In this document: piece by piece, positions 1-64,000 of the stretch
Layout: each line of letters begins with the position of its first letter
How positions within the stretch are numbered: the first letter of the stretch is position 1
Source: Pteria penguin
Taxonomy: Eukaryota > Mollusca > Bivalvia > Pterioida > Pteriidae
Direction: 5' to 3'
Length of the DNA: 64,000 nucleotides
Assembly (NCBI GenBank): GCA_035048485.1
Contig: CM068587.1
Coordinates: 24,467,034 to 24,531,033, forward strand
Notes under the pieces: generated by a model
Databases searched by the model: none
Told to the model about the DNA's origin: nothing
Seen by the model: the letters and a program-made list of their open reading frames with translations, nothing else
Translations under genes and position numbers: made by a program

Positions 1-3000
1 TGAAAAGAACTTTGATCAAAAATCGAAATTTATTTTCATGACGGTATACTTCTTTGCGTTTACTAGTCATTCGTTGTATATTATCTTAGACATTTGTGAT
101 AAATTCAAATTATTAGTATAGTCACATTTTAAGTAGTATTCTATTTGCTTAAACCTTCTTCATACGAGGACAAAGCAATATAACTTTCAGGGTTTCCAGG
201 TATCATTCAAATCATGGCTATAGAAATAAATACTTCATATGACGCAATATCAGCACAGCAAAGTAAAACGTACGAACGTTACGAGTCTTATCCTACACTG
301 AACAACGTACTCTGGTGGACATCCATGGATTTCTGGAAATAAGATACCAGATGCCCGGAGGGAACAAGCTTTCTGTGTATGGCCAAGCACATCGGTCATG
401 AATGCCAAACTAAATACTTAAAGGTCATGGGAAACATAAATTTTAACCATAAAAATAGGGATAATTGGAAAAATTAACCTTCTTGTATAAAAAACAGATT
501 TTTCTACTGTGTCATATAGGCATAAATGCATTTATAAGTGAGTAATTAAGAGTAAATACAGAGTGAAATGCCCCTACAGAAATAAAATGTTGTGACGTCA
601 CATTAGGTCAAGCACGACATTTCTCCATGTAACATACAGGTTTTGAATACAGTTCATATAGTAATTGACCTAATATAACGTCATAGCGATCACAGTCACG
701 AAAAACCGCGAGACTTGCCGAAGCAACACACATTTACATTTATATTCAAACATCAATATCTCCAGAACGAGTAATTATTTTCAAAAACAAAAAATATGAG
801 GATGTTATTTAAAGTATATATATATATGTTATTTAAGCAAAAACATAAATTTGTATAATTTAAGTTTCCCATGACCTTTAAACATTGATGAATGATAAAG
901 CAAATTAGTCGTCCAAAATTATGAATGTAGAGTAAAATTATATAAACAGTTACCCCGCATCAACATAGGGGTATATCAACACTCATGAATATCATATAAT
1001 ATGCTGGGAAAACATGCGATTAATCTGCGAGAAACAGGCCATTTTCGCTGCGAAAAAACTGTGACAAAAAGAAACATTCCATTGTTTTACTACTTAGCTA
1101 CTTGTAAATTTTAAAATTAATCTGTAAATATTTCCGACTTTATTAGAGTAGATAATTTTTTTCAATACACATGTACAATGACATCAAAACTCAAAGCCTT
1201 AGGTCAAACGCTGATAAACTCAATCATTATCATTATCTTTTCACCAAAACTAGCACTTCTGCTATTCATTATCATTTGAGAAAGCTTATCGACGTTTGGA
1301 CATTCAAGAAAAGACCAATCCCGTCACTTTATAACATTTATTTGTGTCGTGACACCGAACGCTAAATACATATTTATGATAATACATAGTTATGTGCTTA
1401 TAAGCGTAATAACTTGCCATTTCTGTATTCAGACAATGCATCCTTCTGAGTATTGTAACTGTTACGGTCATTACCCTAAGTGAAAGATTATTCTTCATAT
1501 CTAACAGGAAACGCAGGCAAACAGGAGACGCTTACTCCGAGGGTCATCTTTTCACTTCTGATTTCTGGGTTCAGTGAATGTCTAACATAGTGCGTTGTTA
1601 TGAGTACAACATTGACAATGCATCAGTTACTTTCTTAATTTTTATTCTTTTCACTGAACAAAAATAACCATCCGTATGAGAAAATACAGTGTATCAAATT
1701 ATATTCCAAAATGCAGAGGGATGCACTACCCAAAATTATTCATGTTATTAAAGAAATGATCATGGCATGATATAACTAATTCACCGTGTGATTGTCATAT
1801 ATCCAAGATTTTGTTGAATATCATGAATTATCACAAATATTTAGTTCTGTGTTACACTAATTGACTTGGGGTGGATTTTCTACAATTAACCGATAAACAA
1901 CAAATGCGTAGATATTTCAATAAAAATATTGATCAGATGCTTATCATACGTGTATTGTAATAAAAGTTGCCATCGTGTTATTATTATCATTTTATGTGTT
2001 GTTTCAACATTTGTTTTATGGAAAACAATTTTATCCAAAAAAAATCAGCTTCTAAAAACGTTGATTTCGAATGACGAAAATTAATTTCTGAAAATTATAT
2101 GCAATTGAACGATATTTGAAAGACCTAATTTAACATAAATAACACCGAGAGGTTCCAAAGAACCACACATCAATAATCATTTTAAAGAGTAAAGTGCTTG
2201 AATAAAGTATCAATTGGATTGTTAGCACCATACATACAATATCTTAAAACTTCAAATCTAAATTCTAAAGTCGACGTTTGTTTACATATATAATCTGGAC
2301 AGCTACTATGCAGGTCTTAGGCGTTTCTCATGAGATACTGTCATGTCGATAGTTATTATGCGGCGCGGCGCTTTGAACCAGCCCTTATCAATGTTTATCT
2401 GCATGTTCCTTTGTTATGTTTGAAAAGGCAGCCGCGCATTTTATGTAAATAACATATTCGTTGTCAACCCTCAACGATTGCAGATTTAAATTGAACTATT
2501 TCAGATAGCATAATAAAATTTATGTACGTCTTAAATAGCGATATAAATACTAGGTATACTTGGCGTGCTTTGGAAGTGACAAAATAGTTGGTAAAGTTAA
2601 TGTATTTAGAGTTTTATCAAGAACGTTATTCATAATTTACTGAAAAAAGTTTTATTCCGAAGTATAAGACTAACTGTAATGTGGTCAATGCTGGTTGCTG
2701 AAGATATACGGGAAAACTCCATTAATTAAAAAATATTTTGATTTAATATGAGAGATGGCTTATTTGCAATTTCAAATGTTCAATGAAAGGAACGCACAAG
2801 GCCCATGAAACGTTGTGTTCCTTCTGCTTGAAACAACAAAATTAAATACCGTTGATAGGTCGAAATTGTTTTTAAATATAAGATATTTTTACAAAAGATA
2901 CGTAGAACAACAAGTATGAATTTACCAATTCTTGATTAAAATATGGCAATGAACCTTCAGGATTGGCACTAAAAATATGGAACATTAAACAAATAGAGAA

Positions 3001-3565
3001 GTTTCTTGACCTTTTGAAAAAATTAATGACTATTTTGTGATAGAAATGTATAGCACCTTATATAGATAATACTATAATATGAAATCGTGTGCATGCATTG
3101 ACAGTGCGCTAATCAGGCATTTTACATATAATAAAGATATAAACGATGATTAATTCTTTTCGGTTATGAAAGAATTCTTTATATGAAGGGTCATTATTTC
3201 ATAGTACATTTGACTCTTTCGTACGATGGTGAAAGTTATACCAATCAATCGGGCAGCTATACAAAATTTTAACAAAGCTCTCTGTGTGGAATCATAGTGA
3301 ATGGTGGTCTTTAAAACCTTTCTATTATAAGGACCCTTTTCTTTTGCAATATTTAATCACAGTAGCGGATTCTAATTAATCTAATAACATGCCTAAATAC
3401 TCAGACATTTAAAAAACAATTTTACCATTTCTGCAAATTACTGCGTTCTACTTGATTTGTAATCTTCGACCTTGATCGCGTATTATACACTACGTACATT
3501 TCAATAATCCTATTCATCAAATGAACATTGCACTTTTTAACTCGTGATAATCATGTGAACTTTAC
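1..3565. other. Intergenic stretch, no gene recognised
   Basis: AT-rich sequence with stop codons in all frames; no exon with splice sites or recognisable protein was found. It holds the TTAA-flanked MITE at 422-877 and two degraded pieces of a dispersed motif (near 347-395 and 1,510-1,555) that also occurs at the 3' ends of Penelope-like copies elsewhere in the window. A short GC-rich patch at about 2,360-2,375 (GCGGCGCGGCG) stands out but has no assigned role. Confidence 0.6.
422..877. mobile_element. Non-autonomous DNA transposon (MITE) with TTAA target duplication
   Basis: The ends are inverted repeats: AGGTCATGGGAAAC at the left, GTTTCCCATGACCT at the right, with homology running inward about 25-30 bp. 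Both ends are flanked by TTAA (418-421 and 878-881), the target duplication of piggyBac and Kolobok superfamilies. The 456-bp body has no ORF, so it would depend on a transposase elsewhere. Which of the two superfamilies it belongs to cannot be told from the ends alone. Confidence 0.75.
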
Positions 3566-4219
3566 TCATATAGGATCCACAAACTCTGAACATACAGTCT
3601 TCGTAGGTGAAAGTGTCAACTGAAACGATTGCGATGAAAACCGCCGAGGTTTATTACGGTATTCCTCCAAACAGTCTTCTCTAAATGACACAGTTTTCCG
3701 AATGGAAGCTTTCTTAGGAGATACAGGAAGCCGATAACTGAACTTGCTTTCAGTGCCTTGTAAAGGTTTTGTTTCCGTTTTCAAGGCATCATCCATAGAT
3801 ACTGTATGGCGTAGGCCGTTCGAACGAGAACAAGTTTTAAGTATAGGTTTTAATTCAGATTCATATGTTACATAGGTGGTTGAATGAGAAGACGACGACG
3901 ATGATGATGATGAAGATGAGGGTTTAGTCGTCTTAATTTGATGACTAGAATCCTTCTCTTTTTTAGTAGTAAATGAAAACGAGTTTCTTCTCACAAGTTT
4001 CTTAGAGTCAGAAAGCTCATTCTGAGTTGCTTTTTCCCGTTGACATGGTAACGAAAATTTGTTAGTACTTAACACAGCGGAGTCCACGCTACTCCTACGA
4101 CGTACTCGTCGTGGTGTCTCCTTGTCGTTCACTGTAGTGACATTTTTGCTTTTTAATCCCTGTTTAGACTGACTAGATGGTTTGTCCATGATCATTCCTG
4201 TTGTGGATTGGAATTTCAT
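3566..4219 (-). CDS. Intronless Ser-rich basic protein with PP1-docking-like motif, unknown function
   Basis: An uninterrupted 217-codon ORF in DNA where open frames are otherwise short. I do not recognise the family. Seen in the translation: a basic N-terminal half with several R-R-x-S sites typical of basophilic kinases (RRSS, RRNS, RRFS), a run of 11 serines near residue 110 encoded by mixed TCN codons, a PILKT segment, and near the C-terminus KTVSF followed by an acidic stretch. KTVSF fits the [RK]x[VI]x[FW] docking motif of protein phosphatase 1 regulators, and PILK resembles the PP1 SILK motif; that reading is inference. The ORF starts at MKF, but the third ATG (4,189, context atcATGgac) is a better initiation site and would give 207 residues. 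A TATA-like box lies about 280 bp upstream. It could also be the terminal exon of a longer gene. Confidence 0.6.
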   Translation of the reverse strand: MKFQSTTGMIMDKPSSQSKQGLKSKNVTTVNDKETPRRVRRRSSVDSAVLSTNKFSLPCQREKATQNELSDSKKLVRRNSFSFTTKKEKDSSHQIKTTKPSSSSSSSSSSSHSTTYVTYESELKPILKTCSRSNGLRHTVSMDDALKTETKPLQGTESKFSYRLPVSPKKASIRKTVSFREDCLEEYRNKPRRFSSQSFQLTLSPTKTVCSEFVDPI

Positions 4220-4495
4220 TTAGAAAATTTAATGAACACACAGTTAAAATGTTTTTGCAATATCGACCACACTTCTCCGAGACAAGATATATTATCGTTG
4301 ATAATTAACTGGTCTTATCTGAATCCATATACATTCATGTTTATCTCTCAGATTGACTGTTACACCATCTTTATCACATTTAACAATCCAACACTAAGTA
4401 TTGATTTTGTCACACAGTCTATATATTCCTGTAGTCCGAGAGTCCTCCAGTCTTTAATCTCTTCAAACTAAATCACGCCCGTTAGAGCGTTTAGA

Positions 4496-4503
4496 TATTT
4501 ATA
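4496..4503 (-). promoter_or_regulatory. Candidate TATA box for the 3.6-4.2 kb ORF
   Basis: The minus strand reads TATAAATA here. A start about 30 bp downstream (near 4,466-4,470) would leave a 5' UTR of roughly 250 nt before the ORF, with no ATG-initiated long frame in between. In AT-rich DNA such a match can arise by chance. Confidence 0.35.
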
Positions 4504-4509
4504 TTTAAC

Positions 4510-7500
4510 CACCACGTTTTGTTGACACTATGTGTATTGCAAATCTGACATGGTTCACCACGCTTTCTGACACCCCTTTAAATCTGACTGGTGAAAAGAA
4601 CCGCTCAGGATATGAAATATTAATCAGTTTACACAAAATTAATCAAACACATTACAATGTTTGACACGACTGAAATAGTTACATTGCACAGATAAATATA
4701 TCTAAATAACAATTATGCTTTATTTGAGTGGTTAACTGTGAAACCACATGTATGTTCAAACGGTTTCTACTTGCGTAAATGGAATTCAACGGTCACATTC
4801 AATAACCTAGTTAGGGCGATAAAATGTTTCGCAAACACTCTCTTAATCAAAATGAAATTTATGTCTGTTCCAACTGCTCAGGTTATAATTAAAATTGGAC
4901 GACGCTACGGTCGTATCGACACACTATGCTGTTCCGTTGATTACATAGGTTAGTTACAAATGAGTATTTTGGAACCGAGCAAACATTTACACCACTGCGT
5001 CCTGATAAGATAAGGAGACTCACATCATTAATATCCTATATGTGTTAAACAATGATTTATTACCTGGCCCCCGATAAAATCACTTTATCAGGAAAGGAAC
5101 CATAATAGTGAAGTACTTTACCAAATAAAGAAAATCAAACCAGGCACTCGACGAGCAAAATGTTTGCCTTGCCACTCGTGGAATAGACATGGCGAACACT
5201 GGGATAGATTAAGAGAAACTAAGCACTGCTAATCAAATGTAATAAAACCTTTGAAGGAGTTTACATCACTTCATGTTATGATAGAAGTACTAGAGGAGTA
5301 AACATACAATCAAGGTATTAACCTTGTGTTTATTATAGTGTACTTTCAGTTAACATAACCTTGTGACATATGCAACAATGTCATCTACGTACATTATATG
5401 TCCTTACAGCTCCTTATTTGTATAAGTCAAATCACCATCAAGAACGAAACATTTATCAGTCAGCGCTATTTCATCTTTAAAATTTTTTTATGATAAAAAT
5501 GTTAAGGATCTTATTTGGTGACATTAAGTGTAAAGCACTAACTTATGTATTCCACCAATAGATAAAGCGGGTAGATTTTCCTTTTACTATCATTTCCAAA
5601 CTAGTCCGAAACTCTCATCATTAGTGTATTTTCACGAAATGACTTTAATGTATTCCATGTACAAAGCGTAAGCATGTATATAGCAAAGAAATGAAATAGC
5701 AATTTGTGATGAATGTAAATAATATATTGAAAAAATAATATTAATAGTGATTTACCGAAAAGACATCTCCTATAATTAATTATTACATCATAATGACTTT
5801 AAAACGTATGGACATTGTCGTTTTTATAAAGTTTTTTTTGGAATCCTAAATAATATTTTAATGGTTTCAACAAATGTCTTCATCATATATAGAAATATGA
5901 TGACGAATTTCTTCAAATTAATATTGTTATAATAATAATTTCACCAAAAGTGACCATATGTATATGAATCTGAAATTATTTTACTCTAAACATTGTCAGA
6001 GAAGATAAGGCTCAAGTTGATATAGTAATCAGTTGATCCTCACTGTGTACATGGAGAATTAATCATAAAGTTATAGTATGTTTTCTCTAACTTTATTTCG
6101 TCTGTGATGTTTGGGAAGATTAATATCACCAAATGAGTAACGATTATCACTTCAGTTGAATTCTTAAGTCGGTACAGCGAGTATATTACAGTCGAATATT
6201 TGTTTTGGGGTCTTATTATGTGTTTATTGTTCTTTATTCTACATGGCGACATCTGTCATACAACTAAGCAAGATCTCTGTTTTTCCATTGTTTTACATTC
6301 ATAAATGCGGTATATGCAACTTATATCAATAAATGTTCTTTATCAACTTAATCCATAAATATTTTACGTTTGATTGTTACAGTTGACCCACCAAATAAAA
6401 TCTAACCAACAGAAAGATAGACTTAAGTAAAATACGAAGGTTACTTGTGCTATGACTGTGGCGCCCATAACACACCGCCGTGAAAGTTAATAAAGAGTGT
6501 GCTCGGCCTAGTTTTCAGTACCTCATTACTTATAATTATTTCTAAAACTAAGGAGTATCCCCTTAATTCTGTCCGTAGATGGGTTCTTCGATTTCCACAG
6601 ATTAGGGATGAGTCGTAAGCCCAAACGTAGATGTAGACGTAAACTTTGCTAAGAAATACTTGTCTCCTCCCCAAAGAATTCCAAACGTAACGTACACATT
6701 TTACAACGTTTACCAAAGTAATTACGTATGAAAATAGACTTTAAGAAAAATTCAATTGACATACATGTAAATTTAGTCGGTAAGTTTACGCCTACCTTTA
6801 CGTTTTGGTATACGACCATTATTAAAACAAACTCCAAGCCTTCAGCATCACTGAAGGGACACAAGTTGCGCATATGGTGTACCAAATTAAGTCACGTATA
6901 TATTTTCTGATATTCATCAGAACAACCAATATACCAATATATTATATTTTTAAGATTACATAGATCATTGCAAAATCTACATCATCTATGAACCTATACA
7001 CGCCACAGATTGGTTCAGATTATTGGGGAAAAATAAGTATACCAAATATTTTGCCATATTTGTCTTGGACCCATATCAACACTGTAAATAAAGATTCAAA
7101 GTGAACAATGCCATGTCAACAAAATTCCTGCATCAAATATTACCCATTATTCACTATTGTGAAATTTTTGAGTGTTGGCTCGTATCCCTTTACCGTCAAA
7201 TACACAATGAATTAATGATGATAAAAATTCTCAATAAATTAATTTAAGTGACATAGCAAAATAATAGTTTACATGTACTAACCATAGTGGTTTTTACATT
7301 TCTGAATTTATTGCTTTTTAATGGTGATATTAAACAATTAGCCTATCTCAAAATAGAATAATGCTTGAATGGTCTCATTCAATTTATACCTGTCATAATC
7401 CAATGGCTTGTGTGTATTGTATTTCTCATTCTCTAGAAATAATGTATGGACCATAAATATGCATGACAGAGTTTATTCTTTTCATGTTAATACTACTCAT

Positions 7501-7570
7501 CGTCCAAGGTCGTAAGGATCAAATTTTCTCTTCTTGTTCGAATAAGATAAAACATTTGTCAATAGCAAAT
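4510..7570. other. Intergenic stretch, no gene recognised
   Basis: No coding exon recognised. Small items seen: a perfect 9-bp-arm hairpin near 5,879-5,904 (TCATCATAT/ATATGATGA), a weak match at 6,244-6,290 to the 3' tail of the second Penelope-like family (plus orientation), and at 6,385-6,490 a segment resembling the repeat upstream of the 16.4 kb dispersed motif. The rest is unexplained AT-rich sequence. Confidence 0.55.
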
Positions 7571-7580
7571 ATCCTAAACT

Positions 7581-8653
7581 ACGAAGCCGTTTTCGTGCCA
7601 TTTTAAAGAAGAAAAACACATTTTTTTTCTCTCGTTCGAACGAGAAAAAATCTATCTTGTTCGAACAAGAAACTATCACGTTTGAACGAGAAAAAAATCT
7701 TGTTCGAAAGAGAAATTATCTCGTTCGAACGAGAAATTTTCTCGTTCGAACGAGATTTTTTTCTGGTTCGAACGAGATTTTTTGTTCTCGTTCGAACGAG
7801 AAACTAATATCATATACCATAGTCTACAGTGATAAGTGGTATTAACCGACAGAAAGAAATGGAATATCGTCCATCAATAAATCTTTTGATATTTTCTAAC
7901 AATTTCTTTAATAGCGGATGTTTGATCATTTAGATTACTACACAGGCAGGGGCATTTGGCCGTGTTTGGCCTGAATTTAGTTGAAATACATTATACGTAT
8001 TATTTCAGTCTATTAAATGGTATATCTAAATATGTTTGTAACATTCGGAGCCTCATCTCCTCCTTTTTTATATTTATGTTTTAAGCCACTGGAATCAAAC
8101 TAACTTGGCTCAGTGACCTCACCAATTAACATAAATCATTAACGAAATAATAATGCATAATTATAAGTGTTTTATTGTATATCAGTAAGTACCATTCAGT
8201 TTATATTTCAATTCTGAAATGTGTAAATCATAATTTACAACTTTTAATTTCAAGAGGAGGGCAGAATATCTCTAATGGCATAATACCTCCCTCCCACCTT
8301 TTCTTTTTTCCCTACGCTTTCATCTTCTTCGCAATATAATAACTTATACTTTAACTAAAGTATTTCCTTTCTGTTGAAAAGCTGTGTGTTTTAGAATAAC
8401 CATGCAATATGTACGTTGTGTTGTAAGTCTTTAGTTAAAATATATGCAATTATGCATATATAAATGTATCATTGTATGTATCAAATGGAATCATTCCTAA
8501 TCACACTTATCTATATAACAAAACAACTTAATTCATATATAAAAGTTTCTCGTTCGAACGAGATTTTTTTCTCGTTTGAACGAGATACTTTCTCGTTCGA
8601 ACGAGATAAAAAAAAAGTTTTCTTCTTTAAAATGGCACGAAAACGGCTTCATA
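7581..8653. mobile_element. TIR element carrying arrays of a 16-bp palindrome
   Basis: Perfect 33-bp inverted repeats at 7,583-7,615 (starting GAAGCCGTTTTCG) and 8,618-8,650. The flanks carry a 10-bp direct repeat with one mismatch (ATCCTAAACT 7,571-7,580; ATACTAAACT 8,651-8,660), consistent with a 9-10 bp target duplication as in Mutator-like elements. Just inside each TIR are tandem copies of the palindrome TCTCGTTCGAACGAGA. No transposase ORF is present, so this is non-autonomous. The superfamily assignment is tentative. Confidence 0.7.
7628..7803. repeat. Array of TCTCGTTCGAACGAGA palindromes (left side of the TIR element)
   Basis: Eight copies, spaced by A/T-rich linkers, four of them perfect or nearly so (e.g. 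around 7,716-7,731, 7,739-7,754 and 7,785-7,800), the others with one to three changes. Three more copies sit at 8,548-8,606 next to the right TIR. All are centred on TTCGAA. Short ORFs here are products of the repeat. Confidence 0.9.
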
Positions 8654-8660
8654 CTAAACT

Positions 8661-10904
8661 GTTCTATCTCTCTTTATCTTTAAATTTTTTATATCATACT
8701 AAATTTGCAGACACGGTTATGTCATATTTCTATTATGCAAGAAATATAATGCATAAACATTGTAAGAAAATGTTTACCGTGCTTCATATTGCATAATGCC
8801 CAACATTGTCAGATAGACAATAAATATTGAAAATATTGAAAACTGGGTTTGCACATATAGAATATACATCGTCTCATGGATGTCTAATGCCATCTCCTCA
8901 TAATACATATCATTAGACGCCATATTTTATTTGAATACGGTGTACAAAATGTATGAAGGTTTATATGTTCTGACATTTATTGTATAAAACACCAAGGTAT
9001 GCTTCTCTAAAATAACCTCAGAATGACACAGGAAATTCCAGTCTCATATGACTTATACCGAAAGGTTATTTATATTGAAAATGTCTAGTTCTCTTTCATT
9101 TTGTAATAAAAAGGTACGCTTTATCTGTAAACCTCTTTCCTTGTATATACCTCATACAAACATCAGTGTATCTGAGAAATATGAAGGAAATATAAGAACA
9201 CACAATAATGTATACACTGAAATTATATGACTCTGACAACCACAGCAGACATACATGAACCACCCAAAATGAGAGTGGAAACCAGATGCCTGCGGAAAGT
9301 AAACGTCCCTTGTCTGGCTAGCTACACCAGCCCACAGAACGCAGACAACACAGAAAAACCAAGACATGGATGGTGATCTACGTCGTATAAAACTGCACAC
9401 AAAACGTCTCAACTTGAAACCCATTGCATTGAATATGAACAAGAAACTTACTGTGACATTTGATTAACAAGAATTGTCGCACAGTGTTAAGACCTTTCTG
9501 CGGTATGGAAGTAGTAGATTATTAACCGATCAGGCAGTGCCTAAGGAATCAAATATGAATCATATTATCAATCCTTTTATAGCAGCTGTTGAAATACGCT
9601 TTTGAGTAGCGAAGTATTTCATGGAGCATTTTAATATCTAGATTATACGCATTTAAATTATTTTCATCGTGGACCCGTATCAAAGTATGGATATCATTAA
9701 ATATCCATATAGGATATCAATTCTGGATATAATTTGTGAAAGTTGTACAGGCATTTCATTTATGATTTCTCCTCGATTTTAAAAAAATTGTATTGAATAA
9801 GTATTTTAGAAAGTTTATTAAGTACTTTAATGTAAAAATCCTATCTGGATATTAATGAACATTATGTTATATCTTTATAAAAGCTTTGAATGTGATTAAT
9901 TGCAATTGTTTATATGGATTTAAATTCTGTAGTAAATCTAATATTATCGGTGTGTTTCTACACAGAAAAATAGATATTCCAACAGATTTTACGATAAGCA
10001 TTCCACAAAAATGTATGTAAAATGCAAGAAAAAAAAACCCACCAGACCCAGCTATATGAAAAAAGTCACCACGGACATGCAGAGAACACAAGATTGAGCA
10101 CAAACACACAGACATTTGACATTACTAAGACTCGATTTATTCGATTGATATACAGTTTTTGTACTTACTTAGGACAACAGTCGCTCAATTGGTTTGGTTA
10201 TCATTTTCCCAGATTATAAAAAGAGTATCTTCATCTATAAAATCAGGAATGATAAGCAACCATGGACCTCTGTAGAAACAGCTGTTATGAACCCGTAGTT
10301 CCCACTGTCTAAGCAGTAGTTAATAGTCATTATGAAACGACTTAACATTATTACTATCAAACTCATAAGTTAATAGATTGAAAATGGGGATCGTGCATAA
10401 AGTAAGTTGAACGAGTACATTCGTAAGTGTTGTCGTAAAAAGGTTATTTAATAAGTAAACAAAACTGAACAAAAGGCACATGGCATACTCTTTCTCATTT
10501 ATAGGTAACTATCTCGTAAAATGACCTATTAACAAAAATTATGGGTTCAAGTTTCAAATAAATATGTCGTTACATTCCCTATTTCAAAGCTTTCTTTTTC
10601 TGAGTTATTTTCTGTAATTGATGACAAGTGTTTTCAGATATATAGTTAATAATGAAAACTGTTTTGTTGAATAATTCCTCCTAGTATTTTGTCAGAGATA
10701 TTGATCAGTAAAGAAAATAAGGAGGGTCGATGACACCACAGAAAACAAATAAGAAGTCACATTTTCATTGTGATTACTGTTTAAAAACCTATTAGATTTG
10801 TTTACACCAAACTCAATGACAGACTTCGTCAATAGATTGTATTTGCTCACGAAATCAAGGTATATATCCTGATCAAATGGTTCAACTTGATGTCCCTCCC
10901 CTTT
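8661..10904. other. Intergenic stretch, no gene recognised
   Basis: No exon recognised. A solo copy of the dispersed motif (see 16.4 kb) lies at about 9,268-9,335 and explains the signal-peptide-like ORF on its minus strand. A cluster of short GGATAT/ATATCC words at 9,690-9,740 forms small hairpins. The remainder is unexplained. Confidence 0.55.
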
Positions 10905-13435
10905 GTGAAATGGAAAATAACAAATTACTTGAAGAGCATATGTGAACCCCTGTGATGGAGTGAGATCAGGTGCCCGGGGAGAGTGAGCATCTCCTGCTTG
11001 CTAGCAACACCCGTCACATATACCCCGTAGAAAGAGTCAAATCGTGTGAATTCCATATGTATCTATATATGGAGAAGTCGAAGTAGGTAACCTTCTAGTA
11101 TAGAAGGTGTCAAATCTGTGTAAAGTGATCGGAATCGGTCTCAGTCCAGAATATCATTTAAAAGTCTGGATAACGAGATATCATATGGAGTAATAAGAGT
11201 CTCGTAACGACCGTAGAACTTCCTCAGTGACGATGCTAGTCTACCACATATATAACCTTGGTTGAGCAGCTTAACTGAAAGTCGCCTAGCCCTCAGAACA
11301 AAGTCATTGTAATTTGAACATGCTCTGGAATTTCGTATTAACTGAGATATGAATACGCCGTATGCGGGCGATGATGGAATGTTGCTACTTATGAAAGGAA
11401 AGTTTGTGATAGCGAAATTAAATTCGTCACGTTTGTCATAGAGTGAGGTGTTCAATTGACCATTAATGTCGAAAGACAACATAATATCTAAATACGAAGT
11501 AGAATTACTAGTTTCTGTGGTTTATTTGACCTCCAGTTCACTTGGATAGATGATGATAAGGTAATCCGCGAATGAAGGATTATTAATTGAAAGCAAGTCA
11601 TCTATATATCTGTAAGTAAAATTGAAGCCAAGAGCCAATTGTTTTTTTCCTTGCGAAAGCAAAGACTGAATGAACTCAGCTTCGTATGAATAAAGGAATA
11701 TGTCAGCCAGAAGCGGAGCACAGTTAGTGCCCATTGGAATGCCGACAATTTGTTGAAAAACCTTACCTCCAAACACCACAAAAATGTTATCGATAAGAAA
11801 GTTCAACATCTGGATGACAGCTGTTTCAGTGTATTTATTTTTGGAATCAGAATTTTCCCTAACAAAGTAAGTTTTATCGTGGCCTATTACTATATATTTG
11901 AATTTGCGGCTTCCGTTTTTACTAGTAAATGCATTTTGAATAATTTCCGCTAATCTGTCTTTTAATTTCTGATGAGGGATCGTTGTGTACAGAGTCGAAA
12001 AGTCAAAAGACTTGATGGAGTGAATTTTAGTAAAACTTTTTGATTTTAGATGTTCTAACAACTCTTTTGAATTTTTAAGGATCCACATTTGATTAATTCC
12101 ACTTCTGGAATATACTGTTTCGCAATATCTATGAAGGCCAGATTTAATTTCTGATAATATTTTTGTGAGTAGCATCGATACAGATTTTGTGGAACACTTC
12201 GAGGAACCAGCGATAAAGCGTTGTTTGTACGGAGTTTTGTGCATTTTTGGAATACAGTACAAATATGGAAGTTCTAAATTCAATTTATTTGAGTCAATAC
12301 CAAACGTATTGAGGACAGATTTATGATTCTCGAGTACTTCCGAAACCGAAAAGTTCGTGAGAGTATAAGTAGGATTTCCTGGAGCTGAATTTAATCCTAA
12401 TTCTTTCACTAGGCTGTCAAAGTAATATTTCATACAAGTAAATGTATAATTATTAGATGCTTTATCTGCTGGTGTAATGATATAATGTTCTTGGAGGAAG
12501 GTAAGTTCTCTGACAACATCAGGATCTTTAAAAATAGATTCGAATCTGGTGTTTACAGAACCTTGTAATTTTTTAATTTTTGATCTCAGCAGTACTGCAA
12601 TAGATTTTATCCATTCCGAAAGAGTGTCGACTTGTACTTCCTCTCTTTTTGCCTATCGTGTGGCATATTCCTCGCAGCAGTTCATAATATTCTCAAAATT
12701 TTGGCTCCATGTGAATGATCTGGGTTCTCTGTATTTTGGACCTTTAAGTAAAAGTTCTCTTAATTTAGTGTTTTTAACTATATCGAGATCACCAGTAATG
12801 ACATGGCCACAAGGAGAATATACGAAATTAGATGAGGAACATGCACACGGTTGAGAATGGCATGCAGAGTTGCTAAGATCAAGACACTGTAGAAACCCTT
12901 TGTAATTATAAATTTTGGATGCAACTGATGGCGTGTAGCTATAGAAAATACATGGCGGATCTTTGTTTTTGAAATATGGAGGTATTTTCTCTAAAATAGA
13001 CTTATGATTTAAAATTTGGCCGAAATTTAATTAATCAATGCCTTTATTTGCAAATTTAATTTTGATGAAAGGGCGATTATCGTTTTCACTCATATTGTTT
13101 AGCAAAACGGTCTGATCAATGCTTTTCCGCTTCAGAAATGGAATTTTCTTATACCTTTCATTTAATTCATGTTTATTTCTATAAATTAAGTTTTATATAT
13201 TCTATTTCTTTATTGACTTTTGGTTTTCAAGGATGGGTGATTCTATGCTTACAACAAAAGTATCAATCAATTTTAGACTTAAAATTTTATTCAAATATTT
13301 TAGGTCCTTATTATATTCGTACAAAGCTTTACAAAAGTTACACGAGTTGTACCAATCCACGAGAAATTTGCATTTCACTAAATATGGCACTCCAGAATAT
13401 AATTCCTAGGTATTATCTTGGGCATCTCCTGTAAA
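10905..13435 (-). mobile_element. Naiad-type Penelope-like retroelement, copy A (near-complete RT)
   Basis: Read on the minus strand, one frame runs almost unbroken from about 13,400 to 11,100. In order: a Cys-containing N-terminal segment (DWYNSCNFCKAL), a CxC motif (PCAC, near 12,850), an N-terminal RT region, then the RT with GIPMGTNCAPLLADIF and catalytic YIDD (11,597-11,608), and a C-terminal helical tail. It is broken by a TAA near 13,040, a TAG near 12,655, a TAA at 11,522 and a TGA after LLNDILD (11,141). CxC linkers upstream of an RT characterise the Naiad clade of Penelope-like elements. Their GIY-YIG endonuclease should be N-terminal, and none is visible, so this copy looks 5'-truncated where copy D begins. 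The 3' tail (10,905-11,090) is shared with copies B, C and E. Confidence 0.85.
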
Positions 13436-13439
13436 AGAC

Positions 13440-15235
13440 TTTTTCAAGCCGCACCTTTCTTAATTTGTTTTTTCGCAAATAAGAGAATTTAAGTAACATT
13501 TTAAATCACAAGTCTTTTAAAGATAATATTCCTCCATACTTCAAAATGAGGGAGTCGCCTTGTATATTTTATAAATATGCACCGACAGTTGCTTCTGAAA
13601 TCTTTAACCATAAACAAAATTTGAAATGTATAGGTCTGATCGACTTCGGTAACCCTATAAAATGTTCATGCTCGTCTGAGTTTAAATATAATACACGTGA
13701 TCATGTTGTGACAGGAGAACTCCATATTGTTCGTAATAAAGAAAACTTAGCGATCTTTTAAGTAAGGCTCAAAATATAGGGAGCCACAATCATTTACATG
13801 GCGTCAAAATTTAGATAATATTATCAACTCATGTGAAGAGTATGCCAGGCGTTGGGCTTAGAGAGAGAATATTGAATTAGGCACTCTGTCTGAATGGCTG
13901 AAGTCGATCAGAGGTCTGCTAAAGAAAAGAATTCGAAGACTGTCATTTCTTCAAGAACAAACACAATTCTATATTTCGTGATTCCAGCGTCGTTAGAGAA
14001 CATTCTTGACTTCACGAAAACTTCATTATAGTTCCTGCTAACATGGCAGCTAACAATTACACATTCGTATGTGTATTATAGAATTATGTTCGTATTACAG
14101 AAGAGCTTGGTCTTCATTCAACGCCTGGTAATCCTACTTATACAATCATTCCTCATCAAAAACTCTATAACAGAATACAATTAATTATTCAAAACGCCTT
14201 TGTAACAAGAAGGAATTCGCAGGTATAACTATCTCGTTTAGGCCACAACGACACATATTTTGAAAAGGAACAGTCTGGTTCCTGCAGCAAGTATACAGAA
14301 AATAGATCATTCAAATGTTAGAATTTCTAATAGATAATATTTTTGTGATAAGTGTTCCAACAGATTGGGTACAAATTGCACGCCACTTCTGGCCGACATT
14401 TTTTGGTACTCTTACGAAGCAGAATGCAAACAGATTCTGCTCTCCAAAGGCAATATGCAATTAGCATTTCGGTTCAGCTTTACATACAGATATATCGATG
14501 ACGTTTTGTCCATTAACAACCCAGAATTTAGAGATCTTAACATCAACATTATATATCCAAAGGAAATAAAAGAGAGCGCATCTTCTGCTTCATACCTTGA
14601 TATATTCCTATCAGTTAGTGACGATGGTTCATTAGTAACCTCTCTTTATGACAAACGTGACGATTTCAATTTCATTATTATCAACTTCCCTTTACTGAAT
14701 AGCAACATAACTTCCTCTCCTGCACATGTCGTCTTCATTTCAAGACTTACACGCGATGCCAGGGCATGCTCTAAATACAAAACTTCGTCTCGAGAGTTAG
14801 GCTTCTTGCCACGAACTACTCTCAGAGGGATATATTGAGGAATATTTGAAATTGTCATTTAGGAAGTTCAATGGTTGATATAGGAATCTGGAGCAATTTC
14901 AGATCCCCTTTCAAGAATGTTAACCGATATTTTGGGACCTGACCATATAAATTAACCATATTAACTTTCTGACTATACTTATGAGACATAATATGTATAT
15001 ATATATATAGACATTTGTCCACCCCGGAATTTCGGTTACACAGCATTTCATACCGTGAATGAGATCATTTAATGACTTAATGTTCTTGTCTCATTCATGT
15101 GCTCATATGTGTATATTTATGTATTTACTTCGACTCGAAAAGTTGTTGCAGGACTTTTGCGACGGAGTGTTGCATGCAAACAGAGGAAGCTTACTCCTCC
15201 CGGGCACCTGGCCTCAAATCGATTTTATTTGGGGT
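13440..15235 (+). mobile_element. Naiad-type Penelope-like retroelement, copy D, degenerate
   Basis: Lies head to head with copy A on the opposite strand. The conserved N-terminal region is at 13,505-13,760 (PPYFKM, PCIFYKYAPTVASEI, then CxC as KCSC), followed by frameshifted RT pieces. The best RT block is at 14,365-14,838, with GTNCTPLLADIFWYSYEAE, YIDDVLSINNP and the C-terminal SSPAHVVFISRL. Many stops and indels make it non-functional. It ends in the dispersed tail motif (15,160-15,230). It is more diverged from copy A than copies B and C are, so it is probably an older insertion or another subfamily. Confidence 0.8.
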
Positions 15236-15584
15236 TCGAATTTGTGACACTATACACGACATTGTCTATTTATTCTATGGACTATAAGATATAGTTATCC
15301 CTTCGGCGCTCCTTTATTGTTGACTTTGTAGTTAATGGTCGAAATAAAAAAAATCTAACGTTCATTTGAGTTTTCCTCTGTTTATCACGATGATTGATTA
15401 TAAGCATGATTCCTCAGTTGTCATCATCTTGGCCTCTGTTAATTGACTAAAGACTTCATAGTTGAATAGTCATTTGTGCTAGGTAATAGTCATGTCAGTG
15501 ACAAGTGCTTTACTCTCATAAACTGATAAAGAGAATACAGTGCATATATAGGTCTATAGGACTATAGGTCTATAGGCATATATA

Positions 15585-16184
15585 GGACTATAGGTCTTGT
15601 ATTTGGCCCCTCTACAGCCTTATGCAGACTTTTACTTGAACGTTGCATGCTGACTAACAGGGCGGTGGGGACTATATGACGGGCCTTGTCCAAACCTCTT
15701 TCAGAGGAGACATGGTCCTGAACCTCGTCCCCTCTGACTGTTAGTCGGGACTCCTATAGATCTAGGTTCTTAGCTCGCTTTCAGACTGGCAGAGCACGGT
15801 TTATCATGTTGATGTCGCATATATTTTTATACCATTATGTGTTTTACAATACCTTACGTGTTTATATTTTTATGACCTCTCAATATGCGATACCTGTTGA
15901 CCCTTGTTCTTTACATGGAGGATTATTTATAAATTTTTAAATGTACGTCTTTTGATTGTTCTGCTGTTACGGTGAGTGGGAAGGTGACCCGTAAACCGGT
16001 TAACCACACCATTTGTTTGGCTTTTGTCAAATTAAATGACCGTCCTAAGTCGGTATCGTAATTGCACTACAATCAAATATTTTTGTAATGTGTTAAATGC
16101 TCTATTACATTATTTATATTCATGTATTGTATAGCTCCATGGTGACTTCTGCCACATAACTGAGCCAGTAACTCCTCTTTTGTA
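15585..16184 (+). mobile_element. 3' end of a second Penelope-like family, copy H
   Basis: Closely matches the complement of 25,477-26,060 (copy G): the last codons of the RT protein, a C-terminal extension interrupted by two TGA codons, and the 3' UTR with its CCGGTTAACC word and terminal AACTGAGCCAGTAACTCC. It is 5'-truncated at a short TATAGG-rich stretch (15,545-15,597). Both in-frame TGAs are at the same positions as in copy G. Confidence 0.85.
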
Positions 16185-16379
16185 AATGTTGTTATCTATA
16201 TGTCGATTACGTTACTGTATTTGTTTGATTCGTCTAATATTTAAACTACTGTTTTATTGTTTAGCAAGCTAGACGGTTTGTTCATTTTCTAATTTCTTTG
16301 CTTCCGAGACTTCTGAGTGGTTATCAATGATGTAAAATACGAAAGTAACTGGTGTCACATGACTTTGGCACTAACAACA

Positions 16380-16495
16380 ATGTACCACAGTGTGCATTCA
16401 CAGACCCTGAAATTCAGATGTGAGACCAGGTGCCCGGAAGGAGTGAGAGTATCCTGTTTGACTAGCCACACCCGCCGTGAATGCCCTTAAAATAC
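16380..16495. repeat. Dispersed bivalve motif (GAGACCAGGTGCCCGG ... CACACCCGCCGTG), solo copy
   Basis: Best stand-alone copy of a motif seen at least ten times in the window. Other solo or degraded copies are near 347, 1,515, 9,270, 19,340, 21,850 and 54,530; the motif also occurs inside the 3' tails of Penelope-like copies A, B, C, D and E. The core is GACCAGGTGCCCGGRAGGAG then TGAGCATCYCCTG and ACACCCGCCGTG. Upstream, TGACTTTGGCACTAACAAC also recurs at 6.4 and 54.4 kb. Confidence 0.75.
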
Positions 16496-16718
16496 AGACG
16501 AAACAGATATAATTCAGCACTGCATACATATATTAATGTGAACAAACACTGTGTAGAAAGTGCCACATCCACACAACATCAGGAAAAAGGAAATAATAAC
16601 ACTTAATTAAGTCAATCCATTCGCGGGAAACATTTTTACGAGCTCCACGCTGCAAATATAAAACACAAGCAATCGCGGACACCTGTTCAAACATAGGTGG
16701 GATTAGGTGTCATGGAGG

Positions 16719-16871
16719 AGACCTACCGATATGTATTAGATAGTAATTCATGTATAATACTAAGGACAGAAAAGACCTACCAAAATATTAGATAGTAATT
16801 CAGGTATAATACTATGGACAGAAAATGCATACCAAAATATTAGATAGTAATTCAGATGTGGTACTTAGGAC
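16719..16871. repeat. Tandem triplication, unit about 52 bp
   Basis: Three consecutive copies of a unit built around ATTAGATAGTAATTCAGG and TATAATACTA(A/T)GGACAG. The third is diverged at its end. No coding potential. Confidence 0.8.
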
Positions 16872-18083
16872 ACTTAGTCGAAATGACAACCGTCACTCAG
16901 TTGGAGTGCTTAACCGGTTTACGGACTATAACATCACAAAGTGTTTAACAATGTTCAGCATTACACATTTAATATAAAGGAAAAACTGTTTCTCAATACG
17001 TAGTAGCTTAACTACAATAACGTCAACATACACGCACACAGTACTGTGATTGTTTATTATCTTGACGTCATATCATTATGATGTGTGTTGCTTACATTAC
17101 GTACAATATATTTAGAACGTGACTAAATACAAACAAAGTTAAGAAAATGCGTATTAAGATTATAAAATTACAATTCTAAAATATGCATTATACATCTTTT
17201 AACGAAAACACTTTTTATGCATTACACCATTACATAAATCTAATTTCATTGTCGAAGTGTAGATATCACTGTAATATTTCAATGCAGTGACGAAATAAAA
17301 TGCATACAGAACGACAAACACTATAAATCAGCATGACTGAGTGTGGTGTGTACCACAGTTAGCATTAAGAGGAGAATAAATTTGGAAGTATTCGATTAAA
17401 ATTATAATTATATTGCAATTATATGACTTACGAAAATTATAATTAGAAATATAATTAAATGACAAAACTAAAACTTATATAAACACGTATGAGAAATTGC
17501 AATGACTAGAAATATGATAAATTACAAATTAAAACATACATATAGAAAATTTATGCATTGATTTTTGTGAAATCTTTACTAGACTTCTAATATTTGACGT
17601 GCTGTTCATTTTCTTATCGTGAATATTACTTCCTACATGAAATAACACTGCCGTGTACTTATCCATATCCTTTGTGTGTGATGTATAGGAAGGACATATT
17701 ATTTACACTCCATAGGGGAAGGTGTAAGTATATATATTGGATCAGTGATCTTGAATAAGGAGATATACTCCGTGTGAATGCATCACTACATACCTTTATG
17801 TCTCGATCACTGCATCATCACATGCTTATGATACAGCGAGTTTTCCTGCCTTTGTTCAATAGAATGTTTCCCGATCACTAACGGTAACCAATGGCAACAG
17901 TTCTTTATCATGTTTAGCACAATAGAAACACGCACTTCGAAGGACTTTAAAGTCAAACAGTGTGATTGATAGTAATTAATCTGCTCGTCATTGCCATAAG
18001 GTAAAAGTGAATTTGGTGTACCTTATGCGTGCTAATTTAATTGGAAATCTGGTCACTCAGCACAATGAAGTATATGGTATTTA

Positions 18084-18203
18084 AGGAATGAATCTAATTC
18101 TTTTCGTTGGATGGAGGTATACTACGAAACAAAGACGGAAAACTGCATCACTGCGTGTAATGGTATATCTCCATCCAACGAAAAATAAATTCGATTCATT
18201 CCT
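18084..18203. mobile_element. 120-bp hairpin MITE with TA target duplication
   Basis: The two halves are inverted repeats of about 40 bp: AGGAATGAATCTAATTC then TTTCGTTGGATGGAG at the left, mirrored at the right as CTCCATCCAACGAAAA and GATTCATTCCT. TA flanks both ends (18,082-18,083 and 18,204-18,205), as expected for Tc1/mariner-mobilised MITEs. There is no internal ORF. Confidence 0.8.
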
Positions 18204-18631
18204 TATCATTTTATTCTTTCCATACATGTATTTTCAGGTATTGGTAGGTTAAGTCTGCACTATTTCTCAACATCTCTAAACTTCTGCCTTGGTGGCGTCA
18301 AAATATTGGCGTCACAGTTACGAAAACTCGACGAGTTACGCAATCAAAGAAAAAATGTCGTGGAGGAGATATACCCATTATTTTTTAAACAATCAAAATG
18401 TAAAATTAAATAATAGTAGGTGGAAATATACACCTGATATACCTACAATTATCAAAATGTCATCTTTCATCAGAAATGCTACCATAAATGTATTTGTTTG
18501 TCAAACAGAATAATTAATGCATTTCTATACAAAGCATGACTGCAACTTTTTGTCTATTGTACATATGGATTCACGATTGTGCAACCAGTCTACGATGGAG
18601 GGAAGAATTTCTTCATGCCACCATAGAGAGA

Positions 18632-18873
18632 AAAAAGAGGAGTTAATAGCTCAGTTATGTGGAAGAAGTCACCATGGAGCTATACAATATATGAATATCA
18701 ATAATATACTAGCAAATATAACACATTACAAATATTTTTTATTGTAGTGCAATTACGATACCAACTTGGGACGGTCATTTAATTTAACAAAAGCCAAACA
18801 AATGGTGTGGTTAACCGGTTTACGGGCCCACCTTCCCACTCACCGTAACAGCAAAGCAGTCAAAGGACAGATG
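18632..18873 (-). mobile_element. 3' UTR fragment of the second Penelope-like family, copy I
   Basis: Matches 25,477-25,700 (copy G) over its whole length, from AGAGGAGTTAATAGCTCAG to the ACCGGTTTACGGGCCCACC block and the CACCGTAACAGC word. Only the tail is present, so it is strongly 5'-truncated. The plus-strand ORFs here are antisense by-products. Confidence 0.85.
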
Positions 18874-21010
18874 TATTTTCCCTATCTTTCACAAAAATGT
18901 ACCATCGCAATGGTGCCTAAAACTCAAAGGTGTGGCTATAGGCCAAGTGGAGTAGGAATCTACTGTGTTATAAGCCAAACCCACTGAATTCCGAAAGCAC
19001 ACCGACAACATAAATATATATTTTAACACGGTACACACCAGACACACCACGATTTGATAAGAATACCAAAGGCACGTATTACATTAGGAACAACACTAGG
19101 CCCACGTCATGGAATCCTTGAAATCAAAAATCTGGATTAGTAAGTATATATGTGCATTTCACAAATAATTTATTTTAAGATTTACTTTGTTATGGTGTTA
19201 AGGGATAAACAAGGTCACGTTTACATTTCTGAAACCGTTATATAAATGTACCCGATCCAGTAAAATGCTAAGATACCGAGCAATAATAAATAGAGACGTC
19301 AATTGTAAGATAGAGATGTAGACTAACACTGACTCCTGAAAGAACCAGAAGTGGGATTAGGTGCCATGGAGGAGTAAGCATCCACTGTTGACCGGTCACA
19401 TCCGCCGTGATGCCATAGGAGTATGCCAACAATGGATAAAATGTCATAGTATGTCAAATGGTGTATATTATCACAGTTCAAACTGTTTCATCATTAGAAT
19501 TTCTATACCAAATCGTCGTGGAGCAATATAAATCCTGAGTATGGCCTACCCTCTTAACCTGTAATTTACCTAGTAAAGAATTCATGTTGATAAGTTAATA
19601 TCATTATGATTAGACTTAAGATGCTTTTATTTTTAGAAGTGGAGGCATCCTCTTGGATGTGTAGTTAGACCCACATAGTTTGAGCAAGGAATAAGTGCAC
19701 GGTTACTTTATGAATCTGTGTACTTTCATTTCAAGCGCCCAAGTGACTAATTCAAGAAGAATATGTCACTTTGGCCATTTTCAGCAGTGTATATACGCAA
19801 CAGAAGTTCTATGGACTAAGCCTGCACCAAGGGTTAGTTTATAATGACGATTGAATTATACAACTCTAAAGATAGAAAAGAATAACCCTTTTAAAAGGCT
19901 TGATTAATTCAGGCTATTTTCGTATATGTAATCTTATGAAGCGCAGCCTATTTTCAATGAAGATTTAAAATACAGTAAACAAGTCTTTGGGATGATTTTA
20001 AGTTTAGAACATTTGAGGTTTACAATAAACACAAACAGTTCAAGGTTAAAATAAAATAGGATGACTACACATGTAAATAACATTAATACGATTCGAGCTA
20101 TATCCGACATCATCGAGCTAATGTATTTAAAGTTCGTGTTATCCTTGTCATAAATTAGCCATCAGGTCACACGTTTAGGTTAATTAAAGTCATTGCCTTT
20201 TCTAACTCATATTATCTATTACTTTGAGATGTGCTGATGAATACTTTGTCATGTGCTTTTGATTTGATTTTTTGTAATCATTTTTATCATTTGAAGGCAT
20301 GAGCTTCACAATATCTTCATTATTGATATGTTGCTTTATATGTTGTCATTATAATGTACTCTTCCTAGTCTGAACTTTTATGGCGAGAAAAAAAGACTTT
20401 CTGTTTACAATTACGTAATCTTGTTTTGCGTTATACCAAGATTTTTGTAACTACATACTATGGGACATTGCACAGGATTAATACCATCGTAACAGGCTCG
20501 TCCGCGACCGTGACATTGTATTCGGTTTTAATCATCCCATAAAATTCGCGAAAACCGAGAATTCATAGGATTGAAAATATAGAAACAAATATCTATGAAC
20601 AAAGCACAAGATCCACATAACATTCTCGCTTCACAAACAGAATAAAATAATTAACTGTTGGAGAGTGGAAACACAGACCATTAAACGACTATGCACCAAT
20701 TATACGTAAATGTCCCTGTAGACCAGCCAAAACATAACGAAACACGTCATGATAAAATGAAATGGATGTAGAATTTGTTTGCAAAGAGCTCACTTTTAAG
20801 AAGTCCCATATAACGCATATATACCACAGAAAGCAGAGACTTGTATTATCACGTACTTTTATAATTTAGGCTACATAGACATGTCAATGGATATATCAAG
20901 TTCTTTTCGTTGGAAGTATTTATTTATTTCGGGTTTGTTTCTTTTATCATTATTATTATCATCATCATCATAAACATCATCATCATCATTATTTCAGTGT
21001 TGTTATATAC
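18874..21010. other. Intergenic stretch, no gene recognised
   Basis: No exon recognised. A solo dispersed motif lies at about 19,335-19,415 (GATTAGGTGCCATGGAGGAG then CACATCCGCCGTG). A mixed trinucleotide microsatellite lies at 20,944-20,993, beside the 3' end of copy B. The rest is unexplained. Confidence 0.55.
20944..20993. repeat. Trinucleotide microsatellite (ATT/ATC)n
   Basis: Runs of TAT and CAT triplets interrupted by TAAA. The 3' end of Penelope-like copy B abuts it within about 25 bp, in keeping with the known preference of Naiads for microsatellites. Confidence 0.85.
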
Positions 21011-21014
21011 GTAC

Positions 21015-21593
21015 ACTGTAGTATAAAGATGATGGATAAATCCAAACCATAAGTCTAAAAATCATGAAACCAGAGGACATACAAAATCAAGTGAACAAGT
21101 GAAAAATAACAAAATATGTCTACTTGAAGAGCATATGTGCACCCCTGTGATGGAGTGAGATCAGATGCCCGGGGAGAGTGAGCATCTCCTGCTTGCTAGC
21201 AACACCCGTCACATATACCCAGTAGAAAGAGTCAAATCGTGTAAATTCCATATGTATTTATATATGAAGATGTCAAAGTAGGTAACCTTCTAGTATAGAT
21301 GGTGTCAAATCTGTGTAAAATGATCGGAATCGGTCTCGGTCCAGAATATCGTTTAAAAGTCTGGATATCGAGATATCATATGGAGTAATAAGAGTCTCGT
21401 AACGACCGTAGAACTTCCTCAGTGACGTTGCTAGTCTAACACATATATAACCCTGGTTGAGCTGCTTAACTAAAAGTCGTCTAGCCCTCAGAACAAAGTC
21501 ATTGTAATTTGAACATGCTCTGGAATAACGTATTAACTGAGATATGAATACGCCGTATGCGGGCGATGATGGAATGTAGGATATGATTACCAA
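21015..21593 (-). mobile_element. Naiad-type Penelope-like retroelement, copy B (3' end)
   Basis: Encodes the last about 100 residues of the copy A protein (SSPAYGVFISQLIRYSRACS to SILEGYLL). The frame stays open at the codon after LLNDILD, which is CGA (Arg) here and TGA in copies A and C. The 3' tail is longer than in copy A, running to a GATGATGGATAAATCC end near 21,015 that copy C shares. It is 5'-truncated at about 21,578. Confidence 0.85.
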
Positions 21594-21636
21594 TATTGCT
21601 TTCGATTTCCTTCACTTTTATTTATAATAATACATC

Positions 21637-21640
<4 letters not shown>

Positions 21641-21674
<34 letters not shown>
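21641..21674. repeat. (CA)17 microsatellite
   Basis: Perfect dinucleotide run, about 50 bp beyond the truncated 5' end of copy B. Confidence 0.97.
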
Positions 21675-21676
<2 letters not shown>

Positions 21677-24600
21677 GAAATGGAGTGATTGAATCGTATC
21701 CAAACTGAAAGACTCTTTTGGTAATTCTATTACTGTGATTTCTTCTTCAGTTATATCCATCTTTTGATGTTTCTATACAATGTTAGTTCATTTTCGTTTC
21801 ATGTTCGGAATACTAAAAAAATGGTCTAATTTGTACTTTTTGGCATGCGTAGGGAATACAGAGTCCCATCAGGAGACGGTTACTCATCCTAGTCTAATCT
21901 ATTGCTACCGGGGGTCCATGAATGTCAACCGTATTACATTGTCGTTAATGCGGCGGTAGCATACTGGCTCTGCTTTAATGTGCTAAGTAACATATGTCAG
22001 AGTTTGGTTTTCTATAAATCCGAATCTTTTCCAATGTTTATCTTTTGTTTGACCGCAGTTCTTCTAAAACAGTATAGTAATTTAAAGGATGAGTATAATC
22101 TTTAGATATAACTAAAAACCGTCTATTGGTATACAAGAGATCAGCTACACCGTCTGTGTTCAGTTAAGCGTAAAATAATGGTTACGATTACCGAATTTCA
22201 CGTAAGGCGGGGAGGAACGTATAATTATCTATAAACCAGCCAAACTCAGTGTAAGAATCATTTATGGTGTGCAGAGATCAAGCTAAATGCAAAAACCAGT
22301 CAGTGTTCATTGAAGCGTGAAATCAATAACACCAAATTTGGCATTAGTCAAGAAGAACTTATCGATGTCTATACATGCAACAAGTTTGACATAAGTACCA
22401 TCAATGGTTTGCAAGAGATGATGCTATACATAAATTGTTGATGCCACACGGACAGACGGACAATCTCACATTGCCGATTCATAGACCAGACGTACTTTAC
22501 AATTCAGGCAAAAAGATGAAGCAATAATAATTCGCAAAAATATTTAAGCCTTCAAGATTGATTAATTAAATATACAATATCATAAAACAATCATGAAGTA
22601 ATCAGATTTGTATTCCATTTTCAGATCGCACTTGAAGTAAAGGATTTCCGATGACTGAAATTGACACATCTGAATTTCCCGTTCAACGCAATCAGAATTC
22701 GTTTTGGTAGACAAATGTTTCAGAAATCTATTTAAAGACCTATCCCGACTATAAAAACATCAAATATTCTATTCAGCAGAAACTCATCGAAATTCCATTA
22801 TTGAATAAAAAGGCAAGTTTTTCTTTAGTACACAAGGTCTGAAGTAGATATGCCAGACAAAGCCAAACCCTCCACGGAGATATTCCGGTCAATCATAGAG
22901 AGGGTATTATATTAATAAAAGTGTTACGTGAATAATGTATTGCACTTATCCCTTGAGAAAACAAGGAGGGCTCCAAGTACCCCAGAGGTCAAATGTATTG
23001 GGATTTCTTTTGTTGTCATTGTTTGTATATTTCATAAATCGTGTTGACAATACGGGTATTATTCTATTTGTAGGTTAAAAATTGTTCTCTCATCGAATCA
23101 GAAAGCAAACAAACAGTTTTAAAATTAGACTCCATGAGATGTAATGATATTATTCTCCGACATAGATCTATATACAAATATTGTCTGACCTGTGTTAACT
23201 CTAAATGCGAAAATTTTCTCTATAACATTGACACTTTAAATTTTTTTCACTTTCGTACAATTTCCTGGTTACATGTATCCAGCATACTTACAATGGACAT
23301 CGTCTTTAGGAGGAAACCAGAAAATTTGCTTTACTTTCTAAAATGAATTTTCGTATTAAATCTATTGGCCCAATGAAATCTTTCTTTATTTACTTATATC
23401 TATACTTACACTTTCATTATGAAAGTTGGAGAATAATCAGGCATAACCATTAAAAGTAATGCCCAGTTATGAAAGAGAGTAATTTTCTATTTAATTCTCC
23501 CAATTTAACAAAGCTCGCAAATTCTATTCACGCTAAATACGCAATCTTAGAATTTTGTCGCGCACGTGCAGATTTTTCCGCGCACATTCAGAGTCATCCT
23601 TTTTCATCGGAGACTGAGTAAGGTTGGAGCAGTAAATTTGCTTTACTTTCTAAATTGAATTTTCGTATTAAATCTATTGGCCCAATGAAATCTTTCTTTA
23701 TTTACTTATATCTATACTTAAACTTTCAATATGAAAGTTGGAGAATAACCCATATATCCCTGCGCTATCTGACATATAATCAACGTTCATTAAATTCAAC
23801 AACACTGTGCAAATAAATGAATAGCATTTCTACAGTTAATTTGAACATAAAGTGTCAGAATGCTATAAATTTTAGATTTTAAATGGCCAAGAAACGATGG
23901 GTGCATTATACACGTAGATACATGCTTTGAGCAATTATGGTTCTTCTTGTTCAAAATGGATAATAGAAACAATTTTCCAAATCCAAGACCGAGGATCGGT
24001 ACCGGTTCTCAAAGCAGGACCGAAAACTCCTTTTAGGCACTTTTTGTTGTTATGTATGTATAAATAAGTTTATGCTCCAAGAGAATGTTGGACTTTCTCT
24101 TTGAAAGCGTCTTTAGAAGAGCCCTACTGACAAAATTTGGTATCCGTGTTTGTACTACTGAAATTTGATGCCATAGATCGCACCAAACTGAACCATAAAT
24201 CAAACTCACCAAGTTTAAAGATGAATTAAAAGCACTCATAAATTTAATCTAAATGATCCTCAAATTTATCGTTCTCAAGCTGATAAAAATAGAATCGACT
24301 AGAATAGCGAGATTGAAAATGTAAGAATTCATCAATCATCAAAGTTCTTATATCAAGAATAAATTTACCTTTATACTGCGCTTCAATCCAGTTTATATTT
24401 ATATCAAAGTTCATTTTGAGCATGTAGAAGATAAATCTAATCTCTTTACATACGAAGTAATGGTGTAATTGAAAAGCTTTTGCATTCAATAATATTAAAT
24501 TAAATTGATTTGCATATGCATACCCGAATGTTAGGGAACGAAATGGTCCAAAGAATGTTCTATTGAGGTATATTATGAAACTGATAAAGTCCTCTGATGA

Positions 24601-24949
24601 AGTCATATGCAGGTGATAGAATTATTTCAAACATACATGTGTTTGAAATTAATACTATGGACAACCGATCAACTATGCGTAGTATTACAGTATGGTGGCT
24701 TATGTTGTCTCGTCAACTCCTGGAAAAGTAAAAGAAATCCAGGACATTTTTTCAACCGGAGACTATTTTCATTACTCTAGCCCTTCTTGACATCTTCTTG
24801 CACATTTGAATATGCCTATAGTGAGTGATTCATTTCATGTTACTTTTAATTAATTCATTTTGTTAGTTTACATTGATTTATAGTAGATTAGTATAAATCT
24901 GAAATATTTTACTGCAAAATCATTTTTTGGGCCTTTAAAAAACGGGGTG

Positions 24950-24950
<1 letters not shown>
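21675..24950. other. Intergenic stretch, no gene recognised
   Basis: No recognisable exon. 22,100-22,500 resembles dispersed bivalve repeats (CACGGACAGACGGACAATC). A direct repeat pair lies at 23,325-23,745. Two adjacent minus-strand ORFs (24,244-24,606, 120 codons; 24,033-24,239) are longer than expected by chance, but show no motif or splice support and were not called as genes. Confidence 0.5.
23325..23745. repeat. Direct repeat pair of about 112 bp separated by about 200 bp
   Basis: 23,325-23,437 and 23,636-23,745 are nearly identical (TTTGCTTTACTTTCTAAA to TGAAAGTTGGAGAATAA, about four differences). Each ends in the small palindrome ACTTTCATTATGAAAGT. The spacer carries two CGCGCAC words. 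Possibly the ends of a small element or a recent local duplication. Confidence 0.8.
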
Positions 24951-24982
<32 letters not shown>

Positions 24983-24983
24983 G
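24951..24983. repeat. (TTG)11 microsatellite
   Basis: Perfect trinucleotide run just upstream of the SINE at 25,029. Confidence 0.97.
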
Positions 24984-25028
24984 CAATATTTGTTTATTAT
25001 ATTAGGTAATGAATTCAGATTTAACGAA

Positions 25029-25285
25029 GCCGGCGTGGCCTAGTGGTATCGCATCGGACTCCTGATCGGGAGGCCGGGGTTCGAGTCCCGCTCTGGTCAT
25101 GCCGGTGTTCTGTCTTTCGGATGAGACAGTAAAAACCGAGGCCCCGTGTCGTGGTATGCATGGCACGTTAAAGATCCCTCACTGCTTCGGGTGGGTCCGT
25201 TGCAAAGGTCAAAATTTGTATGCCCCGCATCAGGCAGATGCCGTCACCATATACGTGAAATATTCGTGGTGTGACGTAAAACAAA

Positions 25286-25316
<31 letters not shown>
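25029..25316 (+). mobile_element. tRNA-derived SINE, copy 1, with 13-bp target duplication
   Basis: A tRNA-like head with polymerase III A box (GTGGCCTAGTGG) and B box (GGTTCGAGTCC), a conserved body (AAAGATCCCTCACTGCTTCG, GGTGTGACGTAAAAC), and an (ATCA)n tail. A perfect 13-bp direct repeat CAGATTTAACGAA flanks it (25,016-25,028 and 25,317-25,329), so both ends are exact and insertion was by target-primed reverse transcription. It is close in sequence to the SINE in the DHRS7 last intron. Confidence 0.95.
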
Positions 25317-25318
<2 letters not shown>

Positions 25319-25476
25319 GATTTAACGAAAAGTTTTTGATGATCTAAGATTGTTTTTGAAAGTTAATGTTTTTGTTCTAAACCAAAAAATCAAATTTTAA
25401 TAAATAAATTTCAAAAACAACCTGTACGTTTCCATTTAAAAGGGGGTTTGTGTTGCAGCACTGTATAAAAGATAAA

Positions 25477-27300
25477 AGAGGAGTTACCGGCTCAGTTATG
25501 TGGCAGAAGTCACCATGGAGCTATACAATACATGAATATAAATAATATAATAGAACATTTAACACATTACAAAAATATTTGATTGTAGTGCAATTACGAT
25601 ACCGACTTAGGACGGTCATTTAATTTGACAAAAGCCAAACAAATGATGTGGTTAACCGGTTTACGGGCCCACCTTCCCACTCACCGTAACAGCAGAACAA
25701 TCAAAAGACGTACATTTAAAAATTTATAAATAATCCTCCATGTAAAGAACAAGGGTCAACAGGTATCGCATATTGAGAGGTCATAAAAATATAAACACGT
25801 AAGGTATTGTAAAACACATAATGGTATAAAAATATATGCGACATCAACATGATAAACCGTGCTCTGTCAGTCTGAAAGCGAGCTAAGACCCTAGATCTGT
25901 AGGAGTCCCGACTAACAGTCAGAGGGGACGAGGTTCAGGACCACGTCTCCTCTGAAAGAGGTTTGGACAAGGCCCGTCATATAGTCCCCACCGCCCTGTT
26001 AGTCAGCGTGCAACGTTCAAGTAAAAGTCTGCATAAGGCTGTAGAGGGGCCAAATACAAGACCTATAGTCTTTTTGATGATCTCAATATCATATTGTCTA
26101 TTTAGGAGACGTTTTACTATTCTATTACATGATAAAATAACGTTATCGGAGCCTTTTACTTTCCTTAGTTTATATACGAGATCACCGTAAAAATTAGGAT
26201 GGGAAATTCCATTCGATACATACTGTTGAAAAGAAATATTTCCAAATTTAGATAGAAGTTCTGAATAAGATCTGAAGAATTTGCCGAATGTTTTTCTTAG
26301 CTTGTGATATCTGTAACCCTGAGTTAAAAGTTTAGAAGTAATTTGTAAATTTCGTTTATGAAAGTCGAAAACATCGTTGCAGCCTCTGACAAATCGAACT
26401 AATTGAGATATATAGATACCATATGATGGGAGTCGAGGGACATCGCCATCCAAGTAAGGGAAATTTACAATAGGAAATCCAAAATCCTCACGTTTATCAT
26501 AAATATTAGTATATATTAGGTTGTTGATAATTTTGATGTTTAAATCTAAGAAAGGTGTAGATTTATCTCAAGTATTAGCTTTATTCAATGTGAGCTCTGG
26601 TGGATATATTTCTGATATAAATTGTTCGAATTCAGGGTTATCGATGACCAAAATGTCATCCAGATATCTGCAAGTATTATTAAATTTGTCAATGAGGTCA
26701 AAACGTTTTGATTTTGGAATAGAAACCATAAAATCCCTCTCATAACAATAAAGAAATAAATCTGCTATCAGAGGCGCGCAGTTAGTACCCATAGGAATCC
26801 CAACTATTTGTTGATATATCTTGCCATCAATTTGCACAAAAATATTATTCATGAGAAAATCTAGTGCTTTACATAATTCCTTGCAAGTCCAGTATTTATA
26901 TGAAGTATATTGTTTGTTGGAAAAGAATCCGGAGTTATTGGAAGTACATATGTACGTTTTAGATTCTCTGTGAAAACACCATTGTATAAGAGACAGCAAA
27001 TTGCTTTTAATCAAATCATGAGGCAGAGATGTATAAAGTGTAGAAAAATCAAATGTAGAAATTTGAGTCGCTTTGAAATTTAGCGAAAGAAGTTTGTCTA
27101 TAACTTCATGAGAATTTTTAATCGACCAAAAGTAATTGATGTTACTATTATGAAATGCGACATCACAATATTTGATAATATGATCTTTTATAGCAGTTAG
27201 AGCAGACGTAATATGTTTCGATAGTATCGTAGTAGAGCAGTGGCTAGAATTAGATATGAAACGTGATTTATATGGACTTTTATGTATAAGTAAACTAAAT
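25477..27300 (-). mobile_element. Second Penelope-like (Naiad-like) family, copy G
   Basis: The minus strand encodes an RT from about 27,300 (SPYKSRFISNSSHCS) through FSTLYTSLPH, GIPMGTNCAPLIADLFLYCYE, catalytic YLDD in RYLDDILVIDNPEF, and a C-terminal helical region ending GPSTALCRLLLERCTLTN. The frame is interrupted once inside the RT by TGA (after LNKANT, near 26,567) and then by TGA near 25,979, after which it stays open past a second TGA for about 70 codons. The 3' UTR (25,477-25,740) recurs in copies H, I and J. It is 5'-truncated before any endonuclease. The RT is clearly a different family from copy A (about half the residues shared by eye). Confidence 0.85.
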
Positions 27301-27799
27301 CGTTTTAGAAAAAATAGTAAAAGTAAATTTTACAAAGTTTTTTCTCACAAATATTATGTAATTTTGTAGATTAATTCAATTTAGAGAGGCAATGAGTATT
27401 CATTTCTGTGTTTTATTTGAGGTCTCTTTATTGCACTGTGCAACAAAAAAGATTGTAGTGCATCTGTTTGCTATAAATCATTAGAACGTAAACAATATCG
27501 AGAATTATTTGAAAACTTCATTTGATATCTCCCTTATAGGATCTGAAGTGATGGTTAATTCTCTGGGCCTTATACTAGTCAATACTGAGCCTTAACGACA
27601 CATGAAGATATTTTCCTCTCTCAGCTTGTTAAAGGCGAAAGACTCCAACACTGGAGCACATAAAAGGAGCCTGTAGAAATAAATAAAAATATTTTTCAAA
27701 TGCAATAAAGTATGTCTATGTCAGTAACACCAGAAAGTTTCTTACACCTGAGTGTTACTTTCCAACATGTTGGACATAACAAAATGAAGCATGCAAGTT
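27301..27799. other. Spacer, nothing recognised
   Basis: AT-rich sequence between the truncated 5' end of Penelope-like copy G and the 54-bp minisatellite; no gene or repeat family seen. Confidence 0.5.
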
Positions 27800-28700
27800 A
27801 TTATACAGTGGCATAACATATTTGTTGTAACACAGTGGATATTGATGGGAATGAAAAACATGATACAATGTCACAGCAATGTAACACAGTAGGTATTGAT
27901 GGATATGAAAAACATGGTACAGCGGCATAACAATGTAACACAGTGGGTATTGATATATAAGAAAAACATGAAACAGTGTCACAACAATGTAACACAATGG
28001 ATACTGATGGATATGAAAAACATGGTACAATGTCAATACAATGTATTACACTGAATATTGATCGATATGAAAAACATGGTACAATGTCACAATCGAGGTA
28101 ACAATAGATAGAACAACATCATACAGTGTCACAAAAATGTAACACAGTGGGTATTGATGGATATGAAAAGCATGGCACAATGTCACAACGGTGTAACACA
28201 GTAGGTCTTGATTGATATGAAAAATATGGCACAATGTCACAACAATGTCACACAGATGGAAATGAAAAACATGATACATTTTCACACATTGTCCCACAGT
28301 AGGTATTGAAGGATATGAAAAACATGGTACGTTGTCACAACAATGTCACAGTGGGTATGCGTTTGGCTTGCGGCGCATACGATCCGGGTTCGATTCCCGG
28401 GTTGCGCCACTATGTTTAAGGGGTTGGTAACCTCCTGCTTCCATGTCGCGATATAACTGAAATATTGTTGAAAGCGACGTAAAACACCAATCAACCAACC
28501 AACCAATCACAGTGGGTATTGATGGATATAAAAAAAAACATGGTACAATGTCACAATAATGTAACAGTAGGTATTGATGGATATGAAAAACATGATACAG
28601 TGACACAACAATGTAACACAATGGATATTGATGGATATGAAAAACATGGTACGATGTCACAACAGTGTAACATAGTGGATATTGATGGATATTGTTGTTG
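27800..28700. repeat. Minisatellite, unit about 54 bp, about 14 copies
   Basis: Tandem units of the form AACACAGTGGGTATTGATGG, ATATGAAAAACATGG, TACAATGTCACAACAATGT, with 5-20% divergence. A SINE has split the array (28,359-28,506). Because the unit is a multiple of three, the minus strand shows repetitive open frames; these are repeat artefacts. Confidence 0.93.
28359..28506 (+). mobile_element. tRNA-derived SINE of another family, inside the minisatellite
   Basis: A B box (GGGTTCGATTCCCGG) in a shortened tRNA-like head, a body ending GAAAGCGACGTAAAACACC, and an (AACC/AATC)n tail. The target duplication TCACAGTGGGTAT is perfect (28,346-28,358 and 28,507-28,519) and comes from the minisatellite unit itself, proving insertion after the array formed. 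Confidence 0.93.
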
Positions 28701-28734
28701 AATATTGATTGACATCTTCGCAGATATGTGTTGC

Positions 28735-29430
28735 CTTTCCGGTCCAGTTCTTCCGTCTCAGTCTCAAGCGGGCCACAAGGAGGTGTTGGTCTGAAGTGAT
28801 GTCTGCTTCTGGCCTTACGCGTACATTTGAAGAGATCTCTTAATCTTCCTTGCTATTCATACATGTACATGGTCTGTCTGGCTTTCTGTTCTATGGTCTT
28901 ACAAGTGGCAGCCGTGTGTATCTTGTGTTGCTGAATGCTTCCTCCATGACTCCAAGTTGTTTGAGGCACAAAGGTCTGCAAATCTTTCCCCATTCTCATT
29001 CATCTCACCTAATACCTGTTGACCCATTAAATTCTCAAATCCACTTTGGCATTTGAGTCTCCCATGACCATGATGATGTTCTGCCTAGGGCGACAATGGA
29101 TGACGGTAGAGACTGTTGTAAAAGTCATCATTTTTCATCCTGGCTGTCATTTGTTTGGGCAAAGCACTGTATGATGTTCATGTTGATCCTTCTCTGATGT
29201 GTTTTTAAGGAGGCGACAAGCATTTGTGGTCCGCATTCTTCCCATCCTGTGAGGGATCCTTGGACAGCATCAATGCCACTCCTTGGTATTCTCCAGTGAA
29301 AAGTTTCTTATGAACCCGAATTTGTCAATCTTGACTCGCTGATTCTTAGAATGGTGAATTTTTTGTTTCTCATCTCGACAGATACTTGCACCGACTTCCA
29401 AGTCCTGGCGTTCCAAATTCCAATGTTAAT
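28735..29430 (-). mobile_element. RTE-type LINE, endonuclease domain fragment
   Basis: The minus strand encodes, in several frames, an APE-type endonuclease: WNARTWKSVQVS with FTILRISESR at the start (29,300-29,420), INMNIIQCFAQTNDS, QNIIMVMGDSNAKV (about 29,070), LGEMNENGERFADLC, and the final catalytic block ADITSDQHLLVARLRLRRKNW (28,740-28,800). Frameshifts and stops show it is dead. No RT follows; the fragment abuts the minisatellite. Confidence 0.8.
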
Positions 29431-29844
29431 AGTGTCACTGGTAGAATTGATATAAATGACGTTTCATAAAAACTGAGCTTTCTAAACATATTACTTCAGC
29501 TCTTACTGCACTTAAAGGCCATTTATTTTGCATTGTAATGCCGTTTTAACAATAGTGACCTGAATTTCTTTTAGTCAATCAAAAGTTCTGGCGAGGTCAT
29601 AAAAAAATCAGTTTGAGAAATGTTTAGGCTTATCAAGTTTGATCTTATGATTTTTCGACACTATATACCTCGCTACCGTATGATTTAATCAAAATCAAAT
29701 TGTTGTCTCTCAAATGCTGGTGTTTCGACAGAGAGTCTAAGTCATACCCCTGTACTTCAGTTACATGTGGATTTTTTCAAATAAAAAATATGATGATTAT
29801 AAATATTGAACATGTACGAAGTGATGTAATGCCATCACTTTTTC

Positions 29845-30300
29845 ATGGATAAAATTTTGTGCAATTTAATGGCAAAATTTATCAACAGATGATTTGGATT
29901 TCTATGGAAACTGACTGCGCTCCAATTATAGCAGATTTATTTTTTACATTGTTGAGAAAGGGACTTCTTGCGTTCTATTGAAATCTCGAAACGTTTCGAC
30001 ACTATTGGTAAGTTCAATGACACCTCTAGATATCTTAATGATATCTTAGTAATCGATAACATTGAGTTTGAGAACTATATTACTGATATTTATCCACCTG
30101 AACTTCAAATAAACAAAGCCAATACTTCTGATTAGAAACACATTTTTTGAACTTAGACATTAAAATTACAAAAATATCCATACAAAGATATATGATAAAC
30201 GCGACGACTTTGCATTTGCTATTGTAAATTCCTCTCATATGGCATTTATATTAGTCAATTAGTTTGGCTTGCTAGAGTCTGTGTAACTACGAATAATGAC
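29845..30300 (+). mobile_element. Second Penelope-like family, degenerate copy F
   Basis: Plus-strand pieces align with copy G: GKIYQQ, ETDCAPIIADLFF, RYLND (where copy G has RYLDD), NKANTS, then the C-terminal region. Stops and indels are frequent. At the position where copy G has TGA after NKANT, this copy has TCT (Ser). Confidence 0.75.
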
Positions 30301-31960
30301 CCCCTTAGAATAATAAATTATGGGTCATTTTTCTATAAAGAGAAGTGACGCCCCAGCCGTAGAAATATGTGTTTCGTGTGTAGAATAAGTGCTCAAGAGG
30401 TCCATTTTCTATGTGTACTACTTGTTGGAAAATTACCCCCGTTGAAAAGTTACTTCCTCCATACATGAGTTTTAAAATAGTTCGAATGGGGGAAATGATA
30501 CCAGTTTTTTGTAAATGATTGTCATGGTTACGCAGGATTGCAGCCTTAAACAACACAATGTCCCTATTCAGTTTCAAATAAAGGTTGACTGCACAACGTT
30601 AATTTCTGTTTGCCTTTTTTTGATATTAATTGATTAATTATGGTCCGGTCTGTAAAATCGTATAGCGTCTAGCATTAAGATCGTACGTCTGTCCGTCTAT
30701 TCGTTTGTCCGTAATTCTGTCCCACTTTTGAACAGTATCTTACTTTGCAATAACACAAGATCTGACAATATTGAATAGTAAATATATCTCAGGTTAATCG
30801 CCATTCGTTGACATAATGTGACCCCCTGGTGGGGAGGGGTCAAATCAAGGACCTAGTGACTTATTGCGATTTTGTTGTCGTTTGGAGGGGGGCATTCGTG
30901 TGTCACAAACATAGTCATTTAATTAATCAATCATTTCCCCGCAGACGAAGTTCGGGGAATAAAAGAATTAACCTGTCCCTCAATTCGTTAATTTGTCTGT
31001 CATTCCATCATTTTTACCGTCTGTTCAGTTAAGAAGTTAAATTAACTTCGGCGGGGTTTTTTTTCAAATAGTATTAAGTGCAGCAATGCCAAACTTACTC
31101 CAGTTGTGTATCATGGGATGACGCATCGCATATGACGTAGATGCTGTTATTCTGATCTACCTTTTCCGCTTGAGTGACCAGTTACATGTAAGACGGTTTT
31201 AAAATCTCCATATCAGGCAAAGCATAATAGCTACAATGATTAAACTTGCACCAGTTCTGTATCCTGAGATGATGCACTGAATACATGCGGCAGAAGTTGT
31301 GTATGGCCTACATTCTCCGCTTAAGTGACCAGGTTAAGTAGTAGGCAGGGTATTTATGCCAGTCAGAACAATGTTGCACCATTGATTTATCCTGTAATGA
31401 CAAATTCGATGCAAAAAGTAGATGCTCGGCGACATTCATAGTTTAGTTCATGTTTCATGATTCATGTTCCACGTTTCGAATCATGAAACATGAACTATAA
31501 TTATGAATGAATGTCTTTCCGGTCTTCAAAATGTTATACATGTAAGTTAAAATGATTTAATTTTAGCTCACGCGAACAGAAGCCTTAGGTGACATATAAT
31601 GCGATCACTTCCCGCCCCTCAGACTTTGCGACTTCTCCCTTTGACAAGGAAACTGAGGTAAGTAGCAAAATCGTGAAAAAAAAATATGTTAATAGTTTTG
31701 TAAACTAACAGTATATTGTATACATCATTCAAGTTTCAAGTTTGTGAAATGGAAGGTTGCCATAACACTTGTGTCTCCGTGAGACATAATCTGGATTTAC
31801 GTTTGTTTAGTTTGGTTTATCGTGGTTCAACTTCATGTTCAGCGATATTTCAGGTATATAGTGAAGGAACATAGTTACTGTCAAGTAAAACATAATATAA
31901 TGCCGCGTGTAGAAATTATGGGTCTGACTAGAAAAATTTCTCTTGAGTTAGCAGTGACAT
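30301..31960. other. Intergenic stretch with dispersed repeats
   Basis: No gene seen. 30,815-31,070 and 31,075-31,400 look like dispersed bivalve repeats; the latter has about 2.5 degenerate copies of a 150-bp unit (TCCGCTTRAGTGACCAG recurs). A strong hairpin lies at 31,433-31,509. A GCTCACGCGAACAG piece near 31,565 resembles the GCTCACCTGA family of the right half. Confidence 0.55.
31433..31509. repeat. Hairpin of about 77 bp
   Basis: Arms CATTCATA-GTTTAGTTCATG-TTTCATGATTC and GAATCATGAAA-CATGAACTATAA-TTATGAATG pair over about 30 bp with few mismatches around a short loop. Possibly a MITE or a fold in a transcript. Confidence 0.75.
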
Positions 31961-31964
31961 TGAC

Positions 31965-32415
31965 CTTGTTATGTGCTAGACTAGCAACGTCACTGAGGAA
32001 ATTCTATGGTCGTTACGAGACTCTTATTACTCCATATGATATCTCGTTATCCAGACTTTTAAATGATATTCTGGACTGAGACCGATTCCGATCATTTTAC
32101 ACAGATTTGACACCTTCTATACTAGAAGGTTACCTACTTCGACTTCTCCATATATAAATACATATGGAATTTACACGATCTGACTCTTTCTACTGGGTAT
32201 ATGTAACGGGTGTTGCTAGCAAGCAGGAGATGCTCACTCTCCCCGGGCACCTGATCTCACTCCATCACAGGGGTTCACATATGCTCTTCAAGTAGACATA
32301 TTTTGTTATTTACCATTTGTTTTTCATTTTCACTGATTTTGTATGTCCTCTGGTTTTATGATTTTTGGACTTGTGCTTTGGATTTATCCATCATCTTTAC
32401 ATTGTACAAACCTGA
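31965..32415 (+). mobile_element. Naiad-type Penelope-like retroelement, copy C (3' end)
   Basis: Encodes the last about 65 residues of the copy A protein (RLATSLRKFYGRYETL onward) and the full shared tail to GATTTATCCATCATC. The codon after LLNDILD is TGA as in copy A. It is 5'-truncated at about 31,970. Confidence 0.85.
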
Positions 32416-32659
32416 TATAATGTCATTACGCATCGCCTTCTTTTAGGAAAATGTTCTACCATATGATTGCATGAATTTATTTATTTTTTGTAGACTAATA
32501 GGCCGGTTAAAATACAACGGGTGGGCACTTTCTAGCTAACATATAAAATTATATATGGGCGTAAAGTAAAAGATAACTATTTACCGTCAAGAATTAGATT
32601 TTAAAAAACTATAGTACAACAATATAGATGTTGAATAGCAAAATAATGAAAAGTTTAGT

Positions 32660-33810
32660 AAAGGTCAAGGGATAACGTCTTATGAGGTCAAAGTGTTTGC
32701 TCGAATCTTCCTTTACGACACGCCTTTAATGGTGACGTTTTATGAGGTCAAATTGTTGGTTTTAGTCTTGTTTACGACACGCCTTTAATGGTGATGTCTT
32801 ATGAAGTCAAAGTGTTTGCTCGAGTCTTCGTTTACGACACGCCTTTAATGGTGACGTCTTATGAAGTCAAAGTGTTGGTTTGAGTATTCTTTTACGACAC
32901 GTCTTTAATGGTGACGTCTTATTTGGTCAAAGTGTTGATTTTAGTCTTCTTTTACGACACGTCTTTAACTGCGACGTCTTATTGGTCAAAGTGTTGGTTT
33001 GAAATTTGTTTTACGTCACACTTTTAATGTGACCTCTTATGCCGTCAATGTGTTGGTTTGAGTATTCTTTTACGGCACACCTTTAATGGTGGCGTCTTAT
33101 GAATTCAAATTGTTGGTTTTAGTCTTGTTTTACGACACGCCTTTGATGGGGACGTCTTATGCGGTCAAAGTGTTGGTTTTAGTCTTCTTTTACGACACGC
33201 CATTAATGGTGACGTCTTACGAGGTCAAAGTGTTGGTTTGAGTATTCTTTTACGGCACGTCTTTAATGGTGATGTCTTATTTGGTCAAAGTGTTGGTTTT
33301 ACGACACGTCTTTAATTGCGACGTCTTATGAAGTCAAAGTGTTGATTTGAAATTGTTTTACGTCACACTTTTAATGGTGACCTCTTATGCGGTCAATGTG
33401 TTGGTTTGAGTATTCTTTTACGACACACCTTTAATGGTGACGTCATATGAGGTCAAATTGTTGGTTTGAGTCTTGTTTACGACATGCCTTTGATGAGGAC
33501 GTCTTATGAGGTCAACGTGTTGGTTTTAGTATTCTTTTACGACACATCTTTAATGGTGACGTCTTATGAGGTCAAAGTGTTGGTTTGATATTTGTTTTAC
33601 GACACGCCTTTAATGGTGACCTCTTATGCGGTCAAAGTGTTGGTTTTAGTCTTGTTTACGACACACCTTTAATGGTGACGTCTTATTTGGTCAAATTGTT
33701 GGTTTTAGTCTTGTTTACGACACACCTTTAATGGTGACGTCTTATGAGGTCAAAATGTTGGTATGTATCTTGTTTTACGTCATGCTTTTAATTGTGACGA
33801 CATCTGTTTG
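32660..33810. repeat. Minisatellite, unit about 59 bp, about 19 copies
   Basis: Units read TTTACGACACGCCTTTAATG, GTGACGTCTTATGAGGTCAA, AGTGTTGGTTTTAGTCTTG, with substitutions and small indels throughout. TGACGT and AGGTCA words are repeated once per unit. No coding potential. Confidence 0.95.
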
Positions 33811-34432
33811 ATATATGTAAATGCACAGTTATTAAGACCTATACAGCGGGGGTCAACGGAAGCAGTGAGGAATCTTCGATGTACCATTTTCAAACCTCGA
33901 TTTTATTGTCTCATCCTAAAGTCAGGACACCTACAACCTTACTAACAGAGCTACACCGATTTCCTTGTAAAAATACCAAATCATGTTATGTTATCATTCG
34001 TTCCACACAAACGATCATAAATATGTAATAATGTTATAAACATATAACTCATTAGGACTTAAGCGATCGCGTGATCTGCATAATTGCAACACAAAAAGCT
34101 TCCCATCCCTCCGCCCAAGCTTCTAAGTAGTGTGTTTGATGACAATGGATAAATATTGCGAGTTGACATATTGTGTTTTGCATAGAGACTTTTTCGTTTT
34201 GAAAGGTCGAAATTTGTTATATCGAAGGATTCTGTAAAAGGTAGCTATTAAAACTTATTGAAAAAATCTTAAAACGCATAAATGCATTTTGAATGTTGTT
34301 AAGAATGGGTATTCAATACCTTTCATAGAAGAACCTCCACATATATGTGGTAAGTCTGCTTAGAGTAGCAGAAAATCGAACGAAACAACGTCTTATTTTA
34401 GATCCGAGTAGATAAAATATCTTTGTTAGTAA

Positions 34433-34517
<85 letters not shown>

Positions 34518-35059
34518 AAGATAATAAAGTTGCTTCGCAATACTTTACCAAACATTGTCACTGTATACAGTTTGACTTTGGCTCTGGATTTCATTATATT
34601 GAAATCGCTCCACTTTTTTAGACCTACATGTATCTGGAATTTATGAAGGAAGAGATCTACCACTATTTCACAGTTTTACTACTCGGTTTGCCGTCGTCAC
34701 CATTTTTATTTACAAAATGTTTAAGGTCTTTGGTTAAATTACGGAGGGAACGCGGCCTGTATGTGACTGTGCGTAGATGAAGGCATCTTGATTCTGATTT
34801 GATATTGTTTTTGAGTTGATATTGTTTCTCGGTCATGATTCCACTCTCTCTCTATTGTGTAGACAATTTCCACGTCAGTGTTCAAAAGAAGTTCATCAAA
34901 TTTGATGCACAAATTATTCATGATGTGGGGAAATACCCCGGGGAATGTTTGCTTTTATTGTGGCGCTTTTTTCTGTAGTTGAAACTACAGAAATTGGAAA
35001 CTAATATTTGGTCGATACTTTAAATTTTTGATGATATGCAAGCAAAGAAAAATCATTTA
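33811..35059. other. Intergenic stretch
   Basis: No gene recognised. It contains the (AT)40 run at 34,435-34,514; the rest is unexplained. Confidence 0.55.
34435..34514. repeat. (AT)40 microsatellite
   Basis: 80 bp of perfect AT dinucleotides, self-complementary and able to extrude as a cruciform. It produces a spurious poly-Tyr/Ile frame. Confidence 0.97.
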
Positions 35060-35180
35060 AAACCAGTGTGGCTCAGTGGATGAGGTGTTTGACACATAAC
35101 CGAGAGGTCCTGTGCTTGACTCCCGCCATGGGCGTATCGGTGTCCTGTCATTTGGATGAGAGAAAAATCCGAGAATTACA
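35060..35180 (+). mobile_element. Degenerate tRNA-derived SINE head
   Basis: An A-box-like TGGCTCAGTGG and a decayed B box (TGCTTGACTCC), then TCGGTGTCCTGTCATTTGGATGAG. The last part matches the body of the SINEs at 25.0 and 39.3 kb. No tail or target duplication is visible. Confidence 0.65.
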
Positions 35181-35188
35181 GATTGGAA

Positions 35189-35540
35189 TCGAACATGGGC
35201 CATTTAGCTGGTGACGTTGAAATGAGAGATTTGACATTGAATCAAGCTCACACTTTTGGGTTATAAGGAACATTTGCAATGTATTTGATCGAAATCCATC
35301 CACAGCGGACTGAATTTTGGAGCGGAATGGAACATGGGTCACAATAAGCTGGTGGCTTTGAAATAAGAGATATGACCTTGGATCAACCTCATGACCCACC
35401 GTTCAGTCATACGGAACATTCATTCAAAGCTTGATGGAAAAGGAATGGAACATGAGCCACATTTATTTGATGATCTTGAAATAAGAGATATGACCATATA
35501 CCAAGATGGTTACACATCTCTCGGTCTTAAGGAACATTCA
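35189..35540. repeat. Degenerate tandem repeat, about 3 units of 95-150 bp
   Basis: Each unit has GAACATGRGYCA, GAAATAAGAGATATGAC and AAGGAACATT at matching spacing. Lies just beyond the inferred 3' end of the DHRS7 transcript. Confidence 0.75.
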
Positions 35541-35688
35541 GTACAAAAAAAACTTTTTTAACTTTCATGTTTCTTAATCATTTTCTGTAACTGTGTAAAT
35601 CTAATTATAGTTTGTAACTTTAAACACACATTTTTTTATCGATTTTACAAAAATAGAAATTTGAAAATATGAATTTATATTTCAATCA

Positions 35689-35694
35689 TTTATT
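35689..35694 (-). terminator. Candidate polyadenylation signal of the DHRS7-like gene
   Basis: AATAAA on the minus strand. The homologous region of the downstream paralogue keeps AATAAA at the equivalent place (59,518-59,527), and sequence similarity between the two copies fades soon after (near 35,600 and 59,450), as expected at a gene end. Confidence 0.55.
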
Positions 35695-37709
35695 TTCTTA
35701 TACATAAATGCTATTTCTCTTCATTATTTTGCATTGGACACCTCCTTCAAAATCACCTTAAACACAGATACATGAACTGAGAGTTGTAACAGAAATGATT
35801 GCACAATGATTTACACAATAAATTTCACATAAAAGTATCATTTAAGGAAAATTCAAATTTGGTAAATGTTACACAACATGTCATGTTTAAGACTTTCTAG
35901 TTATACTAGATATAATAAATACTCCAGATTTACTTCTTCTCTCACCCCTCTTTCCTGAATAAAATTAAATTTAGTGCTGACATTCAAACTACAAATAACA
36001 TCCTTTCATATTCAACCTCAGGTCATTTGACATGGTTAAAGAGAAAGAAATAGCAACAATTTCATGCACATGGACAAACGGCAAACACATATTAGTAGCA
36101 TACCATAATATACACTGCATTTTATACAGCCATATAAAAATCTGCAAAAGCCATAACAACCTTGATGTCTCATTTGTTTTGTAATCTATCTTCTATGGAA
36201 CACAGTTATCTCAAAATAATTTTAAGCACCTGATCACAATTTTCTCACAAACAATTGACTTGTTGAAAAAAAAATTACAGATGCATGGGTCATCTTATTG
36301 TGTTTTTGACAACTGACAAATGACTTGCTTCTCTACAATTAATAACTGAAGACAATGACACAAAAAAGTGAAAAAAAAAATATGGCAGAATTCTTTTTTC
36401 CTTTTTCTTTTATTTTTTTTCAATGACTTGGGTAACATATTGAGTACATGTCCTGCAAAACATTTAAAAACCTGTTTTGGTGTATAATGTACCAAAAAAA
36501 ATGCCTTTATAAGCTATAAACCACTACACTTCAGCATGCCAGAGCTATCGAGGTGAGATAATAAGGAACATTGAAACTTATACCACTTTTCCTTATCCTT
36601 TTCTAAAATAAATAACATGACAAAAAGTCTAGTCTTATATGTGAAAGACCTTATATTCAGAAACATTTTTCAAAATATTGAAAATGAAAAGATCTAAATA
36701 TTGTATGCCTTAAAACATTATTGAAACTCAAACTTCATCAATAAGTCCACTTCATGTACCAATCTATTTCTAAGAATGAAATACCTGGACCTGTATTCAA
36801 GAATGGAATATTGGTGGGACAGACATACTAATAGATAATTAAAATTAACCTCTTAATGTATACCCTATTGTTCTAACAAGTTTCCATGAATTACACTACA
36901 TCTTTATTCCCATAATTACTGTAAATGTTATTAGATACCCATTCATGAATGTCAAAAAGTTTTATTTATCATAACCAATGTCCCAATATATTTAACTTTG
37001 ATCTTTGAAATTAACATAGATCTATTGCTTTTAAGGATTTTGCAACAGACTGCCTTTTACCAAAGAATATTTTTTTTTAAAAACAAGTGATTCAATTGAA
37101 ATAAGGGTAAATAAACTTTGTATTGAACCCCTATGGGAATTACCTATATTTTGCTTATATTTTTAAGAGTAAACAAAATTTATGAAAAATCATTGGTAAA
37201 AAGTTCCAAATTATCTAAATTTATCATGTTTCATAATCAAAAGTAAAATACATAGAGCAGAATTTCTAAAAGTTTTTTATCTCTTTAATGAGAGGAAATA
37301 CCTCCTATAAGGGCATTCATATTGTGCAATCCCAAATTTTACATTCACTAACATCTATACCCTCTTAGACAGCATAGATACTACTTAAACACATAAGCAT
37401 AATGCAAACTAACTATGTTACTGTCTTATTTTATAATTTGAAGCTCATTATACATTTGTGTGTAAAAATACCTTAAACAAGCACCAACAAATTATTTGTT
37501 TGATTAATACGAGTATTAATCTTCATATACAATTTATACAAATTTTGAAAAAGTTTAAAGTCATGTGAATTTGATTGATTCTATTTTCAACATATACTTC
37601 ATATCAGTATTCAATACTGTTTATAGAGTAAAAACTCTCAAGCCAAAAACACATAACAAAATTATAAATATCAAATTTATGAAATTATTAAAAGCTGATA
37701 CACTATTTA

Positions 37710-38599
37710 CCATAATTACCCATGTAAAATGCACACTTTTTTTCAGAAATCCGACATTGATTCGTGGATGTGCATTACACATGGGAACTAAAATATAACA
37801 ATTTTTTCAAAGGATTTGTACATGATTTCCATCTGAATATGACAGCTAAAATGTCAGTATGTACTAAAATCACAGCAGGAAGTTAATTGGCTATGGAATG
37901 CATACATAATCCTTCATTCTCGTATGTCTGATAATTCTGACAATCAATGTATTGATGTATTAAGTAGAGTTTTACATATTTAATTGTAAGTTACACTGGT
38001 TTGATGTTTAATAAGACAGTCATAAATTGCCACTAATTGGCCCATTGTATACCTTTCACCTATACAGTTAGATATCCACTGTGCTGAGTATAGATTTCAC
38101 CCTCTAACAATACCGACTGCAAAGCATTGTACCCACACATCAAATGGACAGAAAGTGTTCATTTAGTAAATATCAAGAACATTGAATTTAATGACCATGA
38201 AAGTACTTAGCATATATCTCTAACTTTAATTGAAACAGAATTATTTGTTACAGACCTATGGCAACTCTATTAGATCCATTATAATTTTGAGTCCTTGTAT
38301 GATTAGTTTTACCTCCAATAATTGGTATTTCTAAATGGACGAATTTTGTCCGGGATGTATAAAGATATATAAAGAATTTTGTACAGTTTGTATTCATTGC
38401 TATGTGAAAAAACGTACAGTGCTGGATAATTCACACTACTGTAAATTAACAACATGAACACTAGCTTCATGGCCATCCACTATTTATCAATTTTTTACCT
38501 GGGCATTATACATGGGAGGTGGGCTTTTTCTAGATTTTTTTTCTCGATTTTGGGGGTGCACATTATACATGGGTGTGCATTATACACGGGTAATTACAG
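37710..38599. mobile_element. 890-bp non-autonomous DNA transposon in the DHRS7 3' UTR
   Basis: 27-bp imperfect TIRs (left CCATAATTACCCATGTA, right complement CTGTAATTACCCGTGTA, both followed by AATGCACAC, four mismatches in all). The paralogous 3' UTR at about 61,590-61,620 reads straight from GCTGATACACT to TATACTGATCTAC with nothing between, so it is the empty site and proves insertion. There is no transposase ORF. The target duplication is short (TA or TTA). Confidence 0.8.
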
Positions 38600-38829
38600 T
38601 ATACTGATCTACAGATAAAGCTATACTATGTATTTTGATCTTGATTAAATGATTCATTTCTATATATGATGCAATGGTAGCTTCTGTATATCTATTCTTT
38701 AACTTGTAAGACTTATTTTATAGATTTTTACTGCAAAAAGAGGTCTTACAAAAATGTCTGAACTATTCTCATGGTTGGGGGAGCATGACTCATCCATACA
38801 ATACACCTCTGGATTCACCACTGTTATAC

Positions 38830-41800
38830 CTAATGTTGACCTTCTCTTATCTTCTGAACTGCTTTCAGGCCAATCCTCTTTGACACACTGAAAAAAAAAG
38901 TAATATGTATGCAATCACATGTACATCTACAAAATGATATTTTATGATGAGTATTAAGTATTGGTATCTATTACTGCATTCTTATGAATGAATTCCTTCA
39001 TCATCCTGTCAATATTAACACACTGAAAATGTAAAACAATGAAATGCTTACATAATCATCAAACAACAATGTTAGTATTTGGGTGGTTCATAAATGCTTT
39101 TTGTAATTTTTTTTTCTTTTTATTGAAAGTTTTGTGATTTCTATAGAGGAAGCAATACACTGATAAAAATCCACATATTTTGCTTGTTTCTTCAAAGAGT
39201 AAGAATTTATATGTCCTTTAAAAAAATAATATTAAGTAAATATGTCGATACGACAATGATATGAAGCCGACGTGGCCTAGTGGTATCGTGCTGGACTCCT
39301 GATCGAAACGCCGGGGTTTGATTCCCGCTCTGGTCATGCCAGTGTCCTGTCCTTCGGATGAGAGTAAAAACCGAGGCTCCATGTCGTGGTACGCATGGCA
39401 CGTTAAAGATCCCTCACTGCTTCGGGTGGGTCCGTTGCAAAGGTCAAAATTTGTATGCCCAGCATCAGGCAGATGCCGTCACCATATATGTGAAATATTC
39501 GTGGTGTGACGTTAAACAAAACTCAATCAATCAATCAATCAAAACGACATCGATATGCCATACTATATGCCCCACCAGCAGCAAACATCAAATATGACAT
39601 ATTTTATACAGCACATGTAGTCCAAGGCCCATAACCCCAAACTTTGAATGAACAGCATTCCCCTTACAATATGCACATCTATATATTGTGATCTTTGGTT
39701 GTACCAAGTTTCATTGAAATCCTCCAAAGTTTTAAGCAGGATTTGTAAGGTGAAGGTGAATTGGAATTTTAACCATATAGATCTATGCATAGACATCCGA
39801 GGGGCATAATTCCATAAAAAATAATATGATAGTCACTAAATTACACCTTGATCTAAATATTTTCATGATGTATCTATATATCTAATTTCAAGTAAATATG
39901 TGCATTCACTGCAGAGATAGAGCACGAAAACTTTTTATTATTGGAAATTTTCTAAGTTCATGGGGCATAACTCTGTCAAAAATTATTCAATCGAATGCAA
40001 ATCATCTCTTCACCTAGATTATCTCAAGATGTATTAGTATGCCAAATTTCAATTCAATATGTGCACCTATTGCAGAGATATAGCACAGAAACGAAATGAT
40101 GATGGAATGACAGAAAGGAGTAACACTATATGCCCAAACCAATCTCAATGGCAGGGCATGAAAATGGACAGTATGATGAAAATCACAAATAATATCCAGT
40201 TGCAATTCTTGTCATAATTTAATGGAATAGAAAATACTAGAAATGCAAACTGAAAAATGATCAGAAAGTTTTCTGAAAATATAACAACATCATTAACAAA
40301 GGGATAAAATACTTACAACTTAGAAAGATTTGGAAAGTACTGGTTTAAATATAAGAAAGCCAATACAGGATTTCTTGACATCCATGTCTCATCCAGTTTG
40401 TTAGCAATGGAAATGGCACACAATTCAGCACACCGTTCAGTAGACATTCTTTTTTCTGCTGCATTCATTGAACCCTCTAACATCTGCAAATCAATCAAAA
40501 CCTCTACCATAAACTGTCCACTCATTTTGCTGAGTGCATATTACATTTCTAAAAAATAAGTATCAAAAACAGAAATGACACTAAATGGCATTAAACAACT
40601 TTTATGGCAGTTTTCAACCATATTTTTACTGCTTTTCCATCCCCTAGATTTTCTATCACTCTTTCACATATTCATGATATTTGGGTCCCATTAAACTTGC
40701 ATCTAGACTATATGAAACTTGCTTGTATCACTTTTACATGTCTTGGTACACCAAAAATTTATCAACAACATGCATCTTGTTTTTGAAAATGGATAATTAC
40801 ACATGAAAAACTTTCATACATTAATTTATAGGAAACTAAAACCGGTCAGCAGGTCATTCATGGCATCACATGTCTGGTTTAGAAAGTACACAGTGCACAA
40901 AATAAACTGGCACACTAAATGCTTAGACTGCCTATCAATGTATACATCAAAGATATTTGGAGATAAAGTTTATGTTTTCCATGTCATGGGCACAAAAGAA
41001 ATTCTATTTCATCAAATTTTGAATTATCTTTTTACCTCCAATTATCATCACAAGTTATTACCCTTATGACCCTATTCAAGTATCCATCCAGTTTGTTAGT
41101 AGATACATGTATGTGCTATTTTCATAAACTACTTGCCACTTGCTACTTCAAACCAAGGCAAAATAATACAGGAGAGCTATCTTTGAAATAAACCTTTTAC
41201 TTAATATATGGATGAACTGTATGTATTTACCTATCAAGATGTCATAGGAAGAACTTTTCAAAGGATTTAAATAGCTTTTCACTATAAAAGCCTTAAAATT
41301 GAGGTGGGATCAACATTGCAGCAAGGTCTAGCTTTGAAAAAAAACTGGATACCAGATGCCATAAGGATAATTTATATCAAATATGAAGTCATTGTGGCTT
41401 GTTGTTCTTCAAAGGAACATTTTTAAAGATTTTTCTACATAAGACCATTTAAACTATAGTGAAACTGCAGGGCCTTCCATAAAACAAACTGAATACCATA
41501 GGTTTTAAAGATGTTGTATACTATTTATGTCAATTTGGGTAGTGAATCTTAAGAAGAAAATTCTAATATATATGTTATCTATATAAACTTAAGTAATAGC
41601 TCAGGGTTTGACATTAACTTTTGAGAGATGTGGTCCAGTTGGACAGTCTCTTTGAAATTATACCCATCCAAATTCAAATCTTGGTGGTCCAATTTTACAT
41701 AATGTCGCTCAAGTGATTCAAGTCCAGATTCTAATTAAATTATTACATTTTATAAGAGCTTACAAAAGATCTAGTAATGTTTTAATATGAAATAATCATA

Positions 41801-44800
41801 AATCTGTGGTAGATCATCACAGTATTGGGGAAAATAGCCACACAGGTTACTCGTTATGCTACTGACAATCTGAAAGTAATTTTTTTGTAACATCTAAATC
41901 TAAACATTGCAACAGTCGAAAAACTCCACAATAGCAGCACTAACCCGATTTCATTAAAGCTACCAACATACAGTGTACATATTATGATTGACAGCATTAT
42001 GACACTGGTAGATTACGATATGCATTATAAGAATATAATCTTCTCATAGGACATGTTCAAATGTTACTTTATTTCACACAACTTGTATATATATATGAAA
42101 GTTGCTTTCGATAGATTTCCTTTGAACCATTTTGGTATTTTGATGCACTGTTATTTCGTTCAAAAGATCCGTAATACTTATTGCTACTGTTAAATACTGA
42201 GCCCATGTTTGTCAACTTGAATCCATCAACTGATAGCAGTTTGATAACATTCACAATAAAATAATTCAGATGTAAAAAATTTATACTAGACAATGTCGGT
42301 CAAACGTGCCTTAATGTTGAACTCTGTAGCTGTCTATAAAGGTAAAACGCTAAATCATTCAGTAGGGTCTTCACTAGAAAAACTTGATGCTACATATCAT
42401 AAAGATTCTGTATACACAAGCAACATCAGAGAATTGTGGTCTCCCGCTTTTGAGGTTCTATCAGTAAGGTGCAGTGATCTGTGACATATTGTTGTGGTTG
42501 TGCATGTCTGCAGACACACATGCTAAGTATGAAGGCCCTATGTCTTACAGTTAAAAAGTTAAACTGAAGTAGGTCAAAGGTCATGGGTCAAGGTCACATG
42601 ATAAACAAGAGCAACGCCTAGCGTGGCATAATACGCCCGTCGCTTTATTCGGACAGGATCAATTCGCATTTGGCATGATTTTCATGAAAAACATCTGACG
42701 TTTACTGAAGTTAATTGCGTTACATAGCATTTTATCATAGGAATAAGTCCAAGGGCAATAACTTCTGCAGAAATGGTCCTATCCAACCCATCTTGGAACT
42801 TGACCTGCCATAAAAACCTTGAAACTTTTTAATACAAGCCCAGCCCCCCCTTACACCTCCCCCCCCCCCTCCTAAAATTATAAATTTCTCAAAAATGAAG
42901 AAAAAGATATCAATACCTGTAAAATATGTGGAAGTTGGTACATTTTACTTGTTTCATGGTAAATTTCATAATGTTTTTACAAAAATTAGATTTTTAATGA
43001 ATTTTCAAAACAAAATCTTGAAATTTAAAAGTCCAAGGGCCATAAATCTGTCAAAAGTAGGTCGATCGTATCAAAACTCGAACTGGTACTGACGCCGCTT
43101 AGAATAAAGCTATATACCAAATTTCAACGCAATATCTTGAAAGACAGCAAAAAAAAAACATGGCCTAGGACATATGGTCAACCCACCCTCCCTCTAAAAT
43201 TATAAATTTCTCAAAAATGAAGAAAAAGATATTACAAACCGTAACATATGTGATAGTTGGTACACTTTACTTGTGTCATGAGAAATTTCATAATGTTTTG
43301 AAAAAAAATAGATTTTTAATGAATTTCTGAAAAAATCTTGAAATTTTGTAAGTCCAAGGGCCATAAATCCGTCAAAAGTAGGTCAATCGTAACAAAACTC
43401 GAACTGGTACTGACGCTGCTTGATATAAGGCTATATACTAAATTTTAACTCAATATCTTGAAAGACAGCAAAAAAAAAATCCGGAAAACATGACCTAGGA
43501 CATATGGTCAACCCCCCCCCCCCTAAAAGTATAAATTTCTCAAAAATGAAGAAAAAGATATTAAAAACCGTAACATATGTGATAGTTGGTACACTTTACT
43601 TGTTTCATGAGAAATTTCATAATGTTTTGACCAAAAATAGATTTTTAATGAATTTTTTTTTTAAATTTTGAAAGTCCAAGGGCTATAAATCTGTCAAAAG
43701 TAGGTCAATCGTTACAAAACTCGAACTGGTACTGACGCCGCTTTAAATAAAGCTATATACTAAATTTCAACTCAATATCTTGAAAGACGGCAAAAAAAAG
43801 TCCGGAAAACATGACCCCAGACGCACCGACACACGCACGGACGCACGTACGAACAGCGCCATAACATAATACATCCCGTCTAATGACAGGGGTATAAAAA
43901 TTCTGGTACACACAGAAAGGTATTGCAATTAGGAATACACATGCCAAATGTGAAGGCCCTAAGTCTTACGGTTTAAAGGTTACATTGAAGTAGGTAAAAA
44001 GATCACGGTCAAGGTCACATGAAAAAAATTTTGGTACCAACCGAAAGGTTTAAAGTTTTTGTGACAGACGGACGGCTGACAGACAGACAAATGAGATTTA
44101 ATATCCCCACACTTTCGCGAAAAGCTGGGGACAAAAATATAAAATCATTGAGGCTTTTAATTTTTGGAAAAGACAGTTTTTCAATACTTTTCCTAAATAA
44201 GGCTATGAAAAACTTTCAATGCCTGAGGCAAGATGAAATATTGCTACAGTGTCTTCCTTTCTTCTACAAGTCATATTGTATACTAAATATAAGTTTATTT
44301 TGTATAGCGGAAAAAAAATTTTAAAGTTCCAGCAATTTAACACATAACATACAGAGGCCCTACTTCAGGGCAATGACAATTATTTCAACACAATTTCATC
44401 TCCTTTCTGAGAGGATTATACAATACAGTAATATATATGACTGCATCTGTGCAGCAGTTTAGAAATAGTCTAAAATGACAATAAGAATTATCGATCCCTA
44501 AGAAAATTCTAGTGAATAATACATGCTTTTTCAAAAATTCTTTTTTTACTAGAGGAAAATATCATACATAAATAAATTGGTGTTAAAACATTACCTACCC
44601 ATATTTGTTTTTGTTTGAGCAAGAAATCAATATTATGGAGTCTTAACATGCTTAATTCATATTTTTGTAATTTTTGAGTCAAACATATCATCTTCTAGTT
44701 TGCATTGCACAGCCAATGTTATGTAAATCAGCAGATTATAAACTCTTCTTATTTGTAGTATAATATCTTTCCTTCATGGTTCAGTATCAATTTTAGAATC

Positions 44801-47800
44801 CCTTAAATATCTTGAGGGAAAAAGGCTGTCTTGCATCACTGGTTGCTAAAATTATTCCCCCATATGTATACATCAAAATGTGATATTAAGGGTGCTGATA
44901 ATGTAAAAACATGTGCAAATCTCATTTTCTTGATTTATTTTCATTCTACAATACCACATGTACTTAATAAACATACGTAATATGTATGTATCAATGTTAG
45001 ATTTCATGCAAAGTAAGATTTTATTACCCTACCCCTAATTTGTCCCCAAATCATTTTAAAAACAATGAGAGGGCAGGTCTTACAGAGATGAGTTACATGT
45101 GTGGTTCATATTTTCACACTGCACTTTTTCTGCAATATCAGGTGTTTCTTTGAACATAAATATATTCTATATAACCATGCTAAATCTTAAAAATAAACAA
45201 AATAAAAGAAAAACATCCTCTTATTTGGGCACAAAATTTATGCAAACAACTTGGTAAGTTGTAATAAATCAGAAATATGTTTAAGACTCATAGTTTTACA
45301 TTATTTTGTTACTACATTGTACTATAATATATATGCTATTTTTTATGAAGACAAATCAACACAGTTTTATTTCCCCTACCCCTCCTTCTGACAGAACATA
45401 TATGATGTCATCCAAGGATCGAGAACCCTTAAATGTGTAACATATTCATGGGCTGACAAACAGATGACAGACAATACACTATAAAAGTTCACTTTATATT
45501 AGCTAACAAATATTTAGGCAACTACATTTCCTATGCACAATGTCACACACAGAATGAATGGATATCCACACGGATGGCTGAGATGCTGTCAAAATACAAT
45601 CTTGTGCAAATTGTCAAAGATTTATAGATGTAAGTGTAGGTAAGGGAAGGATATTTTGGTAAGTGTAAGTGTATTTACCTCCCCTGATTTTTCAGTAAAA
45701 GCAACCGCCATGTTGTTTGAAAAAGTAGGACCAGGGCATATTGATGTAACAGCCACATTTCTATCTGCAGTTTCTACCCGAAGACAATCAAACCAACCCT
45801 TTTAGAAAATAAGAGAAATGTTACTGAAAAAAATATATGTATGCATACCTCCCCTTCATTCTCTGTGAAAGCAGTCGATAGAATATTGGAAAAGACAGGT
45901 CCTGGACATATGGACGTTACATATATCCCTTGATCTGCCACCTCTGTACGTAAGCTATCAAACCAACCCTAAAAAGAATGTCCGTAAACTTATTTCATAA
46001 ATCATTTGCCAGGTATTGACAATGTATGTAATAACTAATATATCAATATAAACCACAACATTTCCTTCATATCTTTGTCACAAATATAACTAAAAATGAC
46101 TGTAACATCCATTGCAGCAATACTGACACACTGATTATAAGGTAAACTGTATTTTTTCTTTTTGTACTTCAGTTCAAACAATTATTTACGATAGCACATA
46201 TAAGCAACCCTTTCTTGTTAAACAAGAGGTTTAAATGGGCCTATATTGCTCACCTGAGCACATCTCTTCATTCGCAAACAATTGACTGCTTAAAAATATT
46301 TGCAGATACATATACTCTCTTGCTTATTGCAGTGATTCAGATTGGCGTCGGTCATCGGTCATTGGCGGATAAAAATCGGAAATGACCGATAAAAATTTGC
46401 TGTCTTGGTCAAAATGACCTATTACTTAAACTCTACCAGGACAGAATGACCGATCATTTTTCCCGTATAGTGGTCAATACAAAACTCGGAAATATAAATA
46501 TAATTTATTATTCAGTTTTTAATCGATTCTGTATTTTGTGAATAATTTTGAGACGATCCCTGTACTTTCACTTTTCATGTTAACATGTCTGAATCATTAA
46601 AGCGTTTGGCTAATAGCCCCGTATTCACAGCTGATTTAAAGTGTCAAATTGACATAGATAAAAATGCCGCCAAAGACAAAAACAAGGCTACTTTCGGGCC
46701 AAAACATTTTGGAAAATTTTGGTTTATGTAATGAAGGTAAATGAGTCTGAAACTCAGCAACAGACTGCCGCTGACGACTCCAAGTCAACATCAAATTCAA
46801 ATAGCGCCCCTGGCCCCGTTCATATTCGGAAATTTCAAGATTCTTGGCTGTCAATTTATCCCTGGTTGAGATATGAAAAAGATAAAAATGAAATGACTTG
46901 CGATGTATGTATAAACGCATCAAGAAGTAATTCCTTTACAAAGGGAAATGGCAATTTCAGGACAAGTTCTCTAATTGAACACCTCAAGGAGAATGATCAC
47001 CAAGCTGCCCTAATCATTCCCTCCCTACAAAATAACATGAAAACAAGAGGCCCAAGTGGGCCTATATCACTCACCTGAGTACTTAGATTATCAGTCATGC
47101 ATGAAGGAAGAATTATTTATTTTTGCATTACTGTGACTAAGTCAACACAAATGTTGAAAATATGTCAAATTTTATTTCAGACCAGAATAAAAAACCACAG
47201 TTTTTTGCACATCCATTCAGGTGATTTTGATATTCAGCATTTGCTCTGTCTCTGCAAGATGTGATTCAGGGCAACAAGTTTGTCATTTTCTTTCGGTGGG
47301 ACCTTTTGTTGACTGATTTCAAGTCTGGGTCATGAACAACCATTGTTTCAAATATTGTCCAGATCCAATTCAAAATGGCCTAATTTCATATGTTGAGTGT
47401 TGAGAAACATCTAAAAACTTATTTAGATGTGTAAAGAAATGAAAAAAACTTTTTGACCACAGCGGGATTTGAACCGCTACTCTCCATATTTTAATTAGCA
47501 AGGGGTATATGTACTATTGTGAGACCTATTTTTTAGACATGGTGGCACCATCTGTTGACCAATTTGGATGAGATGTAAAAATTAATAGAGGACCTATAGT
47601 ACTTCATGTATACCATGTTTCATTAAAATCTTTCATGTGGTATAACAGCAGAAGTTAAAAATGTGAAGAATTGTCCCTATACACCCTCATTTGGAAGTCT
47701 TAAAAAATTCATAGAAAATCCACATATTGAGATATTGACTAAATTCTTTCAAAATAAGATTCCTTATCATAATTATGATCAAAATAGTCTATAAGAAATC

Positions 47801-50800
47801 ATCATTATCAATTAACTAGGAAATATGACACTTTTCTGCATTGAAATCACGAAGTCCAAAAAATGTCGAAAAAATTTCTAAAATCTGATTTTGGAAGGGA
47901 ACCAAAATGACAATACTTCTTCACTCATCCCTCTAGATCATTTCTTTGCACTCTGTTTGTCTCTGTATACAGCCAGTATGAAGAAGCAGATTGTCAAAGG
48001 AGGGTGCTCTTTTGTGACCTACTTTTGACTATGGTGGCGCCACCTGTAAAGAGGCCTGAACGAAAACGACAAAATTTAAAAGGGATTATAAGGGATTTAT
48101 TTCTACAAAGATTTACTAAAATCCTTTGAACAGTTTTGCAGAAAAAAGTGAAAATGTGAAAAATGCCCCCCCCCCCCCCCCCCACCGTTTATTTGGAAGT
48201 GTTAAAAAATTCATAAAAAATCCAAAAATGGAGATATTGACAAAATTCTTTCACAATAATATTTCTTACCATAATCATGATCAAATTAGGCCATAAAAAC
48301 TCATCATTATCAATTAACTGAAAAACATGACACTTTTCTGCATTGAAATTACTAAGTCCATAAAAATGTCGAAAAAACATCAAAAATTTGATTTCGAAAC
48401 AGAACCAAAAATAACAACACTTCTTCAGACATCCCTCTAGATCATTCCTATGTATTCGGTTTGTCTCTGTATGCCCCCGGTCTGAAGAAGTTTGTTAAAG
48501 GAGGGTACCCTCTGTGACCTACTTTTGCCTGTGGTGGCGCCACCTGCTGACGGATCTGGACAAAAAACAACAACACTTGTAGGGGACCATGAGTACTTCA
48601 TGCATATCAAGTTTCATCAAATTCTGTTCTGCAGTTCTGAAGAAGAAGTCAAAAATGTGAAAAGTTAACAACGGACGGACGACGGACTACGATTGATCAC
48701 AATAGCTCACTTGAGCCTTCAGTTCAGGTGAGCTAAAAATGACTCATTGTTTTTTGTCAGATCAGACAAAATGACTAATAAAATTTTGTTGGTTTAGGTC
48801 ATCTGTCCTATAAGATTCAGTTTCAATCTGAATCACTGTTACTGTGTTTTTGACTACTGATAAATGACTGCAAACTTTGAATCACCAGTCTTAGGCATGT
48901 CAGAACAGGTCATAATAAACAAAAGAACAATTTATATACCTCAAGAACATCAAATTAAATTACCCAGTAATTACCCTCGACTCATAGATTACTATGATTT
49001 GAAACAAACAAATGCTCTATAGTCTGTTTTAGTACAAAATAAAACAAATAAACAAAATTTGCCCCCAGCAGGGAGAGTGCAACCCTTAAGCATGTATTGT
49101 GGGCTAAAATTAAGTCAGGAATCTTTTCCAGATAACTCCTCCTACAGTGACCTTGACTTTGCAGATATGACCTTTGAGTCAAAGTCATGACACACCCCAG
49201 GATCCTCAGCAACAATTCTGTGAAATATCATTCAAATCCATGCAAGGTATAAAAATTTATGGCCTACACGAGAATCAAATTGACATAAGCATTGTGACCT
49301 TGACCTTGCAGATATGACCTTGAAAATCAATAGGTTTCATCCAGTCATAAGAAATGAGTATGCAAAAGTTGCATTATCAAAAATTTGCTATTTTGCCCCC
49401 AAAATGACCTTGACCTTTGACCTTGATATTTAAAATAAAAGGGTTTGTCCTCATGCCATAAGACATCAGTGTTCTAAGTTTGAAAGTCCAAGCCTAAAGT
49501 TTATGGTCAGTATCGTGTTAACAAGGAACAGACAGACCCACAGTCCCACAATGCCACCCCATAATACATCCAGCTACCACGGACGTATAAAAACCACATG
49601 GATGTTCTATTTACCTGTATAGCATGCTTGGAACCAGTGTAGGATCCAGAAACAGGTGCCCCTGTAATATTCGATAAACATTTACATCAAAAGACAGACA
49701 CCATATTATATTTAGATCACGCTTTTCTTCCTGCCCTTAAGAATTAATTCTCATTTTATCTATTAGATTGTGATAAAACCAAATCTACTTTTCGTGTATT
49801 CTGAATTGATATATATTTCATATATGACGAATTCAATTTCATATTATAATTTTTTATCAAAACAAAGTTCTAAGCATTCAAACGATAGATTCACAAAGTC
49901 AAAGAAGATAAAATTCGTTTCCCAAATTAACTTTACCTAATTTTCCAGCCACGCTACTCATGTTGACAATATGGCCCTCCCTTCTCTCCAGCATACTTGG
50001 CAAGACAACCTTAGTAAGGGAGAGAACTCCTAGGACATTCAACTCTAGGACTTCACGATCCACTGATAATGCCGTTTTTTCCCACTTAGCTCTCTGACTT
50101 CTTCCAGCATTATTAACAAGGATATCCACCTGTTAATACATTAACTTCATTACCACAATAAAAACCACAATAAAAACTTTCAGTAACACTTTACTATTTG
50201 TACTTAGTTTAATTATATCTATGATGAGATATTACAAATTCCATGCTTACTTTACTGAATTTTTTGCATACAGCATCAAAGGCAGCTTGATGTGTCTCAA
50301 ACTTCAACACATCCAGTGGCAGAACCAGGATATCTTCCTCTTTTGTTTTGCCTCTTACTATAAAATGAAAAACAGATGAACAAAGAAGTGAAAAAACTTA
50401 AGAAGCAGTGAACAGAAACAACTGTGTGATACAGTATTCTCTATATAATAAGTAATATAGTTATGTTCCTATGCGGGTGTATGTGTGATACAGTATTCTC
50501 TATGTAATAAGTATTATAGTTATGTTCCTACGCTGGTGTATGTGTGATACAATCTTCTCTATGTCATAAGTAATATAGTTATGTTCCTACGCTGGTGTAT
50601 ATGTGATGCAGTATTCTCTATGTAATAAGTATTATAGTTATGTTCCTATGCTGGTGTATATGTGATGCAGTATTCTCTATGTAATAAGTATTATAGTTAT
50701 GTTTCTACGCTGGTGTATATGTGATGCAGTATTCTCTATGTAATAAGTATTATAGTTATGTTCCTACGCTGGTGTATATGTGATGCAGTATTCTCTATGT

Positions 50801-53371
50801 AATAAGTATTATAGTTATGTTCCTACGCTGGTGTATATGTGATGCAGTATTCTCTATGTAATAAGTATTATAGTTATGTTCCTACGCTGGTGTATATGTG
50901 ATGCAGTATTCTCTATGTAATAAGTATTATAGTTATGTTCCTACGCTGGTGTATGTGTGATACAGTATTCTCTATGTAATAAGTATTATAGTTATGTTCC
51001 TACGCTGGTGTATGTGTGATACAGTATCCTCTATGTAATAAGTACTATACTTATGTTCCTACGTATGTGTATGTGTGATACAGTATTCTCTATGTAATAG
51101 GTATTATAGATATGTTCTTACCCTGGTGTATGTGTGATACAGTATCCTCTATGTAATAAGTATTATAGTTATGTTCCTACGCTGGTGTATGTGTGATACA
51201 GTATTCTCTATGTAATAAGTACTATAGTTATGTTCCTACGCTGGTGTATGTGTGATACAATCTTCTCTATGTAATAAGTACTATAGTTATGTTCCTGCGC
51301 TGGTGTATGTGTGATACAGTATCCTCTATGTAATAAGTGTTATAGTTATGTTCCTGCACTGGTGTATGTGTGATATGTTCTTACCCTGGTGTATGTGTGA
51401 TACAGTATTCTCTATGTAATAAGTATTATAGTTATGTTCCTACGCCGGTATTTGTGATACAGTATCCTCTATGTAATAAGTATTATACTTATGTTCCTAC
51501 GTATGTGTATGTGTGATACAATCTTCTCTATGTCATAAGTAATATAGTAATGTTCCTACGCTGGTGTATGTGTGATACAGTATCCTCTATGTAATAAGTA
51601 TTATACTTATGTTCCTACGTATGTGTATGTGTGATACAGTATTCTCTATGTAATAAGTATTATAGTTATGTTCCTGCGCTGGTGTATGTGTGATACAGTA
51701 TTCTCTATGTAATAAGTATTATAGTTATGTTCCTACGCTGGTGTATGTGTGATACAATCTTCTCTATGTCATAAGTAATATAGTAATGTTCCTACGCTGG
51801 TGTATGTGTGATACAGTATCCTCTATGTAATAAGTATTATACTTATGTTCCTACGCTGGTGTATGTGTGATACAGTATTCTCTATGTAATAAGTATTATA
51901 GTTATGTTCCTGCGCTGGTGTATGTGTGATGCAGTATTCTCTATGTCATAAGTATTATAGTTATGTTTCTACGCATGTGTATGTGTGGAGATGTTTTAAG
52001 TTAAAGAGTTACTTTTTTATGAATTACATGTACTTAAATAATAAGGTTCCATTGCAGTTTTAGTACTATGATACTTTCCAATGTTCATTTTTTCTTTAAC
52101 TTTAATATGTATTAAAACTATTGGCACTTTCAGCTGTTACATGAATCTATAAAGAGAGTGAGCATGGATGCTCTATGCAGCAAACATAAACAGTTCACAC
52201 TAATTATTTATGATGTCAGCAAGTCTATGAGTTCAAAGACATACTGAAATTGTAGTTACGGTAATCAAGAAGAAGTAGTATAGTTTTAATATCTGTTACC
52301 ATTGATGTTTTGATATGAGTCTATCATGCAAGAAATGTGTGATCTGGCTTGTTACCAATTATTTATATTAATAAAGAATTCTGTATTAACTAGCAGACTC
52401 CTAAAATAGATTTAAGTAATTGTTGAAGGCTACTCTAGCTTGAACAACTATTCATTTTCCATGTATTAACTTGTCTTTTTTAATTCTAAATACTTAAAAG
52501 ACATTTTCATATATTAAAAGGTATGAAACCTACCAAACAAATGTACATGTAAATAAGTGTTAAAAACTCACAAAGGCATTCTCTTTTAACTCTTTTCAGT
52601 TCATCTTCACGTCTTGCAGACAGAATGAGACGACATCCTACCTTGGCAAGTTCATATGACAGGTATTCACCTATTCCACTGGAAGCCCCAGTGATCCATA
52701 CTACCTTACCATGTAGAACATCTGAAATAAAATAAAACTTCCAGATTAAATATTATCGAGTAAATCAGTATATGCAAGTCTGGTACAGATCATCTAAATG
52801 AGCAACACCTTCTGGGTATGTAAACAAGTTATTTCTTATCAGTTACTAAATCTCAAGATTTTATTAATAGGGATGATATAAACATCGACCATAACTTTCC
52901 CTAACAGGTATGTTGCATTTGATAATCTTCTTTCCTGATCACAAAAACAAATCAAGTGATGGGAAAGCCTAATTCTAGAGCACTGACTCTCTGTATTGGA
53001 ATTGTTGAACAGTTTACTTCAATGAAAACACAAACTGTCATGTGACAATATTCATTGAAGATTGTGGCTTTCATGATCATCAAAAACCTCCCGATTATTC
53101 TGCACATTGTCATTCCAAATGTAGAAGCCTTAAGACTTTCCTCTCTCCTTTCAATTTTTACATTAAATTTTCCAAGTTAATAAATATGAATTGAGCTTAC
53201 AGGTAAGGACTGATACAGCTTATGATCCGAAATAGCAATAAACTTACCTGCTTTCTTTCCTAACTTCTCAGTAATTTGGAGAATAATATCACAATCACCA
53301 ATAATGATAAGTATGACACAGACAATGAAGTATATTACAGTCACCACAGATAGCAGGTAAAACCAATCCAT
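38830..53371 (-). CDS. DHRS7: DHRS7-like short-chain dehydrogenase/reductase, 8 coding exons, alternative exon 6
   Basis: Exons (minus strand): 53,371-53,248; 52,721-52,572; 50,357-50,251; 50,129-49,937; 49,661-49,615; 6A 45,968-45,849 or 6B 45,798-45,679; 40,483-40,317; 38,887-38,830. All have GT/AG borders and matching phases, giving 321 residues (human DHRS7 is about 340). Residues 1-28 form a hydrophobic N-terminal anchor, so an ER-membrane NADP(H)-dependent oxidoreductase is expected, as known for DHRS7; the natural substrate is not settled. Visible SDR marks: cofactor motif TGASSGIG (52-59), NNAG (133-136), catalytic Asn158, Ser186, Tyr199 and Lys203 (YTGSK), and CPGP in exon 6. The start ATG has an ideal context (gaccATGG); a TTTCAG acceptor 6 nt upstream suggests a separate 5' UTR exon. 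Introns 2, 5, 6 and 7 are loaded with repeats. Confidence 0.93.
39264..39543 (+). mobile_element. tRNA-derived SINE, copy 2, in DHRS7 intron 7
   Basis: Same family as the 25.0 kb SINE: A box GTGGCCTAGTGG, B box GGTTTGATTCC, conserved body and (ATCA)n tail. The target duplication is ACGACAATGATATG (39,250-39,263) against ACGACATCGATATG (39,544-39,557), 12 of 14 matching. The second gene copy lacks it in the corresponding intron, so it inserted after the duplication. It lies antisense to the gene. Confidence 0.93.
39560..40150. repeat. Dispersed bivalve repeat (GGGCATAACTCTGTCAAAAA family)
   Basis: Two related halves contain GGGGCATAA(C/T)TC, 'TTTCAATTCAATATGTGCAC' and GCAGAGATAKAGCAC. Absent from the matching intron of the second gene copy. 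No coding potential. Confidence 0.6.
42505..44130. repeat. Nested dispersed repeats with a threefold 300-bp unit
   Basis: The inner element (42,606-about 43,895) begins AACAAGAGCAACGCCTAGCG and ends TAATACATCCCGTC plus GGGGTATAAAAAT. Inside are three about 300-bp tandem units (TAAATTTCTCAAAAATGAAG; GTCCAAGGGCYATAAATC; AAACTCGAACTGGTACTGAC). The outer repeat has a copy on each side (TATGAAGGCCCTATGTCTTAC at 42,529; TGTGAAGGCCCTAAGTCTTAC at 43,950). All within DHRS7 intron 6. Confidence 0.8.
45679..45798 (-). CDS. DHRS7: DHRS7 alternative exon 6B (distal of the exclusive pair)
   Basis: 120 nt, phase 0 at both ends, acceptor TTTTCTAAAAG and donor GTAAAT. It encodes 40 residues from [14 protein letters not shown] through [12 protein letters not shown] to EKSGE. 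It aligns without gaps to exon 6A, 26 of 40 residues identical. Differences from 6A include Val to Thr straight after CPGP and Ile-Leu to Asn-Met in the following loop, a region that contacts cofactor and substrate in SDR enzymes. Joining exon 5 to 6B and then exon 7 keeps the frame. The 6A donor is only 50 nt from the 6B acceptor. Confidence 0.85.
45849..45968 (-). CDS. DHRS7: DHRS7 alternative exon 6A (proximal of the exclusive pair)
   Basis: 120 nt, phase 0 at both ends, acceptor CATTCTTTTTAG and donor GTATGC. It encodes [14 protein letters not shown], then [12 protein letters not shown], to [14 protein letters not shown] is closer than 6B to the sequence known for vertebrate DHRS7 (CPGPV-SNI), so this is probably the ancestral-type version. 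It completes the Rossmann fold behind the YTGSK motif of exon 5. Confidence 0.9.
46664..47036 (+). pseudogene. BED/TTF-type zinc-finger fragment of a hAT-related protein
   Basis: Begins [13 protein letters not shown] (46,664), then shifts frame (or crosses a lost intron) into an open frame from 46,719. Visible: [14 protein letters not shown], then CDVC, and HLKENDH, a C-x2-C...H-x5-H finger of the type found at the N-terminus of KIAA1586/ZNF862-like proteins derived from hAT transposases. The frame ends where the nested repeat inserts (NNMK). No catalytic DDE/RW region remains. Confidence 0.65.
47037..48735 (+). repeat. Nested dispersed element, GCTCACCTGA family
   Basis: Starts AACAAGAGGCCCAAGTGGGCC, whose GGCCCAAGTGGGCC is a near-perfect palindrome, then CACTCACCTGAG. 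It ends GCTCACTTGAGCC and CAGGTGAGCTAAAAAT. Inside are two tandem units of about 500 bp (TTTGGAAGTSTTAAAAAATTC at 47,692 and 48,191) with an 18-base C run at 48,166-48,183. It is inserted in the hAT-like element. Related pieces lie at 46,225 and 63,778. Confidence 0.75.
49040..49600. repeat. Dispersed repeat rich in TGACCTTGACC words
   Basis: Contains GTGACCTTGACTTTGCAGATATGACC, split here as GTGACCTTGACTTTGC and AGATATGACC, repeated at about 49,295 and, as TGACCTTGACCTTTGACC, near 49,410. It ends ATAATACATCCAGCTACCAC and GGACGTATAAAAA. Lies in intron 5, just upstream (+ coordinates) of exon 5. Confidence 0.75.
50425..51990. repeat. 57-bp minisatellite, about 27 copies, in DHRS7 intron 2
   Basis: Unit TGTGATACAGTATTCTCTAT, GTAATAAGTATTATAGTTAT, GTTCCTACGCTGGTGTA. 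Units at about 50,600-50,960 are virtually identical to one another (GATGCAG variant with GTGTATATG); others carry variants such as CTTCTCTATGTCATAAGTAAT or TACGTATGTGTA in an interspersed order. One unit near 51,370 is internally deleted. It starts 70 bp from exon 3. Confidence 0.96.
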
Positions 53372-53414
53372 GGTCACTCTGAAATATAATGTTGTACTCA
53401 ATAAAGTCATAATA

Positions 53415-54447
53415 GTGTGTCATAATCGACGGTCAATCATCAACAGACACCACCATTTCATCAGGAGTCCCTAAGGGAACTGTCTAAGGCCCACTGCTCC
53501 TTTGGATTGTATCAATGACCTGCCGTCATCGACAGTGTCATCCACCACCCGACTTTTGCTGATGATTGTCTCATGTACTGAAGGATCAAGACACCTGACG
53601 ACCAGACCATCTTGCAGAACGACTTAAGCAAGCTTCAGCAGTGGGAGGACCGATGGTTGATGCAGTTCAATCCAGATAAATGTGAAGTACTAAAGGTTAC
53701 TAACCGGAAGGCCCCACAACTTGCCAAATACAAGATCCACAGTCAAGTCCTGAAAACGATCAACTCTGCCAAGTACCTTGACCTGACAATCCAAAAGAGA
53801 ATGCACATAGATAAGATCACCAAGAAGGCTAATTCCACCCTGGCCTACCTTAAGGCAGAAACATCAGCTGATACCCAACTAACATCAAGACACAATGCTA
53901 CTTCACACTAGTGCGACCTACCATCGAATACACCGCTAGCGTGTGGAGCCCAGCTTAAAAAAGGAGAGCATTATCAAACTTGAGGCTGTACAGCGTAGGG
54001 CAGCAAGATTCGCCACTGAAGACTACCAACATACAAGCAGTGTTACATACATGCTACAACAACTCCGGTGTCTGTCACTCAAAATCCGTCGGAAAAGGGC
54101 CCAAGTCATCGTACTGTACAGAATAGTTTACCTGTTTGTGGACGTCCCAGTGGAAAACTACCTACACCCAGCATCACTGCAGGCCAGAGGCCACACCCTA
54201 GAACTACAGTGTACAAGACTTCCTTATTCCCCCATGCCCCTTAGGAACAGATTGCCAGAGGGAACAGTTGCGGCCAATACCCAGGACAGCTTTAAGACCC
54301 AGCTGCCCAGTGGCACCAATAAGTAAAGCAGCTCTGTATTTTATCCATTTTAACATTTTAATTTGCACTGTACATAGATGTTCACCCCCTCATGCAGTGT
54401 GGGAAAATACTTAAATGGTGATGCACTCTACCACAAGAAGAAGAAGA
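53415..54447 (+). mobile_element. CR1/L2/Jockey-group LINE, 3' part of the RT, truncated
   Basis: Plus-strand frames encode SSGVPKGTV then GPLLL (53,460-53,500), the catalytic FADDCLMY (about 53,555), QQWEDRWLMQFNPDKCEVLKV, IHSQVLKTINSAKYLDLTI, and after a frameshift EAVQRRAARFATEDY, VIVLYRIVYLFVDVPVENYL and RNRLPEGTVAA. The 3' end is (AAG)n at 54,434-54,447. Its truncated 5' end lies about 45 bp upstream of the DHRS7 start codon, in the opposite orientation. Stop codons and frameshifts show it is dead. Confidence 0.85.
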
Positions 54448-54625
54448 TAGCATTGTAAAACTACCGAAAAAAGTGGTGCTATGTCTTTAAAACCATGTAC
54501 CACAGTGGACAGTCGTGAACTCCAGGAAATCAGCAGAGAGACCAGATGTCTCATGGGAATAAGCATCTCCAGTGCTTGGCTATCCATACATGACATGGGG
54601 TCCGAAGAGAACTGATGACAAAATA

Positions 54626-55374
54626 GTCTGAGATTCTCTGCCCCTCTCCCACTTTTCATATTGGTGATTTTTGGGAGAGGGTCAAAGACACTTTGTTCAT
54701 CCAAAATTGGAATTTCAGCAATACCAGCCGGCATCGGGATGTACAAGCCTCTGGTGAGAAATAAGCATTTGCACAGCAAACTTGCAGCCTATAATCCAAT
54801 AAATGAACATTTAACTTATTCGATCATAGCGATATCTTTTTCAAATAAGGTCTATATAACCTCTTCTTAGTGATGTTTTATCTGCAAACACGATAATATT
54901 CTCATTTCACCATTTGGGTATACAGTATGGCATCTGATCTCACAGAATGTGACTTCGATGATTCATGATACTTCAGCATCGGACACATTTTTGTAAAGAA
55001 AAATATGATGCAACCTGGTCACAAATGCAAAGTCGCCTTCAGCCAGATCTGACGTCAAACATTTAATCATACACAAATGACGAAATGGAGAATCTTCTTG
55101 TGTTTTCTGATAAAACGGCAGCTAGTATATATAGAAGTTAAGATCTTATTTGGAAAAGATATTGCTATAATTGAGCAAGTTAAATGCTCATTTATTGGAT
55201 CATAGGTTGCAAGTTCACTGTGCAAGCGTTAATTTATTTGTCGCCAGATCAAGGCTTCAATGCATCCCGATACTGACTGGTATTGCTAAAATTTCAACTT
55301 TTGATGAACCCTCTCCGACCCTCTCCCACAAACCATCCATATCAAAAGTGAGAGAAGGGCAGAGAATCTCAGAC
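54626..55374. mobile_element. Foldback DNA element with about 240-bp inverted arms
   Basis: 54,626-54,866 and 55,128-55,374 are inverted repeats (ends GTCTGAGATTCTCTGCCC and its complement), about 75-80% matching, around a 260-bp unique centre. TA flanks both ends (54,624-54,625; 55,375-55,376), as for Tc1/mariner-type insertion. No transposase. Confidence 0.85.
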
Positions 55375-55376
55375 TA

Positions 55377-55594
55377 AGGGGGCAACCATTTGATTTTTAT
55401 GGGGGGGCAGGAAGATTTTCACCGGCCTGAATAATTTTTTTTTAATTTATTTATTGACAATTAATAAGGGTTTTTTTGCCGGGCCTTTTGGCCGGATAAT
55501 TTTTTTTTTCCCAAAAATTTGAGCCGGACTTTTTTTTTGCAAAGTCTTCCCCCCCCCTCCCCATAAAAACCATAAAAATCAAATGGTTGCTCCC
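55377..55594. mobile_element. MITE with GGGGGCAACCATTTGATT ends
   Basis: About 25-bp TIRs: AGGGGGCAACCATTTGATTT at the left, complement of AAATCAAATGGTTGCTCCC at the right, with T-rich and C-rich inner sequence. TA flanks both ends (55,375-55,376; 55,595-55,596). The left TA is the same dinucleotide that ends the foldback element before it. Confidence 0.8.
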
Positions 55595-55596
55595 TA

Positions 55597-56519
55597 ATGA
55601 CAAAAATATTCTAATTACAAGCGCCTGTGATTCTAACAGTCTAACAGTGTCTAATACTGCACAACAAACATATCATTTGTGACTGCATGTGTATACTGTC
55701 CATTTTCTAGTTTAAATGTTATATATTAGGTCAAAACCATATATTATTTTAAAACCTTGACAGTATCGTGACGAATAAGTCTCAGCGAGAAGTAGATAGA
55801 CATGCACTAAAGTGAAAGTAGATTTTTATGACACACGTGTGACAGACATTTCTCATTTATCCAATTCTGCCAAGAGTCAATTCGACCTTTGCAAATTTAG
55901 CTATTTGCGTCTTCAGCCCATGTTATGACACTTCGGTGCATTAAAAACGCATTTCAGTGTATATTCATGCTTTCCATATTTCGTTGAGTACATTCCGCAT
56001 CACCCCAATATATTTTGAAAGTTTATCGCTGAATATAAAACGCTATTCGAATATTCGGTCTGATATAAAACTCAGGGAAATAATTATAGTCCACAAATGA
56101 CGTTTTCATAGGAAATTGATGACGTCATAATTCTTTTACTTCAGATAAAGTCTCAAATGGGAAATATCTCTATATGTTATCGAATACAGATATACCAACA
56201 ATAAACGTAGTTACACTGTGACCAGTGATATGATCATGCCACAGACTACGTATGGATAGGGGCAAATGATATGCTCATGATTGGTTTCACTTCTTCATGA
56301 CATTGATTTAAAGACTTAAGCATTTCCCAAGAGTATTCGATCTACACGTCTAAATTTCCCACTTTCATAAATAAGCATGGAAGAAGATCACTGGCGCTCT
56401 TCAACGGGAGGGGGGGGGGGGGGGGTTGGAGGTCTCCCATCTAAAACTGAAACAAGAGAGGGGTGTTGCAACTCTTCTGGTTGAAATGACAACCAGAAAT
56501 CTTTTTTCACTACTTTTAC
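55597..56519. other. Intergenic stretch
   Basis: No gene recognised. A 16-base G run lies at 56,410-56,425. Otherwise AT-rich and unexplained. Confidence 0.5.
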
Positions 56520-57480
56520 TAAAAATTGAGATTTGTATCATCTCAGTATCAATTTGTATTTCCTAAATCATTACAAACGACGTCACAAGTTGTATTACCT
56601 GTTTCCTTCTGTTCTAATTTTACAAAAGTTCTGTCAGAGGTAAAATTTGGTCTTCATAACTATTGTGAACAGTGCAATCTTGACGCTATATTGATAAAAT
56701 GTATGACCTACAAAATTCAAGAGAACTGTTGGAACATCTGAAGTCCGTAAGTTGATAAAATTCACTCTTTCAAGTTATTTGTTTTTTTCGACATTTTACG
56801 CAACGATTCCTCGCCAAAACTTTAAAGACAGACACTCCAATATAACTCAAAATGCTTTCACTAAATGATAGCCCCCGGCACTTATTCCAATTTTTTGTTG
56901 TAGAATTAGTTAGTCAACAGAAATCCAATCAAAATAAAATCTAAGTACACTGAAACAGATATCGTCAGGAAGCTGGAAACTACAGAGGGCAATAATTCTA
57001 CTTTGTATCTGGATGTCACATTATTCTACGGCGTTAAATTGCTGGTCACTTGAACACCCCACCCACCAATTCAGTATCAAAATTTTTCACTTAATTAGTA
57101 ACAGTATCCCATCATCGCCTGCCTATGGTGTATTCTGATCTTAGTCAATACATAGACTAACAATGTCACTGAAGAATTGCTATGATCGATAAGAGGCTGT
57201 TATCATACATTACATTCAATTATGAATGATACTCTGGAATGAAACCTATTCCGACCATTTTAAACAACGAATTTGACATTTCTGTTTGATATTTATCTGA
57301 TTGGACACTTTCTACTGGACTTAAGTGACAGGTATTGCTAGCAAGCAGCAGATGTGTCCTTCCATGGGCATCTGATATCGCTCCCCTCAGGGGTTCACTT
57401 ACACTCCTAATTAAGTAGATGTCGTTTGGTTTGGATTTTCTCAATTTGTTTGACCATTTTTGTTTTTGTTTTGTTTTTCT
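56520..57480 (+). mobile_element. Naiad-type Penelope-like retroelement, degenerate copy E
   Basis: Plus-strand pieces match copy A: SEVKFGLHNYCEQ, then RT fragments, IPSSPAYGV-like remnants near 57,110, and the shared tail with GTATTGCTAGCAAGCAGCAG and GGGGTTCACTTACACTCC (57,330-57,410). Heavily mutated. Confidence 0.75.
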
Positions 57481-59440
57481 GCTGGTTTTGTATGCACTAA
57501 GGTCTATCCTTACGTGCGCGATACCTACACACCCGGCCCAGTCTGTACTGACCAAACGGATAAAGCCACACTCCCAGTCTCTACACACTGAAGACGACAT
57601 AACTGCAATATATTATATCCATCTTATTGGGGCTTTCTGTGCCTCCTACGGCAGGAAGATCCTCTAATAATGCAGTGAGCTGGATGGTCTACAGATCTGT
57701 GTCGATATCCAAGAATCACGCCACAAGATGGAGTCTCTAGACGTTTACCCATCGCAGATGCCAGATTGAAAGAATCAGGGACCTCAGTACCGTATGGTTA
57801 ACCATTTCAGAAGGGCCGAATCCAGACAGGGTGGTCCGAAATAGATCATGATGCTGTCGAAAATTCTAGAGTCGGAATTGACGTATGTAGTCGGCGGTTC
57901 TGGTGTTCACTGGCATGAATAGCTTTATTTGATTGACGTCTCTTACACTGACCAACCGTTCGTGCGGGGGTATGGGTTCGGAAAGATCCGCACGAAATCT
58001 TTATATCGTTCTGTGTAAATAATCGCTGAGCTGTGATCAGTATGTATTAAATCAAACATAAGGATGAATATGAAGTTCGCCCTCTTGATTATTTGCGTAG
58101 TATGCTAGATATAAATCGCAAAATAATCGTTATTCAACATTTCTCAATAACTGAATGAAAATTTCTTCCAAATCCAATACATTTGACATTTAGTTCATAT
58201 CAATTTAGTTTCAGTAATACAATGATGTAAAAGATTATTTCAATTTTCACCATTTAACAAATAAAACCCTGTAGCCGTGGTAGTGCCGCCATCGTCTCTT
58301 AATTTTTTCGACTGATCCATGCTTAGGTTTCGTTAATGCAATCAGTTCAAATAATATATACCAAATCTTTAGAAAAACATTGTCAAGTCGAAAACCTGCA
58401 CATACATAAGACAAACATATGGCAGATCACAGACAATGAGCCTAAAACACATTTGAATACGAGCATTAAAACACCTTTGTTTATTAAACAGAACAAACGT
58501 TAAAACATAGCGCAAAGCCTATCACAGAACACAAGCAAATGAGACATACATCAGAGCATATGATATATAAAGCATTAAAATCATGGAACAAGCATATCGT
58601 ACAGAACACATTAAGCAAAGAAACATATCTTACATCACTATATTATCAAATAGCATAAGCACTGAAACATATGCCATGGCACTTTATCACTGAACACAGC
58701 TAGGTCCGGTGCCTTAAAGAAAATTCTTAAGTCAGTTTTTTTTCCCATTTCCATTTAATTCCTTTATCAAACGTTCAAATAAATTGCCATCCATAATGGT
58801 TTAATTCTACTTATCGATAGAATAAAACTCAATAAAATTCAAATCCCATTAGTAATTCAATGAACAGAAAAATTTGAAATTATGACTTAATTAAGTACTT
58901 TTTAAGTTTATGGCACCGCACCCTGAATATCTAAATATTACTCCAGATTTCAGGACAAAACATAGCAATAGCATAAGCAATAAAGCAACTCAAACATGAA
59001 GCAACTCAAACATGAAAATAAGAGTTGACCAGCATAGGATAAGATCAGATAAGAAATACAGAAAGTATACGTTAAACCCATAAATAGCAAAAGTTATATG
59101 CATTAATAAGCAAATTATTAAATATCATTACACATAAAAATTATATTTTTAAAAGACACCTTGTAACTACATCCATGCAGCACTACAACATTATAACTAG
59201 AACTTCAGAGACATAGATAGAACATAAGAAAAACATCCTTGGGTTGACTTCATTAATCTTGCATATTTCGTGTCACCTGATGTATTATAAGTAAGGTGCG
59301 TGATTTATGACAAATCGCTGTTTACTGGAATTTTCATTATGACATGAATACTATTTTTTAACCCTACAATAATAACTGAATGTGAAATTTTAAAATTCAG
59401 GTATTTTCAAATTAATTATTTTCTGTGAGTCTGTATTAAA
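57481..59440. other. Intergenic stretch between the two DHRS7 copies
   Basis: 57,500-57,990 is more GC-rich than its surroundings and has no recognised repeat or coding match. 58,260-59,230 is A-rich on the plus strand, with many short CATA/AGCA words. No exon recognised. The promoter of the DHRS7-like gene at 53.4 kb could lie between here and 54.5 kb, but nothing identifies it. Confidence 0.45.
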
Positions 59441-59517
59441 TCAAATACAGTTTATAAATTTGTAACTTTAAACACACATTTTTGTTTGTTGTCATGCATT
59501 TTACAAAAGATTAAAAA

Positions 59518-59527
59518 TTTATTTATT
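59518..59527 (-). terminator. Candidate polyadenylation signal of the second DHRS7-like gene
   Basis: Two overlapping AATAAA hexamers on the minus strand, at the place equivalent to 35,689-35,694 behind the first gene copy. Confidence 0.5.
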
Positions 59528-60298
59528 CCAACAAATTAATTTTTTTTTGTATACCATTTCATTATTATTTTGGAGACTTCCTTTAAAATCACCTCAAACA
59601 TTGATACACATAATACATAATAAATACTATAAGAGCAATGATAGTACAATTTAACTTTACACAATAGATTTTACATCATAAAACAGTATCATTCATAAAA
59701 AGAATTAAAGTTTTGTACAAGTTGCACAACATAATATCATTTTTTAGATTTTCCAGTATACTAGAAACTTTGAATTTTTTTTTTTTTCGCCCTTCTTTCT
59801 TCAATAAAATCTTACTCAGTGTAAAGATCTTGCAAAACAACTTATACCCTTTCTTATACAATCTTCAGATCATTTGTAATGCTTTAGAAGAAGAAGAAGT
59901 AACATATGTTAACATCATGCCATAATATGCACTGCATTATACACTGCAGCACTATAAAAATGGACAAAACTACTTCATTACCACATCTAACTCCTTTAGC
60001 TTCAAGTGAGCTCAAAACAATATACAGTATACAAAGCATTGAAACCTATGCAATTCATTCTTATCCTTTTTCTAAAATTTAAAGCAGGACAGAAGGTATA
60101 GAAGTCTTATAAATGAAAAACCCCGCTTTACGAACCGAGTATTGCACAAATTTCATATAAATGAAGTTCGATCACCCCATACAGAGAGCTGGGTTTTGAA
60201 CACATTGGTGAAAGTCATATTATTCTGGACATTTTGTTTAGATACTAAAAATCTCATTTGCAAATCAAGAAACCAATGAAAAGACCTCTAAACATTGT

Positions 60299-61005
60299 CA
60301 GTGGTCGAAAAATCCCATTACCCGTTACCCGTGGTAAGTGAAAAATGAGATCGGGTAACCTAAAAGTTGTCCAGTTATTACCCGTTGGTAAGTAGATTAT
60401 TGATAAAAACAAAATGTCATAAGTATAATTAATCATCCATAGATCCTCCGACGTAAGAAAATTTGGCATAAAAAGATCGTAAAATCGTCGATTGTTCGTA
60501 GTTAAATCAATATGTTTACCGAAAATCATAACCTCACATTTAAACAACTATACTAGTTGGAAAAGCAAATCCGGACGGAAATGTTAATACGGACGATCGG
60601 GAAAATCATATTTGGTGAACAAATACTAGATAAACTGTTGTATACAGGATGAAAAAATGGGTTTTTTTCGATTTATTGTAAGGATTCATGAAAATGTCAG
60701 TAAGATAAAACAATAAACCAACGATCGTGCAGATTAACCTTTCCGTGCGGAATTTCCTTTCCGACCAGCACAGGTTTCACTATTATTTTTTTGCATTTGT
60801 GTGTAACAGTATTCACTTTCATACTCTTTGATTAAAACTTGAGAGGTTATAGCCTTGTTATGCTTTTCTTAAGTGAAATAAAGCAGTAATCCAAACTTCT
60901 CACAATTTTTTCTTCGGGTAAGTAGATTTTGTCTGCGGGTAACTGGATATCAGTGAATCACTTACCCGTTGGTAAGTGCTTTTTCAAAAAAATTTTCGAA
61001 CACTG
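60299..61005. mobile_element. Non-autonomous hAT-like element with 5-bp target duplication
   Basis: TIRs CAGTGGTCGAAAAATC (left) and complement CAGTGTTCGAAAAT (right), with subterminal TTACCCG/CGGGTAA repeats at both ends. The target duplication is ATTGT at 60,294-60,298 and 61,006-61,010. The first gene copy shows the empty site at about 36,700 (TCTAAATATTGTATGCC). 707 bp, no transposase. Confidence 0.85.
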
Positions 61006-61715
61006 ATTGTATACCTAAAAATAACTGTTGATAGCCTTTGAAACTCAAACTTGATCAAGAAGTCCACTGCATATACCAGCTTTTTTCTTTGAATCAAATA
61101 AATTGGTGGCCTATCTTCAGGTATGGAAAATTGGTGGAACAGGCATGCAAATAGATGAATAAAATTGCAAATCCCATTGTTGTACACTTTTCTTAATTTG
61201 TAAGTTTCCATGAATTATACTACATCTTTATTCCCATACTTACTGTAATTCTTATTAGATATCCATTCATGAATGCCATATAGTTTTATTTATTATAGCC
61301 AATATCCGTATATATATGTAAACAGTAACATGAATAAAAGATTGCACTCAATACATCTCTAGCAAATACCAAACAAAGCATATTCTTGATTTATATCAGT
61401 ATGAATCTGTATGTATGATTTCTACAAATTTTAAAAAATGATAAAGCCATGCAAATTTGATGATTTTGATTTCCACATAAATGCAATATCAGTATTCAAT
61501 TCTGTTTACAGAAAAACTCTCAGGTCAACAACACATAACAGAATCATACATTAAAAATTTATAAAAAGTAATAATCACTGCATAAAAGCTGATACACTCT
61601 TAAATTATACTGATCTACAAATGAAGCAATACAATCTCTTCGTCTGAATTAAATGATTCATTTCTATATATGATGCAATGGTAGCTTCTGCATATCTATT
61701 CTTTACCTTGTAAAA

Positions 61716-61774
61716 GAAATAAGAGGAGTTACCGGCTCAGTTATGTGGCAGAAGTCACCATGGAGCTATACAAT
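61716..61774 (-). mobile_element. 59-bp terminal fragment of the second Penelope-like family, copy J
   Basis: AAGAGGAGTTACCGGCTCAG to GGAGCTATACAAT is nearly identical to the extreme 3' end of copy G (25,477-25,535). The first gene copy lacks it at the homologous point (about 38,713), so it is a precise insertion of only the 3' end, in the 3' UTR just past the last exon. Confidence 0.85.
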
Positions 61775-61887
61775 ATTTTGTAGTTTTTTACTATAAAAAG
61801 AGGTCTTACAAAAAGTTTGAACAATTTTCATGATACAATCCACCCCTGAATCCACCACTGTAATACCTAATGCTGACCTCCTCTTAT

Positions 61888-63455
61888 CTACTGAACAGCC
61901 TTCAACCCCAGCATACTTGACAAACTGAAAAACAAAGAAATGAGTATGCAAATAATTTTGTTCTATGGGGTTTTTTCTCATCAAGGGGCAGATTTTGTGT
62001 AATGGTTGACTGTTCAGCTTGCAGTTCAGAGGATTTGATTCTCGCATTGTGATACTATGTTGAGAAGTTTTATACCCTCTGCTTCAAAGTCTCAATATAA
62101 CAGAAAAATAGGGCACCACAAAAAGGGTGCATGTTGACATGATGAATATGCAACTTGGTCAATACTAAAAACAGACACAGTTTATTTTCAGATAATTTAC
62201 TATAATTGTTACAGTTTCTCCTAATGAAGTGGAGAAAAAATTAGTCAATACATAAAAACAGACACAGTTTATTTTCAGATAATTTACTATAATTGTTACA
62301 GTTTCTCCTAATGAAGTGGAGAAAAAAATAGTCAATACATAAAAACAGACACAGTTTATTTTCAGATAATGTACTATAATAGTTAGAGCTTCTCCTGAAG
62401 TGGATAAAAAACTGCGTACTTTTTATTGGTAAGACAGAGAAGTGCAGACAAGTCCTTGGGAAACAGATGAATGTACAGATGGAAGATATGCACAGATGAA
62501 CAGACCAACAACAAACTGAAGGATGACAGCACTATATCATAATAAATTTATGTACCTTTCTCTGATAAAGAGAAAAACTACAGACAACATTTTTATACCC
62601 CAACCATTTTTCCCTACCCCAGGGGCCAAACCCCTAGTTTGAATGCAAGTACACAACTTTAAATCATGCAGACCTTTCATATGCCATCATGTCCTGGTTA
62701 AGGGAAAGAGGCACTGACAATTTTTTGCGGCAATTTTACCCTATTGCAGAGGCCAGAAGCGCAGATAAGATTCCGGGTACGATTGACAGATGGATGGATG
62801 ACACAGTACATTTATAGCATAATACACCCACATTTTAATGCAGGCGTATAAAAATTGTTGAAATTGATGGGGAAAAAGAAATTCAATCCAAACTTGGAGG
62901 ATTTTACAAGTTTTGTGATTTTGTTAAAGTAAGCAATAAACTATCAAAGCTCCATATAATTTGCTTGTTTCTTCAAAGGGTGAGTATTTATATAGCTTTT
63001 AATGTAATATAATCAAAACTGGACAATACAGTGAAAATCACAAATAAATTTCAGATGCAATATGTCATGATTTAATGGAATTATGATTACACATACATTT
63101 TTGATATACTTGGAGATAAGAAAAAAACCACAGAAATGCCATGTACTTCATCATCTGATAGTTTATCACATTTTCTCATCATACCTCAGTCTATACATGT
63201 ACTTCGATTTGAATAAGATAATTTTTATAAACACAAAAATATACATGTATAATATCAATTCCATTAACAAAGAGACAAAATTACTTACTACTTGAAAAGA
63301 TTTGGAAAATACTGCTTTAGATAGAATAAAGCCAACATGGGATTTTTTGACAACCATGTCTCATCCAGTTTGTTAGCAATGGATAAGGCACACAACTCTG
63401 CACACCGTTTGGTAGACATTACTTCTACTCCTGGCTTTACTGAACCCTCTAACAT
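61888..63455 (-). CDS. Second DHRS7-like gene, last two coding exons (5' part outside the window)
   Basis: Exon 7' is 63,455-63,289 (167 nt, same length and phase as exon 7 of the first copy; 39 of 55 residues identical, including MST-RCAELCA and [10 protein letters not shown]). Exon 8' is 61,924-61,888. Splice borders are conserved (TTTGCAG, GTAAGT, TTTTTCAG). The C-terminus ends LGLKAVQ then TAG, because AAG of the first copy became TAG, so it is seven residues shorter than the first copy's [10 protein letters not shown]. Exons 1-6 should lie to the right of the window. Both splice sites and the frame of exon 7' are intact, so it is probably a working paralogue rather than a pseudogene, but this cannot be proved here. 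Confidence 0.88.
62160..62405. repeat. Tandem triplication, unit about 85 bp, in the last intron of the second copy
   Basis: Three units with AAACAGACACAGTTTATTTT, CAGATAATTTACTATAATTG and TTTCTCCTAATGAAGTGGAG; the first two are almost identical, the third diverged. Absent from the equivalent intron of the first copy. Confidence 0.92.
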
Positions 63456-63777
63456 CTGCAAATCAGACATACCCATTAGCAGAAACTGTGTAAGATACTT
63501 GCCATCTGTGGGAAATAAGTCATGAATACTTGTGCCTAATGTCTATAGTGCTTTAAAGGCTTAAAAAGAAATCCACAATGATTCACATAAATCAAAAAAC
63601 TATAAAACTATAATACAAAATTCAAGCAATAATTCTGGAAATTTCCATGTAATCGGGCTGTTTTACTTATCAAATTTAGAACTGCATGCTTACATAAGAA
63701 TAAAAGACGGAACAAATCTAACATTAAATATAGAGTATTTGATGGTACACTTGTGTGGCCTGCCATCCGTTTAATAA

Positions 63778-64000
63778 ACAAGAGGCCTAAAGTGCCTATA
63801 TTGCTCACCTGATTACAACTCATTCATTTGAAAACAACTGATGATTTTAACTAATTTGTTGATAAATATATTATACATGTACAGTTATTTACTTTCACCA
63901 AGATAAATACAACCATTGCTCGGCTCATAATTTACCATACTAACAGAATACAAACAGAAGTGATTTTATGGCACTCCTTTTCGTCGGAAAAGAGAAGAAT
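63778..64000. repeat. Start of a GCTCACCTGA-family repeat, running off the window
   Basis: AACAAGAGGCCTAAAGTGCC then TATATTGCTCACCTGATTAC and ATTCATTTGAAAACAACTG, matching the copies at 46,225 and 47,037. It lies in intron 6 of the second DHRS7-like gene. Confidence 0.6.

What the first reader, a model, noticed from the sequence alone, without database searches (positions are those of the whole stretch)
45679..45968. Mutually exclusive exon pair in a DHRS7-type dehydrogenase, swapping the CPGP cofactor/substrate loop
Seen: two adjacent exons, each exactly 120 nt, phase 0/0, with good splice sites, aligning gap-free over 40 residues (26 identical), both able to join exon 5 (ends CAG) to exon 7 (starts ATG). 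The intron between them is 50 nt (45,799-45,848), with a likely branch point under 30 nt from the donor, so joining 6A to 6B should be sterically blocked. Known: short inter-exon introns enforce exclusive choice in other genes, and the segment after YxxxK in SDR enzymes (PG motif and following loop) contacts the nicotinamide and the substrate. Inference: the gene makes two enzymes differing in specificity (PGPVFSNIL against PGPTFSNNM). I do not know of this being described for DHRS7.
Basis: partly seen in the sequence, partly recalled or inferred. Interest (0 to 1): 0.88.

Follow-up and report, generated by a model that had tools for sequence, protein, structure and literature searches.

The report
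Swappable active-site exon in DHRS7 gene
A pearl-oyster-like bivalve carries a dehydrogenase gene with two interchangeable versions of the exon that builds part of the enzyme's active site; both look functional here, while three neighbouring copies of the gene have let the second version rot away.

Summary
A complete eight-exon DHRS7-type gene (minus strand, 53371-38830) has two versions of exon 6, each 120 nt, phase 0/0, 26/40 residues identical, separated by a 50-nt intron with one plausible branch point about 28 nt from the donor. That intron is far below the 74 other introns or exon gaps I measured in this genome (121 nt or more). Either exon gives an intact 321-aa protein; both together stay in frame but duplicate a core strand.

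New evidence: this gene is one of four tandem copies. All four have open frames and a well-kept 6A, but in the other three 6B is a relic (lost acceptor AG, shared 2-nt and roughly 35-nt deletions). So the exon duplication is older than the array, and only this gene kept both. Here 6B bears marks of long protein-level constraint: dS saturated, dN 0.28, and almost as close to 120 homologues as 6A, where neutral drift would leave it far behind.

Best reading: a real mutually exclusive pair using the known steric block. The mechanism is known; my searches showed no report in an SDR/DHRS7 enzyme. No transcripts were available, so exclusive use and altered specificity are inferred.

The parts
53248..53371 (-). 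exon 1 (ATG; N-terminal helix, probably a membrane anchor)
52572..52721 (-). exon 2 (TGASSGIG cofactor motif)
50251..50357 (-). exon 3
49937..50129 (-). exon 4 (NNAG motif)
49615..49661 (-). exon 5 (catalytic YxxxK: YTGSK; ends CAG, phase 0)
45849..45968 (-). exon 6A, 120 nt; end of helix F, strand 6, PG loop
45799..45848 (-). 50-nt intron between 6A and 6B; TAAC branch-point candidate at intron nt 26-29
   Evidence: other measured introns or exon gaps 121 nt or longer
45679..45798 (-). exon 6B, 120 nt, intact here and a relic in three tandem copies
40317..40483 (-). exon 7 (starts ATG, phase 0)
38830..38887 (-). exon 8, coding part to TAG stop

Best explanation
This is a functional mutually exclusive exon pair. 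Exon 6 of a DHRS7-type short-chain dehydrogenase was duplicated in tandem, before this gene itself was duplicated into a four-gene array. The gene in the window kept both versions. The 50-nt intron puts the 6B branch point about 28 nt from the 6A donor, too close for both to be used together, so the spliceosome joins exon 5 either to 6A or to 6B and then to exon 7. The two enzymes share everything except residues 208-247 (end of helix F, strand 6, and the loop and short helix over the cofactor and substrate), so they probably differ in substrate or cofactor handling. In the three sister genes 6B was lost and only 6A remains. Shown: anatomy, reading frames, tandem array, 6B relics, past constraint on 6B. 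Inferred: exclusive use, steric block, altered specificity.
For: Same length, phase and frame, GT/AG sites on both exons, clean full-length protein with either. Intervening intron 50 nt, against 28 DHRS7 introns (121 nt or more), 22 chaperonin exon gaps (183 or more) and 24 myosin exon gaps (214 or more) in the same genome. Codon model on 6A/6B: dN 0.28 with dS saturated; omega=1 rejected, 2 delta lnL 29. 6B mean identity to the 120 listed homologues is 21.15/40 against 22.43 for 6A; simulated neutral descendants of 6A average 15.0 (22 nt changes) or lower, 0 of 400 reaching 6B's value in each of three settings. Against 12 outgroups no significant excess of changes in either exon. 15 of the 17 conserved residues carried by 6A are kept in 6B. 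6B decayed in three sister genes, so decay is visible here when constraint is lifted. Literature mechanism: human OGDH exons 4a/4b, branch points 25-41 nt from the donor (PMC7969005, passages); 57 human clusters (9%) with potential steric interference, donor-branch point under 50 bp (PMC5740500, passages).
Against: No transcript evidence for this species; the closest of the 120 listed proteins (of 4014 hits) is 74% identical. 0 of 120 homologues have N at position 236 and 1 has M at 237. A search restricted to the 6B region found nothing at E<=1, but it had only 4 candidates and missed even the known homologues, so it says little; clustering at 90% would hide isoforms. 6B is slightly further than 6A from most homologues (6A closer in 80, 6B in 15, tie in 25 of 120). 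The 6B acceptor (ctaaaag) looks weaker than that of 6A by eye. Retention of an intact 6B by chance since the split from the sister genes has probability 0.07-0.10, so present-day use is less certain than past use. Some introns shorter than 66 nt are spliced in human (PMC4463651, passages), so steric exclusion is not guaranteed. Double inclusion keeps the frame, so nonsense-mediated decay would not be expected to enforce exclusion.
Confidence: 0.72

Rival explanations
1. 6B is a formerly used exon that has recently fallen silent in this gene too and simply has not yet decayed, as it already has in the three sister genes.
For: All three sister copies have lost it; chance survival of an intact 6B since the split is 7-10%; its loop carries residues hardly seen elsewhere, I236N 0/120 and L237M 1/120; its acceptor looks weaker than that of 6A by eye.
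Against: No stop, indel or splice-site loss in 120 nt although flanking introns differ by 18.5-19.6% with 2.4-3.1 indels per 100 bp between copies; conserved positions kept; amino-acid rate not significantly above that of 6A.
Confidence: 0.17
2. Both exons are used but not exclusively: 6B is an optional cassette or 6A-6B transcripts are made at times.
For: Double inclusion and double skipping both stay in frame; very short introns can be spliced in human genes (PMC4463651, passages).
Against: 50 nt is far below the shortest other intron measured here, 121 nt; double inclusion would insert a second strand 6 into the Rossmann core, since exon 6 spans the end of helix 197-218, strand 222-229 and helix 236-239 in a pLDDT 95 model of the Pinctada homologue.
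Confidence: 0.08
3. Assembly or collapse artefact, with two alleles or paralogous exons placed side by side.
For: None found beyond the general possibility in a tandem array.
Against: The 6A-intron-6B arrangement with the same 50-51 nt spacing recurs, intact or as relic, in four separate copies, in a 56.6-Mb contig.
Confidence: 0.02

Closest known systems
OGDH mutually exclusive exons 4a/4b (vertebrates)
   Same: Mutually exclusive exons in a metabolic dehydrogenase gene, short intervening intron, human branch points 25-41 nt from the donor, below the proposed steric threshold (PMC7969005, passages).
   Different: Unrelated enzyme; the OGDH exons set calcium sensitivity. Here the exon forms the PG loop beside cofactor and substrate, and branch points are only predicted.
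Crassostrea gigas CgiLBP5 mutually exclusive exons
   Same: Bivalve gene with a duplicated exon used exclusively, in a lipid-binding protein (PMC5399370, passages).
   Different: Different family; transcripts were observed there, not here.
Human DHRS7 (SDR34C1)
   Same: Same enzyme family by homologue names and domains; reported as NADPH-dependent acyl/alkyl-glycerone phosphate reductase (PMC13200781, passages) and as a reversible 5-hydroxyeicosanoid dehydrogenase (PMC11839141, passages).
   Different: Of 14 papers holding both DHRS7 and 'mutually exclusive', the 12 listed do not appear from title or abstract opening to concern DHRS7 splicing (listing only).
Other DHRS7 loci of the same genome
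   Same: Three sister genes keep 6A; a distant paralogue at C8:32746087 has an exon 6 of the same 120-nt length and phase.
   Different: No intact second exon 6 was found in any of them.

Membership tests
Mutually exclusive exon pair | Adjacent homologous exons of equal length and phase | tested here: met
   120/120 nt, phase 0/0, 26/40 aa
Mutually exclusive exon pair | Both exons have canonical splice sites and join the same neighbours in frame | tested here: met
   GT/AG on both, open frame with either
Mutually exclusive exon pair | Protein-level constraint on both exons | tested here: met
   present-day constraint on 6B less certain, 7-10% chance survival
Mutually exclusive exon pair | Transcripts contain exactly one of the two | not testable with these tools
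   no transcripts of this species at hand; closest listed protein 74%
Steric-exclusion type | Donor to branch point under about 50 nt | tested here: inconclusive
   predicted site about 28 nt from donor in a 50-nt intron; branch point not mapped and the threshold in bivalves is unknown
DHRS7-type classical SDR | TGxxxGxG, NNAG, YxxxK, N-terminal membrane helix, SDR domain | tested here: met
   PF00106 4.6e-49 for isoform A, 1.5e-48 for B; invariant G53/S55/G57/G59, N133-G136, Y199, K203 in 58 homologues; helix 3-24 in the model of the Pinctada homologue, its membrane role inferred; motif names recalled
DHRS7-type classical SDR | Oxidoreductase activity on lipid or steroid substrates | not testable with these tools
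   inferred from human DHRS7 papers (passages)

The most novel reading that the evidence does not exclude
A short-chain dehydrogenase whose active-site loop is exchanged by splicing, giving two enzymes with different substrates from one gene, while its tandem sisters dropped the second exon and instead changed the same loop by mutation (VFS to VLT or VFT in 6A of copies 2-4). The array would then show, side by side, exon choice and gene duplication as alternative routes to the same diversity.
Probability: 0.35. Interest if true: 0.68.

Novelty: new member of a known kind. Interest (0 to 1): 0.52.

Why it matters
If expressed, it would be a compact test of how an SDR changes substrate or cofactor handling: two natural enzymes differing at 14 residues within 40, sharing the rest. 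The array also holds a control: the same exon pair intact in one gene and decayed in three, so one can ask what keeps a spliced alternative alive when gene duplicates could replace it.

Tried and rejected
Protein-database search limited to the 6B region: 4 candidates, none at E<=1; it missed even known homologues, so it is uninformative. Looking for isoform pairs in other molluscs among the 120 listed homologues: in none of 19 pairs compared (paired by equal contig length) are differences confined to exon 6; most differ in several exons and look like separate genes, and the Haliotis rubra pair is nearly identical in exons 2-4 but differs from exon 5 on. Dating the exon duplication with a tree of the 40 residues: 6A grouping with the Pinctada imbricata protein to the exclusion of 6B is best by 4.5-4.7 log units but not significant (AU 0.37 and 0.25 for the rivals). 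A possible 51-nt intron in a chaperonin gene proved, on reading, to be a match running into the upstream intron. The species was not identified; the closest listed protein is from Pinctada.

Full report
The observation. The gene lies on the minus strand. Reading the sequence and translating gives eight exons from ATG at 53371 to the stop at 38830, all with GT..AG junctions. Two candidate exons 6 follow each other: 6A 45968-45849 and 6B 45798-45679, each 120 nt, both phase 0/0, 26 of 40 residues and 76 of 120 nucleotides identical. The protein with 6A or 6B is 321 residues without interruption; with both it is in frame with a repeated segment; with neither it is in frame with a deletion. Both isoforms match adh_short PF00106 (4.6e-49 and 1.5e-48). 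The best named proteins in the 5.8-billion database are mollusc DHRS7-like proteins, first Pinctada imbricata at 74% (best 120 of 4014 hits listed).

The surroundings. The window is C8:24467034-24531033 of an 838-Mb genome in 49 contigs. A DNA search with the pair found three further places to the right. With ten fetched stretches and the window laid together, four tandem copies on the same strand appear (c1 in the window; c2, whose last two exons also lie in the window; c3; c4). All four have open frames and GT/AG at the exon ends that I placed; copies 2-4 end seven residues earlier through a shared stop in exon 8. 6A is kept in all (90-95% identity in the 41-residue matches of copies 2-4). 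In copies 2-4 the 6B position carries a relic: the acceptor AG is gone, and a 2-nt deletion and a block deletion of roughly 35 nt are shared; the donor GT is still there in all three. The shared lesions point to one loss in their common ancestor, so the exon duplication is older than the array. A genome search with the 6B protein gave 8 matches at E<=1: this pair, 6A of the three copies, relic pieces of two copies, and a single exon 6 of a distant DHRS7 paralogue at C8:32746087 (10 candidates scored). In the 40 kb fetched around that paralogue the exon layout is the same and one exon 6 was found.

Is 6B constrained? Pairwise codon model (kappa fixed at 2, F3x4): dN 0.28, dS saturated, omega=1 rejected with 2 delta lnL = 29. 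With conserved defined as 75% or more of 120 homologues, 6B keeps 15 of the 17 conserved residues carried by 6A; in neutral simulations this happens in 1.4% (22 nt changes), 0.1% (30) and 0% (44) of 20,000 runs; the simpler enrichment test over five thresholds gives P 0.016-0.076, so it is modest. Being free of stop codons is weak evidence by itself: 27-49% of the neutral runs also have none. Identity to the 120 homologues averages 22.43 for 6A and 21.15 for 6B (6A closer in 80, 6B closer in 15, tie in 25; these rows are not independent). Neutral descendants of 6A would average 15.0, 12.6 or 9.0, and 0 of 400 runs reach 6B's value in any setting. Against 12 chosen outgroups neither exon is significantly faster (P 0.22-1.0). 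Hence 6B evolved as coding sequence for most of its life. For the time since the split from the sister genes the test is weaker: flanking introns differ by 18.5-19.6% with 2.4-3.1 indels per 100 bp, and an intact 6B would survive by chance with probability 0.07-0.10.

How it would work. The intervening intron is 50 nt; of two branch-point-like sites, TAAC at nt 26-29 lies about 28 nt from the donor and about 22 nt from exon 6B, and CTTAT at nt 36-40 lies only about 11 nt from the exon, so the first is the likelier. Other introns of this genome are far longer: 28 in the four DHRS7 copies (121 nt or more) and 22 chaperonin exon gaps (183 or more; 53 of 54 rows used), 24 myosin exon gaps (214 or more) plus two probable read-through introns of about 126 and 249 nt (83 rows). 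Gap lengths are approximate, and the method would tend to miss introns that a match reads through; the chaperonin row with the largest unexplained length was read and is not a short intron. Human OGDH uses branch points this close to a donor to keep two exons apart (PMC7969005, passages), and 57 human clusters (9%) may be of this type (PMC5740500, passages). Against certainty, some introns shorter than 66 nt are spliced in human (PMC4463651, passages).

What is swapped. An AlphaFold2 model of the Pinctada homologue (58 sequences, pLDDT 95.2) puts residues 208-247 at the end of helix 197-218, strand 222-229, the PG loop and a short helix 236-239. Nearest solved folds include HSD17B13 and 11beta-HSD1. 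The CPGP motif is identical in both exons. The differences that depart from the family are V232T (T in 9/120), I236N (0/120), L237M (1/120) and I222V (7/120) in 6B, and N221G (G in 6/120) in 6A. By recalled SDR knowledge, the residue after PGx and the following turn contact the nicotinamide and substrate; this was not tested on a structure. In the sister genes 6A itself changed in the same loop, VFS to VLT or VFT.

Known or new. Mutually exclusive exons are a known kind, also in oysters (CgiLBP5, PMC5399370, passages). Searches joining 'mutually exclusive' with DHRS7 (14 papers, 12 listed), short-chain dehydrogenase (4), SDR family member (0), substrate specificity and dehydrogenase (1), oyster (4), bivalve (14), or active site terms (3) (listings with abstract openings only, apart from PMC5399370) showed no report that appeared to describe such a pair in an SDR; subscription papers and preprints are largely outside that library. 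DHRS7 itself is reported as an acyl/alkyl-glycerone phosphate reductase (PMC13200781, passages) and a 5-hydroxyeicosanoid dehydrogenase (PMC11839141, passages), which suggests lipid substrates to test. Verdict: a new member of a known kind, with a useful built-in control in the tandem array, and no transcript proof.

Noticed in passing
window 50423-51987: Array of a 59-bp unit (about 16 + 10 copies) inside intron 2 of the DHRS7 gene.
   Followed up: no
window 42861-43816: Three tandem copies of a 322-bp unit in the intron between 6B and exon 7.
   Followed up: no
c1 against c3, first 1.4 kb of the compared stretch (window about 52275-53700): Exons 1-2 with their surroundings are 92% identical between copies although most other aligned stretches of the gene are about 74-86%; suggests gene conversion or a partial recent duplication.
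   Followed up: partly
copies 2-4 of the array, exon 8 (copy 2 near window 61870-61930): The three sister DHRS7 genes share a stop codon that shortens the C-terminus by seven residues.
   Followed up: no
Haliotis rubra proteins P0033 and P0045: Nearly identical over exons 2-4 but different from exon 5 on, as if one 5' half were joined to two 3' halves, or after gene conversion.
   Followed up: no
G000:C1:42457135-42457951: Two neighbouring myosin-head exon matches overlap in the profile (104-152 and 122-158), possibly another alternative exon pair.
   Followed up: no
window 46662-47078: 138-codon open frame in the intron between exons 5 and 6A that looks by eye like a BED-type zinc finger remnant of a transposon; not tested.
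   Followed up: no
G000:C8:32737156-32822228: Second DHRS7-type locus with three exon-7-like matches but only one exon 6 found.
   Followed up: partly
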